Below, in pieces: positions 1 to 64,000 of a DNA stretch of 64,000 nt. Each line of letters begins with the position of its first letter. Position 1 is the stretch's first letter. Both the position numbers and the translations under genes were made by a program. The notes below the pieces were generated by a model. The model was given only the letters and a program-made list of their open reading frames with translations. It had not been told where the DNA came from and ran no database searches. Source of the stretch: an uncultured bacterium (GTDB lineage Bacteria; Nitrospirota; Thermodesulfovibrionia; Thermodesulfovibrionales; Dissulfurispiraceae); NCBI GenBank assembly GCA_937949555.1, contig CALEDV010000048.1:17141-81140 (forward strand), given 5' to 3'.

Positions 1-152
1 ATTAGTCTCTTGGTCAATGTCTCGCTAACAACAGTTACCTCTGCGCCTGCCTTCAACAGGGCCAATGTTTTTCTCTCTGCCACCCTTCCTCCACCAATAA
101 CTACACATCTCTTTTTGCTTAGGTTAAGAAAAACAGGGTAATAAAGGGACAT
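1..152 (-). CDS. Precorrin-2 dehydrogenase / siroheme synthase N-terminal domain (partial)
   Basis: This gene runs off the left edge, and only its first 50 codons are visible; it is too short for the ORF track. The translation begins [20 protein letters not shown] and continues with [20 protein letters not shown]. That is the Rossmann nucleotide-binding start of the CysG N-terminal/Met8p family, which oxidises precorrin-2 to sirohydrochlorin with NAD and may also insert iron to make siroheme. The ATG shares one base with the TAA of the upstream BamD-like gene (TAATG), so the two are probably translationally coupled. Whether the full protein is only the dehydrogenase or is fused to other domains cannot be seen. 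Confidence 0.85.
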
Positions 153-898
153 TAAATCTCTTTCTGAGCCTTCTGAGAGAATGGACTTTGCGGGAATCGA
201 TTAATCAGCTCTCTAAAAACCTCTGTTGCCTTTTGCTGATTTTTTAAACCCCTATAAGAGAGCCCTATGAAATAGAGTGTCTCGTCTGCCCTCTTATAAT
301 CAGGGAAACTTCTTAGTAGTCCTTCAAATCTCCCAAGGGCAGCACTATAGGATTCTTTCTTAAAATAAAAGTGTCCAACGAGAAACTCGCTTTCAGCAAT
401 GGTATTTCTGCTTTTCTCTATTCTTATGTCAATAACCTCCCTGTAAGGGTTGCGGGGATAAAGCTCTTTAAGTCTCTCAAACTCTCTAAGCGCCTTTTTG
501 GCAGCGCCTGCACCCTTATCAGGCGCCTCAATCTGGTTAAAATAAGCCATAGCAATTTGGTACTGCGCATGAGAGGCATACTGATTGTCAGGGTATTGCT
601 CAATAAACTTTCTGTATTCCTCTGCGCCTGCATCAAAATCTCCATCTTTTATATAAGAATCAGCAATCCTCAACTGGGCAAGGGGCGCATATTTTCTCGT
701 TTGATCCCTGTTTTTAAGCTCAAAAAGCAGCTTTCTGGCATCCTCATAATCTTTGTTATTAATCAGCTCATCGGCCCTGGCAAGATAACGATCGGGGTTA
801 TAGGCCTCCTCTTTTTTGACCTCTTTGCTGCAGGAAACACAAAGAACAGCAAGCATAAACACAGAGAAGATTAACAAGTATAATTGTTTTAAACTCAT
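152..898 (-). CDS. bamD: BamD-like outer-membrane assembly lipoprotein with TPR repeats
   Basis: The 248-residue product starts with a hydrophobic signal (residues 6-22) ending in VSC at Cys23, a likely lipoprotein cleavage site. The remainder is helical TPR/Sel1-like sequence in several repeats, for example [34 protein letters not shown] and [19 protein letters not shown]. Length and architecture match BamD/YfiO, the periplasmic lipoprotein of the BAM complex that folds outer-membrane beta-barrel proteins. A generic TPR lipoprotein such as a CpoB/YbgF relative is the alternative. It lies immediately upstream of the siroheme gene, a pairing with no obvious functional link. Confidence 0.75.
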
Positions 899-962
899 AT
901 TTATGTATTAAAACTCTTAAGGATAGATGAAGTCAATAATGCAAGGCAAGGGCTGTGGAATC

Positions 963-1937
963 TCAATCAACCCCTAAAAATGCCTCTTCTGCCTCCCTGT
1001 AGAGAAGTTCAGGCTCAGACTTGTACTTCTGAGAGAAATGCATTACCGTCATTCTTCTTACCCCTGCCCTCCTTGCTACAATACCAGCCCATTGAGCAGT
1101 AAGGTGATGCCGTTGCTCTGCCCTTTCGTATTCAGTATGGCTGAAAAAGGCTTCACAATATAGGGAATCTGCCCCTTCTATAAAGGGGATCAACTTATCA
1201 ATATTATCAGCATTAGGTGAAATGTCCATCACATAGCATAGTTTATGACCCTTTGTGAGCATCACGAGATCTGCTAAATCCGATAAGGGGTATCCCTTTT
1301 CACCTACTTGTATTATGTAATCACCCTGAGCCTTTGTCCTGATGGCATTCTTCAATTCTCCAAGCCAGGGTCCCACAGGTAATTGCCTTGCATCTAACAA
1401 TGCCTTGTTGATGTTGATGTGGACATCCTCTTCCACGCAGTATGCAATCACCGGCACCTTATGAGAAAGCACAAGGGCATTCACACTGAAAGCCGCATCC
1501 CTTTTGACTGGATTAGCAAAGGTTCTACTGGGGCGATTTATCCTGACAAATTCATTACAGGCATAGAAACTGGCGCGGTTCAATCGGACATCTTGGATCT
1601 CAAAAACCTCAAGACGCAAGGGATACTCCTTAATAAGGTTCCAAGTATAGCCTTTCAATTTCCCCTCTACACAATCAATTATCCCCGTTGGTCCATAAAT
1701 AGACATGGGGGTATCTTTTTTCAGCAATGTCCTGAGCATAGTGTCAAAACCAATAAAATGGTCTATGTGCATATGGGTGACAAAGATATCCGATACGGCA
1801 TTGAGCTTGCCTTGTTCAAGGGCATCTAAATTGCCTAAATCAAAAAGCATTGCATTCTTACAATGGATCGTCCTTACAAAGAGCACCGGGTCCTCAAAGG
1901 GCTTATTGACTATCTCTGCATGAAAAGTTGGTTTCAT
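963..1937 (-). CDS. MBL-fold hydrolase of the ribonuclease Z type
   Basis: The 324-residue protein has the metallo-beta-lactamase metal motif THMHIDH near residue 55, DISPNAD in the middle (the aspartate ligand region) and MHFSQKY near the C-terminus. The last resembles the HFSxRY element of RNase Z (tRNA 3' endonuclease). The N-terminal half deviates from canonical RNase Z, with no long PxKxxxxLxxG region, so it may be an RNase Z-like hydrolase with another substrate. It would act in the cytoplasm using two zinc ions. It is transcribed divergently from galT and has no close partner. Confidence 0.7.
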   Translation of the reverse strand: MKPTFHAEIVNKPFEDPVLFVRTIHCKNAMLFDLGNLDALEQGKLNAVSDIFVTHMHIDHFIGFDTMLRTLLKKDTPMSIYGPTGIIDCVEGKLKGYTWNLIKEYPLRLEVFEIQDVRLNRASFYACNEFVRINRPSRTFANPVKRDAAFSVNALVLSHKVPVIAYCVEEDVHININKALLDARQLPVGPWLGELKNAIRTKAQGDYIIQVGEKGYPLSDLADLVMLTKGHKLCYVMDISPNADNIDKLIPFIEGADSLYCEAFFSHTEYERAEQRHHLTAQWAGIVARRAGVRRMTVMHFSQKYKSEPELLYREAEEAFLGVD

Positions 1938-1999
1938 AGTGTTATAATCATATCCTATGGAACAAATAATCAGTCAACTATTTTTAAGGAGGTATTTTA

Positions 2000-2998
2000 A
2001 TGCCTGAGTTAAGAAAGGACCCAGTTTCTGGCAGATGGGTCATCATATCAGTGGAGAGAGGCAAGAGGCCCTCTGACTTTATGTCACCCTCGCAAAAGAG
2101 AAAATCCGGTGGGTTTTGCCCCTTTTGTCCTGGCAATGAACACACAACACCCCCGGAGATACTTGCCTTTAGGGAAGCAAATACAGCAGCTAATACGCCT
2201 GGTTGGTCTTTGAGAGTTGTGGCTAACAAGTTTCCAGCCCTTCAGATTCATGGCGAACTTAATAAAAGGGGGGAAGGCGTATTTGATATGATAAACGGCG
2301 TGGGTGCCCATGAAGTCATAATTGAGACGCCGGATCATCTTCAGTCTTTGGCAACGGTTCCTATAAAGCTCGTCGAGGATGTGCTTTGGTCTTTTTTCTT
2401 TAGAATATCTGACCTCAAGAAAGACAGCAGGCTTAAATATGTCCTCATCTTCAAGAATGAGGGAGAGATTGCTGGGGCATCCTTAGAGCACACCCACAGC
2501 CAATTAATAGCCCTTCCCATCGTTCCTCAGCGGGTCAAGGAAGAAATGGACAATTCAAAGAAATACTACGACTCAAAGGAACGTTGTCTAATTTGCGACA
2601 TCATAAATCAGGAGATAGAAAAGGGCAAGAGGGTCGTTAGTGAAAATGACCATTATGTTGCCCTTGCCCCTTTTGCTGCTAGAGACCCCTTTGAGACCTG
2701 GGTGCTCCCGAAGAGGCACGAGTCAAGCTATGGACCAAAGGATAAGAGTTTCCTTGGCCTCGCTGAGATGCTTCAGCGGACGCTTAGACAACTTGATAAG
2801 GTGCTTGATACACCGCCATACAATTTTATGCTCCATACCTCACCCTTTAAAGAGGAACAAAACGACTTTTATCACTGGCACATTGAGATACTGCCGAGGT
2901 TGACAAAGAGGGCAGGGTTTGAATGGGGTTCAGGATTTTACATAAACCCAACCCTCCCAGAGGAAGCAGCAAAATTCATGAGAGAAGCAAAGATATAA
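2000..2998 (+). CDS. galT: Galactose-1-phosphate uridylyltransferase (GalT family)
   Basis: The 332-residue protein belongs to the HIT superfamily. The start region carries a zinc-type pair, FCPFCPGNEH (Cys40, Cys43). GASLEHTHSQ near residue 155 corresponds to the GalT active-site segment, with H-T-H in place of the usual H-P-H. YHWHIEILPR near residue 293 is the second conserved histidine block. The enzyme exchanges UMP between UDP-glucose and a hexose 1-phosphate. A strong Shine-Dalgarno (aaggagg, 1987-1993) precedes the ATG. No other Leloir genes are nearby, so a role in nucleotide-sugar or glycogen metabolism is as likely as galactose use. Confidence 0.85.
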   Translation: MPELRKDPVSGRWVIISVERGKRPSDFMSPSQKRKSGGFCPFCPGNEHTTPPEILAFREANTAANTPGWSLRVVANKFPALQIHGELNKRGEGVFDMINGVGAHEVIIETPDHLQSLATVPIKLVEDVLWSFFFRISDLKKDSRLKYVLIFKNEGEIAGASLEHTHSQLIALPIVPQRVKEEMDNSKKYYDSKERCLICDIINQEIEKGKRVVSENDHYVALAPFAARDPFETWVLPKRHESSYGPKDKSFLGLAEMLQRTLRQLDKVLDTPPYNFMLHTSPFKEEQNDFYHWHIEILPRLTKRAGFEWGSGFYINPTLPEEAAKFMREAKI

Positions 2999-3007
2999 TT
3001 GTTTGCA

Positions 3008-5644
3008 ATGGATATTGCAAGGCTTGATTATACTGAATTAAAACGGATTTCAAGGATTCATGAGCTTACAAAGGCTATTATCGCCTTTAAGGATCTCGAT
3101 GAACTGCTCCATACTATTGCCTCTGAGGTGACAAGACTATTCAATGCCCGTGGAAGCATTATAAGGGTAGCAAAGGAACACAAACTAATTGTTAAGGCAT
3201 CATCCTACAACGCCGACGAAGGTCTAATAGACAACAGAGTGATAGAATTTGGCGAAGGCTTGGCTGGCAGATCGGTATCAGAGGGCAGAACAATAATTTA
3301 TGAAAAGACAAATGACAGCGATAATATATCTACTCTTATGGACATCAGCAATGCCATTTGCGCCCCTTTAAGGGCAGGAGATACCCTCTTAGGTACCTTC
3401 ACAGTCTTTGACAAATTTGACGAATCAGGCAACATACTGCCTTTCACAAAGGAAGATATAGATACCTTTGAAGGGTTTACTACTGTATCTGCTATAGTTA
3501 TCGAAAAACTTTATCTATACGAACAGGCGCTGGAAAAGGGCAGAGAGGCGCGAGAGGAGAAACACAGGGCATTGGAGTTAAGCAAATATCTCCAATCCCT
3601 AATTGACAACACCGCAGATGCGATAATCACCACAGACCTAACAAGGACTATCAAGTCCTGGAACAGTGGAGCAGAGAAGATCTATGGATACACAAAAGAA
3701 GAGGCAATAGGAAAGTCCTACCTGCTGATACCTGAATTTATGCTTGATATTGAGAGGGTTTATACAGAAAGGGTAAGAAGCGGAGACACCCTCAAGAATA
3801 TCGAAACAGTGCACAAAACAAAGGATGGCGTTCTTATTGATGTAAGCGTTACCATGTCTCCAATTAAGGACATAAATGGAGAGGTCATAGGCATATCTGG
3901 CATATCCAGGGATATAACTCACAAGAAAAAGACCGAAAGAGAGTTGATACGCAAGAATGATATGCTCAACAGGCTTATCTTTATCGGTTCTGCAATGAGG
4001 AGCACCCTGAATCTCGACAGGCTTCTTAGGATGATACTAACGGCAGTTACTATGGGAGATGGCTTTGGCTTTAATAGAGCCATGCTTTTTCTTCTGGATG
4101 AAGAGAAAAATACGCTCCGTGGCGCTATGGGCGTTGGTCCCTCAGGGCACGAAGAGGCATGGAGAATATGGTCAACCCTGACTATGGAAAACAAAAACCT
4201 CTATGCGCTCATAGAGGACATAGAAAGGGGTCCCCTTAGAAAAGACTCCTTTATGGACAAACTCTGCTGCAGTATAGAAGTACCCCTGGAGGAGATCTCG
4301 GTGCTTACTATGGCTGTAAAAAACAAGACACCTTACAATGTTAAGGATGTGCACCTGCATGAGTTCTCCGATACATCTCTGATTCAACATTTAGGCTCCA
4401 CTGCCTACGCTGTAATACCTCTCATATCTCAGGACAAGGTAATAGGCACCCTTTGGGTTGACAATCATTTCTCAAGAAGACCAATTACCGATGAGGACAT
4501 CGAATATCTTAAGGGCTTTACAAGCCAGATAGCCTCAGCGATAGAAAACGCAAGACTCTTTGAGAGGGTATATAAGGCAGAGCAAGAGCTTGAAAACATA
4601 TTTGAATCTATTGATGACATGCTTTATGTGACCGATGCCGACTATATAATACGGAATATAAACAAGGCTGTGGTTGAAAAACTGAATATGAAAGAAAGCG
4701 AGATCATTGGCAGGAAGAGCTTTGAGGTGTTTCATCATGTCTTTGCAGAGTGCGAAACAAGGTTTAAGAAGTTAGTCAACGGCTCAGAGGAACCTTTCAT
4801 TGAGGAGATTGAGGATCCTGTTTCTGAAAACACCTACCTGGTGTCATGCTCGCCTATTATAGACAGCTCAGGAAAGTCTGCGGGCACTGTGCACATAGTG
4901 AGAGATGTATCGGAACTCAAGAGACTCAGAGAGAAGGTTGACGCCAATGAGAGGATGGCTGCTCTGGGGGAGATAGCGGCAAAGGTTGCCCATGAAATCA
5001 GAAATCCGCTCCTAAGCATTGGAGGATTCGCCAGAAGATTAGAGAAAAAGCTTCAGGGTGGGCTGGCAGATTACGCAAAGATAATAGTAGAGGAAGTTAA
5101 GAGATTGGAACAAATATTAAATGACACCCTAAGTTTTGTGAAATCCTCAAGGCTACAAAGGTCAGTGGTCAATGTGCGCAACTTGATCGAAAGCATTACT
5201 AATCTTTTAGAGCCTGTTATTCAGGAAAAACACAATAGAGTCATAAAGGAAATACCTGACAACCTGCATGTGTTTGTCAATAATGACAGGTTCAGAGAGG
5301 CACTTATGAACATCATCACAAATGCGAACCAGTTTACCTCCAATGGAGTTATTGCCATAAGCGCCAAAAAAAATGCTATAGATGACTCCGATAAAATGGG
5401 CAATATCACCCAGCGTAATGAAATAGAAATTACCATATCTGACAGTGGGACGGGGATAAGAAAGGAGGATATGTCCAGGATATATGACCCATTTTTTACT
5501 ACAAGGACAAACGGTACGGGATTAGGTCTCGCTATAACCAAGAGGATCATTGAAGAACATGAAGGAAGGATTGAGGTGTCAAGTGTCAAGGATGCAGGAA
5601 CAACCTTTAAAATCTATTTAGCCTATGAGGAGGGACAAACATGA
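3008..5644 (+). CDS. Multi-sensor histidine kinase (GAF-PAS-GAF-PAS-HisKA-HATPase)
   Basis: This is a large soluble kinase of about 878 residues. Order of domains: GAF (about 15-180), PAS (200-315), GAF (325-520), PAS (530-650), dimerisation/phosphoacceptor helix with VAHEIRNPLLSIGG, and a GHKL ATPase with an N box (EALMNIITNANQF), G1 (DSGTGI) and G2 (TNGTGLGLAI). No transmembrane segment is evident, so it senses a cytoplasmic signal. The ORF track begins at a TTG directly after the galT stop; the ATG nine bases later is the more usual choice. It overlaps the following response regulator by four bases (ATGA), which makes that protein its likely partner. Confidence 0.9.
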   Translation: MDIARLDYTELKRISRIHELTKAIIAFKDLDELLHTIASEVTRLFNARGSIIRVAKEHKLIVKASSYNADEGLIDNRVIEFGEGLAGRSVSEGRTIIYEKTNDSDNISTLMDISNAICAPLRAGDTLLGTFTVFDKFDESGNILPFTKEDIDTFEGFTTVSAIVIEKLYLYEQALEKGREAREEKHRALELSKYLQSLIDNTADAIITTDLTRTIKSWNSGAEKIYGYTKEEAIGKSYLLIPEFMLDIERVYTERVRSGDTLKNIETVHKTKDGVLIDVSVTMSPIKDINGEVIGISGISRDITHKKKTERELIRKNDMLNRLIFIGSAMRSTLNLDRLLRMILTAVTMGDGFGFNRAMLFLLDEEKNTLRGAMGVGPSGHEEAWRIWSTLTMENKNLYALIEDIERGPLRKDSFMDKLCCSIEVPLEEISVLTMAVKNKTPYNVKDVHLHEFSDTSLIQHLGSTAYAVIPLISQDKVIGTLWVDNHFSRRPITDEDIEYLKGFTSQIASAIENARLFERVYKAEQELENIFESIDDMLYVTDADYIIRNINKAVVEKLNMKESEIIGRKSFEVFHHVFAECETRFKKLVNGSEEPFIEEIEDPVSENTYLVSCSPIIDSSGKSAGTVHIVRDVSELKRLREKVDANERMAALGEIAAKVAHEIRNPLLSIGGFARRLEKKLQGGLADYAKIIVEEVKRLEQILNDTLSFVKSSRLQRSVVNVRNLIESITNLLEPVIQEKHNRVIKEIPDNLHVFVNNDRFREALMNIITNANQFTSNGVIAISAKKNAIDDSDKMGNITQRNEIEITISDSGTGIRKEDMSRIYDPFFTTRTNGTGLGLAITKRIIEEHEGRIEVSSVKDAGTTFKIYLAYEEGQT

Positions 5645-5994
5645 AACTGCTTGTGGTAGATGACGAGAAAAACATTCTAAAGCTTTACAAGGCAGAACTT
5701 GAAGATGAAGGATACACAGTTATAACAGCAAACTCAGGGAAAGAGGCAATCGAGTTATTTGAGAAAGAGAATCCTGACTTGGTAACCCTTGACATTCTGA
5801 TGCCTGATATTGATGGGATAAGGGTTTTAAGGCAGATGAAGGAGCTAAAGCCTAACATACCTGTGATCATGCTTACAGCCTATGATTACAGAGATGACTT
5901 CTCCGTTTGGGTTTCCGATGCCTATGTGGTCAAATCCTCTGATCTGGCTACTTTAAAGGCAACTATAAAACAGATTATTGAAAAGGGATTGTAA
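5641..5994 (+). CDS. CheY-like single-domain response regulator
   Basis: This 117-residue receiver domain has no output domain. It shows the acidic pocket (VVDDE), the phosphoacceptor region (DLVTLDILMPD), a switch Thr region (IPVIMLTAYDY) and the conserved Lys (YVVKSS). It is translationally coupled to the multi-sensor kinase by an ATGA overlap and is most likely phosphorylated by it. Its downstream effect is not revealed; it may act by protein-protein contact or as a phosphorelay intermediate. Confidence 0.9.
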   Translation: MKLLVVDDEKNILKLYKAELEDEGYTVITANSGKEAIELFEKENPDLVTLDILMPDIDGIRVLRQMKELKPNIPVIMLTAYDYRDDFSVWVSDAYVVKSSDLATLKATIKQIIEKGL

Positions 5995-7240
5995 GTCAGC
6001 TCTTGTTAAGTTAAGGGCAGGACAGCCCCTCTACAGAGGATATGTCCTGTCCAGAAGTGGAGGCAGGAATTACTTTATAAGTCATGCCCTGCCAGAGGAA
6101 TTAGTCCTTGCAAGGATAGAAGAAGAAAAAAGAGACTATGTTTTAGCAAATGCTGTAGAGATACTTGAACCTTCTAATGACAGAACCTCACCCCGCTGTC
6201 CCCATTTCAAAATATGCGGTGGTTGCCATTATCAGCACATAGAATACCCAAGACAGATCTCTCTTAAAGAATCAATTCTCCTTGACTGCCTCAAAAGATT
6301 GGGAAAGATCGAGACACCCCTGCATAAACCCCTATACGACAGGCAATGGCATTACCGTTACAGGGCATCTTTTAAGATTACAAAGGGCATGATTGGCTTT
6401 TATAGGGCTAAATCAAGGGATATTCAGGAAATTGAAAGATGCCTTTTGGTCCATGAAAGGATATCGGATCTTTTAGCTTTTATTAGGGCTCAGATAACAA
6501 CCGGGTTTTCAGGCAGTTTAGAGATTGCAGGAGTTGATCCACCCATCGTTACTTTGCTGCCAGAGGAAGACACAGAAATCTCCACGATTGTAAACATACA
6601 AAATAAACTCAACAAATCAGATGTTGACTGTGTGGCTATTTACCCAAAGTCAAAGCATCATAGCACGGAAAAATTCATAAGTCTCTGCCTCAACGATGCC
6701 CCTTATAAAATCTCACCTAGGGTATTTTTCCAGACAAATTGGGAACTCAACAAAAGGGTGCTCTTGCTGCTCAGAGAAAATATTCATCTAAGGGGCAAGA
6801 AGGTTGTGGACCTATACTCTGGGGCAGGCAACTTTTCATTTGCCTTAGCCGACAATGCAGAACGAATAACAGGCTACGAGGAAAACCCCAAAGCTGTAAG
6901 TAATGCCAAGATCAATGCAAGGCTCAGAGGAGTAAGCAATTGTGAATTTTTCTGCAGCAGGGCCGAGGATATACCAGTCAAAAACTTTGACATAGCAGTG
7001 GTTAATCCCCCCCGAGCGGGACTTACAAAAAGGGCGATGGACAAACTAATATCCCTTCAGACTCAGCAGATAATATACCTCTCCTGCGATCCAGCAACCT
7101 TTTCAAGGGACCTCGGCAAGTTAAAAACATTGTATGATATTGAATCGGTGAGATTAGTAGACTTTTTCCCTCAGACCTTTCATATTGAATCACTGGGAGT
7201 GCTTAGGAAAAGGGCTGCCTCAGCAAAAAAAATCTCCTGA
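5978..7240 (+). CDS. rlmD: 23S rRNA (uracil-5-)-methyltransferase, RlmD/RumA family
   Basis: The 420-residue protein has a short TRAM-like RNA-binding region (about 15-65), an iron-sulfur cysteine cluster (CPHFKICGGCHYQH) and a SAM-binding methyltransferase domain with VVDLYSGAGNFSFALA, VVNPPRAG and the catalytic YLSCDPATFSRDL. It transfers a methyl group to C5 of a uridine in 23S rRNA or a tRNA; the family members are hard to tell apart by motif alone. The proposed TTG start overlaps the preceding receiver gene by 17 bases, and no clear ribosome binding site is visible. The 3' end overlaps the convergent CinA-like gene by 21 bases. Confidence 0.85.
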   Translation: MKRDCKSALVKLRAGQPLYRGYVLSRSGGRNYFISHALPEELVLARIEEEKRDYVLANAVEILEPSNDRTSPRCPHFKICGGCHYQHIEYPRQISLKESILLDCLKRLGKIETPLHKPLYDRQWHYRYRASFKITKGMIGFYRAKSRDIQEIERCLLVHERISDLLAFIRAQITTGFSGSLEIAGVDPPIVTLLPEEDTEISTIVNIQNKLNKSDVDCVAIYPKSKHHSTEKFISLCLNDAPYKISPRVFFQTNWELNKRVLLLLRENIHLRGKKVVDLYSGAGNFSFALADNAERITGYEENPKAVSNAKINARLRGVSNCEFFCSRAEDIPVKNFDIAVVNPPRAGLTKRAMDKLISLQTQQIIYLSCDPATFSRDLGKLKTLYDIESVRLVDFFPQTFHIESLGVLRKRAASAKKIS

Positions 7241-7780
7241 TTCTGTTCCCTGCAGGGCGCTATTGAGCATCTTCAAGGCTTCTAAGGCCGCTGCCTCCTT
7301 GTTGTATGACCTATCCCCCTTTAATCTCAACTCCTTTGTTATAACCTTGGATTGACTGCAGAGGGTAACAAACACAAGTCCTGTCTCTTTATCTTCAAGG
7401 GACGAGGGGCCAAGATTGCCTGTGGTAGCAAGTGAATAATCAGATGCCCCGAGAGACCTCACATTCCTTGCCATAGCTTCGGCAGTCTCTTTGCTTATAA
7501 CTCCAAAGCGGTCTATTAAATCATCGGTTATATTCAGAAAAACCCTTTTGGCAAAAGGCGAATATACTACTAAGGAGGCTATCAAAAAGGCGCTTGCTCC
7601 TGGAATCTCAGTAATGGCATGACCTATCAATCCCCCTGTGCATGATTCAGCAACAGCGAGGGTCTTGCCCTGTCGCCTAAGAAGACAACCTATGGACTGA
7701 GAAAGCTCCCTTAATTGGTTGTTCATATCCATACATAATTCATTAATTTTCATAAAAAACTCAAGGGCCATTTTTTGCAA
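7220..7780 (-). CDS. CinA C-terminal domain protein (nicotinamide-nucleotide amidase, PncC-like)
   Basis: The stand-alone domain of up to 186 residues has the family motifs VAESCTGGLIGHAITEIPGA, VYSPFAKRVFL, ETAEAMARN and ATTGNLGP. Family members hydrolyse nicotinamide mononucleotide to nicotinate mononucleotide in the pyridine nucleotide salvage cycle. The amidase motif usually reads ATTGIAGP, so NLGP is a small deviation. Several in-frame starts exist; the domain proper begins near MNNQLRELSQ, about 19 residues into the ORF. nadD of NAD synthesis lies 1.7 kb away on the other strand. Confidence 0.8.
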   Translation of the reverse strand: MQKMALEFFMKINELCMDMNNQLRELSQSIGCLLRRQGKTLAVAESCTGGLIGHAITEIPGASAFLIASLVVYSPFAKRVFLNITDDLIDRFGVISKETAEAMARNVRSLGASDYSLATTGNLGPSSLEDKETGLVFVTLCSQSKVITKELRLKGDRSYNKEAAALEALKMLNSALQGTESGDFFC

Positions 7781-7850
7781 AGACCAATATATTGATTTTC
7801 ACTGTAAAAAAGAGGATAATTTACAGCATTATACTGGGAGGAATATCGAT

Positions 7851-9107
7851 ATGGATTTAAAAGGATATGTGTTTGAAAAAGCCCTTGAGGCAAAGACAGC
7901 CTCAGTAGAGGCAAGAAGACTCACATCGGCAGCAAAGAACTCCATACTCTTTAAAATCGCAGAAGACTTCAACAAGAGGGCAGAGGAGATTGTCGCCCAC
8001 AATCAGATAGACATAGAGGCTGCTTCAGCAAAGGGTCTATCAAAGGCATTGATTGACCGTCTCCGTCTAACAGAACAGAGGATAAAGGAGATGTCCGAAG
8101 GTCTTATACAGGTTGCCAAGCTGCCTGATCCAATAGGAGAAGTGCTGAAGATGTGGCAGCGCCCTAACGGCATGACTGTGGGAAAGATGAGGGTGCCCAT
8201 AGGCGTCATAGGGATAATTTACGAATCAAGGCCAAATGTTACCGCTGAGGCTGCGAGTCTATGTTTTAAGGCAGGTAACGGGGTAATACTAAGGGGCGGT
8301 TCAGAGGCGCTAAATTCAAACAAGATAATAGTAAAGATAATAAGGGACGCCTTTAAGGATATGGGTGCTCCAGAAGGAATAATCACCTATCTGGATGTTA
8401 CCGATCGTGAGGCAATTAACGAGATGCTCAAGTTGGACTGTTTAATAGACCTCATAATCCCAAGGGGGGGAGAGGGTCTTATCAAGGCGGTAGTAGATAA
8501 TTCCAGGATTCCTGTGCTAAAACACTACAAAGGGGTTTGTCATGTATATGTGGATAAGGATGCAGACCTCGATATGGCTGAGAATATATGTTTTAACGCC
8601 AAGGCACAAAGACCTGGCACATGCAATGCAATGGAGACCATGCTTGTGCATAGAGACATAGCACTCCCATTCCTGAAGGGTGTCTCAAAAAGGTTCTATG
8701 AGGCAGGAGTCACCCTTAAGGGCTGTGAAGAATCAAGGAGGATAATCCCTGAGATGCACCCAGTGTCTGAGGACGATTATTATAGGGAATACTTAGATCT
8801 GATACTAAATGTTAAAATAGTGGCAGATATGCAAGAGGCTATTTCCCATATATCAAAATATAGTTCTGCTCATTCCGATGCCATAGTAACAAAGGATTAT
8901 GCTAAGGCTATGACATTCTTAAAAGAGGTAGATTCCTCGGCAGTATTTGTAAATGCCTCCACAAGGCTAAATGATGGTTTTCAATTTGGGTTAGGCGCCG
9001 AGATAGGCATATCTACTGACAAGATCCATGCAAGGGGACCCATGGGACTTGAAGAACTTACGAGCACAAAGTTTATCGTATTGGGAAATGGTCAAATCAG
9101 GCAATAA
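7851..9107 (+). CDS. proA: Gamma-glutamyl phosphate reductase
   Basis: ProA reduces gamma-glutamyl phosphate to glutamate-5-semialdehyde in proline synthesis. The 418-residue product fits the family length. It carries the aldehyde-dehydrogenase-like signature VLKHYKGVCHVYVD with RPGTCNAMETML (catalytic Cys) and the C-terminal HARGPMGLEELTSTKF. The ORF track extends upstream to 7719, but ATG 7851 has a good Shine-Dalgarno (gggagga, 7837-7843), and the preceding residues are not ProA-like. proB is not next to it. Confidence 0.95.
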   Translation: MDLKGYVFEKALEAKTASVEARRLTSAAKNSILFKIAEDFNKRAEEIVAHNQIDIEAASAKGLSKALIDRLRLTEQRIKEMSEGLIQVAKLPDPIGEVLKMWQRPNGMTVGKMRVPIGVIGIIYESRPNVTAEAASLCFKAGNGVILRGGSEALNSNKIIVKIIRDAFKDMGAPEGIITYLDVTDREAINEMLKLDCLIDLIIPRGGEGLIKAVVDNSRIPVLKHYKGVCHVYVDKDADLDMAENICFNAKAQRPGTCNAMETMLVHRDIALPFLKGVSKRFYEAGVTLKGCEESRRIIPEMHPVSEDDYYREYLDLILNVKIVADMQEAISHISKYSSAHSDAIVTKDYAKAMTFLKEVDSSAVFVNASTRLNDGFQFGLGAEIGISTDKIHARGPMGLEELTSTKFIVLGNGQIRQ

Positions 9108-9139
9108 ATCCAAGCAATAAAAAAGGGAGGGAACTGTCA

Positions 9140-9430
9140 ATGTCCGAAGAACAGAGGATGAGTCATGAGGAGTTTGTCAAGAAGGCTATAGTAACCCTTA
9201 GAAACCCAAAATATAAAGGGATACACACGGTGTATTCTGGTTTTAACGAGGCATTCAAAAAATACTTCCCTGGCGATGACCCTATTAAGGTGACAAATCA
9301 GCTCGCCTCAGAGAATAAAATAAACATAAGACCTGTAAAGGGAGGCGTCATGATATACCTGCCCGAAGATGCCCCAAATATAAAGACAAAGGGCGAAGAT
9401 GCCCTCGACAAGATACTCGGAAAGTCCTGA
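9140..9430 (+). CDS. Conserved small hypothetical protein (96 aa)
   Basis: The gene has a strong ribosome binding site (gggaggg at 9124-9130) and lies between proA and nadD in the same direction, so it is probably expressed. The protein is charged, with no signal or membrane segment. The order helix-helix followed by KYFPGDDPIKVTNQLASENK and IRPVKGGVMIYLPED resembles a compact winged-helix fold, but I do not recognise a family. No function is proposed. Confidence 0.7.
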   Translation: MSEEQRMSHEEFVKKAIVTLRNPKYKGIHTVYSGFNEAFKKYFPGDDPIKVTNQLASENKINIRPVKGGVMIYLPEDAPNIKTKGEDALDKILGKS

Positions 9431-9453
9431 GTATAAAGTTTGAAGGTATTAAG

Positions 9454-10104
9454 TTGCGTATAGGTCTTTTTGGGGGCACCTTCAATCCTATACATCTTGG
9501 ACACCTGAGGGCAGCTGAAGAGGCGCGAGAAAGGATTTTTCTTGAGAAGGTAATATTCATACCTACTGGCACCCCACCCCTGAAGTCCCACAGGATAATA
9601 GAGTCTGCAGAACGGTTAAGACTGGTTAAGGTTGCTGTGGCAGAGAACCCCTATTTTGAGGTATCCGATATAGAGATAAATCAGCCGGGCAAATCCTATA
9701 CCGTAGAGACTGTGCATAAAATGAAAAAGCTATATAGTGCCCACGAACTCTTCTTTATAGTTGGGATTGATGCATTTATGGACATGCCACTTTGGTATAA
9801 ACCTGAGAGCATCCTCTCTGCGATAGACTTTATTGTGCTTACTAGGCCTGGATACCCACCAGGGCTTTTAAAATCCAGCAGCTACATTGCCGACGATTCT
9901 ATCAAGGATATTGAATGTATTTCAGATGATATAGAAAACGCTATAACCTTAAAACTAAAAGGAGGCAGGTCAATTATTATACTTAACATCACAGGAATCA
10001 ACATATCCTCATCAATGATAAGGGAACGGATAGAAACAGGCAGAAGCCTAAGATATCTCGTCCCAGATACTACACTTAAGGACATTAGTTCTCTGAAGTT
10101 CTAA
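9454..10104 (+). CDS. nadD: Nicotinate-nucleotide adenylyltransferase
   Basis: NadD adenylates nicotinate mononucleotide to deamido-NAD. The 216-residue protein opens with MRIGLFGGTFNPIHLGHLRA, the nucleotidyltransferase GTFNPxHxGH motif. It has PLWYKPESIL in the middle and ISSSMIRERIETGRSLRYLV at the end, the second nucleotide-binding signature. The start is TTG. It sits in an apparent operon after proA and the small hypothetical gene, and its stop is directly followed by the ATG of a sensor kinase. Confidence 0.93.
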   Translation: MRIGLFGGTFNPIHLGHLRAAEEARERIFLEKVIFIPTGTPPLKSHRIIESAERLRLVKVAVAENPYFEVSDIEINQPGKSYTVETVHKMKKLYSAHELFFIVGIDAFMDMPLWYKPESILSAIDFIVLTRPGYPPGLLKSSSYIADDSIKDIECISDDIENAITLKLKGGRSIIILNITGINISSSMIRERIETGRSLRYLVPDTTLKDISSLKF

Positions 10105-11244
10105 ATGCCTCTCTACGAGTCAATACTTAACAGCTTAGAAGAAGCAGTACTCCTCTTTGATAAAAAAGGCAGACTTTTATATCTTAACAGGTTAGGAGAA
10201 GAGCTTTTTGGAAGGAGCCTGCGAGACCTGATAGATCGTGGTGTTAATGGGCTTTTTACGGATTCATGCGACATACCGAGATTAGTTAAAAAGACCCTTG
10301 ACGAAGGAAGGCCCCACAAAGGAAGAGATATAAGATTAAAGGGGCTAAGAGACACCTCTATGGATGTCTATATATGCCCTCTTTACGATGAAGTCGCTAT
10401 TGAAAATCTGCAGCAGGATAAAGACATTAAGGCAAGGCAGGACAGCTCCCAAAGGGAACCAAGGGGTGCTTTGTTGTGTCTCAGGGACAACTCCTATCTA
10501 TCGGATACAGAAGATTATCACTTTGACTCCCTCCTTTATCTACTTGGCTCTATAGCCCACGAGATCAAGAATCCCCTTAGCGGCATCAAAGGCGCTGCCC
10601 AGATACTTGGCTCTAAGATACCATCGCTGCAGGAAGATGAGTGTATTAAGATGATCCTTAAAGAGACTGACAGGCTCAATACAGTGCTCCAGAGTTATCT
10701 TACAATGACAAGAAAACCAATCTTTAACAATCTGAATATTCACGAGGTGCTTGAGCACTCCCTAAAGGTGCTGTCACCTGTGATAAAATCAAAATATATT
10801 GCCGTAAATAAATCCTATGACCCGAGTTTGCCGCATATCTTAGGAGATGAGAGCAAGCTGCTTCAGGTGTTTATAAATATCTTTAAAAACGCCACTGAAT
10901 CGTTGTCTCTAAAAAGGAAAAACAGGGAGATCTCTGTTGCCTCAAGGCTGTCTAATGAGTATGTGGTAATTTATGACTCTAACAAAGACAGTATTAATAA
11001 GGGGGGAAGAAAAAGGCAGCGATGGATTATCATAACCATCAGGGATAATGGCTCTGGAATAGATACAGAGGATCAAAAGAAGATCTTTCTTCCCTTTTAC
11101 ACAAACAAAAGGGGAGGAAGTGGACTTGGACTCTCCTTATCTAAAAAGATAATAAAAGACCATGGAGGTATAATTAAGGTGAAAAGCCAAATTGACAAAG
11201 GCGCTGCATTTGAGGTCTATCTTCCTATAAGGATGGAATCCTAA
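10105..11244 (+). CDS. NtrB-like sensor histidine kinase
   Basis: The 379-residue soluble kinase has an N-terminal PAS domain (about 1-120) and the NtrB-type phosphoacceptor motif SIAHEIKNPLSGIKGAAQIL. The ATPase domain shows INIFKNATESL (N box), DNGSGI (G1) and RGGSGLGLSLSKKI (G2). It starts directly at the nadD stop and is followed two bases later by an NtrC-type activator, its expected partner. Resemblance to NtrB suggests a nitrogen or metabolic cue, but no glnA, glnB or amtB lies nearby, so the signal is unknown. Confidence 0.9.
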   Translation: MPLYESILNSLEEAVLLFDKKGRLLYLNRLGEELFGRSLRDLIDRGVNGLFTDSCDIPRLVKKTLDEGRPHKGRDIRLKGLRDTSMDVYICPLYDEVAIENLQQDKDIKARQDSSQREPRGALLCLRDNSYLSDTEDYHFDSLLYLLGSIAHEIKNPLSGIKGAAQILGSKIPSLQEDECIKMILKETDRLNTVLQSYLTMTRKPIFNNLNIHEVLEHSLKVLSPVIKSKYIAVNKSYDPSLPHILGDESKLLQVFINIFKNATESLSLKRKNREISVASRLSNEYVVIYDSNKDSINKGGRKRQRWIIITIRDNGSGIDTEDQKKIFLPFYTNKRGGSGLGLSLSKKIIKDHGGIIKVKSQIDKGAAFEVYLPIRMES

Positions 11245-11246
11245 GG

Positions 11247-12638
11247 TTGTCTGACAATAGAATACTGCTTATAGATGACGACGATGCCGTAGTATGGGTT
11301 GTGCAGAGGGCTCTGGAGCCTCTTGGCTATGAGGTCAGCGCTGTTAAATCATTAAGGGAAGGCAAAAGGGCTCTCGCAGGTTTTAAGCTTATACTCTTGG
11401 ACATGATGCTGCCCGATGGAAACGGCATAGAGCTACTCTCAGAGATCAAGACACTAAACCCAGAGGCTGTGGTCATAATCATAACAGCCAATGGGAGAAT
11501 GGAGAGTGCCATAAATGCCATGAAAGAAGGCGCCTACGACTATCTCGAAAAACCTTTTGACATTGATGAACTGACAATTACTATAAAAAGGGCATTCAGA
11601 GATATTATCATGAGAGAGGAGATATTAGCATTAAGAGACAAGGCTGAGGAGAAATCTCCACTTCAAATAGTTGGAAAGTCCAAGAGCATGTTAAGGGTTT
11701 TTAAGGAGATAGGCAAGGTTGCGCCAAGGGATGTAACAGTGCTTATCTCTGGAGAAAGCGGCACGGGCAAGGAATTGGTAGCTAAGGCAATGCACAATAA
11801 CAGCGCCAGAAAATATGGGCCCTTTGTGGCAATCAACTGCGCATCTATTCCAAAGGAACTCCTGGAGGCTGAACTCTTTGGCTGGGAAAAGGGGGCATTC
11901 TCAGGAGCCATTGAAAAACGGACAGGCAAGATACATGCAGCCTCAGAGGGCACCTTATTTCTTGATGAGGTCTCAGAGCTTGATATAAATCTGCAGGCAA
12001 AACTATTGAGGTTTATGCAGGAACAGGAATACAGCCCCCTTGGGAGCGATAGAACCATAAAGGCAAATGTCCGCATCATAGGCGCTACAAACAAAGACCT
12101 TAAGGACTGTGTAAAAAAAGATGCCTTCAGAGAGGACCTCTACTATCGTTTTAATGTTATAGAAATCAAGATCCCAGCGCTTAGGGAAAGGAAGGAAGAC
12201 ATCATGCTCCTAGCAAGGTATTTCCTTGAGGAATCTGTTAGGCTCTTTGATCTTACCCCAAAGGATTTCTCAAAGGACGCTATAAAGGCCATCCTTGACT
12301 ATCAATGGCCTGGTAATGTGAGAGAGCTTCAGAACATGATAAAAAGGGCATCTATATTGTCAAAAAGCGCCCTCATAGAGCCAAGGGATCTTTTCTACGA
12401 AGAACAAGGCTTCTGCTCAATAAAAGATTTTCTTGAGGGCAAACTAAACAACTACATTCACAAAATGGCAGGCGTGGAAAATTCAAGTCTATATGAAACG
12501 GTAATCACTGAGGTAGAAAGGGCATTGCTGAGTCTTGTAATGAAGGAGACTGGGGGCAACCAAACAAAGGCATCAAAACTGCTTGGCATCAATCGTAATA
12601 CCTTAAACAAGAAGATCAAAGAACTAAAGGTCAGTTAA
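11247..12638 (+). CDS. NtrC-family sigma-54 response regulator (GAFSGA variant)
   Basis: The 463-residue protein has a receiver (DDDD, LILLDMMLPDG), an AAA+ domain (Walker A GESGTGKELVAKAM; Walker B-type GTLFLDEVSEL; RELQNMIKRA) and a Fis-type helix-turn-helix (GGNQTKASKLLGINRNTLNK). The loop that contacts sigma-54 is normally GAFTGA but here reads GAFSGA within ELFGWEKGAFSGA. The conserved Thr is important for sigma-54 contact, so the Ser substitution may alter activity or be a tolerated variant. TTG start; partner of the preceding kinase. It overlaps the convergent sensor gene by 15 bases. Confidence 0.9.
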   Translation: MSDNRILLIDDDDAVVWVVQRALEPLGYEVSAVKSLREGKRALAGFKLILLDMMLPDGNGIELLSEIKTLNPEAVVIIITANGRMESAINAMKEGAYDYLEKPFDIDELTITIKRAFRDIIMREEILALRDKAEEKSPLQIVGKSKSMLRVFKEIGKVAPRDVTVLISGESGTGKELVAKAMHNNSARKYGPFVAINCASIPKELLEAELFGWEKGAFSGAIEKRTGKIHAASEGTLFLDEVSELDINLQAKLLRFMQEQEYSPLGSDRTIKANVRIIGATNKDLKDCVKKDAFREDLYYRFNVIEIKIPALRERKEDIMLLARYFLEESVRLFDLTPKDFSKDAIKAILDYQWPGNVRELQNMIKRASILSKSALIEPRDLFYEEQGFCSIKDFLEGKLNNYIHKMAGVENSSLYETVITEVERALLSLVMKETGGNQTKASKLLGINRNTLNKKIKELKVS

Positions 12639-14027
12639 TCTCTCCGTGCCTTGTTTATCCTTAACTGCCTGTTTGTAGTAGTCAGGATAGAGCCTTTGAG
12701 CACATTCTGGACATAGGGAGTGAGAAAACTCCGCCTCTGAGTGTTCTGTGATGTATGATTCAATCTGCTGCCAGTAACCACTGTCATCACGAATCTTTTT
12801 GCAAGAGGAACATATAGGCAGCATACCAGATAACATCTTCAGCTTATCAAGGGCGCTTTGTAGTTCTGTAATAAGCCTTTCTTTTTCTGCAATAAGCATA
12901 TAACGTTTTGTGATATTCCTGTTTACCCCTCTAAATCCTTTTATCTCTCCCCCCTGATTTATAATTGGCACACCGTTAGATTCAACAAAAACCATCGCCC
13001 CGTCCTTTCTTTTAAGGGGCATTACCCATCCGTTAAAGGGCTGTTTGTTCTCAAGGAAACTATTAAAACCAGAAACCCCAAAAAATACCTCCTCAGGAGC
13101 CATGAAATCGTATATCTTTTTGCCAATCACCTCATCGGGGGCAAATCCAAGCATGTCAATGGTCTGTGAGCTTGAATAGGTATATATGCCCTGTGAATCT
13201 ACTTCCCATATCCAATCGCTCGTAGATTCTATCAGTGCTTTTAGCTTTATCTCACTTTGAGCAAGGGCTTCAGCGGTTGCCCTGTGCCTTAGAATCTCAT
13301 CTTTAAGCACAGCCGATGAAGTCTCAAGCTTCTCAACCATGTCGTTTACTGCCCTTTTAAGTTGACTTATCTCATCACTCCCCTTAACAGGCAGTCTTAA
13401 ATCAAACCTTCCTTGCGATATGTTTTTCAAACCCTCCACGAGGTTGTTATAGGGCGCTACCATGCTATGTTTAACCATGAGGGCATTTATTCCAATGAAA
13501 AATACTACCAGTAAAATTATGGTCAAGGTTATATAACCTGTTCTTGCGAGTATTTCTTCTGTCTTGCCTCTACTTATAGCTAACAATTTGGCTGTATCAG
13601 AGAGCATATAATCAAGCTTAATGTCTATCTGATTCTTCAGCAGGTTCCTATATTCTACATCAAGATTATCAGGATACTTGTCCAGCCCTTGGCTTATCAG
13701 TTGATTACTCTCCTCTAATGCAGCCCTTACCCTTTTTACTATTACCCTTTGTTCTTGATTTGAAAAATCACCCATACTTGTTAATGTGCTTAAAAGGTTA
13801 GCATACCTTGCATCCCACTGAAATCTTGCCCTGCTATCATTGCCATATAATAGGTCATCATTGAGAAGATGAAACTGAAATATGTCTTGAAACACACTGT
13901 ATATCCTGTCCTTCTGTACATTTTCTCGTTCTATATCTCTGTAAGAAACAGACATTATGCCCGTAATTAATAGCAGCCCTAATAGAGGCGCTGTTATTAT
14001 TAGCTTTAATTTTGTTTTGATGCTCAT
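12624..14027 (-). CDS. Membrane PAS/HAMP sensor with C-terminal Cys-rich motif
   Basis: The 467-residue protein has two membrane segments (about 8-27 and 168-188) flanking a helical periplasmic sensor region, then HAMP (190-240), a PAS domain (255-380; DWIWEVDSQGIYTYSS, MLGFAPDEVIGKKI) and a C-terminal ICSSCKKIRDDSGYWQQIES ... CPECAQRLYP segment. That segment is a CxxC...CxxC probable metal site seen at the end of various PAS signalling proteins. No kinase, GGDEF or methyl-accepting output is present, so it may signal through a partner. A probable cyclic-di-GMP riboswitch and terminator lie in its leader. Confidence 0.75.
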   Translation of the reverse strand: MSIKTKLKLIITAPLLGLLLITGIMSVSYRDIERENVQKDRIYSVFQDIFQFHLLNDDLLYGNDSRARFQWDARYANLLSTLTSMGDFSNQEQRVIVKRVRAALEESNQLISQGLDKYPDNLDVEYRNLLKNQIDIKLDYMLSDTAKLLAISRGKTEEILARTGYITLTIILLVVFFIGINALMVKHSMVAPYNNLVEGLKNISQGRFDLRLPVKGSDEISQLKRAVNDMVEKLETSSAVLKDEILRHRATAEALAQSEIKLKALIESTSDWIWEVDSQGIYTYSSSQTIDMLGFAPDEVIGKKIYDFMAPEEVFFGVSGFNSFLENKQPFNGWVMPLKRKDGAMVFVESNGVPIINQGGEIKGFRGVNRNITKRYMLIAEKERLITELQSALDKLKMLSGMLPICSSCKKIRDDSGYWQQIESYITEHSEAEFSHSLCPECAQRLYPDYYKQAVKDKQGTERLTDL

Positions 14028-14126
14028 TGTCTGCTCACCTTACTTTTCTGTTCAATGGCTCCAATGCGTCAACAAAAATATATAAATTCCACATTCCTAC
14101 TGGTTATTACACCCAATGAAACAATC

Positions 14127-14158
14127 AAAAAAAAAGCCTGTCCAAAGAAAGGACAGGC
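14127..14158 (-). terminator. Intrinsic terminator in the riboswitch leader
   Basis: On the minus strand, the stem GCCTGTCC / GGACAGGC with loop TTTCTTT is followed by nine T residues. It lies between the riboswitch-like fold and the start of the 12624-14027 gene, which is the position expected for ligand-controlled transcription attenuation. Confidence 0.85.
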
Positions 14159-14164
14159 GCTAAT

Positions 14165-14275
14165 TGCATTTATAGCCCCTCCACTTCGACAGCCCCTCTA
14201 TCCACTTAATAAAATGGATGGTAGCTTTGCGTCACACAGTTGCCTGTGCTTTGCCCTTTCGGTGGTTATGCCTTA
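14165..14275 (-). promoter_or_regulatory. Probable cyclic-di-GMP-I (GEMM-I) riboswitch
   Basis: Read on the minus strand, the leader contains CGAAAGGGCAAAGC, a hairpin with a GNRA loop (GCACAG-GCAA-CTGTGT), and then GACGCAAAGCTACC, the most conserved GEMM-I string. A second hairpin (ATCCA...TGGAT) and a closing strand (TCGAAGTGG, pairing with CCACCGA) follow. The order and spacing match the class I cyclic-di-GMP aptamer. A terminator lies just downstream, so ligand binding probably controls read-through into the PAS/HAMP sensor gene. A covariance search with Rfam RF01051 would confirm it. The plus-strand ORF at 14055-14282 is its shadow. Confidence 0.75.
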
Positions 14276-14354
14276 TTTATAATCCCCTTTATGTTAATTG
14301 TCAAGTAAAAATTGAGGATATCTGTTTATTAGAAATGTAGGATAAGGACCTCTT

Positions 14355-15020
14355 TTAGTTAATCTGAATGTATTGCTGCCACAGCATAAAAAGCTCCTTT
14401 GTGGCTCTCAGATCAAGCACACAATACCTCGCAATCTCTTCATACCTGCCAGATTTAAACATCTCAGGCACTAAATATCCATTGAGTTCTTCTGATTTAG
14501 GACTCTTGATGCCAAAGGTTCGGCACCAAATGTCAAGGGCAAACTTTCTTGTAATACCATAAAAGGTAAGCCTGTCAAGGAGATCTATATGTTCATCGCT
14601 GTAGCGGTTTGGTATGAGATTCCTTGAAGGCTTTACCCTGTGCACTGCAGAACGGATTGCAATAAAAGGGGCATCAAAGGCCCTGCCATTGAAGGTGACA
14701 ATCTGTTTGTATTTTGAGACTACCTCCCAGAATTTTTTAATAATATCCTGCTCTGTGCCACTCTCATAGGTGATCCCCTCATCTTCAAAGGCATGGAAGT
14801 GTTCTCTGTCCTGGTAATACACAACGCCCTTATCTGAGTCAGGATTAAGCATTCCTATAGCCACTATCTCCCCTGTTAGCGGATAGAAGGACAGGCTTTC
14901 CTTTACCTTCTGCATCTCCGCCTCTGAGTCAGCAAATCTCAAGAGGTAATCTTGGGTTGCCCTGTCAAGATACTCAAAATCAAAGCCAGAGGTCTCTATG
15001 TCAACTATTATCCTGCTCAA
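14355..15020 (-). CDS. DnaQ-like 3'-5' exonuclease (PolB exonuclease-related)
   Basis: The 221-residue protein has the DEDDy exonuclease motifs: IIVDIETSGFD (ExoI), IVTFNGRAFDAPFIAIRS (ExoII) and YCVLDLRATKEL (ExoIII, YxxxD). This matches the stand-alone exonuclease family related to the proofreading domain of family B DNA polymerases, found in many bacteria and of poorly defined role (repair or RNA processing). It lies six bases downstream of ctpA in the same direction and may be cotranscribed with it. Confidence 0.8.
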   Translation of the reverse strand: MSRIIVDIETSGFDFEYLDRATQDYLLRFADSEAEMQKVKESLSFYPLTGEIVAIGMLNPDSDKGVVYYQDREHFHAFEDEGITYESGTEQDIIKKFWEVVSKYKQIVTFNGRAFDAPFIAIRSAVHRVKPSRNLIPNRYSDEHIDLLDRLTFYGITRKFALDIWCRTFGIKSPKSEELNGYLVPEMFKSGRYEEIARYCVLDLRATKELFMLWQQYIQIN

Positions 15021-15025
15021 CGAAA

Positions 15026-16324
15026 CTATTTAGCCTTTACCATATTGTCAAAAACCTTCCATGTCTTTATCACATCAATCGCCCTTTGTAGCTGGGTATC
15101 ATCCTTCTCATCAACCTCAAAGGGCGCCGTCTCTTTATCTGTCTTTTCCTCTGGTGTCTGTTCATTTCTCAGATGCTTCTCAAGGTCTCTTTCTCGTATA
15201 ACAGGCATCTCCTTGGAATTTTTATCCTTGCTCTCAAGTTTTACCACAATATCAGGGGTAATACCTACACCCTGGATGCTTGTGCCCTTTGGAGTGTAAT
15301 ACTTTGCCGTAGTGAGCCTCAACCCAGAACCATCACTAAGGGGGATGAGACTTTGAACCGAACCCTTGCCAAAGGTCTGGACACCTACAATCACAGCCCT
15401 GTTCCAGTCCTTCAGCGCACCAGCAACAATCTCAGAGGCGCTGGCGCTTCCCTGATTAACCAGCACTACCATAGGTATGTCAGTGTATCCTGGCTTATCA
15501 AGTTCGGTAAAATACTCAGTCTTGTCACCCTTTCTGCCCTTTATATACACCACAAGTTTTTTAGGAGGCAGAAAATGTTCTGCTACCTCTACTGCGCTGT
15601 TAAGCAACCCTCCAGGATCATTTCTAAGGTCAAGTATCAGAGATGTCATGCCCTCTTTTTTCAGTTTGTCAAGGGCCCTTACAAGGTCTGTTGCAGAGGC
15701 CTCCTGAAACTGCGTAAGCTTTACATATCCTATATCGTCTTGAAGCATCTTAGCCTTCACACTCTTTATCTTTATGGTGTCCCTGACAATAGTATAATCC
15801 TTCGCATCCTTGACGCCCTCTCTAATTATCGTAATAATGAGACTTGTGCCCTTCTTGCCCCTCATTTTTGATACAGCATCGTGGATTGACATATTCTTTG
15901 TGCTTTCATTGTTGATCTTTATTATCTTGTCGCCAGCCTTGATGCCAGCCTTAAAGGCTGGTGTATCTTCAATAGGTGCAATCACAGTGAGCATATTGTC
16001 TTTTATACCAATCTGTATGCCAATCCCCCCAAATTCACCCTTTGTCTCTACCTGTAGTTCCTTAAATGCCTCAGGGGTAAGATAACCAGAATGGGGGTCA
16101 AGGGATGTGACCATTCCCTTAATAGCGCCCTGCACAAGATCCTTGCCCTTTACCTCCTCAACATAATTCTTTTTTATAAGGGATAGAACCTCCGTAAATG
16201 CCTTTAAATCCTCATAACTGCTTTGTGCATTGACTCCGGTAACAGCCCAACGAGCAAAAACTAAAAACCCTGTTAAAACAACTACCGATAATGCTGCTGC
16301 CACCCATCTCTTTTTAGAAACCAT
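15026..16324 (-). CDS. ctpA: Carboxy-terminal processing protease (S41)
   Basis: The 432-residue protein has an N-terminal signal anchor (about 7-28), a PDZ domain (about 95-180, GIGIQIGIKDN and PAFKAGIKAGDKI) and the S41 catalytic domain with Ser in NQGSASASEIVAGAL and the general-base Lys in TFGKGSVQSL. Such proteases trim periplasmic proteins and often cell-wall hydrolases. It is directly downstream of the envC-like and ftsX genes, so control of peptidoglycan hydrolysis at division is a plausible role. The C-terminal tail past residue 370 is acidic and variable. Confidence 0.93.
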   Translation of the reverse strand: MVSKKRWVAAALSVVVLTGFLVFARWAVTGVNAQSSYEDLKAFTEVLSLIKKNYVEEVKGKDLVQGAIKGMVTSLDPHSGYLTPEAFKELQVETKGEFGGIGIQIGIKDNMLTVIAPIEDTPAFKAGIKAGDKIIKINNESTKNMSIHDAVSKMRGKKGTSLIITIIREGVKDAKDYTIVRDTIKIKSVKAKMLQDDIGYVKLTQFQEASATDLVRALDKLKKEGMTSLILDLRNDPGGLLNSAVEVAEHFLPPKKLVVYIKGRKGDKTEYFTELDKPGYTDIPMVVLVNQGSASASEIVAGALKDWNRAVIVGVQTFGKGSVQSLIPLSDGSGLRLTTAKYYTPKGTSIQGVGITPDIVVKLESKDKNSKEMPVIRERDLEKHLRNEQTPEEKTDKETAPFEVDEKDDTQLQRAIDVIKTWKVFDNMVKAK

Positions 16325-16359
16325 TTAACTGCCTCCCTGTGTATTATGTTTGCCTAAAA

Positions 16360-17547
16360 TTATCTTCTCAGCCACTGTTGAGGATCAAGGGGCTTGCCCT
16401 TATATCTTACCTCAAAATACAATCCCGTTGAACCTATTGCCGTTGACTCTCCTGCTTCTCCTACAACCTGCTGCGCCTTTATATCTGAACCATTCTTGAC
16501 AATTATCTTAGATAGGTTGCCATAAAGGGTATGATAGCCTCCGCCATGGCTTATTATCACAAGCTGTCCATAACCCTTGAATTCGCTGGCATAAACTACT
16601 TTGCCCTCATGCACTGCATTGATTGAAGCGCCCTTTGAGGTTTTAATATGGACACCACTCCTAAATACAGGAAGATTAAAAATAGGATCCACCTGACTGC
16701 CATATTGCATCACTACATTACCTTGTACAGGCCATGGCAGTCTGCCCTTGTGCGTTGCAAAACCTGTATCCTCAGAGGGATCATCCTTATCTCCTGGTTT
16801 TGCCTGAGACCTCCTCTTCTGCCTCAGTTCACGCTCTCTTCGCTCGGCTTCCTGAATTATTTTTAACATGCGGTTTGAAGCGTCCTGAAGCTCTGCTACC
16901 ATCTTCTCGTAGGACCTCTTTTCCTTCCTTACATTGGCAAGCAATTGCTCCCTCTCTTTTTTCTTCTCCACCACTGACTCTTCCATCTTCGTCAACTTCT
17001 TCTCTTCAGCCCTTAGTTCTTCATGAAGCCTCTTAAGCTCACTCTGCTCCAATGAAAGGGTCTTAAGACTACCCTTAAAGGCAAGTATGAGCCTGTAATC
17101 ATGAGAAGATATATCCTTAATATACTTCACTGCCCTAACAGTCTCGACAATATCAGTGCCACTGAGCAGTATAAGAATAACATCCTTTTCAACATCCTTC
17201 CGCTGTATCGCCCTTAACCTCTTCTTCAGCAATGCCTGTTCCTTTTCAAGGGAAGAACTGTAAGTCCTTATGTCCCTTTGGACATTAGCTATCTTTTGTT
17301 GAATGCCCTGTATCTTTTTCCTTTGGGTGTTCAATTGATTTTCAATTTCTGCAAGTTCGGACTGAACCTTTCTAAGCTCATATATTACAGACTGTTCTTT
17401 TTTTTGCACATTTTCAAGTCTTTTCTTCTGGACATTTAGATCCCTTTGTATGCGCCTGTATTCGTCCTTTGGGTCTTCAGCCCATGATACTATAGGGATA
17501 AGCAGGATTAAAAGGATCGCACAGAGCATGAGACGCATCATCATCAT
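16360..17547 (-). CDS. envC: EnvC-like murein hydrolase activator (degenerate M23/LytM)
   Basis: The 395-residue protein has a signal peptide (to about residue 22, VSWA), long coiled coils (25-250) and a C-terminal LytM domain (270-395). The first zinc-ligand motif of active M23 peptidases, HxGxD, reads HIKTS here, so one ligand is missing, while HTLYGNL and LYFEVRYKGKPLDPQQWL remain. That is the EnvC pattern: an inactive peptidase fold that activates amidases at the septum under control of FtsEX. ftsX and ftsE lie immediately upstream, which supports this role. Confidence 0.88.
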   Translation of the reverse strand: MMMMRLMLCAILLILLIPIVSWAEDPKDEYRRIQRDLNVQKKRLENVQKKEQSVIYELRKVQSELAEIENQLNTQRKKIQGIQQKIANVQRDIRTYSSSLEKEQALLKKRLRAIQRKDVEKDVILILLSGTDIVETVRAVKYIKDISSHDYRLILAFKGSLKTLSLEQSELKRLHEELRAEEKKLTKMEESVVEKKKEREQLLANVRKEKRSYEKMVAELQDASNRMLKIIQEAERRERELRQKRRSQAKPGDKDDPSEDTGFATHKGRLPWPVQGNVVMQYGSQVDPIFNLPVFRSGVHIKTSKGASINAVHEGKVVYASEFKGYGQLVIISHGGGYHTLYGNLSKIIVKNGSDIKAQQVVGEAGESTAIGSTGLYFEVRYKGKPLDPQQWLRR

Positions 17548-17568
17548 AGATTTAGGTTGTGCCTGTTT

Positions 17569-18444
17569 TCAAAACCTCAACCTACCTACAGCAATCAATG
17601 CCCCTGTAACACCAAGCACAATTCCTACCAAAGGAAAGATTGCAATTATCTCTGTGGGATAAAGAAGGGTCTGCAGCAAAGGAAACACGGAACTCAACCT
17701 ATAGGTGACAGCAAAATAGAAGACCAATGAGATGCCAATACTAATCAGCCCTCCCATGAAACCGATTATGCCTCCCTCAAACAAAAAGGGAACCCTTATA
17801 AAGGAGCGTGTGGCCCCAAGGAGTTTTAGGGTCTCTATTTCATCCTTGCGGCGGTAAAAGAGAATCTTTACAGTACTGTAGACGACGAATATTATGCCTG
17901 ATGCCAGAGTTGCAAGTATAATAAGACCCATATTAGAAACTGACTTATAAAAGGCACTGATCACTTCGGCTATCTTTTCCGCACTATATACATCATTTAT
18001 TCCCTTAAGTGTCTTCAGTTCTGTAGAGGTCTTTATAACCTGTTGGGGGTTTATGTAGGACCTTTTAAGTTTGATCTCAAGGGCAGGAGAAAGGGGATTG
18101 ACCTCAAGTCCATCAAATATATAACTGTCATCCTTAAGTCTTTCTCTTAATTCCTTCAATGCCTCATCCTTGGATATGTATCTTAAACCCTCAACCTCCT
18201 GTCTCTGATGCACCTTATTGATTATTGATTCTATCTCCTCCTTCGAAAGATTGTCCTCCAAGAAAATGACCATACCGAATCGTTCATGCAGTTTTTCGGC
18301 AAGGTAATCAATATTGTAAATAAATAATCCTGTGAGGACTATTATCAGTAGGCTTGAAGCCACAGTCATAACGCAGAGCAGATTTATCCACTTTTCCTGC
18401 ACCATACTCTTGACTGCTGTCTTTGCCCCGTAGAGGATGTACAT
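17569..18444 (-). CDS. ftsX: Cell division protein FtsX
   Basis: The 291-residue membrane protein has a membrane segment near residues 20-45, an extracytoplasmic domain (FGMVIFLEDNLSKEEIESI and following) and three further membrane segments (about 165-190, 215-240, 262-285) in the FtsX/permease fold. The hinge KDEIETLKLLGATRSFIRVPF is typical. With FtsE it forms an ABC-type complex that transmits ATP hydrolysis across the membrane to EnvC-type activators. The start overlaps the ftsE stop (TGATG). Confidence 0.93.
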   Translation of the reverse strand: MYILYGAKTAVKSMVQEKWINLLCVMTVASSLLIIVLTGLFIYNIDYLAEKLHERFGMVIFLEDNLSKEEIESIINKVHQRQEVEGLRYISKDEALKELRERLKDDSYIFDGLEVNPLSPALEIKLKRSYINPQQVIKTSTELKTLKGINDVYSAEKIAEVISAFYKSVSNMGLIILATLASGIIFVVYSTVKILFYRRKDEIETLKLLGATRSFIRVPFLFEGGIIGFMGGLISIGISLVFYFAVTYRLSSVFPLLQTLLYPTEIIAIFPLVGIVLGVTGALIAVGRLRF

Positions 18445-19106
18445 CAGCCCTGTTCCTCTTTTACGATCCTGTTGGAATCTATCTTGAGCACCCTCTTGCC
18501 AGTACCACGAAAGAGTTCACGGTTGTGGGTGGCGACAATTATTGTGGAACCATTGATATTTATATCTCTCAGGAGGTTTATAATGTCAATGGCCGTATTT
18601 GGGTCAAGGTTGCCTGTAGGTTCATCGGCAAGTATTACTTGGGGATCAGCCACAATAGCCCTGGCAATAACAATCCTCTGCTGCTCTCCACCTGAAAGGG
18701 ACTTAGGGTTGCTGTCAGACACATGCCTAAGATTGACCTTTTTAAGCGCCTCTGAGACCCGTTGCCTTATCTCTTTTTCATTTATACCCCTAATCCTCAA
18801 TGCGAGGGCAACATTGTCATATACAGTAGAACCTCTAAGGAGCTTAAAATCTTGAAATACAATGCCAATATTTCTCCTCAAATAGGGTATGTCAGAGGGT
18901 TTGATTGAGGTAACATTGTATTTGCCTATAGTTATTTCACCTTCATCGGCATCCTCAGCCTTGTATATCAGTTTCATGAGCGTTGACTTTCCTGCGCCGC
19001 TCGGACCAGTTATAAAAATCATCTCCCCCTTTTCAACGGTAAAGCTTACTGATCTAAGCACAGTGTGGTAATCATAGAACTTTGAGACATTATCAAAAAC
19101 AATCAT
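18444..19106 (-). CDS. ftsE: Cell division ATP-binding protein FtsE
   Basis: ABC ATPase with Walker A GPSGAGKSTLMKLIY, Q-loop region IGIVFQDFKLL, signature LSGGEQQRIVIARAI, Walker B VILADEPTGNLD and switch His VATHNREL. I place the start at ATG 19106 (MIVFDNVSKFYDY, about 220 residues as in the family). The track's TTG eight codons upstream adds a non-conserved leader and overlaps the transketolase gene. It is coupled to ftsX and part of the ftsE-ftsX-envC-ctpA cluster. Confidence 0.93.
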   Translation of the reverse strand: MIVFDNVSKFYDYHTVLRSVSFTVEKGEMIFITGPSGAGKSTLMKLIYKAEDADEGEITIGKYNVTSIKPSDIPYLRRNIGIVFQDFKLLRGSTVYDNVALALRIRGINEKEIRQRVSEALKKVNLRHVSDSNPKSLSGGEQQRIVIARAIVADPQVILADEPTGNLDPNTAIDIINLLRDININGSTIIVATHNRELFRGTGKRVLKIDSNRIVKEEQG

Positions 19107-19122
19107 GGGATTAATGCTAGGG

Positions 19123-20109
19123 TTATCCAAGGCGATCTATTACAGTGGTAGATATGTCCTCTGCGGTAAGTCTAAAGTTCCTGAGCAATTCTGAGGGTGA
19201 TCCTGAGCAACCAAAGGTGTCTTTTGTGCCTATTCTTATCACTTTAATAGGATAATGTTCAGAGAGAAACTCTGCAACAGCACCTCCTAATCCTCCAATT
19301 ACTGAGTGCTCTTCAACGGTCACTACAAGCCTACACCCCTGCACACCTTGATTTATTGACTCCTGGTCAAGGGGCTTTATTGTGGAGAGATTAAGCACAC
19401 CAGCACTTATGCCCCTTTCAGATAGCATCTTTGAGGCCCTTAATGCCTCAGAGACCATCATGCCAGTGGCAATTATGCACACCTCTGAACCCTTTTCAAA
19501 AAGGTATCCTTTGCCGATTTCAGCCCTATAGTCTGAGGGCATAACAGGCTCTGCCTTTGCCCTGCCAAGCCTTATATACACAGGACCATCATATTCTGCG
19601 GCAAGGGTCACAAACTGCTCTGTTTCGTATCCATCTGAGGGCACGAGGATAGTCATGCCTGGTATAACCCGCATGAGCGCTATGTCTTCAAGGGCTTGAT
19701 GGGATGCCCCGTCTTCTCCCACCGTTATTCCAGCATGGGTTGCTGCAAGCTTTACATTGAGCGATGAATAAGCGATGGTCTGCCTTACCTGTTCCCATGC
19801 CCTGCCTGTCTCAAAGACAGCAAAGGTAGATGCAAAGGGTATCAGTCCTGCAAGGGCAAAGCCGCCTGCTGTGCACACCATATCTTGTTCCGATATACCT
19901 ACATTAAAAAACCTCTCTGGGAATGCCTTGGCAAACTTTATGGTCTTGGTGGAACAAGACAGATCGGCGTCAAGCACCACAATCCTGTCATCTTTCATGC
20001 CTAAACTATAAAGTGCCGCACCATAGGCGTCTCTTGTGGCAATCGCCTTGCCTGCAAGACTCTCTTGGGTAACCTTGCTACCCTCTTGCTCAAGCGAACG
20101 GTTAGCCAT
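19123..20109 (-). CDS. Transketolase, C-terminal (pyrimidine-binding) subunit
   Basis: The 328-residue protein carries the pyrimidine and C-terminal domains of transketolase: RFFNVGISEQDMVCTAGGFAL, the conserved glutamate region, and VEEHSVIGGLGGAVAEFL near the end. Together with the gene upstream it forms a split transketolase, common in archaea and several bacterial phyla, for the non-oxidative pentose phosphate pathway. The genes overlap by eight bases, consistent with a heteromeric enzyme made in equal amounts. Confidence 0.9.
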   Translation of the reverse strand: MANRSLEQEGSKVTQESLAGKAIATRDAYGAALYSLGMKDDRIVVLDADLSCSTKTIKFAKAFPERFFNVGISEQDMVCTAGGFALAGLIPFASTFAVFETGRAWEQVRQTIAYSSLNVKLAATHAGITVGEDGASHQALEDIALMRVIPGMTILVPSDGYETEQFVTLAAEYDGPVYIRLGRAKAEPVMPSDYRAEIGKGYLFEKGSEVCIIATGMMVSEALRASKMLSERGISAGVLNLSTIKPLDQESINQGVQGCRLVVTVEEHSVIGGLGGAVAEFLSEHYPIKVIRIGTKDTFGCSGSPSELLRNFRLTAEDISTTVIDRLG

Positions 20110-20941
20110 TGCCTTGTAACTCCTTCAGGGCAAACTCAAGTTCATCCCTTGTAGGCGCTACACCGTGATACTGCACCTTGTCTTCAAATATAGAAGATCC
20201 CTTGCCCTTTGTGGTCTTAGCAACAATTACAGTTGGTTTGTCATTTATCTGTTCAGCCCTATCAAAGGCCGATAATATCTCATCCATATTGTGTCCATCT
20301 ATCTCAAGGGTATTCCATCCGAAGGCAGCCCACTTCTCAGCAATTGGATCAACCTTCATAACCTCTGCACATCTACCGTCTATCTGTAGCCCATTGTTAT
20401 CAACTATTGCACAGAGGTTGGCAGTCCTATAATGAGAAGCAGTCATCGCTGCCTCCCAGACCTGACCTTCCTGTATCTCTCCGTCTCCTAAAAGACAATA
20501 AACCCTTGAAGATAGCCCCTTAATCCTCAAGCCCATAGCAAGACCATTGGCTATCGATAAACCCTGGCCTAAAGAACCTGTAGATACCTCCACACCCTTT
20601 AGAAGCTTTGAGGAGGGATGTCCCTGCAAAGGACTGCCTATTTTACGAAGGGTAGAGAGCACCGCCATATCAAAATAGCCTGTAAGTGCAAGCACTACAT
20701 AGAGCAAAGGTGCTGCGTGTCCCTTTGAAAGTATAAACCTATCCCTCTCCTGCCAGTCAGGATTAAATGGATTATGACGCATTTTGCAGTAGTAAAGGGC
20801 TGTAACTATGTCGGCAGCAGACAAGGAGCCTCCTGTGTGGCCAGAACCTGCCAGATTAAGCATCTTCAGTATCTCAATCCTGACCTCTTTGGCTCTCTCT
20901 CTAAGAAAGGCTGTGTCTCTTGTCTGCTTAAAAGGAGTCAT
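20102..20941 (-). CDS. Transketolase, N-terminal (thiamine diphosphate-binding) subunit
   Basis: The 279-residue protein has the diphosphate-binding half of transketolase: GSGHTGGSLSAADIVTALY, ILSKGHAAPLLYV and the thiamine motif GDGEIQEGQVWEAA...IVDNNGLQ. It is the partner of the C-terminal subunit that follows. A probable promoter lies about 25-55 bases upstream on the minus strand (TTTACT, 18 bases, TATAAT; 20967-20996). Confidence 0.92.
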   Translation of the reverse strand: MTPFKQTRDTAFLRERAKEVRIEILKMLNLAGSGHTGGSLSAADIVTALYYCKMRHNPFNPDWQERDRFILSKGHAAPLLYVVLALTGYFDMAVLSTLRKIGSPLQGHPSSKLLKGVEVSTGSLGQGLSIANGLAMGLRIKGLSSRVYCLLGDGEIQEGQVWEAAMTASHYRTANLCAIVDNNGLQIDGRCAEVMKVDPIAEKWAAFGWNTLEIDGHNMDEILSAFDRAEQINDKPTVIVAKTTKGKGSSIFEDKVQYHGVAPTRDELEFALKELQGNG

Positions 20942-20966
20942 TTAGATGATGTGCTGTTTTTTTGCT

Positions 20967-20996
20967 ATTATAAATGCATCAAAGACTATAAGTAAA
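20967..20996 (-). promoter_or_regulatory. Candidate sigma-70 promoter of the transketolase operon
   Basis: On the minus strand TTTACT and TATAAT are separated by 18 bases, and the -10 box lies about 26 bases from the transketolase ATG. Box quality is good at -10 and moderate at -35; assigned by motif and position only. Confidence 0.45.
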
Positions 20997-21098
20997 GTAT
21001 TTAAGTCTGGCTGCTGTAGTGTATTTTGAAGATTGATAAAAAGTAAAGTTACCATCTATTAATAGAGCTTTAACATCTAAATAAAGATTTCACTCCCC

Positions 21099-21301
21099 AA
21101 ATTGCCGATAGAAACCTGTAGGAGCAAGAGGGCATGCCTGAAAGCCTTTATACTGCCACAGGGTTTATTAAAAAGGGCCATAGGTCATTCAGTCATCAAG
21201 AGGTGATTTAGTTGGCATTATTTGTAAAAGTCCAAAGGCCCTGCAAAGAGGCGTGACAATAAGGCCCTTTCAGCACACCCTCTTACTCCTATCGGCAATT
21301 T
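21099..21301. repeat. MITE-like element, copy A (about 203 bp)
   Basis: This non-coding element is nearly repeated at 35137-35338. Its ends are imperfect inverted repeats. The left end reads AAATTGCCGATAG...GGAGCAAGAGGGCATGCCTGAAAG; the reverse complement of the right end reads AAATTGCCGATAGGAGTAAGAGGGTGTGCTGAAAG. It has no internal open frame of note, which together suggests a miniature inverted-repeat transposable element. It ends 18 bases before the -35 box of the next gene. The rest of the gap (20997-21098) shows nothing recognisable. Confidence 0.75.
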
Positions 21302-21319
21302 AAGGTCACTCCTAAAAAC

Positions 21320-21349
21320 TTGACAATCTGCCCTGCCTTGTAACATAAT
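21320..21349 (+). promoter_or_regulatory. Sigma-70 promoter of the Pro/Ala-rich lipoprotein gene
   Basis: TTGACA and CATAAT are separated by 18 bases, about 60 bases upstream of the lipoprotein ATG. The perfect -35 box lies just outside the right end of MITE copy A. Confidence 0.6.
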
Positions 21350-21411
21350 TCTTAGTTATTATTTCCCCAATTTTTGACTTTAAACAAAATAACAAGGAGG
21401 TGAAACCAAAA

Positions 21412-21627
21412 ATGAAGAAGCTTTTAGCAGTTATGCTCTCAATAATGATATTGGTCGCTTTTACCTTTTCAGTAGGCTGCAAGCCTGCAGAAGAGAAGAA
21501 GCCTGAGGCACCGGCTCCTGCACCAGCTCCGGCTCCTGCACCAGCTCCTGCTGACCCTGCAAAGCCAGCTGACGACCCTGCAAAGCCAGCTGAGGCTCCA
21601 AAGCCAGCTGAGGCTCCAAAAAAATAA
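21412..21627 (+). CDS. Small Pro/Ala/Lys-rich lipoprotein
   Basis: The 71-residue product has a signal peptide MKKLLAVMLSIMILVAFTF and lipobox SVGC, followed by a low-complexity tail of (A-P)n and repeated DPAKPA/EAPKPA units. ATG 21412 is preceded by aaggagg at 21394-21400; the track's GTG at 21400 overlaps that site. The extended Pro-rich tail resembles periplasm-spanning linkers, but no folded domain is present, so function is unknown. A terminator follows, so the gene is probably a separate, well-expressed unit. Confidence 0.8.
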   Translation: MKKLLAVMLSIMILVAFTFSVGCKPAEEKKPEAPAPAPAPAPAPAPADPAKPADDPAKPAEAPKPAEAPKK

Positions 21628-21716
21628 ATTAACCAACTTTGAAGCGCCTCTTCATTGTCTAAGGCAAAAGAGGTTGATTTTTTAGAGAAAAAACGGTTAT
21701 ATTTTAAGTGCTTTTA

Positions 21717-21747
21717 TGAAGAGTGGGCAACACCCACTCTTTTATTT
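21717..21747 (+). terminator. Rho-independent terminator after the lipoprotein gene
   Basis: The stem AGAGTGGG / CCCACTCT with a short loop is followed by TTTTATTTT. It falls inside the 5' extension of the track's RimP ORF, which argues that rimP starts downstream, at about 21760. Confidence 0.75.
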
Positions 21748-21759
21748 TATGGAGGGCAG

Positions 21760-22239
21760 GTGTCACCTTTGCTTGTGAGGATTAACCAAATAGCTGCCGA
21801 GGTAGCTGCAGATTTGGGCTTTGATATTATCAAGACAAGTCTAAGTGGAACAGGCAGAAAGAGTCTTTTGAGGATTTATATTGATAAAGAAGGCGGTGTA
21901 ACTATAGGAGATTGCGAATCTTTCAGCAGACGCCTTGAGACATTGCTTGATGTAGAGGATATTATTCAGAACTCCTATGTTCTTGAGGTCTCCTCACCAG
22001 GCATGGATAGACCTATTAGGGATATGAAAGATTTTGAAGGTTGTATCGGCAAACTTGTCCGCATAATTACAAAGGAAAAGATTGAGAACCAGACCTTTTT
22101 TATAGGCAGACTTACAGAAACAGGCACGGATTGGATCAGATTGCTTTTAGAGGATAGAAAGATTCCAAAACATTTATTTATTCCCTTTGAAGTAATTTCA
22201 AAGGCTCGACTTGAGATTGAGATAAAACAGGAGCCATAA
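21760..22239 (+). CDS. rimP: Ribosome maturation factor RimP
   Basis: RimP is needed for 30S subunit maturation. From GTG 21760 the protein is 159 residues, the family's usual length, with the conserved VLEVSSPGMDRPI motif near residue 70 and the C-terminal SH3-like half. The track starts at TTG 21655, but that stretch contains a terminator hairpin and is not RimP-like. GTG 21760 follows ggaggg at a short spacing. It is one base from nusA, the classic rimP-nusA arrangement. Confidence 0.9.
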   Translation: MSPLLVRINQIAAEVAADLGFDIIKTSLSGTGRKSLLRIYIDKEGGVTIGDCESFSRRLETLLDVEDIIQNSYVLEVSSPGMDRPIRDMKDFEGCIGKLVRIITKEKIENQTFFIGRLTETGTDWIRLLLEDRKIPKHLFIPFEVISKARLEIEIKQEP

Positions 22240-22240
22240 C

Positions 22241-23335
22241 ATGTCAAAAGAGCTTAGTTTTGTCCTTGACCAGATAAGCAGGGAGAAGGGCATTTCAAGA
22301 ACAACCCTAATAAGTGCCATAGAGTCGGGGCTTATTTCAGCGGCTAAGAAGAACTTTAATGGCAAGGAGAACATTGGCTTAAAGATAAATCCCAAAACAG
22401 GCAATGTGGAGATCTTCGAGATAAAGACTGTAGTGGAAACTGTTACCAACAGTGAGACCGAGATAGCCTATGAGGACATTAAGGAAAAATATCCAGACTA
22501 TGAAATAGGAGATACCCTTAACTTGCCATTACAGATAAAGGACTTTGGCAGGATAGCGGCTCAAACGGCAAAACAGATAATAATCCAGAAGGTCAAAGAT
22601 GCCGAAAGAAACATAATATTTGAGGAATACAAAGACAAGGTAGGACACATCATCAGCGGCAATGTGCTCAGGAAGGAAAAGAACATTTATTACATCAGCA
22701 TAGGGAAGACAGAGGGCATATTGATGCAAAAAGACACACTGCCTACAGAAATAATCAAAAGAGGAGACAGCATAAGGGCATATCTTGCTGAGGTACGGCA
22801 AACATCCAAAGGACCTGGGTTGATACTCTCAAGGACTGACCCTAATTTTGTGGTTGGTTTATTTAAAATGGAGGTGCCAGAGATACAGGATGGAACGGTA
22901 GTGATCAAAGGCATTGCCCGTGAACCAGGGGAAAGAACCAAGATAGCGGTTCTATCAAATGACCCTGCTGTTGATGCAGTTGGTGCCTGTGTAGGGATGA
23001 AGGGCACCCGAGTTCAGGCTATAGTCAGGGAATTAAAAGGTGAAAGGATAGACATTATCCCCTGGAGCGAGGACAAAAGGATATTCATTGCCAGGGCGCT
23101 TACCCCAGCAATAGTTGACCGAGTTGGACTCAACGAAGATGAAAAGACTGCTATGGTCATTGCCGATGATCAACAGTTGTCCCTTGCCATAGGCAAAAAG
23201 GGTCAAAATATAAAGCTTGTCACAAAACTCACCGGTTGGGAGATTGACGTTATCAGCGAAACCGAATACTCCTCTATAAAAATGGAAGAGGCCGATAGGC
23301 ACTTCAATGAGGCGTTTAAGAAAAATCCTAAGTGA
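22241..23335 (+). CDS. nusA: Transcription termination/antitermination factor NusA
   Basis: The 364-residue protein opens with MSKELSFVLDQISREKGISR, the RNA-polymerase-binding N-terminal domain (to about 125). An S1 domain (about 135-200) and two KH domains follow, with GACVGMKGTRVQAIVRELKGE and LAIGKKGQNIKLVTKLTGW. It lacks the extra C-terminal acidic repeats of E. coli NusA. NusA modulates pausing, termination and rRNA antitermination. Neither infB nor rbfA follows here, as they do in many genomes. Confidence 0.95.
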   Translation: MSKELSFVLDQISREKGISRTTLISAIESGLISAAKKNFNGKENIGLKINPKTGNVEIFEIKTVVETVTNSETEIAYEDIKEKYPDYEIGDTLNLPLQIKDFGRIAAQTAKQIIIQKVKDAERNIIFEEYKDKVGHIISGNVLRKEKNIYYISIGKTEGILMQKDTLPTEIIKRGDSIRAYLAEVRQTSKGPGLILSRTDPNFVVGLFKMEVPEIQDGTVVIKGIAREPGERTKIAVLSNDPAVDAVGACVGMKGTRVQAIVRELKGERIDIIPWSEDKRIFIARALTPAIVDRVGLNEDEKTAMVIADDQQLSLAIGKKGQNIKLVTKLTGWEIDVISETEYSSIKMEEADRHFNEAFKKNPK

Positions 23336-23344
23336 GCCATTGCA

Positions 23345-23376
23345 TCGGGAGCGCATAATCCTATGCCTCCCGATTT
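23345..23376 (+). terminator. Hairpin after nusA, possible terminator
   Basis: The stem ATCGGGAG...CTCCCGAT (with inner GCAT/ATGC pairing) lies 10 bases after the nusA stop. The following T-tract is short, so it could be a weak terminator or an RNA-stabilising hairpin. Confidence 0.5.
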
Positions 23377-23465
23377 GGCTTGATGATACTTACATTGAAG
23401 AACCTCAAAGATCCTTTTCACCTTATAATGTCAGCGCTGTCTGCACCATAACTGCTTATTAATAA

Positions 23466-25583
23466 ATGACCAAAACAATAGACTATGACCTCTGCTCTCC
23501 TTTACAGTTTGTTAAAGGGGTAGGTCCTGCCAGGGCAGCCCTTTTAAAAAGACTAAACATACATAATGTGCAGGACCTGCTTTATTATCAGCCCTTACGT
23601 TATGAAAAAAAGCCTACCCAATGCAATATAAGGGACCTCAAGTTAGACCATACTCAAATAGTATGCGGAAAGGTAGTATCAGTGCAGGTTGTAAATCCCT
23701 CCAGGCAGAGACAGGGCAGAAGAAAACCCCTTAACATTTTTGAGGCACAGATTACAGACCACACAGGATGGCTTAGGGCAGTCTGGTTTAATCAACCCTA
23801 TTTGAAGGAGTCAATAAAACCAGGCACAAGAATTATGCTTACAGGGCAGCCTAAGAAGGCATTTATAGGGCTTATTCCTCAGATGACAAACCCTGCCTTT
23901 GAAATAATTCAGGAGGATGATACAATAAGCAGTGGCTTAAATGATGAGGGGTCATTGCCTGTTTATAGCTTAACTGAAGGCCTTGACCAAAGAAGATTAC
24001 GCACAATAATCAGGAATGCCCTTGATAGTTATGCCCCCTATATTGTTGACCCCATTCCAAAGCACATACTACAAGCCCATCAGCTCCCCTCTTTAAAAGA
24101 AAGCCTGCTTGCAATACATCTTCCCCCTTCTGAGAGTTCTTTAGAGGACTTAAATGAAGCCATTACACCATACCAGAGGAGAATAGCCTTTGATGAAGTA
24201 TTTATTCTTCAGATAGGTCTCTGCATACTTAAGGGTCGTTCAGCATCTGAGAAGGGTATATCCATGAAGGGTAGCGGCGAACTACGAAAGGCCCTGCTAA
24301 ACAATCTGCCTTTTAGCCTGACGAGGGCGCAGGAGAGGGTGATTAAAGAGATTATAAGCGATATGGAGTCTGAGTCTCCAATGAGCAGGCTTCTACAGGG
24401 CGATGTAGGCTGTGGCAAAACTATAGTGGCCCTTATTTGTATGCTCAATGCCCTTGAATCAGGACATCAGGCAGCGTTAATGGCTCCAACAGAGCTTCTT
24501 GCAGAGCAACATTATCAGGGCATAAAAAAATTGCTCGGCAATATGGATATCAAAGTTAGTCTTTACACAGGCAGCAAAAGGGACAAGAAACCTTTGAGGA
24601 TCCTAAAAAAAGAATCTATGATTGCTGTAGGCACCCATGCACTTATACAGGAAGATGTTGCTTTTGAATCCTTAGGCCTATCAATTATTGATGAACAACA
24701 CAGATTTGGAGTAATGCAAAGGGCATCGTTACGGAAAAAGGGGAATAACCCCGATGTGCTTATTATGTCAGCGACTCCCATACCAAGGACCCTGGCAATG
24801 ACACTTTATGGAGATCTTGACTACTCTGTTATAGATGAACTTCCACCAGGCAGGACCCCTGTGCAGACAAGGCTATTTACAGAGGGAAACAAGAGAGAGA
24901 TCTACGGGATCCTGCAAAGGGAAATATCAAAGGGCAGACAGGCGTACATTGTTTACCCAGTTATTGAGGAGTCAGAGAACGCAGACCTCAAATCAGCCAT
25001 ATTAGGCGCCCAGAGGCTGCCAGAGATAATGCCCGGTCTGTCGGTAGGATTAGTGCACGGCAGGATGAAACAAGAGGATAGAGAAAGGGTGATGAGAGAT
25101 TTCAAGGAGGGCAGGATTCATATCTTGGTAGCCACTACAGTTATTGAAGTAGGAGTGGATGTACCAAATGCAACGGTTATGGTCATCATTAATGCAGAAC
25201 GTTTTGGACTTGCCCAACTGCACCAACTTCGCGGCAGGGTAGGCAGGGGAAACTATGAATCATACTGCCTGCTGCTTTGCTATAACCAGCCAGAGGACGC
25301 CAGAAAAAGGATGTATGCAATGCTAAAAACAAACGATGGTTTCAAGATAGCTGAGGAGGACCTTAAGATTAGGGGTTATGGCGATCTGATGGGCACTAGA
25401 CAATCGGGCATGCCTGAACTCAAAACGGTAAATCTGCTTAGAGACGGTCTGTTAGTAGATTTAGCCCGCAGGGAGGCTGAATCTTTGCTCAAGGAAGACC
25501 CTACCCTTCAGAGGTATCCGCTCTTAAAGAAGACGGCTCAACAGTTTTGGGGCAGCAGGATTGATCTGTTTAAAACTGCTTGA
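23466..25583 (+). CDS. recG: ATP-dependent DNA helicase RecG
   Basis: The 705-residue protein has an N-terminal helix-hairpin-helix/wedge region (FVKGVGPARAALLKRLNI, OB fold about 60-170) and superfamily 2 helicase motifs: GDVGCGKT (I), MAPTELLAEQHY (Ia), IIDEQHRFGVMQR (II), MSATPIPRTLAMTLYGD (III), TTVIEVGVDVPNATVMVI and QLHQLRGRVGRG (VI). RecG remodels stalled replication forks and Holliday junctions. The start shortly after a TATAAT-like sequence suggests its own transcription unit. Confidence 0.96.
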   Translation: MTKTIDYDLCSPLQFVKGVGPARAALLKRLNIHNVQDLLYYQPLRYEKKPTQCNIRDLKLDHTQIVCGKVVSVQVVNPSRQRQGRRKPLNIFEAQITDHTGWLRAVWFNQPYLKESIKPGTRIMLTGQPKKAFIGLIPQMTNPAFEIIQEDDTISSGLNDEGSLPVYSLTEGLDQRRLRTIIRNALDSYAPYIVDPIPKHILQAHQLPSLKESLLAIHLPPSESSLEDLNEAITPYQRRIAFDEVFILQIGLCILKGRSASEKGISMKGSGELRKALLNNLPFSLTRAQERVIKEIISDMESESPMSRLLQGDVGCGKTIVALICMLNALESGHQAALMAPTELLAEQHYQGIKKLLGNMDIKVSLYTGSKRDKKPLRILKKESMIAVGTHALIQEDVAFESLGLSIIDEQHRFGVMQRASLRKKGNNPDVLIMSATPIPRTLAMTLYGDLDYSVIDELPPGRTPVQTRLFTEGNKREIYGILQREISKGRQAYIVYPVIEESENADLKSAILGAQRLPEIMPGLSVGLVHGRMKQEDRERVMRDFKEGRIHILVATTVIEVGVDVPNATVMVIINAERFGLAQLHQLRGRVGRGNYESYCLLLCYNQPEDARKRMYAMLKTNDGFKIAEEDLKIRGYGDLMGTRQSGMPELKTVNLLRDGLLVDLARREAESLLKEDPTLQRYPLLKKTAQQFWGSRIDLFKTA

Positions 25584-25618
25584 GACAAATCGTCCTGTTG
25601 TAAGTTAAACTACTAAAG

Positions 25619-26410
25619 ATGATGACCCCGTTTATTGAATACATAACAATAATTGCCTTAGGTTTGATTATAGGCTCCTTTATAAATGTCTGCATATACA
25701 GACTGCCGAGGGAGAAAAATATCCTGTTCCCCCCCTCTGCCTGCACAGCATGCGGCAAGAAAATAAGATTTTATGACAACATTCCCATAATAAGCTACCT
25801 CTTGCTTGCAGGGAAATGCAGAGATTGTAAGGGGCATATATCCATAAAATACCCCCTTGTAGAACTGCTTAACGCCCTGTTCTACATGGCCGCCTATTTG
25901 AGATTTGGCTTTGACTACTCACTGTTGTTTATATGCCCCTTTTTATCTGCACTGATTGTTATTACCTTTATTGATCTGGACTTTCAGATCATCCCAGATT
26001 CTATAACCCTGCCAGGGATACTGCTTGGATTGATTGCGTCTTCATTCATATTTCCAGACCCCTTTGAATACTATCAGATAACCGGTTTCATGAATGCGCT
26101 TATAGGGTTTATAACTGGAGGCGGACTATTCTTTCTCATCGCACTGCTCAGCAGAGGAGGCATGGGCGGCGGTGATATAAAGATGATGGCAATGGTTGGA
26201 ACATTCCTTGGCTGGAAAGGGGTACTCCTAACAACACTCATAGGAAGCGTTGCAGGCTCACTGGTTGGGATTGCACTGATGGTCTTTAAAGGCAAAGATA
26301 GAAAGGCAAAGATACCCTTTGGACCCTTTTTAGCCTTAGGTGCCCTTATCTCACTGTTTGCAGGCAGGATTATACTTCAATTGTATCTCAATGGAGACCT
26401 CATGCCTTAG
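25619..26410 (+). CDS. pilD: Prepilin peptidase / N-methyltransferase (PilD family)
   Basis: The 263-residue integral membrane protein has the cytoplasmic zinc-type cysteines (ACTACGKK, CRDCKG) and the two catalytic aspartate motifs FIDLDFQIIPD and GGGDIKMMAM. It cleaves and N-methylates type IV pilin or type II secretion pseudopilin precursors at the inner membrane. No pilin genes lie in the window, so it probably serves substrates encoded elsewhere. The neighbouring c-di-GMP genes may reflect shared control of surface behaviour, but that is inference. Confidence 0.93.
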   Translation: MMTPFIEYITIIALGLIIGSFINVCIYRLPREKNILFPPSACTACGKKIRFYDNIPIISYLLLAGKCRDCKGHISIKYPLVELLNALFYMAAYLRFGFDYSLLFICPFLSALIVITFIDLDFQIIPDSITLPGILLGLIASSFIFPDPFEYYQITGFMNALIGFITGGGLFFLIALLSRGGMGGGDIKMMAMVGTFLGWKGVLLTTLIGSVAGSLVGIALMVFKGKDRKAKIPFGPFLALGALISLFAGRIILQLYLNGDLMP

Positions 26411-26486
26411 AATCTTTAGCATGCAATTTGTTCAAAGGGATCATTTTTAAATATGATATTGCTGTCTCACAATACATACAAGCGGT

Positions 26487-29420
26487 GTGATTATGGAAAA
26501 ACAAAAGATTCTGATTGTTGATGATATTGCTTTAAATATTCAGGTTCTAAATGAAACCCTTCAGGCAGAATATCAGGTCTTCTTTGCCACAGAAGGTCAT
26601 GAGGCGCTGAAGGTCGCAGAGTCTTTAAATCCCGATATAATCCTTCTGGACATAATGATGCCAGATATAGATGGGTATGAAACCTGCCGTAGGATCAAAC
26701 AACACCCAGTCCTAAAAGATACACCAGTTATATTTATCACAGCCCTTGATGAGGCCCAATACGAGACCACAGGTTTGCATATAGGGGCTGTTGATTATAT
26801 AACCAAACCCTTCAATCCTGAGATAGTCAAGCTCAGAATAAAGAATCATTTAGAACTAAAGAGACATCGGGACATACTGATGAATCTCTCCCACATAGAT
26901 GGACTCACAAATATTGCAAACCGAAGGGCCTTTGATGAGGCATTAGAGAGGGAGTGGCTCAGGGCAAAAAGATCTGGAAGAACACTATCTATTCTTATGT
27001 TGGACATAGACTATTTTAAAAAATTCAACGACACCCTTGGACACGCTGCAGGCGATGAATGCCTCAAGGATGTTGCAAAGACAATCAAAGGGTCCCTAAT
27101 GCGCCCCTCTGATATTGCAGCACGTTATGGCGGAGAAGAGTTTGTATGCCTGCTGCCAGAGACAGATATAAAGGGCGCTATGCACACGGCAGAGAATATA
27201 ATGACAAATATAAAAAGGCTCAATATTCTCCATCCATCATCAGAGATCTGTTCTATAGTAACGGTCAGCATAGGGATAGCCTCTGCCTTACCAACCGATG
27301 ATTCTGACAGCAACGAGCTATTACAATCAGCAGACAAGGCTTTATATGCAGCAAAGAGTTTAGGCAGAAACAGGATTCATGTATCTGGAGATGAAGAAAC
27401 ATCAGGTGCGCCTACTGAGGCAATCTGCCAAGAATTACCCCCTAACACAGAGTTAAAAGAACTTTTGGTTGCTTTTCCTGAAAAAAACCCAAACCCTGTA
27501 ATTTGCATTAATAACAGAGGGACAATATTGTATGGCAACCGAGCCGCCTCTTTGCTTTTCAGTGAATGGTGTTGTTCTCCTGGCAACTGCATCCATGGAG
27601 ACCTTTATAAGTTGCTTGGCAATTTATCGCCCCAGCAGGGAGCCGAACTAAACCTTGGCAACAGGATATATTCCTTCATTGCAGTTCCTGCAAGGGACAA
27701 GGATGCCCTTTTCCTATATGGTATGGACATAACAGAGAGGAAGTATGCAGATGCTGAATTGAAAAGATTAAAGAGCGTTATAGATGAGAGCATTAATATA
27801 GTGTTCATTACAGACTATGAAGGCGTAATAGAGTATATAAACTCCACCTTCACATCAATTACAGGCTATAGCAAGGAGGAGGTGATTGGTCAAAATCCCC
27901 GTATTCTTGCGTCAGGAGAGACCTCTAAGGCTAACTACAAAAACCTTTGGGATACAATCAAGTCAGGGAAAACTTGGAGAGGCATATTCAAGAACAAGAA
28001 AAAGAACGGCGAACTCTACTGGGCTAATGGCTTTATATCTCCAATTAAAAATGAACAAGGCAATATTACGCATTTTATGGCAATCCAAGAGGATATTACA
28101 GAGAAGATGCTTGCAGACGCAAAGCTCAATTATCTAAAAACCCATGACTCGATAACAAGCATCATCAACAGAAACAGATTTGTAGAACTGCTAACGGAAT
28201 CAATTACCTCCCCAGAGAACCCGATTAAGCAGGGAGTGTTGCTTCAAATAAATGTAGATGCCTTTAAACTTATAAATGACACCTATGGATACAGTATAGG
28301 GGATCAATTTCTTAAGAACTTTGCTGATTTTCTCAAAGAACACGCCTCAGAATTAGATCTCAAGAGAATCAGCAGCAGAACAAGTATTATTGGTAGGCTC
28401 GGCGGAGATGAGTTTGCCCTGTTTCTCCCAGATAAAGACGAGCGTGAGGGGGTTCAGATTGCTGAGGAGCTCAGAAGAAAGATAGAAACATACAGATTTC
28501 TTAATGATATGATAAGGGCCACCGCAAGTATTGGCATAGCAGTCTATCCAGAGCAAGGGATTACTACCACAGAACTACTTACCAAGGCAAACGCAGCCAC
28601 AAACAGGGCAAAGGAACTCGGACAAAACCGATGGTATCTCTACAGAGATGAAGACAAATACCTAAAGACAGCGTCCTCAAGCCTTGAAGAAAAGCAGCTA
28701 ATCATTTCTGCTATGGAAGAAGACAGATTTGTTCCCTATTTCCAGCCTATCCTTGACCTTAGAGAAAATAGCATCCATCATTATGAATCCTTAGCAAGAC
28801 TCCTAACCAATGACGGCACTGTGATGCTGCCAAGCTCATTTATATTTACCGCTGAAAGATACGGACTTGTTTCTGGCATAGACAAGATCATTACCCAAAA
28901 AACCATGCAGATACAAGCCGAATTGAGTCGGATTGGCAGAAAGATCTCCTTCAGCATGAACCTATCAGGGAAACACCTTGGCGATGAGAGTATGCTGGAA
29001 TACATAAAACAAATACTTCAGGAGACCGGCGCCAATCCCGAATGCATAGTATTTGAGCTCACTGAAACAGCGGCTATATATGACTTTGCAAAGGCTGTAG
29101 ATTTTGTAAAGGAGTTAAAGAATACGGGATGTAAGTTTTCATTAGATGATTTCGGGGTAGGCTTTACCTCCTTTGTTCATCTTGTAGAGATGTCCGTTGA
29201 TTTTATAAAGATTGACGGCTCTTTTGTAAGAAATCTTCCCAACAGAGAACGAGACAGGGTGCTTGTTAAGGCTATATCGGAAATGGCAAGGGGCTTGGGC
29301 ATTAAAACAATAGCCGAATATGTTGACAAGGAAGAAACCTTAGCGATACTTAAGGATTTAGCTATTGACTATGCACAAGGTTATTATATAGGCAAGCCTG
29401 CTCCTGTATTGATATCCTAA
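26487..29420 (+). CDS. REC-GGDEF-PAS-PAS-GGDEF-EAL c-di-GMP signalling protein
   Basis: The 977-residue soluble protein has a receiver domain (1-120, LLDIMMPDIDG), a first GGDEF domain with active site RYGGEEF and an inhibitory I-site RPSD five residues before it, two PAS-like regions (about 325-405 and 425-545), a second GGDEF domain (RLGGDEF, without an RxxD I-site) and an EAL domain (ESLAR, FELTETAA, SLDDFGVGF, IKIDGSF). All key phosphodiesterase residues appear to be present. It could therefore both make and degrade c-di-GMP, switched by phosphorylation and by PAS ligands. A GTG or the ATG at 26493 may start it. It overlaps the convergent REC-PilZ gene by four bases. Confidence 0.92.
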   Translation: MIMEKQKILIVDDIALNIQVLNETLQAEYQVFFATEGHEALKVAESLNPDIILLDIMMPDIDGYETCRRIKQHPVLKDTPVIFITALDEAQYETTGLHIGAVDYITKPFNPEIVKLRIKNHLELKRHRDILMNLSHIDGLTNIANRRAFDEALEREWLRAKRSGRTLSILMLDIDYFKKFNDTLGHAAGDECLKDVAKTIKGSLMRPSDIAARYGGEEFVCLLPETDIKGAMHTAENIMTNIKRLNILHPSSEICSIVTVSIGIASALPTDDSDSNELLQSADKALYAAKSLGRNRIHVSGDEETSGAPTEAICQELPPNTELKELLVAFPEKNPNPVICINNRGTILYGNRAASLLFSEWCCSPGNCIHGDLYKLLGNLSPQQGAELNLGNRIYSFIAVPARDKDALFLYGMDITERKYADAELKRLKSVIDESINIVFITDYEGVIEYINSTFTSITGYSKEEVIGQNPRILASGETSKANYKNLWDTIKSGKTWRGIFKNKKKNGELYWANGFISPIKNEQGNITHFMAIQEDITEKMLADAKLNYLKTHDSITSIINRNRFVELLTESITSPENPIKQGVLLQINVDAFKLINDTYGYSIGDQFLKNFADFLKEHASELDLKRISSRTSIIGRLGGDEFALFLPDKDEREGVQIAEELRRKIETYRFLNDMIRATASIGIAVYPEQGITTTELLTKANAATNRAKELGQNRWYLYRDEDKYLKTASSSLEEKQLIISAMEEDRFVPYFQPILDLRENSIHHYESLARLLTNDGTVMLPSSFIFTAERYGLVSGIDKIITQKTMQIQAELSRIGRKISFSMNLSGKHLGDESMLEYIKQILQETGANPECIVFELTETAAIYDFAKAVDFVKELKNTGCKFSLDDFGVGFTSFVHLVEMSVDFIKIDGSFVRNLPNRERDRVLVKAISEMARGLGIKTIAEYVDKEETLAILKDLAIDYAQGYYIGKPAPVLIS

Positions 29421-30142
29421 AGACGAGACTTTATATCCTCCACCACCTCTTTTAGCTTGTCCCTCTTCTGGGGGTCTAGGTCTGTGAATTTCACCGCAAA
29501 CCTGACCTTCTTTGAGGCTGGATCTATATCTACAGCTTGTATTCTTATAACTATAGCCTCAACTGATAAGGGATCAGGGGTCTCAAAAGAGGCAGGGAAA
29601 ACCACATGGATTTTGTCAAGGATCTGAGGCATTGGGTTGTTTCTTGATAGATTGGCTAAAACTCCTCCGAGGCTTATGTCTATTATCTCCCCCTCCGATG
29701 AGTTGTCTCCAAAAAGGAAAGTAAGTTTTCCTAACAGCCCTTGTCTTGAGAACTCCCTACGATCAAACTTTTCATCAAACTCTGCAATCTTCCTCAACAA
29801 TCCATCTATGGTAAAGGGCATGTTTATATATCCATCAGCGCCCTTTTGCAGCGCAAATATGACTGCTTCTTTATCGCCTTTAGCAGCCATTACCAACGAA
29901 AAGATCCTTTTCTTACTGCTCTTGCTGCTTATCATATTCAAGAGTTCTTTGATCCTAATTTGCCTATCAGTAACATCAATTATTACAAGGTCATAACTCT
30001 TTTCCTGTAATTTTATTAGAGCGTCCTCGTTATCAGCAGAGTCGTCGATATCTATATCTTTATAGGCCTTTTCAATGCCAAACTTAATGAAATTTCGCCT
30101 CTCACCATCACTGTCAACCACAAGTATCCTTATCTTTTCCAC
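29417..30142 (-). CDS. Receiver-PilZ protein (c-di-GMP effector)
   Basis: The 241-residue protein has an N-terminal receiver-like domain (VVDSDGERRNF, YDLVIIDVTDRQ) and a C-terminal PilZ domain with the c-di-GMP-binding arms RREFSRQ near residue 133 and IDISLGGV near 160. It therefore couples phosphorylation and c-di-GMP binding. The receiver has DSD in place of the usual acidic pair but keeps the phosphoacceptor Asp in IIDV. It lies tail to tail with the GGDEF/EAL protein, a sensible source and sink of its ligand. Confidence 0.85.
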   Translation of the reverse strand: MEKIRILVVDSDGERRNFIKFGIEKAYKDIDIDDSADNEDALIKLQEKSYDLVIIDVTDRQIRIKELLNMISSKSSKKRIFSLVMAAKGDKEAVIFALQKGADGYINMPFTIDGLLRKIAEFDEKFDRREFSRQGLLGKLTFLFGDNSSEGEIIDISLGGVLANLSRNNPMPQILDKIHVVFPASFETPDPLSVEAIVIRIQAVDIDPASKKVRFAVKFTDLDPQKRDKLKEVVEDIKSRL

Positions 30143-30678
30143 TACTTATATCTCTGCACCTCAAACCTGAACATCTCAACCTCCTTATCTTCAGGGTCAA
30201 TGCCTGCCTTCATCTTGGCAATTCTCAACTGCTCTTGCACTGTATTTACTCCCTCAAGGGCAGGCAGCAGAAGCCCTCTCCTGAATCCCTTAGAGACGAT
30301 TACGCCATATTTATTAGGGTCCAGCTCAGATATATCGCTTATCTTCTCTGGCTTAGACAACACATCCACAGAAACAGTCAGATCCTTGAGCTCTGAGGGC
30401 TCAAGCTTTGGGAAACGAGGATCCTCAGTGGCAGCAGCAATCGCGTTTCTAAGTATCTCCTCATAGATACTTCCTGTAGAAGGGACAAAGGTGCCAATGC
30501 ATCCTCTGAGTTGACCATGCTTCTTTAGGGACACAAAAACACCAGCCCTCTCTCTGAAATCCTCAGGCAATGTATCAGGCACCTCAAGCACCCTACCTTC
30601 TTTAATATAAGCCTCAATAGCCCTTCTTGCCAATTCAGGATAAACAGAACCACCTCCCCGCTTAAGGGCATCCTTCAT
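30142..30678 (-). CDS. AMMECR1 domain protein (AmmeMemoRadiSam protein A)
   Basis: The 178-residue protein is a single AMMECR1 domain with the signature HGQLRGCIGTFVPSTGSIYE and the segments NAIAAATEDPRFPKL and LTVSVDVLSKPEKI. In bacteria it often occurs with a Memo-like protein and a radical SAM enzyme (the AmmeMemoRadiSam system), whose activity is not settled. Those partners are absent here. It overlaps the genes on both sides by one to four bases within a minus-strand operon. Confidence 0.9.
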   Translation of the reverse strand: MKDALKRGGGSVYPELARRAIEAYIKEGRVLEVPDTLPEDFRERAGVFVSLKKHGQLRGCIGTFVPSTGSIYEEILRNAIAAATEDPRFPKLEPSELKDLTVSVDVLSKPEKISDISELDPNKYGVIVSKGFRRGLLLPALEGVNTVQEQLRIAKMKAGIDPEDKEVEMFRFEVQRYK

Positions 30679-31658
30679 CTATTCCTCCTAAGAGAATACT
30701 CTGCCAAAGAAATAAGCCTTTGCTTCTCTATGCTGTCATCAAAGACCTTCAGAGTATCCTTAGCCTCATCCACAAATCTTGAGGCAATCTCCATTGCACC
30801 TGAAATGCAATCATACTTTGTAAGTAATTGGGTTATCCGTCGTAACTCCTTCACCCTGTTTTTTCCCCTTGAGGAGCCTCTAACTATACTGCTTATCTCC
30901 AGCTTCTCAGTCTCTTGAGCCCTCTGTAAAAGCAATATCAAGGGCATAGTGATCTTCCCCTCTTCAAGGTCCTTTCCAATCTTTTTACCAAGTCTGCCCT
31001 GGTCTGCAGAGTAGTCAAGCACATCATCAACTACCTGAAAGGCTATGCCCGTATTTAACCCAAAGCTATGAAGCCTCTGCTGAATATCCTTGGAGCATCC
31101 TGATAAGATTGCCCCTATCTTGCACGCAGCGGCAATAAGCACCCCAGTCTTTGCTGAGATTATCCTGTAATAATCCTCAATGGTTATTTCAGGGTTTGAG
31201 GTCCTTTCAAGTTGAAGTATCTCTCCTTCGGTCATCTGTGTAGTAGCCTCAGAGAGCGCCTCCATGATAGACTGGTTCCTTTGCTGTACTGCTAACCTGA
31301 GGGCATTTGAGTAGAGATAATCCCCTACAAGTATTACCGTTTGATTACCCCACTGAGAATTTGCAGAGGGTTTCCCACGCCTCGTCTCAGCGCCATCAAT
31401 CACATCATCATGAAGCAGCGAGGCCGTGTGTATTGCCTCAATTATTGCTGCAAGGATAAACCTGTTTTCGCACCTTCCTCCGCACAGATCAGAACTAAGC
31501 AGCAGAAAAAGGGGTCGCAGCCTCTTACCCCCGCTTTTTAGAATATGGAATCCAATAGCAGGCAGCAAGGAAGAGGCGCTCTGAAAAATACCTAAAAGCT
31601 CCGCCTCCACCTTGTGGAGTTCTTCTGTAAATGGGGCAAACACCTCTAAGCCTTTCAT
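30675..31658 (-). CDS. Polyprenyl (octaprenyl-type) diphosphate synthase
   Basis: The protein of about 327 residues is a trans-isoprenyl diphosphate synthase with the first Asp-rich motif LLHDDVIDGAETRRGKPS and the second VVDDVLDYSADQGRLGK. It condenses isopentenyl units into long chains for quinone side chains. ATG 31658 overlaps the mtnA stop (TGATG); the track's GTG start is three codons upstream. Chain length cannot be read directly from the sequence. Confidence 0.88.
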   Translation of the reverse strand: MKGLEVFAPFTEELHKVEAELLGIFQSASSLLPAIGFHILKSGGKRLRPLFLLLSSDLCGGRCENRFILAAIIEAIHTASLLHDDVIDGAETRRGKPSANSQWGNQTVILVGDYLYSNALRLAVQQRNQSIMEALSEATTQMTEGEILQLERTSNPEITIEDYYRIISAKTGVLIAAACKIGAILSGCSKDIQQRLHSFGLNTGIAFQVVDDVLDYSADQGRLGKKIGKDLEEGKITMPLILLLQRAQETEKLEISSIVRGSSRGKNRVKELRRITQLLTKYDCISGAMEIASRFVDEAKDTLKVFDDSIEKQRLISLAEYSLRRNR

Positions 31659-32686
31659 CAAAGCCACGCAAGATTTTGCAGTTCTTGAGGCTTAAATATG
31701 CCCTTTTCTGTCAAAAAGGCAGTAACATACTGGGCAGGAGTTACATCAAAGGCATAATTTAATGCCTTTACACCCTCAGGCGCTATCCTCTTGCCCTGAA
31801 TAGTCGTTACCTCCTCAGGACTGCGCTGTTCAATAGCAATGTCTTCTCCCTTAGACATAGCAAAATCTATACTGCTTGTAGGGGCCGCTACATAAAAAGG
31901 AATCCCGTGCTCTTTACACAGAACCGCCAGGGTGTATGTGCCAATCTTATTAGCCACATCGCCGTTAATCGTTGTCCTATCTGTGCCTACAATAGCGAGA
32001 TTAATCATGCCCCTATTCATAAGCCACCCCGCAGAATTATCAGTAATTAGGGTTACATCAATACCACACTGCATCAGTTCCCATGCAGTGAGTCTTGCCC
32101 CTTGAAGCACTGGCCTTGTTTCATCGGCAAAAACCTTAAATCTCTTTCCCTGTTCCTTTGCAACAAGCATAGGCGCCGTAGCAGTGCCATATCCTCCTGT
32201 AGCGAGGGCGCCCGCATTACAATGGGTTAAAATACCATAGCCTTCCTTTATAATTGAGGCTCCATATTGCCCAATCTTTCTGTTTGCCTCCACATCCTCC
32301 CTGTGTATCTTTAGCGCCTCTTCAATGAGCATTTCCTTCAGTTCCTGAGTCCCAAGCCCCGAGTTAGCAAGCAACAGGGAATCCATCCTCTTCATAGCCC
32401 ATTCAATATTTACTGCCGTAGGACGAGTTGCGATCATAGCATCCATTACCTTTTTCATAACCCTGTAAAAACCAGCGAAGTAACTTGCCTTTTGCTGTGA
32501 AGCTGCTAAGGCTACACCCATAGCTGCAGCAATCCCTATAGCAGGAGCACCCCTGATAGATAGATTTCTGATAGCCTCCACTACAGCAAGATAATCGTTA
32601 CACTCTATGTAACGCACCTCCAGAGGAAGAGCCCTTTGGTCAAGGATTAGCACCCTATCCTCTTTCCACTCTATAGCCTTTACCAT
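31658..32686 (-). CDS. mtnA: S-methyl-5-thioribose-1-phosphate isomerase
   Basis: The 342-residue MtnA converts methylthioribose-1-phosphate to methylthioribulose-1-phosphate in methionine salvage. The motifs [34 protein letters not shown] (catalytic Cys), [20 protein letters not shown] and the catalytic Asp in [20 protein letters not shown] are all present. ATG 32686 is preceded by gggaga, so I prefer it to the track's start five codons upstream. No other salvage genes are adjacent. Confidence 0.94.
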
Positions 32687-32818
32687 AAGTTCTCCCTTCA
32701 ATTACATTCATGAACCCACAGGGCATGATAGATTTTATCTTAGTCCTATAAATAAAACCTCAGCAGGACAAAAAAAATCAAGGAGCAGGTCTCTTAATCT
32801 AAAGGTTCAAGGCAAACA

Positions 32819-32857
32819 AAAAGGCAAAGGGTTTATAAAATATCCCTTTGCCTTTTA
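32819..32857 (-). terminator. Terminator after the chemoreceptor gene (bidirectional)
   Basis: A long stem AAAAGGCAAAGGG / CCCTTTGCCTTTT encloses an AT-rich loop, with T or A tracts on both sides. It lies 16 bases beyond the chemoreceptor stop, as expected for an intrinsic terminator. Confidence 0.8.
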
Positions 32858-32873
32858 AAAAACCAAAGAGGGC

Positions 32874-34658
32874 CTAGTCCCTTGTCCTAAAGCCAGACAC
32901 AGACTGCTTGAGCTGCTCTGCTACCTTTGTAAGATTATTCACCTCCTGCATCACATCTTCAGACATATTTTCCATCTCCTGAGCAATTGCAGAGGTCTTC
33001 TCAATATTTCTCGCCACCTCTTCCGACGCAGCAGACTGTTCATCCACAGCCGTGGCTATCTGTGTTATCTGATCCCTCACCCTCTCAACGGCCTCTACAA
33101 TATGATTTAAGGCATCGCCAACTTCCCTTATATAATCTGTTGCCTTTGTAACCTGCCCAGAGGCATCTTCCATAGATTTTGTGGTCTGCTCTGATTCTAT
33201 CTGTACAGCACTTATTTTTTCAGATATCTCAGCGGTAGCCTTTATAGTCCTTTCTGCAAGTTTCCTAACCTCATCGGCAACCACGGCAAATCCCCTACCC
33301 TGCTCTCCTGCCCTTGCAGCCTCTATTGCAGCATTCAGGGCAAGTAGATTTGTCTGGTCTGCTATATCTTTAATAACAGTAACGATATCACCTATTTCAC
33401 CCACCCTGTTATTGAGCTTATCAACCATTGATGCAAGTTCCACCGTAGATGTATAGACCCCGTTTACGGTATTTACAGCGCCGTCGGCCACATTTTTACC
33501 CTTATTAGCAGTCTCCATTGCCTCTGCAGAGGTCTCTGAGGCCACTGAGGCATTCCTTGCAATATCCGTAATGGTTTGGCTCATTTCCTCAGCGGCAGTA
33601 GCAATCTGTGATGCCTGCATGGACTGATTTTTAGCACCCTCAGTAGTCTTTAATGAACGATTTTTCAATACCTCTACGCTTGCAACCACATCTTTTGCAG
33701 AAATAAATACGCCCTTGATCATTCCGTTAAAGGAATCAGTCATTGCGTTCATCTGAGCAATAGTCTGCCCTATGTCATCGGTATTTTTTGTCTCAAGTTT
33801 TGTGGTAAGGTCACCACCTGCAATCTTATGAAGCGCCTCTCTAATGTTGCCTACAGGCACAATGGCAAGCTTCTTTACGAGCATATAGATAAGAACAATC
33901 AAAACCAGAATAATTACTGAGCCAAGCATAAGCGTCTGTATTAATGTAGTTGCGATTGCCGACTGCATGGGCTTAAGATCAGCAAGTATCTCAAAGGCTC
34001 CCCTCTGTTCGCCCACAGACCAACCTTCCATCTTGATGCCCAGGGGATCAAATCCCTTGCCCTCAGGATAATCCTTTTCCGTACCATGGCACAACATACA
34101 CTCTTGAGTAAGTGTAATTGGTCGCATATATCGAAGCACATTCTTCTCTTTGTCCACTATCCACAACTCTTCAAGCTTATTTGAAGACATCTTCTGGAGC
34201 ATATCCCTCTCAATAGGATCAGCCTCATTTGCCTTGTTTCGAGCTTGGACCCTCGGCACTCTAAATTGGTATCCAACCTTCTCAGCATCTGCCTTTGCTA
34301 CGGACCATGAGGCAACAATAGGAATTGTGTAATAGTAATCTGCTTCCCTCGCCTTTTGAATAATCTCATCTTGGTTTTTTGCACCACCAATCTTGTCCCT
34401 AATGTCCTTCAAAAGCCTTGAGTCCTCGAAGGCGTTGTGCTTAGCCCTCAATCCTGCAATAAACTGCCTCGTATTCTCGGACTGTAAGGTAACAGCCCTT
34501 GCCTTTGAAATGATGTTAGCCATTTCTCTCTCTTCAATCTTAGACTTGATGAAGAAGAAGTTGATCATGTAACTGACAATAAAACTGATAACAACAAGGA
34601 TAATAATCTTTGTACCAAAATTCACTCCCTGCATAAAACCTCCCTCTGTCTCTCCCAT
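32874..34658 (-). CDS. Methyl-accepting chemotaxis protein with heme-type (CxxCH) DUF3365 sensor
   Basis: The 594-residue receptor has a first membrane helix (about 16-34) and a periplasmic domain with [19 protein letters not shown] and [11 protein letters not shown], typical of the DUF3365/Tll0287-like family where CxxCH binds a c-type heme. A second membrane helix (about 240-262), HAMP and the MCP signalling domain with [20 protein letters not shown] follow. It probably senses redox state or a gas through heme. Starts at 34658 (aaggag site) or at the ATG eight codons later (gggaggt site) are both possible. A short hydrophilic tail follows the signalling domain. Confidence 0.9.
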
Positions 34659-34728
34659 TTTATCTCCTTATTTTTTAGGATAAACAATAATTGCGTTTAC
34701 AATAGGTCTCAAAGTGGAGGTTATTTTA

Positions 34729-35015
34729 CTACGCTACATTTTTTTTATTCCACCCCTCATAAAAATATTTTCGATAAAGGGACAGACCATCAATAAAGCG
34801 CTGCAGTAGGATACGCCATTGTCAGTAGCGGCTTAATTTGTCCGCTCGTTGTTATACCATAAGATGAAAATGAACAAATCAATGTCAATCTGGATTTTCT
34901 CTAAGGAGCTATAGAACTTCTTGCGAAAAGCCACTTCGTAGAATCCTTGCTGAACAGTATGAATAAGTCGCTCAACGGCTACATTGGTCCTTGGAATGCC
35001 TAACCTTACTCTTCC
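34729..35015 (-). pseudogene. Degenerate transposase C-terminus (rve/IS481-like)
   Basis: On the minus strand the reading frame gives GIPRTNVAVERLIHTVQQGF, then YEVAFRKKFYSSLEKIQIDI and ILWYNNERTN. This is the end of an integrase-core DDE transposase (PRTNG.VERF...SLEELQ.DLD...YNNERPH). A stop follows directly, and the final segment LLQRFIDGLSLYRKYFYEGW continues in another frame, so the copy is broken by at least one frameshift and one stop. Upstream sequence is only weakly recognisable up to MITE copy B. The ORF at 35016-35225 is not a functional gene. Confidence 0.75.
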
Positions 35016-35136
35016 CTACGCTATTGTCTTTGAGGCACAGAAAAAGTTCCTGTGGGCAGCTCTCAGGATAACCGAACATACTTTAACTGCTAAGCAATCT
35101 GATTTTACCAATTGATAAAAAGCAGAAATCAGCCCA

Positions 35137-35338
35137 AAGTTGCCCATAGAAACCTGTAAGAGCAAGAGGGCATGCCTGAAAGCCTTTATACTGCCACAGG
35201 GTTTATTAAAAGGGCCATAGGTCATTCAGTCACCAAGAGGTGATTAGTTTGGCATTGTCTGTGAAGGTCCAGAGGTCTCGTAAAAAGGGGTGGCAATAAA
35301 GCCCTTTCAGCACACCCTCTTACTCCTATCGGCAATTT
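35137..35338. repeat. MITE-like element, copy B (about 202 bp)
   Basis: This is the second copy of the element at 21099-21301, with the same inverted-repeat ends and long identical blocks, for example gggcatgcctgaaagccttt and cagcacaccctcttactcct. Divergence is concentrated in the middle. As with copy A, it ends a short distance before a TTGACA box (35356-35361) and a downstream gene start. Confidence 0.75.
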
Positions 35339-35392
35339 AAGGATCAGGCAGTAAATTGACATAAAAGCAACCGTTGTGATAAGTTGTTAGCC

Positions 35393-35641
35393 ATGTTTTT
35401 TAAAAAAGCTAAACCTGAAGATAACCCTTCTGAGGATGCACAACTCAGAGAGAGGTTGTTGCTTTTGATAGAGGAGATAGAGAACCTCAGGAAGATAACG
35501 GAGAGCAAACTCCGTTACCTTGAGGAAAATGTGGAGACTCGGATCATAGAGCTTGAGAGCAAATTAGAAACCCTTGAGGAGAGACTTCATATTCTAAACC
35601 AGGTGCTTTTAGGTCTAGATCCATCAAGGCGTTTGAATTAA
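35393..35641 (+). CDS. Small coiled-coil protein
   Basis: The protein is 82 residues from ATG 35393 (the track begins three codons upstream at TTG). Nearly the whole length is charged heptad sequence (LIEEIENLRKITESKLRYLE and IIELESKLETLEERLHILN), predicting an alpha-helical coiled coil. There is no signal peptide or known domain. It ends two bases before tRNA-Gly, so it may be transcribed with it. Function unknown. Confidence 0.6.
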   Translation: MFFKKAKPEDNPSEDAQLRERLLLLIEEIENLRKITESKLRYLEENVETRIIELESKLETLEERLHILNQVLLGLDPSRRLN

Positions 35642-35642
35642 T

Positions 35643-35715
35643 GCGGGTGTAGCTCAGTTGGTAGAGCACAACCTTGCCAAGGTTGGGGTCGCGGGTTCGA
35701 ATCCCGTCGCCCGCT
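35643..35715 (+). tRNA. tRNA-Gly (anticodon GCC)
   Basis: The 73-nt cloverleaf has acceptor stem GCGGGTG/CGCCCGC, D-arm GCTCAGTTGGTAGAGC, anticodon loop TTGCCAA in stem CAACC/GGTTG, and T-arm GCGGGTTCGAATCCCGT. CCA is not encoded. It lies immediately after the coiled-coil gene and close to mobile element remnants. Confidence 0.97.
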
Positions 35716-35770
35716 TTTATTATAAGTAAGAATCAAAGTCTTACGGCAATATAATCCTGCCCTAATCTCC

Positions 35771-36496
35771 ATGATAGAGAAGACAAGAATAATTGAAAAC
35801 CCCTCAAGTCAATCAGAACTTGATAATGCCAAGAAAATCGCCAAAAATGTTCTAAAGAGCAGGAGTTTTCATCAGGTGCTCAGTGAATCTATAAGCCAAG
35901 ATACTGAGAATCCACTTGCAAAGTTTGGTGGTGCCCCAGCACAGTCTCCTATAAGGGACAATGCCTCCTCCAGCGCTGATTATGAGAAGATTATTAATGT
36001 GGTCTTCAAACACGAAGGCAGGGGCTTTGTAAAGGAGGATGCGGGCAGGGAGTCTTCAAAATTCGGCATCCTTCAAGGCACTGCCCGTCAGTATGGGTAT
36101 ACTGGCGACATAGCCTCAATGACTAAGGAGGATGCGGAGAGGATATACAAAAAACTTTGGGATAAATCTGGGGCAAATACATTGCCATATCCCCTGAGTC
36201 TCGTTCATTTTGACACCTATGTTAACAGCCCTGCTGCTGCCCGTAGGATGCTTCAGAAATCCCAGGGCGATGTAGAGGTTTATCTATCTTTGAGGCAGGA
36301 GAGGTATGACAGGCTTGCTGAACTCAGACCTGAAAGGTTTGCAAGGTATAAGAAGGGGTGGGCAAATAGGATAAACAACCTCCGCACCCTGATATCAGAG
36401 GATCGAACAAACAACTCCATTGCTTCTAATCCTCTTCAGATTAACAGTGTTGCCTCCAATGCCACCCCGGCAAACTGGGACAAAAGGCTATTTTAG
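35771..36496 (+). CDS. Lysozyme-like peptidoglycan hydrolase (GH108-like)
   Basis: The 241-residue protein has a central domain (about 75-215): IINVVFKHEGRGFVKEDAGR with a candidate catalytic Glu, SSKFGILQGTARQYG, and VHFDTYVNSPAAARRML, followed by LRQERYDRLAELRPERFARY. This order is that of glycosyl hydrolase family 108/secretion-activator proteins that cleave peptidoglycan. No signal peptide is present; the first 70 residues are polar. A cell-wall or phage-derived lysin role is inferred. It overlaps dapB convergently by nine bases. Confidence 0.65.
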   Translation: MIEKTRIIENPSSQSELDNAKKIAKNVLKSRSFHQVLSESISQDTENPLAKFGGAPAQSPIRDNASSSADYEKIINVVFKHEGRGFVKEDAGRESSKFGILQGTARQYGYTGDIASMTKEDAERIYKKLWDKSGANTLPYPLSLVHFDTYVNSPAAARRMLQKSQGDVEVYLSLRQERYDRLAELRPERFARYKKGWANRINNLRTLISEDRTNNSIASNPLQINSVASNATPANWDKRLF

Positions 36497-37291
36497 CCCA
36501 AGAACATCCTGCATATCGTAAAAACCAGCCTCTTTATTGACTATCCATCCTGCAGCCCTAAGAGCTCCCCTTGCAAAGGTATCCCTGCTTGAAGCCCGAT
36601 GGGTTATCTCTATCCTTTCCCCAAGTCCTCCAAAATACACTGTGTGCTCACCTACTATGTCTCCAGCCCTAAGGGTTTGGATTCCTATCTCATTTCTTGT
36701 CCTCTCTCCGATCATGCCCTGTCTCGCATATACACCTACTTCGTTTAAATCCCTTTTTAAGGCCTCTGCGATTACCTGAGCCATCTTTAAGGCTGTGCCG
36801 CTGGGGGCGTCTTTTTTTAGGCGATGGTGTGCCTCTACTATCTCCACATCGTAATCATTTCCAAGCACTATAGCAATGTCCTTTAACACTCGAAGCAGCA
36901 GATTTACCCCTACGCTCATATTGGGAGCAAGTACCAGTGGTATAGAGGATGCCTTCTCTTTGATTGATTCAATCTCTGCCTGAGAGAGTCCTGTGGTGCC
37001 AATAACCATAGCCTTTTTGTGCTGGACAGCAATGCCTACATTCCCTGCAACTGCCTCTTTATTAGTAAAATCTATAACCACATCACCCTTGTCAATAACT
37101 GCCCCAAGAGAATCACTAAGGCGTACTCCCAGGTCTCCAATTCCTAATATAGAGCCAATATCCTTTCCGATAGAATCATGTCCTTTTCTTTCTACTGCCC
37201 CTACAATTTCCATATCGGCATACTCTTTTGAAAGAGCTGTAATCCTGCTACCCATCCTGCCTGCTGCTCCCATTACTATAATCTTTGTCAT
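36488..37291 (-). CDS. dapB: 4-Hydroxy-tetrahydrodipicolinate reductase
   Basis: DapB performs the NAD(P)H-dependent reduction in lysine and diaminopimelate synthesis. The 267-residue protein opens with IIVMGAAGRMGSRI (nucleotide binding). It has DVVIDFTNKEAV and the catalytic EAHHRLKKDAPSGTALKMAQ, with RAGDIVGEHTVYFGG following. It stands alone; dapA is not in the window. Confidence 0.96.
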   Translation of the reverse strand: MTKIIVMGAAGRMGSRITALSKEYADMEIVGAVERKGHDSIGKDIGSILGIGDLGVRLSDSLGAVIDKGDVVIDFTNKEAVAGNVGIAVQHKKAMVIGTTGLSQAEIESIKEKASSIPLVLAPNMSVGVNLLLRVLKDIAIVLGNDYDVEIVEAHHRLKKDAPSGTALKMAQVIAEALKRDLNEVGVYARQGMIGERTRNEIGIQTLRAGDIVGEHTVYFGGLGERIEITHRASSRDTFARGALRAAGWIVNKEAGFYDMQDVLGLK

Positions 37292-37309
37292 TAAGTCCTC
37301 CTTATTTTT

Positions 37310-38020
37310 TTATCGTTTTGTTCTGAGTCTCTCTGAGGGCACGGGGGCATGCACAGTGTATATTGGATTTGCCAAAGTCCACCACCCCTCTCGCTGTTTG
37401 CTGTCAAACTCTATCCTGTAAACATATTTTATGCTCTTATAGGCAAGATCAAAGGGAGATATTACCCTAAGGGGAGCTCCATGGTCATGGGGAAGCGCTT
37501 TGCCATTCATATCCACTGCCAATATTATCTGATTCTTTGGGTCCAAAAGAGACTCCAGGGGGAAGGATTCAATGTAATGCCCCTGTCCGTAGGGCTTTGA
37601 ACGGGTCTCACCAAGGGAGTGGAAGGTTACAAATCTTGCGTTGCTATGGGGCGTTACCATCTTTAATACCTCATGAAAGCGGAACCCTCTCCACTTGATG
37701 TCCTTCACTGACCATCCCTCAACACAATGAAAATCCGATAGCTGTTCAGTAACACTAATCTGTCTCACCTGTTGGTATGATAAAGAGATAGGGTTATCCA
37801 CCAAGCCGTCTATTATTAGTTTATATGGTTCCTTCTTTGCCCTATCGCTGTATTTGATAGTGCCTGAGTCAGGATCAAATCTGAAGGAGTCCTTCTCTAC
37901 TGTCCTAACCCCGAGGGAGGATACAAAGTAAGACCATGCCTGCTCTATCGAGGAAAAACACACCGCTGTAGTGGCTATCAATTTTAGGAACATCCTCCTG
38001 GCAATGCCTCCTTCCTGCAT
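37310..38020 (-). CDS. Tat-exported molybdopterin oxidoreductase (sulfite oxidase/MsrP-like)
   Basis: The 236-residue protein begins with a twin-arginine signal (ARRMFLKLIATTA). It carries the oxidoreductase molybdopterin-binding domain, including FHCVEGWSVKDIKWRGFRF with the Cys that ligates molybdenum and PLRVISPFDLAYKSIKYVYR. Family members include MsrP (periplasmic methionine sulfoxide reductase) and sulfite dehydrogenases. Substrate is unknown; no membrane heme subunit follows. It is just downstream of the FG-GAP gene on the same strand. Confidence 0.82.
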   Translation of the reverse strand: MQEGGIARRMFLKLIATTAVCFSSIEQAWSYFVSSLGVRTVEKDSFRFDPDSGTIKYSDRAKKEPYKLIIDGLVDNPISLSYQQVRQISVTEQLSDFHCVEGWSVKDIKWRGFRFHEVLKMVTPHSNARFVTFHSLGETRSKPYGQGHYIESFPLESLLDPKNQIILAVDMNGKALPHDHGAPLRVISPFDLAYKSIKYVYRIEFDSKQREGWWTLANPIYTVHAPVPSERLRTKR

Positions 38021-38066
38021 TTTGCTCTCCTTTCAGTGAGACATGATAGAGACAATTTTGGCATGT

Positions 38067-39776
38067 TTAATTATAAAGCCCCCTTACGGAGATTACATAA
38101 AGGGTATTTACAAAGGGATTAGCCCCCTTCAGTATGTTGGAAGCCTTTACGCCCATGATGGGCTTACAAAGCACAATCAGTCTGTCATTGAGGAGTCCGT
38201 AATCAAGTATCTCTCCATCAAGCTTATCTACTAAGGTAAACTGCTCAACAGACAATCCATTCCACCAAAGAAACCTTATCTCTGATTCTTTAAAACCCAA
38301 ACCCTTAGCCATACCGAGTATGGGAATCCTCTTAGGTACAATTACACCGCCTGCTCTGGAGATCAGGCGATCCTTTATGGTCCACTCGCCCCTTTCAATC
38401 ATAAACACTGGCGTATCTTTCTTAAAGGTCGTTGAGAATCCGCCAAATCCCTCTCCGCTGCTCCAGGATATCACCCCTGTGGAAGAATACAGGTTAAGGG
38501 ATCCCTTTTCATCCCACAGGATAAACCCCTTTTTCCCCTCTGGAGACTCTATAGCAGTGAAGTCATATATGTTTACCCTTTCTGGCAGTTTTAGAGGTTC
38601 CCCCCTAATGATATTGCCCTGGTTATAACTCAACATATAGACCCTTCCGTCAAAACCTTCTTGCTTTGAATAGGACTGCTCGATTATAGTGTTTCCGTAG
38701 CCTCTGATAAATGCATCCTTTCGCTCAGCAATCTTCTTGAGTTCTTTATCCTGAACTTGATATATGTAGGAGTCAACTACACCCTCTTTATAAACTGTCA
38801 CCATTATACTCTCCCTCCTCTGTCCTTCGAGAGCAAAGGTGTCGACCCAGAGTATCTGCTCTGCTGAGGTTGTCTGAAATTCCCATAATAAACGCAAATC
38901 CGTAGAGGGCTGATATACAGAGAGGTTATTGGAGGATGCAAGTATTATCTCAGAACTGCCATCACCGTCAAGATCGGCAATGGCGATCTTCTTGATTGAG
39001 GATGGAACCTGATAGGTCAAGAGTATATTGCTGTCTGCTGCCCAGAAGGGTCTTGACTTTGCTATCAGGGATTGGGCAATTCCTGCATCCACTGTTGTGG
39101 TTTTCTCAGAAAAGGGCTTTCCGTCCTTTGTCCAGAACAGACGCTGCCTAATAATGGAGGATTCGAGGTTTCTTGATGAATCAATTACCATTAATATCTC
39201 AGTGCCCCTCTTCCTTGCCTCTTCAGATAGTTTTTGTATATCTGGATGGTCTGCCGCACTGTCTATGATTTCAAATCTGTCCCTGTCCTTGAGCATCTGA
39301 TAATAGTGATCTGCTAGAAACCAGTTGATGTCAAACTGATAAAACAACACCTTTATCTTATTCATAGAAACTTTAAACATTGCATCTTTGAGTCCATCTT
39401 TATCGCCTTCAATAAGCACAATGTCTGACTGATTTTCATCAGCCCTTATAACCTCTGCCACTCCGATAGGTTTTTCGACCTTGCCTAAGTATTCACGGGT
39501 AACAGGATGCATAAAGCTCACATCCTCCTTGAAGATATAGAGCCTCATGCCAACCTTTATCTTGTCTTTTGAGCCTTTGTTTATGACAGCCCTATTGCCA
39601 TCCTGAGAAATAACCCTACCTGAAACCGCGGGAAAATAAGAAAGCGCCTCTTGCATAAGTATGGAAAAGGCGTCTTCTGAAGGTTTGTTTTGTTGGGTGT
39701 TAGCCGTTAGAGGATAAAATATACATAACAGAAATATTACAAAAACTCCCAAGGATACACCTCCCCTTAATACCAT
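38067..39776 (-). CDS. Exported FG-GAP/VCBS-repeat protein of unknown role
   Basis: The 569-residue protein has a signal peptide (about 1-28). A small beta domain follows (SGRVISQDGNRAVINKGSKD...GMRLYIFKED) resembling the SH3-like domain of FlgT-type proteins, then a Rossmann-like middle and a beta-propeller with an FG-GAP calcium-type motif IAIADLDGDGSSEIILASS. A cell-surface or periplasmic scaffold is likely. It lies between the TGA-containing AhpD-like gene and the Tat-exported molybdoprotein, all on the minus strand. Confidence 0.65.
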   Translation of the reverse strand: MVLRGGVSLGVFVIFLLCIFYPLTANTQQNKPSEDAFSILMQEALSYFPAVSGRVISQDGNRAVINKGSKDKIKVGMRLYIFKEDVSFMHPVTREYLGKVEKPIGVAEVIRADENQSDIVLIEGDKDGLKDAMFKVSMNKIKVLFYQFDINWFLADHYYQMLKDRDRFEIIDSAADHPDIQKLSEEARKRGTEILMVIDSSRNLESSIIRQRLFWTKDGKPFSEKTTTVDAGIAQSLIAKSRPFWAADSNILLTYQVPSSIKKIAIADLDGDGSSEIILASSNNLSVYQPSTDLRLLWEFQTTSAEQILWVDTFALEGQRRESIMVTVYKEGVVDSYIYQVQDKELKKIAERKDAFIRGYGNTIIEQSYSKQEGFDGRVYMLSYNQGNIIRGEPLKLPERVNIYDFTAIESPEGKKGFILWDEKGSLNLYSSTGVISWSSGEGFGGFSTTFKKDTPVFMIERGEWTIKDRLISRAGGVIVPKRIPILGMAKGLGFKESEIRFLWWNGLSVEQFTLVDKLDGEILDYGLLNDRLIVLCKPIMGVKASNILKGANPFVNTLYVISVRGLYN

Positions 39777-39785
39777 TGGACTCTC

Positions 39786-39832
39786 CTACAAGTTAATTTT
39801 AATCCTTAATCAGGGTAATTAAAATTACTCTT
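39786..39832 (-). terminator. AT-rich hairpin between the AhpD-like and FG-GAP genes
   Basis: The stem GTAATTTTAAT / ATTAAAATTAAC surrounds a loop of about 14 bases, next to an A/T-run. It may end the DUF5714/AhpD-like transcript or protect the downstream mRNA. The 39833-39934 stretch shows only the possible decayed tail of the AhpD-like gene. Confidence 0.45.
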
Positions 39833-39934
39833 TTTTTTCAAACTGCCACCTCACTGGTCAGAATCTGAGCCTGTTCAACTGCTCTGGACTTGATAGTTCT
39901 TAACCTCCGTTGCATCAGTTGCTGCCTTTGGGTT

Positions 39935-40171
39935 TTAGGTATTTTGAGACATTGTCCTTATTTCATGAGCTGCCACTGTCATTGCAATCATCACTGCTTC
40001 ATCAATCTCTGATTTTAGCGCTCCACTCTGTTCTTCCACGGCAAGACAATACTCAGTTCAAGGTTGACATCCTGCTACAAGGGATGCAGAAAGCGCCATC
40101 AGGTACTCAGTCTTCCTGTCTAAAGAACCTTCTGTATAAACCCTTTCAAAGAAACTGTCATAAAAGTCCAT
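39935..40171 (-). CDS. AhpD-like (CMD family) candidate selenoprotein, CxxU
   Basis: This gene is absent from the ORF track. The minus frame reads MDFYDSFFERVYTEGSLDRK, then LMALSASLVAGCQP, TGA (40058-40060), TEYCLAVEEQSGALKSEIDE and MTVAAHEIRTMSQNT. This is a carboxymuconolactone decarboxylase/AhpD domain whose redox motif CxxC has TGA at the second Cys, so Sec (CQPU) is proposed. A hairpin follows at 15 bases. Three features suggest possible decay. An ATG overlapping the upstream stop (40203-40205) would give MSK and then needs a one-base shift to enter this frame. Readable sequence continues past the TAA. The usual His after CxxC is Cys. It is either a functional selenoprotein with a sequence error or a decaying copy. 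Confidence 0.6.
40029..40048 (-). promoter_or_regulatory. Candidate bacterial SECIS of the AhpD-like gene
   Basis: On the minus strand TGTCTT pairs with AAG-A-ACA (one bulged A) around the loop GCCGTGG, whose first base is G. The loop begins 15 bases after the TGA, near the lower limit known for bacterial SECIS elements. Stem strength is modest. Confidence 0.45.
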
Positions 40172-40201
40172 TGTTTGGGTATAGGCCTTGTAGTCATTTG
40201 C

Positions 40202-41032
40202 TCATGGGGTCTCCTTTGGCTTTTCAAAGTAAGGGCATTTCTGCCCTCTGCAACCATGGGGATGATATTCCACATAAAGGCACTTGCTCATGGAATTACT
40301 AATATGAAGGTTTATCCCAAAATCCTCTTGAAATATACCGATGGAGGATTCGATAGATGCCCTTGCATAGGCTTTGCAGCAACTCGGACCAGTAAGCTCG
40401 GATATTATACGAGCAATCTTTGCCACAGCATTCATGGTGATTCTTTGTTCCTTGTCTGTGCCACAAACTGATTTTGATAATAAAGAAACGCATGCGCCTA
40501 CCGCTACAGTGATTCCGCATAGTCCTGTAAGACCGCAATATCCTCCTTTCGCCTGCTCTGCAATCCTGTTGAATACCTCCGCAATGTCTCTGTTATCAAT
40601 AACATCGGGGCATGTATTTTTGAGGGCAGACATGAGAGCACCTCCTACAATCCATGCGTGCTGACATCCGAGCATAGGAAGTGAAGGTATAGACATCATG
40701 AGTTCTGCTGTTTCAAGGGGATCTTTCCACCTATTGGTGAATGATACCTCTTTTATAATTCTCAGGGCGTCCTTATTATGACAATCTTCACAAACATAGT
40801 GCCCTTCTGTGCACCTCATATAACCACGGGAGGACCTCTGACAGTAATCGCACTTCATTTCCTCTGCATGGGTGAGATAGGTTAGCGCCCTTGCACAAAC
40901 CATGCAGTTTTCACTGTTTGCAGATCTTATGGCTGTCTCTTTTTTTACATCCTGTCCCTCTTGAGGATGCTCCACGTCATCCTTTGTATCGGAGGTTGCT
41001 CAGCAAGAGGGATTCTCAGTAATTCTGTCCAT
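40202..41032 (-). CDS. DUF5714-type Cys-rich protein, candidate selenoprotein (N-terminal Cys-Sec)
   Basis: The ORF track starts at GTG 40975. The same frame extends upstream through a TGA (41000-41002) to ATG 41032, which has a good Shine-Dalgarno (aaggaga). The N-terminus then reads MDRITENPSC-U-ATSDTKDD, a Cys-Sec pair where related proteins would be expected to have CC. The body has CMVC, CDYC and GHYVCEDCH metal-type cysteines and the DUF5714 segment GYCGLTGLCGITVAVGAC. A 6-bp hairpin lies 16 bases after the TGA. Function unknown; a redox or metal-binding role is inferred from cysteines and from the AhpD-like gene just downstream. If Sec is not inserted, the GTG gives a shorter 257-residue protein. 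Confidence 0.75.
40964..40983 (-). promoter_or_regulatory. Candidate bacterial SECIS of the DUF5714 gene
   Basis: On the minus strand AGGATG pairs perfectly with CATCCT around the loop ACGTGGAG. The stem starts 16 bases after the TGA and the loop 22 bases after it, within the range reported for bacterial SECIS elements. Confidence 0.55.
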
Positions 41033-41176
41033 AGCTTTATGTCTCCTTATTATGATATGAGAGAGAGAGAGGATTATGGCATGTCAGGCAATGTATGAGC
41101 AACAGATAGGAGGGGCAGTGATTGGATTATGAATTAGATATAGTTTAAAATAAAGAAAAACATGGAGGTCCGAGAT

Positions 41177-41305
41177 ATGAAAGGGATACTTTTTGCATTA
41201 ATTGTCGCATTTGTATCCATCTCAATGATGGGATGCAACACTGTTCACGGAGTAGGCAAAGATGTTGAAAGCGCAGGCAGGGCAATACAGAAATCGTCTC
41301 AATAA
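41177..41305 (+). CDS. Entericidin-like small lipoprotein (42 aa)
   Basis: Too short for the ORF track. The product starts MKGILFALIVAFVSISMMGC (signal with lipobox MMGC) and continues NTVHGVGKDVESAGRAIQKS, which is the entericidin A/B pattern of a tiny membrane-anchored lipoprotein with a short amphipathic helix. A Shine-Dalgarno (tggagg, 41163-41168) precedes the ATG. Entericidins act in stress-linked lysis in E. coli; the role here is unknown. Confidence 0.8.
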   Translation: MKGILFALIVAFVSISMMGCNTVHGVGKDVESAGRAIQKSSQ

Positions 41306-41325
41306 AATAAAGGGGGCTTCATAAA

Positions 41326-41553
41326 ATGGAAGTTAAGACCGAAGGCATGACAGCCATAGTAACCATCTTTGCTAATGTAGCACAATTCATTGATAGCCTT
41401 GCAAGGCTTCTTGAATCAGGGGAGTTTTTCAGTATGGGTGCTCAGGAAAGGGCAGAAATCATAAATAACATATTTTCAATCAGCAAGTTTCTCAATGAAA
41501 CAGGCCTCTCAATCCATGAGATGATTGAGCAAGCCAAAGAGGCGAAATCTTAA
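41326..41553 (+). CDS. Small hypothetical helical protein (75 aa)
   Basis: The ATG is preceded by an aaagggggc-type site and lies 21 bases after the entericidin-like gene. The product is amphipathic and helical (AQFIDSLARLLESGEFFSMG, IFSISKFLNETGLSIHEMIE) without a signal peptide or cysteines. I do not recognise the family. Position and codon use suggest a real gene. Confidence 0.6.
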   Translation: MEVKTEGMTAIVTIFANVAQFIDSLARLLESGEFFSMGAQERAEIINNIFSISKFLNETGLSIHEMIEQAKEAKS

Positions 41554-41593
41554 GGGTTTGTTTTTATACTCAATATAGGCATTTTATGCTCCT

Positions 41594-42610
41594 ATGCTAA
41601 AGGACCTGAGGTTAATATCCCTTGCGAGCGCCTCTCTTTTTATCCTCTATATATGCGTCCAGTTGTTTATTCCTTCCTATACTGGTGTATTTCCGATAGA
41701 GGTTGAGATACCAGAGGGGACATCCTTTAGACAGGCAATGGATATACTACATAAGCACAATCTCATTAGGGACAAGAATATCTTCATAATCCTTGGCAGA
41801 ATCAGCGGCATGGACAAGAAAATACGGGCTGGATATTATGCCTTCTGGGGTTATATGAGTCCCTATCAAGTATATAACAGATTCAAGGAAGGCAGGATTA
41901 TTGAGTATGAGGTAACAATAAACGAAGGAGACAGTCTTTTAGAGATAAAGCAAAAGCTCTCTCAAAAAAAGATCATCTCTGAGGTTGATTTTGAAAGGTT
42001 ATCCACGGACAGAACATTTCTCTCATCAATGAACATAAAATCCCAAAGCTTAGAGGGCTATCTGTATCCTGATACCTATAAGTTCCCAAAGGGTGCCAAG
42101 CCTTCAACGACCTTAAAGACTATGATAGACCGGCTCCGAAGGGAATATAATCAGGAGATATGGGACGGTCTCAAGAGGCTTGGCTGGGATGAAAACCAGA
42201 TGCTCACCCTGGCATCTATAATTGAGCGGGAGGCAGTAACAGATAAGGAACGCCCTATAATATCCGCTGTATATCATAACAGGCTGAGACTGGGCATGCC
42301 ACTTCAGGCAGACCCAACTGCCATATACGGCATAAAGAGTTATAAAGAGAAGATATACCGCAAAGACCTGCTGAGAAACACCCCCTATAACACTTATATT
42401 ATCAAGGGATTGCCTCCAGGTCCTATCGCATCACCAGGCGTACAATCTATAAGGGCTGCCCTCAATCCAGCGAGATTGCCCTATCTGTATTTTGTATCTA
42501 AAAATGACGGCACCCATATATTCTCAAAGACCTTAGAAGAACACAACCGAGCCATACGCAATGTAAGACAGGGCATACAAAGCACAATCACAGAAGAGGC
42601 TGAATCATGA
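41594..42610 (+). CDS. mltG: Endolytic transglycosylase MltG
   Basis: The 338-residue YceG-like protein has an N-terminal membrane anchor (about 8-27), a LysM-like N-lobe (VEIPEGTSFRQAMDILHKHN) and the catalytic domain with LEGYLYPDTYKFPKG, LTLASIIEREAV (catalytic Glu) and HNRLRLGMPLQADPTAIYG. It cleaves nascent glycan strands at the inner membrane and sets strand length. It overlaps ispG by four bases. Confidence 0.95.
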   Translation: MLKDLRLISLASASLFILYICVQLFIPSYTGVFPIEVEIPEGTSFRQAMDILHKHNLIRDKNIFIILGRISGMDKKIRAGYYAFWGYMSPYQVYNRFKEGRIIEYEVTINEGDSLLEIKQKLSQKKIISEVDFERLSTDRTFLSSMNIKSQSLEGYLYPDTYKFPKGAKPSTTLKTMIDRLRREYNQEIWDGLKRLGWDENQMLTLASIIEREAVTDKERPIISAVYHNRLRLGMPLQADPTAIYGIKSYKEKIYRKDLLRNTPYNTYIIKGLPPGPIASPGVQSIRAALNPARLPYLYFVSKNDGTHIFSKTLEEHNRAIRNVRQGIQSTITEEAES

Positions 42611-43659
42611 TTAAGAGGAGGAAGACTCGCAGCATCTCTATAGGTTCTGTAAAAATCGGCGCAGAAGCGCCTGTGTCTGTCCAGTCAATGACAAAAACTG
42701 ACACCAGAGATGTAAATGCCACAGTCTCTCAGATACATCTTCTGTACTCAGCAGGATGCCAGATAGTGAGACTTGCGGTTCCTGACATGGAGGCTGCGAA
42801 GGCATTGCGGGAGATAAAAAAACAGGCGCCTATACCACTTATTGCTGATATCCATTTTGATTGGAGGTTGGCGATAGAATCTATCCTTGCAGGCATTGAT
42901 GGATTAAGGATCAACCCAGGCAATATAGGAGCAAGGTGGAAGATCAAGGAACTGATTGATCTTTGCAAGGAAAGGTCAACCCCTATAAGAATCGGCGTCA
43001 ACGGAGGTTCTCTGGAGAAAGATATTCTTGCAAGATACGGACATCCCACTGCAGAGGCGATAGTTGAGAGCGCTGAGAGGCATATCAGGATCCTGGAGGA
43101 GATGGGCTTTGAGGCCTACAAGGTATCACTAAAGGCATCAGATGTTATAAAGACTATCGAGTCCTACAGAATCTTTTCAGAACGATACGACTGCCCTCTT
43201 CATATAGGCATATCTGAGGCAGGACCTTCATTTACGGGATTAATCAAGAGCGCCTCAGGGCTTGGGATTTTGTTATATCAAGGTATAGGCGACACTATGC
43301 GGGTGTCTCTTACTACCGACCCTGTTGAAGAGGTCAGAACGGCTATCACCCTCCTGAGGGCTTTGGGCTTAAGGGAACAGGGACCCGATATAATATCCTG
43401 TCCTACCTGCGGGAGATGTCAAGTCAATGTGGTGAATATTGCCTATCAGGTTGAAGATTTTATAAGAAGTATAAATAAGCCTCTTAAAGTGGCTGTGATG
43501 GGTTGCGCTGTAAATGGCCCTGGTGAGGCGAGAGAGGCTGATGTGGGCATCGCCTGTGGTAAAGGCGAAGGTTTTCTCTTTAAAAAGGGTAAGATCATAA
43601 GACGCGTCAAAGAAGAGGACCTCTTGAAATCTCTTATAGAGGAGATCAACAGCATCTAA
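42607..43659 (+). CDS. ispG: 4-Hydroxy-3-methylbut-2-enyl diphosphate synthase
   Basis: IspG/GcpE is the iron-sulfur enzyme of the MEP isoprenoid pathway. The 350-residue protein has the N-terminal TIM barrel (IGSVKIGAEAPVSVQSMTKT, PLIADIHFDWRLA) and the 4Fe-4S cysteines in ISCPTCGRCQVNV and VMGCAVNGPGEARE. Coupling with mltG is positional. Its product would feed the polyprenyl synthase elsewhere in the window. Confidence 0.96.
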   Translation: MIKRRKTRSISIGSVKIGAEAPVSVQSMTKTDTRDVNATVSQIHLLYSAGCQIVRLAVPDMEAAKALREIKKQAPIPLIADIHFDWRLAIESILAGIDGLRINPGNIGARWKIKELIDLCKERSTPIRIGVNGGSLEKDILARYGHPTAEAIVESAERHIRILEEMGFEAYKVSLKASDVIKTIESYRIFSERYDCPLHIGISEAGPSFTGLIKSASGLGILLYQGIGDTMRVSLTTDPVEEVRTAITLLRALGLREQGPDIISCPTCGRCQVNVVNIAYQVEDFIRSINKPLKVAVMGCAVNGPGEAREADVGIACGKGEGFLFKKGKIIRRVKEEDLLKSLIEEINSI

Positions 43660-45011
43660 ATATTGTAATCCCTTATCTTGTTAAAGAGTGTCTTGTAACT
43701 TATCTTTAGCAGTTCAGCGGCCTTCGTCTTATTTCCACCTGTCTTCTGCAACGCCTCTTTGATCTTCTCGATCTCAGCCTGCCTTTGGGCTTTAGCAGAT
43801 ACGCTTTGCAATGAGTTGTCATGTATGCTGCTGCCTTTTACTGTGCCACCCTGAAGGTCAAACAGTTCAACGCCTATCATTGAGGAGGATTCACAGAGTA
43901 TGACTGCCCTTTCTATAGCGTTCCTAAGTTCTCTGACATTGCCAGGCCAGTTGTAAGACTTAAGCATCTTAAGTGTCTCCTCAGATAGCTTAATATCATG
44001 CTTTGCTGCCTCTTTGGAGAAGAACGACAGATAATAAAAGGCAAGGGGCTCTACATCCTCAACCCTTTCCCTAAGGGGTGGTATATGTATAGGGAAGACA
44101 TTTAAACGATAAAACAGGTCAGCCCTGAAGGATCCCTTATCTACCTCCTGCTTCAAGTCCTTGTTGCTCGCTGCTATTAACCTTGCATCAACCTTGATGC
44201 TCCTTGTACCACCAATTCGGACGAACTCATTCTCTTGAATAACCCGCAGTATCTTTGCCTGTAAGGATATGTCCATGTCGCCTATCTCATCGAGGAATAT
44301 TGTGCCGCTGCCAGCCATCTCAAACCTTCCTGGTTTTAGTTCTCCGGCGCCAGTGAATGCGCCTTTTTCATGTCCAAAGAGTTCGTTCTCAACTAGATCC
44401 TTTGGGATTGCAGAGCAATTAAAGGCTAAAAAGGGCTCATTAGAGCGTTGACTTTGATTGTGTATGAAATGTGCCAATAATTCTTTGCCTGTCCCGCTTT
44501 CACCAAGGATCAGCACAGTGGTTTTCATGTTTGCAACCCTCTTTGCCTTATGCACAACCTCAAACCACGCAGGGCTCTTGCCTATCATATCTATATTTCC
44601 GGTCTCTTTAAGGGGTAAAATCCCTCCTCTGTCATGGGTTGTTGATGACTGGCTAATCGCCTCTCTGATAAGTCGAACCAAATGATCTATGTCAAAGGGC
44701 TTTGTTATGAAATTATAGGCTCCCTCCTTTACAGCCCTCACAGCAATGTCAATAGAACCAAAGGCTGTCATCATAATAAAAGGCAAGGGTATGGCCCTTG
44801 CTTTTGCTGCCTTTAGCACAGCCAATCCTTCTCCATCGGGTAGCTTCAAGTCGCTCAAAACCAGACTCAGACTATTATCTGTGGAGAGGCGCCTTAAAGC
44901 CTCAGATACATTAGGCGCTATAACAATCTCAAAGCCCTCCCTGGTGAGCGATTTTGCCAGCATATGAGCGAGGGTGCTCTTGTCCTCCACTATGAGTATG
45001 CGCGGCATCAT
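43656..45011 (-). CDS. NtrC-family sigma-54 response regulator
   Basis: The 451-residue protein has a receiver (IVEDKSTLA, LVLSDLKLPDG), an AAA+ domain with GESGTGKELLAHFI, an intact ELFGHEKGAFTGA sigma-54 contact loop, GTIFLDEIGD and RELRNAIERAVIL, and a Fis-type HTH (GGNKTKAAELLKISYKTLFN). It overlaps its kinase by four bases, so the pair is cotranscribed. Targets unknown; it is also convergent with ispG by a four-base overlap. Confidence 0.93.
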   Translation of the reverse strand: MMPRILIVEDKSTLAHMLAKSLTREGFEIVIAPNVSEALRRLSTDNSLSLVLSDLKLPDGEGLAVLKAAKARAIPLPFIMMTAFGSIDIAVRAVKEGAYNFITKPFDIDHLVRLIREAISQSSTTHDRGGILPLKETGNIDMIGKSPAWFEVVHKAKRVANMKTTVLILGESGTGKELLAHFIHNQSQRSNEPFLAFNCSAIPKDLVENELFGHEKGAFTGAGELKPGRFEMAGSGTIFLDEIGDMDISLQAKILRVIQENEFVRIGGTRSIKVDARLIAASNKDLKQEVDKGSFRADLFYRLNVFPIHIPPLRERVEDVEPLAFYYLSFFSKEAAKHDIKLSEETLKMLKSYNWPGNVRELRNAIERAVILCESSSMIGVELFDLQGGTVKGSSIHDNSLQSVSAKAQRQAEIEKIKEALQKTGGNKTKAAELLKISYKTLFNKIRDYNI

Positions 45012-45856
45012 CTCTTCACCGGTAGGGATAGGGTAAATTTGCTCCCCTTTCCAGGTTCGCTTGTTACCCTGACAGAGCCTCCATGCTCTAAGGCTATCTT
45101 TTGAACCAAGGTGAGCCCCATTCCAAAGCCAGATTCCTTTGTGCTGTAAAAGGGCAGGAATATCTTGTTTATCTCCTCTTTTGTAAGACCATTGCCATTG
45201 TCAACAACATTTATGTCTAAGGTATCACCGCTATCAATCTGTCTCTTCTCTATATTTACCCATACCCGCTGTCCTGCCTCTAAGGCATTTTTTATAATAT
45301 TTTTCAGTGCCTGTCTCAATAACTTTTCATCCCCAACAAAAGGTAATGGACTGGGTTCACTAAATATCACCCTCTCTCCTTCAGGGATTGACTTGATTGT
45401 TCCCCTAATCAACTCAACCAGATCAAATTCCCTTGTCTCATGCCTTGAGCCATGGGCAAATTTTAGCAATTCTTCAATTATACTATTTATCTCTTCAACC
45501 TCTTTAATAATTGCCTCGGCAAGTTCTATCTGCTCAGGGTCTGTAAGCCCCTTTAGGAGAAGCCTGGAATTGCCTGAGATTACCATCAATGGATTTCTCA
45601 ACTCATGGGCTATACCGGCAGAGACCTCGCCAAGGGTGGCGAGCCTTTCTTGTATTGATAGTTGCTCCTTAAGTGATTTTATCTCCCTTGCAAAGATATC
45701 ATAGGAGACAAATTCTTCTTTAAGGGTGTTATCATCGGCTGCATTTGCTGCCAGTGTCTTTTTCTTGAGCAGTTTAAGTAATAGGACAATACCAATAGTG
45801 AAAACTATGAGCAGTATAGTAATCAGTATAAAGATAGATTGATGGGGATAGGTCAT
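45008..45856 (-). CDS. NtrB-like membrane-anchored histidine kinase
   Basis: The 282-residue kinase has one N-terminal membrane helix (about 7-28), a short linker, the phosphoacceptor motif SAGIAHELRNPLMVISGNSR and a GHKL ATPase with LRQALKNIIKNALEAG, VVDNGNGL and SGFGMGLTLVQKI. No periplasmic sensing domain exists, so the signal is probably intramembrane or comes from a partner. It is coupled to the sigma-54 regulator that follows. Confidence 0.92.
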   Translation of the reverse strand: MTYPHQSIFILITILLIVFTIGIVLLLKLLKKKTLAANAADDNTLKEEFVSYDIFAREIKSLKEQLSIQERLATLGEVSAGIAHELRNPLMVISGNSRLLLKGLTDPEQIELAEAIIKEVEEINSIIEELLKFAHGSRHETREFDLVELIRGTIKSIPEGERVIFSEPSPLPFVGDEKLLRQALKNIIKNALEAGQRVWVNIEKRQIDSGDTLDINVVDNGNGLTKEEINKIFLPFYSTKESGFGMGLTLVQKIALEHGGSVRVTSEPGKGSKFTLSLPVKR

Positions 45857-45906
45857 GTGTCAATTTTGCGCAAATTGTGTTATTTTTATCATAATGAAGT
45901 TTCCTA

Positions 45907-45936
45907 TTGAATTGCAAGACAATTTTCTGGTATAAT
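45907..45936 (+). promoter_or_regulatory. Promoter upstream of scpB
   Basis: TTGAAT is followed after 18 bases by a perfect TATAAT with an extended -10 TG (TGGTATAAT). The -10 box ends only 10 bases before the scpB ATG, so the transcript would have a very short leader or the gene may be leaderless. Confidence 0.6.
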
Positions 45937-45946
45937 CCCCCGCATC

Positions 45947-46477
45947 ATGGAATTTTTACAACAAAAGTATCTAATAGAATCCCTAATATTCTCATCACCT
46001 CAGCCTATAACTATAAAAGAACTCCGTCTTATAACTGAGCTTACAGAGAATGATTTGACTAAGGCGCTGAGGGAACTTAAAGAAGAATATGCAAAAAGAA
46101 AAGGTGGACTATTAATAGCCGAGATTGCTGAGGGCTATCAAATGGTGACCAATCCTGAGTTTTCTCCCTGGATAAAGAGGCTAAGAAAAAACTCTCAATC
46201 CACAAGGCTGTCACAACCAGCCCTTGAAACCCTCGCTATCGTAGCCTACAAACAACCTACGACAAGGATAGAGATAGATCAGATAAGAGGAGTAAACTCA
46301 GAGGGCGCTGTAAAAAGTCTTGTAGATAAACGACTGATAAAGATAATAGGGAAAAAGGAGGCGCCAGGCAGGCCCTTTTTATACGGCACTACAAAGGACT
46401 TTTTACAATATTTTGGACTGAAAAATCTGTCCGATCTTCCACCGTTAAATGACATCTTTAAAGATGATGCCGCTTAA
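45947..46477 (+). CDS. scpB: Segregation and condensation protein B
   Basis: The 176-residue ScpB has two winged-helix domains: LIESLIFSSPQPITIKELRL at the start and the conserved ALETLAIVAYKQPTTRIEID and APGRPFLYGTTKDFLQYFGL. With ScpA and SMC it forms bacterial condensin. scpA is not present in the window. Confidence 0.95.
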   Translation: MEFLQQKYLIESLIFSSPQPITIKELRLITELTENDLTKALRELKEEYAKRKGGLLIAEIAEGYQMVTNPEFSPWIKRLRKNSQSTRLSQPALETLAIVAYKQPTTRIEIDQIRGVNSEGAVKSLVDKRLIKIIGKKEAPGRPFLYGTTKDFLQYFGLKNLSDLPPLNDIFKDDAA

Positions 46478-46505
46478 ACAAAAAAACGATTAAGGAGGGC
46501 TTTAT

Positions 46506-47684
46506 ATGAGATTATTCAGCCTTGCAATAACTGCATTTGCCCTTATTGCTCTAACAATCTCGGTATCCTATGCAGACAATACTTACTCAGTCCAAAAGGG
46601 AGACAATCTATACAGTATATCAAAGAGATTCAATGTATCGGTGGAAGATATTATGGAGGCAAACAATCTGCCCTCCATCGCCCTTCAGATCAACCAGAAA
46701 CTTACTATCCCCTCTAAAAATACTGTAAGCCGCCCTAACAACTCTAATCAATCTCCCGAAACAGCTAAGGGATCTAAGATAAACATACCAGAGTATCATA
46801 TCGTTGCAAAGGGCGACACCCTTAGGAAAATATCTCAACAATACAATGTAGGTCTGTCTGAGCTCTCTAATATAAACAATGTAGATTCAACTCAGCTAAA
46901 AATAGGTCAGAGGATACTGCTTAAGAAGATCGCTCAAGATAAAGTGTCAGATAATGCAGATTCTAAGGGACAAACAGAAAAGACACAGACACACACTGTA
47001 AAGAAAAGTGAAACAATCTGGAGGATTGCAAAGAGATACAATATGTCCGTAGAAGAACTTAAGGACATAAACAATCTTTCCTCAAACTCCCTAAAGAACG
47101 GTCAAAGATTATCCTTAATAAGGCCAGAGTTTGATGATACAGAGGATCCTTTGAGGGCGATCCGTTCAAGCTACATTGGAAAGAAACCCTTTGTTGCCTC
47201 TCAGGCTAAGATTGCAGAGGTCAATGAGATGTCAAGGGGAGATGAACTTGCCAACCTTGACCTTCAGGAAAGGATCATACTTTTTGCTAAGAAGTTATTG
47301 CATCTGCCTTACAGCTTTGGAGGGAGCAGCGCCTTTGGCATAGATTGTTCTGCCTTTGTTCAAAAGGTATATAATGCAGCAGGCATCAAGCTGCCAAGAA
47401 GCGCCAGAGAGCAGTATAAGTTTGGTGAACTAATCGATGATAAAAATGAACTCGCAAGGGGCGACCTGGTATTCTTTAGAACCTATGCCTCTTTCCCCTC
47501 CCATGTAGGGATATATCTTGGGAACAATCTATTCATACATGCCTCAACCTTATCAAAGAAGGTTACCATAGACAGTATGGATACCCCCTATTATGTCAAG
47601 AGATATATTGGTGCAAGAAGGCTCTTGACTGAAGAAGAATCAAAGAGACTTTCAACCAATGAGCCAAGGCTTTTAGATAACTAA
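46506..47684 (+). CDS. LysM (x3) - NlpC/P60 cell-wall hydrolase
   Basis: The 392-residue protein has a signal peptide (1-23), three LysM peptidoglycan-binding repeats (YSVQKGDNLYSISKRFNVSV, YHIVAKGDTLRKISQQYNVG, HTVKKSETIWRIAKRYNMSV) and a C-terminal NlpC/P60 domain. The catalytic Cys is in FGIDCSAFVQKVY, with the expected His region PSHVGIYLGNNLFIHAS. It should be a secreted gamma-D-glutamyl endopeptidase acting on peptidoglycan stem peptides. The ATG follows aaggagg at the usual spacing. Confidence 0.93.
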   Translation: MRLFSLAITAFALIALTISVSYADNTYSVQKGDNLYSISKRFNVSVEDIMEANNLPSIALQINQKLTIPSKNTVSRPNNSNQSPETAKGSKINIPEYHIVAKGDTLRKISQQYNVGLSELSNINNVDSTQLKIGQRILLKKIAQDKVSDNADSKGQTEKTQTHTVKKSETIWRIAKRYNMSVEELKDINNLSSNSLKNGQRLSLIRPEFDDTEDPLRAIRSSYIGKKPFVASQAKIAEVNEMSRGDELANLDLQERIILFAKKLLHLPYSFGGSSAFGIDCSAFVQKVYNAAGIKLPRSAREQYKFGELIDDKNELARGDLVFFRTYASFPSHVGIYLGNNLFIHASTLSKKVTIDSMDTPYYVKRYIGARRLLTEEESKRLSTNEPRLLDN

Positions 47685-47695
47685 AAGATAAACCC

Positions 47696-48820
47696 TTAGG
47701 GTCTTAAGTATCCCGATATCATAATATCAGGACCTAACCTTCTTATCCTAAGGTTTTTAATTTCTAAGGCATTCTCAAGGGGAATATAACCGTTACCGCC
47801 TGTTACAGGCAATGAAGATTTTCCACAAATTAGCTTAGGGGCAATAAAAAAGACCGCCTTATCGACAACCCTCTCTAAAAATGCCCTGCCATTTAGCGAA
47901 GAGCCAGCCTCTATCATTACTGATGATATGCCAAGGCCTCCAAGACGTTGGAGGATTTCATCAAGCGCAAAGGGCGATGATTGGAGGTCCATCAATCCTA
48001 TTCCCATTGAGGATAGGTCTTTAATTTTTTGTTGTTTCTCTATAGAACTAAGTTCTCTGCCTGCAAAAATCACTATTGTAGGTGCATCCTTATTGAATAC
48101 CCTATAATCTAAAGGCACATCCAGCCAAGGATCTATGATTACCCTCATGGGATTTCTTAAGCCCTTTATCCTTGCAGTCAGCTGAGGGTTATCAGCAAGC
48201 ACAGTCCCCCTTGCAGTGATCACTGCATCCACTAAACCCCTTAACTTGTGCACCTCTCTCCTCGCCCTTTGGCTGGTTATCCACTTGGAATTGCCTTCAG
48301 GGTCGGCAATCTTGCCATCTATAGTCATGGCTGTCTTTATAATTACAAAGGGTCTCCCAGTAGTAATGTACTTTATATAAAACTCGTTTAAATGCCTTGC
48401 CTCTTCAGATAATAAGCCTAAGTGGACCTCTATCCCTGCTGCCTCTAACTCCTTCAATCCGCATCCTGATACAGAGGGATTCGGATCTACCATCGCAACA
48501 AATACCCTTTTAATGCCTGCTTCAATTATAGCTTTTGTGCAGGGAGGGGTTCGTTTGTTTGTATGACAACAGGGCTCAAGGGTAACGTATAGGTCAGCCC
48601 CCTTTGCTTTTTTGCCAATATAGTTAATCACAAGCGCCTCAGCATGGGGTTCGCCAGCCCTCTTATGGTAATCTTCGGCAATAATCTTTCCTGCTTTCAC
48701 AAGGACTGCTCCAACCATTGGATTTGGACTTGTCATGCCGCAGGCTTTCTTGGCAATAGCAAGCGCCCTAAGCATAAACTGTTTTTGTTCCTTAGAATAC
48801 TCAAGAGTTGTCATTGCCAT
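47696..48820 (-). CDS. ribD: Bifunctional riboflavin deaminase-reductase RibD
   Basis: The 374-residue RibD has an N-terminal deaminase domain with the zinc motif GEPHAEALV...TLEPCCHTNKRTPPCTKAI and a C-terminal reductase domain (GRPFVIIKTAMTIDGKIADP, SVMIEAGSSLNGRAF). It performs two successive steps of riboflavin synthesis. It is a single gene here, without ribE, ribB or ribH neighbours, and I see no FMN riboswitch upstream. Confidence 0.95.
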   Translation of the reverse strand: MAMTTLEYSKEQKQFMLRALAIAKKACGMTSPNPMVGAVLVKAGKIIAEDYHKRAGEPHAEALVINYIGKKAKGADLYVTLEPCCHTNKRTPPCTKAIIEAGIKRVFVAMVDPNPSVSGCGLKELEAAGIEVHLGLLSEEARHLNEFYIKYITTGRPFVIIKTAMTIDGKIADPEGNSKWITSQRARREVHKLRGLVDAVITARGTVLADNPQLTARIKGLRNPMRVIIDPWLDVPLDYRVFNKDAPTIVIFAGRELSSIEKQQKIKDLSSMGIGLMDLQSSPFALDEILQRLGGLGISSVMIEAGSSLNGRAFLERVVDKAVFFIAPKLICGKSSLPVTGGNGYIPLENALEIKNLRIRRLGPDIMISGYLRP

Positions 48821-49156
48821 AGTTTTATAATTAATCTGCCCTCACAGTGGATTGCTTTTTATCAGCTATTGATAATACCACAGCCCTATACATTATATTT
48901 AATTAGGGAAGACAAAGGGCATTTGAAAAAACCGCTCCTGATTAATTTATAATCCCAAAAGGGGCTGTTAATAGTTTACACAAAAGATGCTTGGAGATCC
49001 TATTAACCATATTGATAGTATAGGCAAGGGATGACAAGCCCTTTTAATTCTGGGTTTCTCCTATGCCAAAGATAATTGCCAATAGACAAGTCTCAAGGAG
49101 CGATAGTAGTTAAACTTGCCTGAGACTCATATTTTATGAAAAGGAGGATATAAAAA
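48821..49156. other. Intergenic region with a leader hairpin
   Basis: No gene is supported here. A short hairpin AAGGG-ATGACAAG-CCCTT occurs near 49026. A longer one, AGTCTCAAGG (49089-49098) with CCTGAGACT (49119-49127), differs from a perfect 9-bp pairing only by one bulged A and lies 29 bases before the next gene's start. The latter could shape the 5' leader of the 63-residue gene. No riboswitch match was recognised. Confidence 0.4.
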
Positions 49157-49348
49157 GTGCAAAGCAACTGTCCGGTAAATCTATGTATGACGCCAACCTA
49201 TACCGACGATTTCCAGAGGGTACTTGAGATTGTGAGAAATGTGTTGGGCAAAGTAGATATTAAAAACCCTGATATTGATGTGGAAGGTCTTTGCAGGGAG
49301 ATTGCAATACTTATAGCAGAAGACAGGGGCATAGATATCTACAAATAA
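49157..49348 (+). CDS. Small hypothetical protein (63 aa)
   Basis: GTG start with a strong site (aaaggagg, 49140-49147). The product begins MQSNCPVNLCMTPTYTDDF and then is helical (ILVRNVLGK-like segment, DVEGLCREIAILIAEDRGID). Three cysteines occur in 63 residues. No known domain; the good ribosome binding site and isolated position are the evidence that it is real. Confidence 0.55.
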   Translation: MQSNCPVNLCMTPTYTDDFQRVLEIVRNVLGKVDIKNPDIDVEGLCREIAILIAEDRGIDIYK

Positions 49349-49400
49349 TAATCAAGAGGAAGGGCGCTGAAGATACATTTTTTGCACAAAGCTGCTTGTG

Positions 49401-50669
49401 TTACCTTAGCAGTTTTTCTTTGCCAAGGATAATCGTCCTTTTTACCTCAGAGATCCAATAGTTGGGGAATCTCTCTTGATCTACAAGCCATGGAATTAGG
49501 CTGTTAAGGGCATCGGTTATGCCTGCTCTTTCATCACAGATAGCAGAGAGGATGAGTTCCCCTGTCCTGTGCATCCTGCCCTGAAGTTCTCCATCTGTGG
49601 CCTCATGAAACTGCTTAGCTAACCCTTTAAAGTGCCTATCGGTCATATATGAAAGCCTCTCAGAACGAAGTAATGTTGCTGCCTCCATTAGTTTTTTGTA
49701 AAACTCCTGCCTCTCAGGAACTGCTGCAGAAAGGGCATCATATAGTAATTGAAGCTGACTCTCAAGGGTAATGCGGGGCATTCCCCTGTTGCCTAACACC
49801 CTGCTGAGCCATTCTACCTGCATCATAAACTCGCCATAGGAAAGGTCTGTAAGGGTTGCAAGCCATGCAGCATCGCTCTTTGCAAAACTCTCACCCCTTT
49901 CTTTATATCTTGCCTGAAAGTAAGGGTATTGCTCATAACACCTCTTAGCCGCTTCTATCGCTGCCTGTATCTCTCTTGGGTCCTGGGGCACAGGATGTTT
50001 GCCCGCCTCAGGATTAAGGGTGGTGGCAGTAAATCCCCATGCTAAATTATTGGGGGGATAGAGGGCAACGAAGAGGGTCTCAAGCATATCAAATAGTCTA
50101 TAGGCAGTGGAAATAATGCCCTCTACCTCTGTTTTTTTCAGAGATAGGGTATTTAGAAGTTTCTTAAACTCATGCCAGTAGAGTATTGTCTTATCATCGT
50201 ATCCATTATAATAACGAGTTGCCCCTATAACCTTGTCGCCAAGTGCATTAAGCACATCCTGCAGATGAACCTTATTGCCAAGGGTAGTGCCTTCAAGGAC
50301 ATATAGAAAGCCCATGAGGGTTATGGGTTCCTTAAGGCTCATAGTGCGTATGTTTGCAGCTATGTAAAGTGCCTTTTCTACTGCGGCAATACAATCGGGG
50401 ATGTGCAGTCTCTCAAAAAATCCTATATCAGACCTCAAATGGGCAAGACGAGAGGGCCTGGCAAGAAAGGTATCCCTGACAGAATTGAGAGGAAAATGTC
50501 GGAGAGCCTCTTCAATAGCCCCATGGATGATTGCCATTGCCCGCAAATGAGCCACATAAGAGTCAAGGGGCAGGTCTCCCTTTATGAGGGCTTTTACATA
50601 GGGCAACTCCTGCATCTTGGCATGGCGATCAACAATAGACTCTCTTAAAATATCTGCAAGGGCTTTCAT
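49401..50669 (-). CDS. Heme-oxygenase-like two-domain protein
   Basis: The N-terminal half (about 1-195) of this 422-residue protein has the helical heme-oxygenase fold pattern: LRESIVDRHAKMQELPYVKA with a candidate proximal His, YVAHLRAMAIIHGAIEEAL, and ITLMGFLYVLEGTTLGNKVH. That suggests a biliverdin-producing or related enzyme. The C-terminal half (about 200-420) is also all-helical but not recognised. Neighbours are a cytochrome c gene and repeats, and no heme uptake genes. Function is inferred from fold only. Confidence 0.6.
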   Translation of the reverse strand: MKALADILRESIVDRHAKMQELPYVKALIKGDLPLDSYVAHLRAMAIIHGAIEEALRHFPLNSVRDTFLARPSRLAHLRSDIGFFERLHIPDCIAAVEKALYIAANIRTMSLKEPITLMGFLYVLEGTTLGNKVHLQDVLNALGDKVIGATRYYNGYDDKTILYWHEFKKLLNTLSLKKTEVEGIISTAYRLFDMLETLFVALYPPNNLAWGFTATTLNPEAGKHPVPQDPREIQAAIEAAKRCYEQYPYFQARYKERGESFAKSDAAWLATLTDLSYGEFMMQVEWLSRVLGNRGMPRITLESQLQLLYDALSAAVPERQEFYKKLMEAATLLRSERLSYMTDRHFKGLAKQFHEATDGELQGRMHRTGELILSAICDERAGITDALNSLIPWLVDQERFPNYWISEVKRTIILGKEKLLR

Positions 50670-50750
50670 ATTTGTGTAGATGGGTTTTGTTAAAACAATT
50701 AAAATGGTATCATGGTTAGAAGGTAGAATACAAGTGGATTTATACAGGCT

Positions 50751-50788
50751 TAAATTGCCAATAGGAGTAAAGAGGGTGTGCTGAAAAG
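50751..50788. repeat. Solo end of the MITE-like element
   Basis: Sequence taaattgccaataggagtaa agagggtgtgctgaaa matches, in reverse complement, the right terminal inverted repeat of the elements at 21099 and 35137. The rest of the element is not present. The following 50796-50945 bases contain a short frame ending in a TAA (KIEDWLFDIAKGKANELAKQ) that I cannot assign. Confidence 0.6.
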
Positions 50789-50953
50789 ACCCTCAAAAGG
50801 GAGATGCTTTGATTAACTAGGCCAAGGTTGTGGGGTTTGGGAAAAAGATTGAAGACTGGCTCTTTGACATCGCAAAGGGCAAGGCTAATGAATTGGCAAA
50901 ACAGTCTTACAACCTTATAAGCAAAACAAATAGAAGTTGGGTATAAAGGTATA

Positions 50954-50984
50954 AAAGCCCTCTCCAAGAAAAGAAGAGGGCTTT
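50954..50984 (-). terminator. Terminator after the octaheme cytochrome gene
   Basis: A perfect 10-bp stem AAAGCCCTCT / AGAGGGCTTT with an 11-base loop lies 25 bases past the cytochrome stop on the minus strand. Its T-tract is short on that strand (TTTTAT). Confidence 0.65.
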
Positions 50985-51009
50985 GGTTAGTTATGATCTA
51001 TTATCCTAT

Positions 51010-52464
51010 TTATTTTTTCTTGGTTGCCTTTGTTTCAGGTTCCTTTTTAGCCCTTTCCTCTTTAACTAATCCTACTGTAAATCTCCCGCCGCTCTTCATA
51101 GGGTCTTCTTTATAGCCAAGCGCCTTCCAGTCAAACCGTTTACTGCCGAAATGGCAGTCCCTGCATTTGAGCACATTTTCTTTCGGCGCCACCTCATGAT
51201 TTATGCTCCCATAAAAGGCAGTTTTCACGAACTCGTATTTTCCGCTATAGGCAAGTCCTCTTGACTTTGCGCCTACTTGTATAGCCTTATCCCAATCGTA
51301 GTGGCTCCAGAGTCCTTTGTAGGTCTGAAAGGGCAGAAGATATTTGTTTTTAGAATCTGCTGGCTGCTTGCCTGTGTGAACCTTAAAGGGATGAATCTTT
51401 GAATCTTTCTCTCCAATATCACCGACTGGTTTCGACAGATAGGTAACCTGCTTCATATCCTTAATCTTATCGCCCATTATGTAACGCTCTACCTTCCCAT
51501 TGTACCATTCATAAGTGGGCACTACATCCTTCGCCCAGGTAAAGGAGCCTTTGTGCTTTTGATACATTGGTTTGTCAGAGTCATCCCTTTGGTCTCTGCC
51601 TACTGTGGACCAGTCCCAACTCATCTTTGTCGCTTGTCCCCTTGCAAAGGCTGGTATATGACAGGTCTGACAGGCAAGGCTCTTCACATGTCTGCTGAGT
51701 AGGTTTTGTGCCTGCGATTTCTTATGAGGCTCCATGCCTCCTTTGTGACAGTCTTCACAGCTAACCCTGCCCGCATGGGTAGCAAGAAATGTGGAGCCTC
51801 CGGCTATTTTATGCTCCTTTGTGACATGGCAGTTCTGACAGGCAAAATCCATTGCCCCCATGTGAACATCCTGTTCTTTCTTGGGTTTCGACAAGGTTGA
51901 ATCCAGATCTCCATGTTTTACTGCATCACCACCGCCTCCAAAAAAGTGGCATGCACCACAATTGTCTCTATTAGGTTTTCCCACACTCTGGGCAGCCTTT
52001 AGAAGATCCATCTTGCCCTGCTCCACGAGCTTTGTATCCACATAACCGCCTAAGGTCTTTTTATAATTGCCTTCACGGGCGTGACATACTAAGCAGTCAA
52101 CCTTAGTTTTATCATTGAAATCAAAATCAACCTTTGTCCATCCATAACCGATGTGACATTTTGAGCAGAAAGCAATGCTCTCATCAATCACACTCACGGT
52201 GCAAAAATTATTGAATAGATTTGCCTTGCCATACTCCTCTTTGGAGTTTTCTTTACCCTTGATAAGCTTAGCTGGCCCCTTCCATTTCCAGTGAGAGGTC
52301 TTCATCACATCGTTAAATTGCTTTTCATGGCACATGAGACACATCTGGGTAACCTCTTCACCTGTCTTATAGGGCCCTGTTAATACCTGCCTGTGGTCCA
52401 TAGCCGCCGTCGCAAGGGCTGTAATGAAAAGTATCAATGCTAAGGCCAATACTATGCTCTTCAT
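51010..52464 (-). CDS. Octaheme c-type cytochrome (tetrathionate reductase-like)
   Basis: The 484-residue protein has a signal peptide (1-20) and eight CxxCH heme sites: CLMCH, CSKCH, CLVCH, CGACH, CQNCH, CEDCH, CQTCH and CRDCH. Length, heme number and order fit the octaheme tetrathionate reductase (OTR) family of periplasmic enzymes, which can act on tetrathionate, nitrite or hydroxylamine in vitro. The C-terminus is Lys-rich. A sigma-70-type promoter lies upstream, and the rhodanese-type selenoprotein gene is next on the same strand, pointing to sulfur redox chemistry. Confidence 0.85.
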   Translation of the reverse strand: MKSIVLALALILFITALATAAMDHRQVLTGPYKTGEEVTQMCLMCHEKQFNDVMKTSHWKWKGPAKLIKGKENSKEEYGKANLFNNFCTVSVIDESIAFCSKCHIGYGWTKVDFDFNDKTKVDCLVCHAREGNYKKTLGGYVDTKLVEQGKMDLLKAAQSVGKPNRDNCGACHFFGGGGDAVKHGDLDSTLSKPKKEQDVHMGAMDFACQNCHVTKEHKIAGGSTFLATHAGRVSCEDCHKGGMEPHKKSQAQNLLSRHVKSLACQTCHIPAFARGQATKMSWDWSTVGRDQRDDSDKPMYQKHKGSFTWAKDVVPTYEWYNGKVERYIMGDKIKDMKQVTYLSKPVGDIGEKDSKIHPFKVHTGKQPADSKNKYLLPFQTYKGLWSHYDWDKAIQVGAKSRGLAYSGKYEFVKTAFYGSINHEVAPKENVLKCRDCHFGSKRFDWKALGYKEDPMKSGGRFTVGLVKEERAKKEPETKATKKK

Positions 52465-52499
52465 ACTATCCTCCTGTGTTTAAGGCTTGTCTCACAAAT

Positions 52500-52528
52500 T
52501 GTATAAGATTTAGATGTATTATTGTCAA
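52500..52528 (-). promoter_or_regulatory. Sigma-70 promoter of the octaheme cytochrome gene
   Basis: On the minus strand a perfect TTGACA and TATACA are separated by 17 bases, 36 bases upstream of the cytochrome ATG. This indicates transcription separate from the rhodanese gene, which ends in its own terminator. Confidence 0.65.
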
Positions 52529-52612
52529 GGAAATTATCTGTATTAGTAGGTTATGAATAATCCTGTCAAAAACATATTTGCCTTCGCATTTACATTTTGT
52601 TAAGTAGGCACA

Positions 52613-52646
52613 TTAAAAAAGAGGCGGTCTTTAACAACCGCCTCAA
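52613..52646 (-). terminator. Terminator after the rhodanese selenoprotein gene
   Basis: On the minus strand the stem GAGGCGGT / ACCGCCTC is followed by TTTTTT. It lies 33 bases past the stop at 52679. Confidence 0.85.
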
Positions 52647-52678
52647 AATAATACGCCTATTAAAAAGGCATAGTTTGA

Positions 52679-54034
52679 TTAGTCCTTTGTTATCTCATAC
52701 CTTCCATTTGGGTCAATCTTGATGTTGGCATTTAGGAATTTGACATTTTTGTATCCAAGCTCATTTGTCAGTATGCTGTGTGCGATGTCAGCCCTTGCGC
52801 CCGTGGAGCAGTGGATTACAATAGTCTTGTCCTTTGGTATCTCTGCTGCCTTTGCCTTTATATCCTGGGTGGGAATATTCTTGGCGCCTACAAGCATTCC
52901 TGACTCAGCCTCATCGGTGTCGCGGACATCAAGGATAAATACATTCTCAGGCTTACTCTCAGCAATCTTTTTAAACTCATCTAAGCTCATTTCGCCTGGT
53001 CTCGGCTTAGGCTCATAGACTATCTTTGTGGGCATATAGCCCTTTGCAACTTGTCCGCCCTCGCTTACCCACTGATCATAACCACCCTCAAGGACTCCAA
53101 TGTTTGTATAGTTGCCCCAGATGCTTATAATCTCATAGGCCTGTATTGCAGACTTTGTATCATAAGAGTAAAGCACCATAGGCGCCCTCTTGTCTTTAGG
53201 AAATTTATCAACTGCATGGGTAAGCTCGGTTATTGGTATTGAAACGGCGGTAGGTATGTGTCCCTTTTTTGCTTCACCAGAGGACCTTAGGTCCACAATA
53301 ACTGTTGGTATGTCTCTTTTAATCCTCTCTTTCAAACAGGGACTGCATACTATTGTAAGTTTACCTGCCTTTTTCCATGCTGGAAGTCCATCGATATAGG
53401 TTTTTACATTGGTATAACCTAATTTTTCCGCCTTACTGGCAGAAGCGGGTGAAAGCCTTCAGGTAGGTCCCTGACAATAAAATATGATAAGTTTGTTCTT
53501 ATCCTTTGGAAGCTTATCAATGTGCTTTTCAAACTCTGCATCGTAGATATTGATAGCTCCAGGTATTGCGCCCTCATAAAACCTTGCTGCAGGTCTTGAG
53601 TCAACAATTAAGGCGTCGCCCTTTTCTACATGTTCTGCTACAAACTCTGTTGAGGCAATCTTCTCTGGCGGCAGCTTAGCAGGTTGTTTAACAGAAACCT
53701 TCGTGGCATATAAATCATTGTCCTTCTTTGTAAAAAATACAGCTATTTCCTTATCCCTGGTAAGTTTGTTGAGTGGCTGTCCCCATCCCTCAACTTTGGT
53801 GTTGTCATCAAACTTAACTACCCACACAGCTCCTGTGTTCATCTGAATCGTCTCAGCCTTACCTGAAACAACTCCCACAGTGCCTCTCAATACACCAGGC
53901 TCAGCCTTATGGCACTGGGCGCAGGGTTTTGAGATAATAGGTCTCTTGTCATCAGCAAAAGAGTATGATGCCATTAAAAAAGTCATCATGGCTACCAAAC
54001 TTAGCGCTGAAACGAGCCTTCCGCTTTTCCTCAT
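52679..54034 (-). CDS. Heme-motif triple-rhodanese selenoprotein (in-frame TGA as Sec)
   Basis: The ORF track shows two pieces (53459-54070 and 52679-53335), but they and the 41 codons between them share one frame, broken only by TGA at 53459-53461. Read through, the 451-residue product has a signal peptide, a CAQCH heme site, a small OB-like domain and three rhodanese domains. Rhodanese 1 reads LIIFYCQGPT-U-RLSPASA, followed by EKLGYTNVKTYIDGLPAWKK. Cys is expected at the U position in related proteins (GPxC). Rhodanese 2 lacks a catalytic Cys (VLYSYDTKS). Rhodanese 3 has HCSTGARA. A strong SECIS-like hairpin follows the TGA. I prefer ATG 54034 with a ggagg site. Role inferred: extracytoplasmic sulfur transfer or redox, next to the octaheme cytochrome. 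Confidence 0.85.
53426..53444 (-). promoter_or_regulatory. Candidate bacterial SECIS of the rhodanese gene
   Basis: On the minus strand a perfect 7-bp stem TTCTGCC / GGCGGAA (one T-G wobble) carries the five-base loop AGTAA, with G at loop position two. The loop begins 21 bases after the TGA. Both distance and loop G match the published bacterial SECIS description, and it lies within the coding sequence as expected. Confidence 0.75.
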
Positions 54035-54126
54035 CTGTTTCCTCCGTAAATTATGATAATCTTCTGTCAAAGACAGCGCATTTATGTTATATGCAAAAAA
54101 TATGCAAAATGCCTTCTTAAGGATAA

Positions 54127-54155
54127 TCTTTAACTCAAAGTACAGACATTGTCAA
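54127..54155 (-). promoter_or_regulatory. Candidate promoter of the rhodanese selenoprotein gene
   Basis: On the minus strand TTGACA is followed after 17 bases by TAAAGA(T), about 93 bases upstream of the ATG. Two direct copies of ATGCAAAA (plus-strand 54091-54108) lie between promoter and gene and may be regulatory. I found no clear -24/-12 sigma-54 site in this intergenic region. Confidence 0.45.
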
Positions 54156-54294
54156 ATTCAAAATCCTCAATTGATGTCTAAAAAGATTAGCCAGATAGGA
54201 ACTTAAAATCAGAATAATCTCCATTCTACATCATGTTATATGCTCAGCAAACCTACTTGTTTTTATGCGCAAATCCCTTAGATTTCACATATTG

Positions 54295-54347
54295 TTAAAC
54301 AAACCTTCGGCACAGATTTGACATTATGTTTGTTTAATATTTAACAT
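54295..54347 (+). promoter_or_regulatory. Promoter and inverted-repeat operator of the sigma-54 regulator gene
   Basis: TTGACA (54318-54323) and TAACAT (54342-54347) are separated by 18 bases. A perfect 10-bp inverted repeat, TTAAACAAAC (54295-54304) and GTTTGTTTAA (54328-54337), brackets the -35 box. Such a palindrome is a natural candidate for autoregulation or for a repressor site shared with the divergent rhodanese gene. Confidence 0.55.
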
Positions 54348-54378
54348 TTTGTTAATTTTGTGTTAAGGTGGAGGCAGC

Positions 54379-55734
54379 ATGAACAATCTGTTAAAGGACC
54401 ATAAGTTTCTAATGAGCCTTCTTGAGACTATGGCCGAGGGGCTAATGGTCGTAGATAAAGAAGGCAATGTAATCTATTTGAATCCTGCTGCTGAGAGGAT
54501 AACAGGGTACAGCAAAGAGGAGGTAATAGGTAAGCAATGCACTATCTTCAATACAAGTACCTGTGTGATTGCCACAAATACTGGCAAAGAAAAGAGATGC
54601 CCGCTCTTTTCAGAAGGTTGTATAAGTCACAGGAAGTGTGAGATCCAAAAAAAGGACGGCAGTATAGTGCATATACTGAAAAATGCGGTAGTACTTAAAG
54701 ACAACGCAGGCAACATAACGGCTGCTGTAGAGGTAATGACAGATGTAACATCACTATACATAAAAGATATGGAGATTGAAGGACTAAAGCAGGAGTTGAA
54801 CCAGTCCTACGGCTTTATGGGTCTTATTGGCACGAGCAAACCTATGAAGAAGCTTTTTGAACAAATAGAGAACGCAGCAAAGACCGATGCCCCGGTAATA
54901 ATATGCGGTCAGAGTGGCACAGGAAAAGAGCTTGTAGCAGAGGCAATACACAATCTGAGCGGTAGAAATAAAGGGCCCTTTGTAAAGATCAATTGTGCTG
55001 CCCTTAATGAGTTTCTCCTTGAGAGCGAGCTCTTTGGTCATGTCAAAGGGGCATTTACAGGCGCCTTAAAGGACAGACCTGGCAGGTTTGAGGCTGCCCA
55101 CAATGGAAGCATCTTCCTTGATGAGATTGGTGATATGCCTATGACTATGCAGGTAAAGCTTCTTAGGGTGTTGCAGGAAAAGGAGATAGAAAGGGTAGGA
55201 GATCACAGACCCATAAAGGTTAATACCCGAGTGATAACCGCAACCAATAAGGATCTGTGCGAACTCCTTGAGGCGGGCAAGTTCAGAGAGGACCTTTTTT
55301 ACCGCATTAACGTAGTGCCTATTCATACACCGCCCCTTAAAGAGAGAAAGGGCGATATACCCATGCTTTTGAATCATTTTCTAAAAAGACATTCCCTGTT
55401 AAATCAAAGACAGGTCTGCACTATAAGTCCTGCCGCAATGGACGCCTTTGAGTCCTATGACTGGCCAGGAAATGTCAGGCAGCTTATAAACGCCCTTGAG
55501 TACTCAATTATGACCGTAAAAGACGGGATAATAAAGATATCCGATCTGCCAGAGTATGTATTGTCAAACAAAACACATCACTATAAAGAGGACAGACAGA
55601 ACCTAAGAAGAGAGGTTATCATTGAGGCGCTCAACAAATATAGATGGAATAGGAGCCTAACAGCACGACACCTTGGCATAAGCAGGGTTACCCTTTGGAA
55701 GGCCATGCGGGAGATGGGCATAAGCAATATTTAG
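54379..55734 (+). CDS. PAS sigma-54-dependent transcriptional activator with Cys-rich sensor
   Basis: The 451-residue protein has an N-terminal PAS domain (about 10-125) containing a Cys cluster (GKQCTIFNTSTCV, RCPLFSEGCISHRKC), then an AAA+ domain (GQSGTGKELVAEAIHNL, ELFGHVKGAFTGAL, GSIFLDEIGDMPM, VRQLINALEYSI) and a Fis-type HTH (LTARHLGISRVTLWKAMREM). There is no receiver, so it responds directly to a ligand or redox signal, possibly via the cysteines. It is divergent from the rhodanese/octaheme genes, its likely targets. Good Shine-Dalgarno (gtggagg). Confidence 0.9.
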   Translation: MNNLLKDHKFLMSLLETMAEGLMVVDKEGNVIYLNPAAERITGYSKEEVIGKQCTIFNTSTCVIATNTGKEKRCPLFSEGCISHRKCEIQKKDGSIVHILKNAVVLKDNAGNITAAVEVMTDVTSLYIKDMEIEGLKQELNQSYGFMGLIGTSKPMKKLFEQIENAAKTDAPVIICGQSGTGKELVAEAIHNLSGRNKGPFVKINCAALNEFLLESELFGHVKGAFTGALKDRPGRFEAAHNGSIFLDEIGDMPMTMQVKLLRVLQEKEIERVGDHRPIKVNTRVITATNKDLCELLEAGKFREDLFYRINVVPIHTPPLKERKGDIPMLLNHFLKRHSLLNQRQVCTISPAAMDAFESYDWPGNVRQLINALEYSIMTVKDGIIKISDLPEYVLSNKTHHYKEDRQNLRREVIIEALNKYRWNRSLTARHLGISRVTLWKAMREMGISNI

Positions 55735-55855
55735 AAATAAGGGGTATGACACTTATCAGTCTCTTTTGAGATATTGATGAGTAAGATATCATGTAATATT
55801 TCCAAATAAATCTCGTTATTCACCCTCAATCAGTAATAATTACCTATAATTACTC

Positions 55856-55910
55856 TTGATGCAATCGGTGTTTTCAATATATATTAGCACTCATCAAAGG
55901 TGAGTGCTAA
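55856..55910 (+). promoter_or_regulatory. groESL promoter with CIRCE operator
   Basis: The perfect CIRCE inverted repeat TTAGCACTC-N9-GAGTGCTAA spans 55884-55910, the binding site of the HrcA heat-shock repressor. A TTGATG/TATATT promoter with 18-base spacing (55856-55885) overlaps its left end, so HrcA binding would block initiation. hrcA itself is not in the window. Confidence 0.9.
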
Positions 55911-55950
55911 TAGCGCTCTCGGTCAATAAATTAAAAAGGAGGAAAGACGA

Positions 55951-56214
55951 ATGAAGATCAGACCACTAAAAGATAGGGTAGTGGTAAAGTATTCAGAAGA
56001 GGAAGTGGAAAAGACAGCAGGCGGTATTATTGTGCCTGATGTGGCAAAGGAGAAACCCCAAAAGGGTTCTGTGGAGGCTGTAGGTTCTGAGGTCAAGGAG
56101 ATCAAGGTAGGCAACACAGTGCTTTTTGACAAATATTCAGGATCAAAGATTAAGATCAATGATGTGGAGCACCTCATCATCAAAGAAGAAGACATTCTTG
56201 GAATTATAGAATAA
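55951..56214 (+). CDS. groS: Co-chaperonin GroES
   Basis: The 87-residue GroES has [20 protein letters not shown] at its start and the mobile-loop/roof region [20 protein letters not shown]. It forms the heptameric lid of the GroEL chamber. It follows the CIRCE promoter and precedes groEL by 21 bases, with strong ribosome sites for both. Confidence 0.97.
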
Positions 56215-56235
56215 CAACAAGGAGGATACAAACCT

Positions 56236-57867
56236 ATGGCAGCAAAACAGTTACTTTTTGACGAGGCAGCTCGTCAGGCGATTCTAAAGGGCGTAAATGT
56301 TCTTACTGATGCAGTAAAGGCAACCCTTGGTCCAAGGGGTCGAAATGTAATAATCGACAGAAAATTTGGCTCCCCAAACATTACTAAGGACGGTGTAACA
56401 GTAGCAAAGGAGATAGAACTTAAGGACCCCTATGAGAATATGGGCGCCCAACTACTCAGGGAGGTTGCATCAAAGACCTCAGACATAGCTGGAGACGGAA
56501 CTACAACAGCTACGGTGCTTGCCCAGGCCATTTATAAAGAGGGCATGAAATACGTAACCGCTGGAGCAAATGCCATTGACATCAAGAGGGGCATTGACAA
56601 GTCGGTGGAGGTAGTAATTGAAGAGCTTAAAAAGATGTCAAAGCCCGTTGCCGAAAAGAAAGAGATTGCGCAGGTCGGGACAATATCAGCTAACAATGAC
56701 TCTACTATCGGTGAATTAATCGCAGATGCCATGGATAAGGTTGGTAAAGACGGAGTGATAACCGTTGAAGAAGCCAAGAGCATGGCAACAAACCTTAGGG
56801 TGGTTGAGGGTATGCAGTTTGATAGGGGCTATATATCACCTTACTTCATAACTGACCCTGACAGAATGGAGTGCGTACTTGAAAACGCCTTTATACTTAT
56901 CCACGACAAAAAGATCTCCAGCATGAAGGACCTGCTGCCTATATTAGAACAGGTAGCAAAAATGGGTAAGCCCATGCTTATAATATCCGAGGAAGTAGAG
57001 GGTGAAGCCCTTGCCACATTGGTAGTAAACAAACTCAGAGGAACCTTACAGATTGCTGCAGTAAAGGCACCAGGTTTTGGCGACAGAAGAAAGGCAATGC
57101 TTGAGGATATAGCAATCCTTACAAAAGGCACCGTTATATCAGAGGATATTGGATTGAAGCTTGAGAATGTGAAAATCTCTGACCTCGGACAGGCAAAGAA
57201 GATAACCATTGACAAGGAGAATACTACTATAGTTGAAGGTGCTGGCGATCATGCTGCAATACAGGGCAGGGTTAAACAGATTAAGGCTCAGATTGATGAG
57301 ACCACCTCTGACTATGATAGAGAAAAACTACAGGAGAGGCTTGCCAAATTAGTTGGTGGTGTTGCCGTTATTAATGTAGGCGCAGCCACAGAGGCAGAGA
57401 TGAAGGAAAAGAAGGCACGGGTTGAAGACGCCCTTCATGCCACACGGGCAGCAGTAGAAGAAGGCATCGTGCCTGGTGGAGGAGTTGCCCTTGTGAGATG
57501 CATAAAGGCACTTGATAAGCTTAAATTAGAGCATGATATGCAGATAGGTGTTTCCATTGTCAAAAAGGCACTTGAGGAGCCTATCAAGCAGATAATAAAC
57601 AATGCAGGGCTTGAGAGTGCAATAATAGTGGAGAAGGTAAAGGAGCATAAGGATGTAAATTACGGATATGATGCCTACAAAGAAGAATTTACAGATATGC
57701 TCAAGTCTGGGATTATAGACCCTACAAAGGTGGCAAGGACAGCCCTTCAGAATGCAGCTTCGGTATCAGGTCTCATGCTTACCACTGAGGTAATGATCAC
57801 TGAACTGCCAGAGGATGAAAAGAAGATGCCTCCAATGCCTCATGGCGGCATGGGCGATATGTATTAA
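56236..57867 (+). CDS. groL: Chaperonin GroEL
   Basis: The 543-residue GroEL has the conserved [15 protein letters not shown], the ATP motif [13 protein letters not shown], and [15 protein letters not shown]. The C-terminus ends [13 protein letters not shown], a short version of the usual Gly-Met tail. It folds proteins in the cytoplasm with GroES and is heat-shock controlled through the CIRCE site. A terminator follows. Confidence 0.98.
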
Positions 57868-57884
57868 TCTAACAAAAAGTCTAT

Positions 57885-57925
57885 ACAAAAAAGAGACAGG
57901 GCATAAAAACCCTGTCTCTTTTTTT
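57885..57925 (+). terminator. Terminator after groEL
   Basis: The stem AGAGACAGGG / CCCTGTCTCT with loop CATAAAAA is flanked by A- and T-runs, so it could work in both directions. On the minus strand the convergent 57961-58656 gene could use it too. Confidence 0.9.
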
Positions 57926-57960
57926 GTTGGATTTTTAAAAACCCTGTTTTCTTGAAAATA

Positions 57961-58656
57961 TCACAGGGGGCTGTTCTTATGATTCCATCTTTGCTGCCCC
58001 TCTGCATGACCTTGGTTATGGTTGTTGCTTCTTTGAATATCCCTCGGTCTTTCAACTTCATAGGTTGAATTATTGACAGGCGGTGGCAGAATAATCACCC
58101 TCCCATTAGTCTGTCTGTTGTTGTTTCTGTCAAACCTCTGAGTTGGGGGCATCTCTCGGTAATAGACCCTGTTTTCCTGCCTATTAGGGCGATAATACCT
58201 GTATTCCTGATGATTAGCCTGTGCCTGCCATCCTCGTCTATACCAATCGTATTTGTGCCAATGCCTTGTATAACCCCAATCCTTCCAGTTTCTCTCGAAG
58301 TCGCAATAGCTTATACGAACAAGGGATACTGTCTGATATTGTGGATAAAGAGTTGGCATTGTTAATACAAAGGTTGGCACCATAGAGGGGTAAACAACAA
58401 CCCACGGTCCCTCATAGAAAGTTGCCCTGAACCAGTTGCCCCTATAATGACGGTACCAGTAGCCAGAATGAAAATATAAGCCAGAGACCTCAGGAATAAT
58501 ATAGACATAATCATAGTTGCCAGGTATTACGGTCATCTCAGGAGGTGATGCAAAAACCATTGGCGGAGGGGTATTTATACTTATATCTATATCTATATTT
58601 GAAGCAAGCACCCCCGAAGGAATAAGACATAGGATTAACAATATTGCCTGTAGCAT
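57961..58656 (-). CDS. Exported Tyr/Trp-rich protein of unknown function
   Basis: The 231-residue protein has a signal peptide (MLQAILLILCLIPSGVLA), then an aromatic-rich region (FHSGYWYRHYRGNWFRATFY, GYTRHWHKYDWYRRGW) resembling the YXWGXW-repeat exported proteins, and a polar Asn/Gln/Arg-rich tail. It may bind a surface polymer or be structural. Convergent to groEL; no other functional hint. Confidence 0.65.
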   Translation of the reverse strand: MLQAILLILCLIPSGVLASNIDIDISINTPPPMVFASPPEMTVIPGNYDYVYIIPEVSGLYFHSGYWYRHYRGNWFRATFYEGPWVVVYPSMVPTFVLTMPTLYPQYQTVSLVRISYCDFERNWKDWGYTRHWHKYDWYRRGWQAQANHQEYRYYRPNRQENRVYYREMPPTQRFDRNNNRQTNGRVIILPPPVNNSTYEVERPRDIQRSNNHNQGHAEGQQRWNHKNSPL

Positions 58657-58918
58657 GTTTAAAACCTCCTTATGGTTAATTGAAATGCCTTAACAGACAA
58701 GGTCCGTTATTTAACAAATTGAGCAATTTCAATGCCATATATATAAGATGCTGAAATCAAAAATCTAATAAGGCATTTAACAAAGTTGCAATCTGGCTAA
58801 GTGTGATTCTGTTGCCTTTTTGAGGATTATATTTCCCTATTTGAGAAATTAAAAATTTTATATAAATTTGATTCATCTCCAAAGGGAACAAGATAGCCTT
58901 ACGATTTTAGACAGATGT

Positions 58919-58947
58919 CATTCCCCGACTTGCTCGGGGAATCCAGT
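58919..58947. repeat. REP-like palindrome (ATTCCCCGA...TCGGGGAAT)
   Basis: The 9-bp perfect arms ATTCCCCGA and TCGGGGAAT enclose CTTGC, and GGAATCCAG follows. Another CATTCCC...GGGAATCCAG sequence occurs at 60150-60171, so this belongs to a dispersed intergenic repeat family. Confidence 0.6.
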
Positions 58948-59111
58948 CTATGTTCTGGATCATCCGGTCAAGCCGACCAATGACAGTTTTTAGAAAGGCT
59001 CTAAGGGGGTTTTCCCTTAACAAAGGGGGAATTTACACAGGGGGGAATTTACAGGTAGGCAAAATGAGCTTGGCACTAGACCCTTGGTTTTTTGCTTTTA
59101 TGGACATACCT

Positions 59112-59358
59112 CTATCTTACTGTATCTTTCTCCCCGTTCTTTCTTAACCTTACAGCAGGAGGTGTTGCTACACCCACTGTCTGAAATACCTTGCCTGTGT
59201 CTCCCTTTAATTGTCCTAGGAAAAGCCCTTGCCTGTCTTTAAGTGAATCTCTTTGACATCTTTAAGCTCCTTTATCACATCGGCAACCCTATATTTACAT
59301 CGCTAACATGTCCCTTTTCATAGGAGGCAATGATTACCAGTTTCTCAAAAAACCTCAT
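59112..59358 (-). pseudogene. Possible decayed small gene
   Basis: On the minus strand protein-like pieces occur in succession in different frames: MRFFEKLVIIASYEKGHVSD, VADVIKELKDVKEIHLKTGK and QLKGDTGKVFQTVGVATPPA, the last ending RLRKNGEKDTVR and TAG. Two frame changes would be needed to join them. No family recognised; it could be real sequence decay or chance. Confidence 0.35.
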
Positions 59359-59504
59359 CCCTAAAGGCAAAAGGCTATCAGGACTTCCCAATTCCAACAA
59401 AATATAGCATAGAGCGCAAAGGACACCGGAACAACAAACAAACAACTTCAGAAGCAGCAAAACCAATAGACCTCTGGTAGAAGTATCAGGGGTCCTTGGT
59501 TTGC

Positions 59505-59921
59505 TTACTCGCCAATTATCTTAACAAGGACTCTCTTTCTGCGCCTGCCATCAAACTCACCATAAAATACCTGCTCCCAGGTGCCTAAATCTAACTTGCC
59601 CTCTGTTATTGCCACCACTACCTCTCTTCCCATAATCTGTCGCTTTAAATGGGCATCAGCATTGTCCTCACCTACATTGTGACGATACTGATTCACAGGT
59701 TCATGGGGAGCAAGTCTTTCAAGCCATACCTCATAATCGTGATGCAATCCCGATTCATCATCATTGATAAATACCGATGCAGTAATGTGCATAGCATTAA
59801 TAAGTGCAAGACCTTCCCTGATACCACTTTCACGGAGGCACTCAATCACCTGTGGTGTGATATTGATAAATGCCCTTCTTGTTGGAATATTAAACCAAAG
59901 TTCCTTACGATAGCTCTTCAT
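59505..59921 (-). CDS. YjbQ family protein (UPF0047)
   Basis: The 138-residue protein matches the YjbQ/UPF0047 family: [57 protein letters not shown] and [16 protein letters not shown], with the conserved metal-type histidines. Family members have been annotated as secondary thiamine-phosphate synthases because some rescue a thiE mutant, but the true reaction is unclear. A stand-alone gene. Confidence 0.9.
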
Positions 59922-60069
59922 AGATTCACCTTTATATTTTGTTGCTGTTTATGAGCACATTAATTATAACCTAAATATAGAGATTAGCACTTAAACCCCT
60001 CCCCATTATCAGGACAGAAAAATGGGCTGTATCTGCTGGATTAGCCTGTGATACTGTCTAAGGGGCGAC

Positions 60070-60215
60070 AGTAGGGGCAGGGCTTGCCCCTGCCTTTTTT
60101 TCTTCCGCGGGTATGACAGGATTTACAAGTGATTACCTTTGCCTATCATTCCCCTGTAAATGGGAATCCAGAAGACTAAAGAATATAGATTCCTGCCTTC
60201 GCAGGTATGACAGGG
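60070..60215. repeat. Intergenic hairpin and dispersed repeats
   Basis: Within the 422-base gap 59922-60343, a GC-rich hairpin GGCAGGG-CTTGC-CCCTGCC is followed by TTTTTTT (about 60077-60102; terminator-like on the plus strand). After it come two dispersed-repeat pieces: gtatgacaggatttacaagt with cattcccctgtaaatgggaa, and ttcctgccttcgcaggtatg. No gene is supported in the gap. Confidence 0.55.
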
Positions 60216-60343
60216 CCAATGATGGTAGATCCAATGGCCAACTGCTTTTTAGGGCTATAAAACCATAAGGGCAATAGGCAATCCTTTTATTTTTCACCTT
60301 TTCTTTGATACAATCTTTCTAAGAACACAGGCAAAGGGGGGAT

Positions 60344-60997
60344 ATGAAAGTGGGTAAGGCCTCAGAGATATCCTGGCAGGAGTTAAAGGAGATGATCTTT
60401 GCATTGAAGGAGCAAGGTGCAGAGACGGACAGGCGTTTTCAAGAGACGGACAGACGTTTTCAAGAGACGGACCGTCTTATCAGGGAACTAAGAGAAGACA
60501 ACAAAGAGACAGACAGGCGTTTTAAGGAGACAGACCGTCAGCTCAAAAGGCTTGGGGAGCAGATAGGGGGCATAGGGGATAAGTTTGGGTATTTTGCCGA
60601 GGGCATGGCCTTGCCATCGATGGAGAAGATACTAAGGAGGCAATTTAAGGTAACCAGCATAACACCCCGAGTAAGGGTTCGCAAGAATGGTACAGAGCAG
60701 GAGTATGATGTAATAGGATGGAGCAATAAAGAGGGAGAGGATGTATTGGTGGTAGTGGAGGTAAAGAGCAGGGTAAAGGCAGAGGCAATAGGACAGCTAA
60801 AGGGGCAGATAGAGGGATTGTTTGAGTATCTACCAGAGCATAGGGGGAGAAAGAGGGTGGGGATACTTGCTGGGGTTGACTGGGATACTGGGGTGCAGGA
60901 GAGGGCGCAGGCAGAGGGATTGTATACGGCGGTAATAAGGGATGATGTATTTAAGCTAACCGTGCCGAAGGGCTTTAGGCCTCGGGTGTGGTCCTAA
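60344..60997 (+). CDS. Coiled-coil PD-(D/E)XK-like protein (DUF3782-type)
   Basis: The 217-residue protein begins with a heptad region built of near-identical repeats (ETDRRFQ, ETDRRFQ, ETDRLIR, ETDRRFK, ETDRQLK; about 26-68). A C-terminal domain follows with EYDVIGWSNKEGEDVLVVVE and VKSRVKAEAIGQLKGQIEG, the D...ExK arrangement of PD-(D/E)XK nuclease folds. Similar proteins are common and multi-copy in cyanobacteria and some other phyla, with unknown role. The heptad repeats are also visible at DNA level (caagagacggaca). Confidence 0.75.
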   Translation: MKVGKASEISWQELKEMIFALKEQGAETDRRFQETDRRFQETDRLIRELREDNKETDRRFKETDRQLKRLGEQIGGIGDKFGYFAEGMALPSMEKILRRQFKVTSITPRVRVRKNGTEQEYDVIGWSNKEGEDVLVVVEVKSRVKAEAIGQLKGQIEGLFEYLPEHRGRKRVGILAGVDWDTGVQERAQAEGLYTAVIRDDVFKLTVPKGFRPRVWS

Positions 60998-61035
60998 GCA
61001 ATAAATAAGGGCAATAAAAAAGGGGACACAATAAA

Positions 61036-61100
61036 AAAGGGGACAGGCTACTTTTTCTATTTAGTAAGATGAAAGGGCTAAAAAGTAGCCTGTCCCCTTT
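61036..61100. repeat. Long inverted repeat (21-bp arms)
   Basis: AAAGGGGACAGGCTACTTTTT (61036-61056) and AAAAAGTAGCCTGTCCCCTTT (61080-61100) are perfect inverted repeats with a 23-base spacer. A partial aaaaaaggggaca copy precedes them. The GGGGACAGGCTACTTTTT string looks like a RAYT-associated REP palindrome; degenerate RAYT genes lie 1 kb away. Confidence 0.7.
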
Positions 61101-61232
61101 CAGAGCCCTTCGTTGATTGCACAAGTCCTATCGCCAAATTCAGGAATATACATAAGGAAATTTGAGATTTATATATAGTGTATCATCTAACCTGAAGCCC
61201 TTTTTGGCTCTGGTAGCCCACAAAATAAAGAG

Positions 61233-61268
61233 AGGGCTTGCCTTGGGTTGATCCTCTGGCAAGCCCTT
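61233..61268 (-). terminator. Terminator downstream of the paired membrane-protein genes
   Basis: The arms AGGGCTTGCC and GGCAAGCCCT form a perfect 10-bp stem with a 15-base loop, 32 bases beyond the stop of the 110-residue protein on the minus strand. The T-tract there is interrupted (CTCTTTATTTT). Confidence 0.6.
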
Positions 61269-61299
61269 TATTGAGAGAGTAGATAGTTTAGATTATTGA

Positions 61300-61632
61300 T
61301 TACTTGATATTTACAGCCTGTGCCTCTGTAGCAGTGACCTCCTTGGCCTTCTTCATGGCCTCAAGGGCATACCCTGCTGCCCATCCCATTACACCTGCAC
61401 CAAATATGAATGCCACTGCTGATACCATCACCCCTGTTAACATCGACACTGCCACCAATATCCTCGCCATTATTGTGCCAGCCATCGCTACACCAAATAT
61501 GGACTCCGCAATCTTTAAGCCTATAAACCCACCAATAAATGACCCAGGTAAGAGCCCCACAAGGGCAAAGAGTATTATCCCTGCACCTGTCCCTACATAA
61601 AGTCCCTTCTTCGCATAGTCCGTTGTCTTCAT
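61300..61632 (-). CDS. Small membrane protein, paralog 1 (110 aa)
   Basis: The protein has two to three hydrophobic, Gly-rich segments (GLYVGTGAGIILFALVGLLP, GSFIGGFIGLKIAESIFG, SMLTGVMVSAVAFIFGAGVM). It is clearly homologous to the next gene upstream on the strand: both have KxGLYxGxxxGxxLFxLVGLLPGSFxGG and an Ala/Val-rich last segment. Each has its own ribosome site (aggagg). Role unknown; glycine-zipper-like spacing may allow helix packing. Confidence 0.75.
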   Translation of the reverse strand: MKTTDYAKKGLYVGTGAGIILFALVGLLPGSFIGGFIGLKIAESIFGVAMAGTIMARILVAVSMLTGVMVSAVAFIFGAGVMGWAAGYALEAMKKAKEVTATEAQAVNIK

Positions 61633-61666
61633 CTTTACTTCCTCCTTTTTGTATTTATTCGATTTA

Positions 61667-61987
61667 TTACTTGGCCTCTATTGTGGCCTCTCTTAGCCTC
61701 TTTGACCTTATTACACTTATTACATGCCCTACCATCTGTCCTATTGCCCCAGCCCCTGCGGTAAATACCATGGCCGATACCATCACCCCAAGCACCATTG
61801 ATACGCCCACTATTATCCTTGGCATAAGTGTGTTATCAAGGGGTGTGCCAAATAAGAACCCTGCAACACTCAACCCTGTTACGCCTCCTAAGAATGAACC
61901 GGGCAGTAAGCCAACAAGGGTAAAAAGTGCTAAACCTACAGCGCTACCAATGTAAAGCCCTCTTTTTTCTGTGTTTATGTCTTTCAT
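61667..61987 (-). CDS. Small membrane protein, paralog 2 (106 aa)
   Basis: Tandem paralog of the 110-residue protein, with RGLYIGSAVGLALFTLVGLL and PGSFLGGVTGLSVAGFLFGT and a basic C-terminus (IRSKRLREATIEAK). The two genes lie 34 bases apart in the same direction, consistent with duplication and a shared transcript ending in the terminator at 61233. The antisense ORFs at 61304 and 61539 are shadows. Confidence 0.75.
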   Translation of the reverse strand: MKDINTEKRGLYIGSAVGLALFTLVGLLPGSFLGGVTGLSVAGFLFGTPLDNTLMPRIIVGVSMVLGVMVSAMVFTAGAGAIGQMVGHVISVIRSKRLREATIEAK

Positions 61988-62137
61988 CTCAATTCCCTCC
62001 TTTTTGTTTTTGATGTCTATAAATAAGCATGAACTGTGCCAATTTGTAACTATCTGTTTTTAATCACTTATCATCTGGATAGGTCTTGCAGATATGCAAA
62101 GGACCGAAAAGATTAATGCAGTAATGCTGGAAGCAGT

Positions 62138-62727
62138 GGGGTCAGGTCTTGAATCATCAGTTTTTAAGTTCAAAATCCCTTAATGCCTTGCTTATGTAAT
62201 TTAGTCCGAGATATTTTGCAACCTTTTTTAGTGCAAAGACCATTGCCTTATGTATTTGTCTATTCCTCATCTCCCTGTCCTTAGTACCCTCTTTGTTAAG
62301 CATCTCATCTATATTCGGCCTGCTTACATGTCTTTGGAATGTTTGAACCTTTGGTATGTCTTCTCTCTCTGATAATAACTCCCTGAAATATTCAGTAAAT
62401 CCTTCACTCCCAAGCAGGATCTGCCCCCCCTGCCCCCCTATGTAGATTGATCCTTCAATGGACTCCCTTATACAAATCCAGCCCTTACAAAAGCCCTATA
62501 ATCCTCCTTTGCCCTCTTACTTATACCTCCAAATTGGCTAAGTATCCATTCAACTGTTAAACACTGGGGCACACCCTTAATGTCCGCTGTGCTAAGATAG
62601 CTGCCCCATACCTTGAGGTGTTAAATGGTCTATTGCCCCTATATATTCTATCCTTAATGGCCTTGCCCTTTGGATTAACAACTAAATCAGTATGTTGCCT
62701 TATATTTCAAGACCTGACCCCTCCCCT
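62138..62727 (-). pseudogene. Degenerate RAYT (REP-associated IS200-like transposase), copy 1
   Basis: Minus-strand fragments in shifting frames read WGSYLSTADIKGVPQCLTVE, WILSQFGGISKRAKEDYRAF, GGQILLGSEGFTEYFRELLS, IPKVQTFQRHVSRPNIDEML and KKVAKYLGLNYISKALRDFE. This is the C-terminal half of a Y1 RAYT transposase with its DnaA-like end. Stops and frameshifts show decay, and the catalytic N-terminal half is missing. Both ends carry the inverted motif ggggtcaggtcttgaa (62138-62153 and, inverted, 62705-62721). The true stop of the frame is at 62157. Sequence 61988-62137 holds nothing else. Confidence 0.75.
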
Positions 62728-62826
62728 ACCTTTAAATAGCTCTTCCTCGGATGTACCACGCATCAAGCATAGTAATGCCGGTGGCTATGACCCATAAGGG
62801 GAGAAAAGGAACAGGCTGCCTTTTAA

Positions 62827-62872
62827 TTGATTTGTCCCCCATAAGTGGTGCATAATATATACAGCACTTATG
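62827..62872 (+). promoter_or_regulatory. Toxin-antitoxin promoter with palindromic operator
   Basis: TTGATT and CATAAT are separated by 18 bases. The perfect inverted repeat CATAAGTG (62840-62847) and CACTTATG (62865-62872) surrounds the -10 box, as expected for an autoregulatory site bound by a ribbon-helix-helix antitoxin. Confidence 0.6.
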
Positions 62873-62887
62873 AAGGGAGGTTTTAAA

Positions 62888-63166
62888 ATGTCCGTTGCTG
62901 AAAAAAGAACGCAGGTATATTTCCCGATAGAGTTGTATAAGAAGGTAGAAAAAAGGGCTAAAAAGGAATCCAGGTCTTCTGCTGCGATTATCAGGGAGGC
63001 TGTTGCACAGTATCTTGAGAAAGAAGAAAAGAAAGAAATTGACTGGGAGAATGATCCGATATTTAAACTGGCGGGAATTATGAAAAGCGGCGTTGGAGAT
63101 CTTTCAGTGAATCATGATTATTACCTGTATGGAATGAAAAAGAAGAAAGTTGTTAAAAAGCAGTGA
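62888..63166 (+). CDS. Ribbon-helix-helix antitoxin (CopG/VapB-like)
   Basis: The 92-residue protein from ATG 62888 (ggagg site at 62877) begins MSVAEKRTQVYFPIELYKKV, a beta-strand followed by helices (KKESRSSAAIIREAVAQYLE), the RHH DNA-binding fold. The C-terminal tail is likely the toxin-neutralising part. It overlaps the PIN toxin gene by four bases and probably represses its own promoter through the palindrome upstream. Confidence 0.85.
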   Translation: MSVAEKRTQVYFPIELYKKVEKRAKKESRSSAAIIREAVAQYLEKEEKKEIDWENDPIFKLAGIMKSGVGDLSVNHDYYLYGMKKKKVVKKQ

Positions 63167-63576
63167 ACAGGATTTTTGTTGACACGAGTGCTTTTATAGC
63201 GGTATTTGATAAAGATGATGATTTGCATTCTGAAGCGCTAAGACTATTTGATGAGATTAAAAATAAAAAAATCCAGATGGTTGTTACTGACTATATTCTG
63301 AGCGAGTCAATTACAACCGCTATGGCGAGGGCAGGGCATAGAATAGCTGTTACAGTAGGAGAGTTTATTCTTGGCAGTCATGTGGTTGACTTTATCTGGC
63401 TTGATAAGCCGCTTAAACTCAAAGCCTGGGAATTTTTTAAGAAATATTCCGATAAACAATATTCTTTTATCGACTGTACGAGTTTTGTGGTGATGAAGGA
63501 GATGAAGGTAAATCACTTTTTTGCCTTTGATGATCACTTTGTTAAAGCAGGATTTGTTGATTTTTCTGGTAAATAA
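63163..63576 (+). CDS. PIN-domain toxin (VapC-like ribonuclease)
   Basis: The 137-residue PIN domain starts at GTG with FVDTSAFIAVFDKDDDLHSE (first acidic residue) and has VVTDYILSESITTAMARAG, YSFIDCTSFVVMKEM and FAFDDHFVKAGF, giving the four acidic residues of a Mg-dependent RNase. With the RHH protein it forms a type II toxin-antitoxin pair. No disruption is seen. The module lies between two degenerate RAYT copies. Confidence 0.9.
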   Translation: MNRIFVDTSAFIAVFDKDDDLHSEALRLFDEIKNKKIQMVVTDYILSESITTAMARAGHRIAVTVGEFILGSHVVDFIWLDKPLKLKAWEFFKKYSDKQYSFIDCTSFVVMKEMKVNHFFAFDDHFVKAGFVDFSGK

Positions 63577-63618
63577 AATTTGCTGTTTTACAGCATAAAT
63601 CTATATTCTCAGGAGGTT

Positions 63619-63863
63619 CTATGTTTTTTATCAGAATGTTTTTGTGGTAGCCATATGTCTTTTTTTTTGCCTCTGAGTGCTTTTGCCTTTGGAGGCCATG
63701 ACGGTCTGGTCTGCTCTGGCTGTCATTCAATTCACGCTGCAAAGGATGCCATAATCTTTGCAGTGCCTCAGAACAAGGTGGATGTCAATCCAAAGACAAA
63801 ACAGCCTTATGCAACAATAACCGCTCTCTGTCTCGGGTGTCATCAGAATCCGGCACAAGGTAA
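63619..63863 (+). pseudogene. Truncated multiheme cytochrome c gene
   Basis: The frame from 63656 encodes LSAFAFGGHDGLVCSGCHSI and ITALCLGCHQNPAQGK: the end of a signal peptide and two CxxCH sites of a periplasmic cytochrome. The ATG with a good ribosome site (aggagg, 63611-63616) at 63619 lies in another frame, so the 5' end appears frameshifted near a run of nine T. The 3' end is cut off by a RAYT repeat starting near 63864, which adds the unrelated residues of the track's ORF. Probably inactive. Confidence 0.65.
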
Positions 63864-64000
63864 GGGGTCAGGTCTTGAAATATCAGGTCTTAAGTTCAAC
63901 CTCCTTTAATGTCTTGCTTTTAATGTAGCTCGAGATATTCCTCACCCTCTTTTAGTGCAAAGACCATTGCCTTATGTATTTGTCTATTCCTCATCTCCCT
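63864..64000 (-). pseudogene. Degenerate RAYT transposase, copy 2 (runs off the window)
   Basis: This stretch closely matches 62138-62280, including ggggtcaggtcttgaa and a long identical block ending tatttgtctattcctcatct. On the minus strand it encodes MRNRQIHKAMVFALK and then diverges into stops. It has inserted into the cytochrome gene. The remainder lies outside the window. Confidence 0.7.

Follow-up and report, generated by a model that had tools for sequence, protein, structure and literature searches.

A GEMM-I riboswitch with U at position 92 of its ligand pocket precedes a HAMP-PAS sensor gene and is predicted to act by transcription termination

A leader on the minus strand of the window (by which we mean the whole stretch of DNA analysed, 64,000 nucleotides long) lies ahead of a gene for a sensor protein, and it had been predicted to contain a cyclic-di-GMP-I riboswitch followed by a terminator. 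Does this RNA belong to that family, which ligand is it likely to bind, and in which direction would it control the gene? The original prediction left the direction of control unstated, and it overlooked a U at position 83 of the family model, which corresponds to C92 in the numbering of the Vc2 riboswitch. The features on which our answer depends are as follows.

14276..14304, minus strand: sigma-70-type promoter (TTGACA at 14304-14299, 17-nt spacer, TATAAA at 14281-14276)
14185..14265, minus strand: GEMM-I (c-di-GMP-I) aptamer with P1, P2 bearing a GCAA tetraloop, and P3 (RF01051; helices co-varying in 11 relatives)
14181..14265, minus strand: P1 helix, 14265-14260 (CCACCG) paired with 14188-14187 (CG) and 14184-14181 (GUGG), AA bulge at 14186-14185
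14253..14265, minus strand: 5' strand of P1 plus J1/2 (CCACCGAAAGGGC), proposed antiterminator strand, from its pairing with the terminator region
14255, minus strand: G20 equivalent, ligand contact, canonical G (model alignment, Vc2 numbering)
14228, minus strand: A47 equivalent, stacks between the ligand bases, canonical A (model alignment, Vc2 numbering)
14189, minus strand: C92 equivalent, Watson-Crick partner of one ligand base, U in the query (Infernal alignment, Vc2 numbering)
14127..14158, minus strand: intrinsic terminator, stem-loop at 14158-14136 and then a T-run
12624..14027, minus strand: controlled gene, 467 aa, with HAMP (187-235), PAS (about 262-374) and a C-terminal CxxC...CPEC module from about residue 380

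The leader (14275-14127, minus strand) matches the c-di-GMP-I model RF01051 at 14265-14185 with 57.1 bits in cmscan, the gathering score of this model being 35 (E 1.6e-8 over 64 kb), and the alignment spans the full model, positions 1-87. The Infernal search thus bore out the family assignment at the very place on the minus strand where it had been proposed, and the expected order of elements was found as well: GGGCAAA, a GNRA hairpin whose loop is GCAA, and GACGCAAAGCUACC. Covariation was assessed in 11 related sequences (ten with U92 and one with C92, the subclass having been picked by a sequence pattern). The score was 0.203 compared to 0.124 after shuffling, none of 500 shuffles scoring as high; six pairs in P1, P2 and P3 had changed on both sides, and 95.5% of the P1 cells were paired across relatives. 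The whole genome assembly (2.4 Mb, 89% complete) contains this one GEMM-I element.

Counting both strands, the 64 kb contain three sites that agree with the promoter consensus at 11 or more of 12 positions, and the promoter is one of them; a scan demanding T at the last -10 position leaves this TTGACA-17-TATAAA site unlisted. Transcription is predicted to start at about 14269-14266, just 5' of P1, and the start assumed in the original prediction, 14275, falls just past the -10 box. The intrinsic terminator announced ahead of the gene was recovered (one found versus 0.4 +/- 0.7 in shuffled sequences); it has an 8-bp stem with six G-C pairs and a nine-T tail, GCCTGTCC-TTTCTTT-GGACAGGC, and lies about 100 nt upstream of the 467-aa gene. 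We conclude that the leader element is a genuine riboswitch of the GEMM-I family with its own promoter and terminator. As a member of a known riboswitch family ahead of a sensor gene, the locus is largely ordinary in its biology.

The controlled protein joins an N-terminal membrane/sensor part (TM) to the HAMP and PAS domains, and neither a GGDEF nor an EAL domain was found in its 467 residues, in agreement with what had been anticipated. Its last ~75 residues (ICSSCKKIRDDSGYWQQIESYITEHSEAEFSHSLCPEC...; window 12624-12890, minus strand) matched no Pfam model. Many genomes encode this C-terminal module behind receiver and PAS domains; as the end of response regulators and of PAS proteins it is spread over many phyla, often with 60-74% identity, and it consists of a coil followed by [IV]CxxCKKhRxDxGYWxQhExYhxxHSEAxFSHxhCPxC (relatives L043, L172 and L290-L300). 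It is likely to be a metal-binding output domain. A search for orthologues of the sensor gene found none, the matches being paralogues which share PAS and the C-terminal module. In one of these relatives, from the same taxonomic order (L172, genome G086, 1459-2332), a GEMM-I RNA with C92 immediately precedes the gene of a PAS protein that has this CxxC module, and therefore the pairing of riboswitch and target is not unique. Upstream of the riboswitch, at 14355-15020 on the minus strand, a predicted 3'-5' exonuclease (DNA_pol_B_exo2) is encoded, with no functional linkage evident.

We then come to the ligand pocket. The conserved C of the model is replaced by U, all other pocket positions of the query being canonical, and the pocket reads G-A-U, compared to G-A-C in the c-di-GMP consensus and A-A-C in the cGAMP type. 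G20, A47 and C92 are the contact bases described for Vc2 and Vc1 (PMC4744006, PMC3764141). In the Geobacter cGAMP switch the equivalent of C92, C75, is the Watson-Crick partner of the ligand (PMC9262584), and C92 is known to be less conserved than A47 (PMC9049102). It was plausible to ask whether U92 is an artefact. However, the register of the pocket is fixed, as in Vc2, by the P1 pairing CCAC/GUGG and CG/CG with the AA bulge. The pairs C93-G14 and G94-C13 together with this bulge hold it in 11 sequences, and Infernal places seven loci alike, U92 being aligned to the consensus C also in the six relatives L116, L117, L119, L225, L301 and L322. Misregistration was rejected on these grounds, and so was a sequencing error, since U92 recurs in other genomes. 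Members with U92 score above threshold, and we therefore regard C92 as part of the consensus of a c-di-GMP-specific pocket, without which an RNA may still belong to the Rfam family; what U92 does lower is the claim of c-di-GMP specificity. The specificity of GEMM-I RNAs is normally read from position 20 alone, and not from position 92. Natural variants at these two positions were reportedly described by Smith et al. 2010 as still binding c-di-GMP, and we thus treat the substitution in the U92 pocket as known in kind.

The G20/U92 combination recurs in relatives from Nitrospirota and Desulfuromonadia which have an unusual P3 helix in common. In the query this helix is CUACC-AUCC, of the CACC-UGUCC/GGAUAGAGGGG type, and in this it differs from the RF01051 references Vc2 and Cd1. 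When 396 genomes of the phylum were scanned with a sequence pattern, 14 members proved to have the same P3 type; nine of them have U92, and these nine span several families and more than one order. A tenth U92 member of the type, L182, was found by hand. U92 occurs in 10 of 17 RNAs with the P3 type of the query versus 1 of 41 elsewhere (Fisher p 3.6e-6, relatedness not removed), the table being drawn from 56 curated GEMM-I RNAs of the phylum together with two added by hand. The class of Geobacter sp. (G460), of which 277 genomes were scanned, gave 45 pattern matches for the P3 type, with 24 U92, 19 C92 and two A92 as counted from the listed sequences. The 26 loci that were read comprised 14 G20/U92, seven G20/C92, three A20/C92, one A20/U92 and one G20/A92.

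Several further pockets were seen among the relatives. The Nitrospirota loci L018, L158, L024, L122 and L020 are GEMM-I RNAs with A20/C92, the known cGAMP-type pocket; the first three belong to genomes with Hypr-pattern matches, and the last two, from the family of the window, to genomes without them. L302 (G458, about 1500-1566, minus strand) combines A20 with U92 in a GEMM-I-like RNA, as does the Vc2 variant engineered to bind c-di-AMP. The genome G603 (Desulfuromonadia) has two GEMM-I copies with A at 92, namely L305 (G20/A92) and a second site. The gene downstream of a U92 GEMM-I RNA (L179, G033, 1440-3001) resembles, by its sequence, that of an HD-GYP phosphodiesterase (HDIGMACVP...DHHEKRDGSGYPRG).

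How might the RNA of the window switch? To the family, structure, U92, promoter, terminator and gene, all seen directly at the locus, the explanation that we favour and hold to be probable adds a ligand, an affinity and a direction which we infer: a GEMM-I switch would regulate the HAMP-PAS sensor by termination, with c-di-GMP as a ligand bound at lower affinity, and in the OFF sense. The RNA would begin at P1. When the ligand is absent, the 5' strand of P1 and J1/2 would pair with the terminator at its 5' arm and loop, and the polymerase would read through; when the ligand occupies the junction, J1/2 (including G20) and P1 would be held, the terminator would form and the sensor gene would be off. 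In such a pocket c-di-GMP would be held by G20 and A47 as usual, and by a G-U pair at position 92. A transcriptional OFF switch, in which the ligand leads to termination, is predicted from this alternative pairing because ligand binding would fix J1/2 in the pocket and so favour termination.

The pairing itself is strong in the relatives and moderate in the query. In the query, the terminator region offers GUCCUUUC as partner to GAAAGGGC and UGG as partner to CCA, a pairing worth -14.1 kcal/mol; among 101 background terminators this value lies at about the 5% tail, with p 0.10 versus shuffles and rank 18 of 35 against the terminators of relatives. Most of the terminator-bearing close relatives have a 5' terminator arm and loop (CCCUUUCGG) whose reverse complement is supplied by the 5' end of P1 with J1/2 (e.g. 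CCGAAAGGG), and the lengths of A/U runs match between the J1/2 strand and the terminator. Across 35 subclass members from both phyla, matched strand-terminator pairs reached -9.95 kcal/mol versus -8.79 +/- 0.34 for permuted ones (p 0.0005), with co-varying cases such as AAAAGG/CCUUUU, and AAAUGG/CCAUUU in L322, L323 and L327. Chance complementarity due to a common UUCG-type loop is unsupported, as UUUCG was present in eight of nine terminators of the closest relatives versus 2 of 101 other terminators from the same genomes. Folding from 14275 had suggested the antiterminator as the minimum fold, but this was dropped, since with the predicted start the terminator state (-47.4 kcal/mol) is lower than the antiterminator state (-45.7 kcal/mol). 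The predicted gap of 1.7 kcal/mol could plausibly be controlled by ligand binding. Because the terminator is the predicted minimum even without ligand, the switch could be leaky or biased towards OFF.

A c-di-GMP aptamer might also work through another platform, with the 3' strand of P1 deciding as in Cd1, or with control at the level of translation, or as an ON switch. There are precedents (PMC9262584), as Cd1 builds its antiterminator from the 3' strand and pilM works in the ON sense. The 3' strand of P1 also contains CGAA and can pair weakly with the terminator sequence, and in L119 and L224, two loci without a clear terminator, its pairing equals or exceeds that of J1/2. We nevertheless consider such an arrangement unlikely, for the 5' strand pairs better than the 3' strand in each of the nine members of the set that have a terminator, the query included (-14.1 versus -5.4 kcal/mol), and matched specificity is confined to the 5' (P) strand (p 0.025 versus 0.32 for the 3' strand).

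Returning to termination by the 5' strand with c-di-GMP, this dinucleotide is the likeliest ligand of the query, and its affinity is probably lowered by the replacement of a G-C by a G-U pair at 92. The original prediction stands as to family, terminator and target, and its ligand is likely but not guaranteed by the sequence, since the Watson-Crick partner base of one ligand guanine is U. The known cGAMP type, defined by A20, was rejected because 14255 is G. The query genome has 17 GGDEF matches, the intact ones with the canonical Asp, and most of its diguanylate cyclases look intact. Within the window, a 987-aa open frame with two GGDEF domains (about 26889-28631, plus strand) is one of the candidate c-di-GMP enzymes. 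Putative cGAMP synthases (GGDEF with a Hypr-type Ser, GHLVGS or GHLIGS) are widespread in Nitrospirota, with none in the 25 sampled genomes from the family of the window.

One could suppose instead that U92 has shifted the pocket to 3',3'-cGAMP or another A-containing dinucleotide. The ligand G would then lie against G20 and the ligand A would pair with U92, a mirror image of the known A20/C92 cGAMP switches, and a passage of a review citing Shanahan 2011 (PMC12032345) reports that C92U lets Vc2 bind 3',3'-cGAMP. The conservation of G20/U92 in the P3 subclass across two phyla would suit this idea, as would the 24 U92 among 45 matches in the class of Geobacter, cGAMP signalling being known from that lineage (PMC6456294). 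Hypr-type Ser GGDEFs are encoded in other U92 genomes (G068, locus L250; G033, locus L252; also G113 and G424). This co-occurrence was dropped as evidence for cGAMP and counts as weak, because most other families of the order have Hypr genes almost throughout, with or without U92. The query genome itself, in an assembly 89% complete, yielded no Hypr-type GGDEF among the 17 matches and no SMODS/DncV-like synthase, the Hypr pattern was found in none of the 25 sampled genomes of its family, and one genome has members of the subclass of both kinds, U92 and C92. A cGAMP-shifted pocket in the query thus appears quite doubtful. The broader proposal that nature has, in the G20/U92 RNAs with the CACC-UGUCC P3, a second way of recognising 3',3'-cGAMP, unlike the A20 type, and that these RNAs in addition use J1/2 as antiterminator, strikes us as rather improbable. 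A decaying aptamer, with a degenerative U92 and a terminator that is merely a constitutive attenuator, might be suspected from the lack of GEMM-I in two sampled genomes of the same genus and from the query being the sole GEMM-I of its genome, but it is very improbable, as U92 recurs with the same P3, intact helices and terminators in several families of two phyla, and the remaining pocket bases and helices of the query are intact, with promoter and terminator in place.

As a natural U92 group recurs in two phyla with working-looking terminators, the annotation 'c-di-GMP' may mask weaker c-di-GMP sensors or cGAMP sensors. The J1/2 antiterminator, if true, would be a platform unlike those of Cd1 and pilM, the two that are understood in detail. 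The U92 pocket of a recurrent subclass and the apparent antiterminator made of a pocket strand, both read from the sequence, place the locus slightly above the ordinary.

Compared with known systems, the query shares with Vc2 and Cd1 of RF01051 the full-length covariance match, the P1-P2-P3 fork, the GNRA tetraloop on P2, the G20 and A47 equivalents and a P1 with bulged A. Rfam variant families, c-di-GMP-I-UAU and c-di-GMP-I-GGC, are named after binding-site bases; the query reads G-A-U, and its best score is to RF01051 in a scan that keeps only the best match of the clan. If the name UAU is read as positions 20/47/92, that family presumably has U at 92 too. The engineered Vc2 C92U mutant (crystal structures 3MUR, 3UD3 and 3UD4 in the PDB; PMC10671752) has the identical substitution at the same pocket position, but it was engineered into the P3 and GAAA tetraloop of Vc2, whereas the query is natural and has another P3 type and tetraloop. 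The GEMM-Ib cGAMP riboswitches of Geobacter (Gmet_0970/pilM, pgcA) resemble the query in fold, in family model and in having one ligand-contact base off the c-di-GMP consensus, yet they are A20/C92 where the query is G20/U92, and pilM is of the ON type. With Cd1 the query would share OFF control of the terminator type, and it would differ in the antiterminator strand, proposed here to be the 5' one (P1 and J1/2), which in Cd1 is the 3' strand of the aptamer (PMC9262584).
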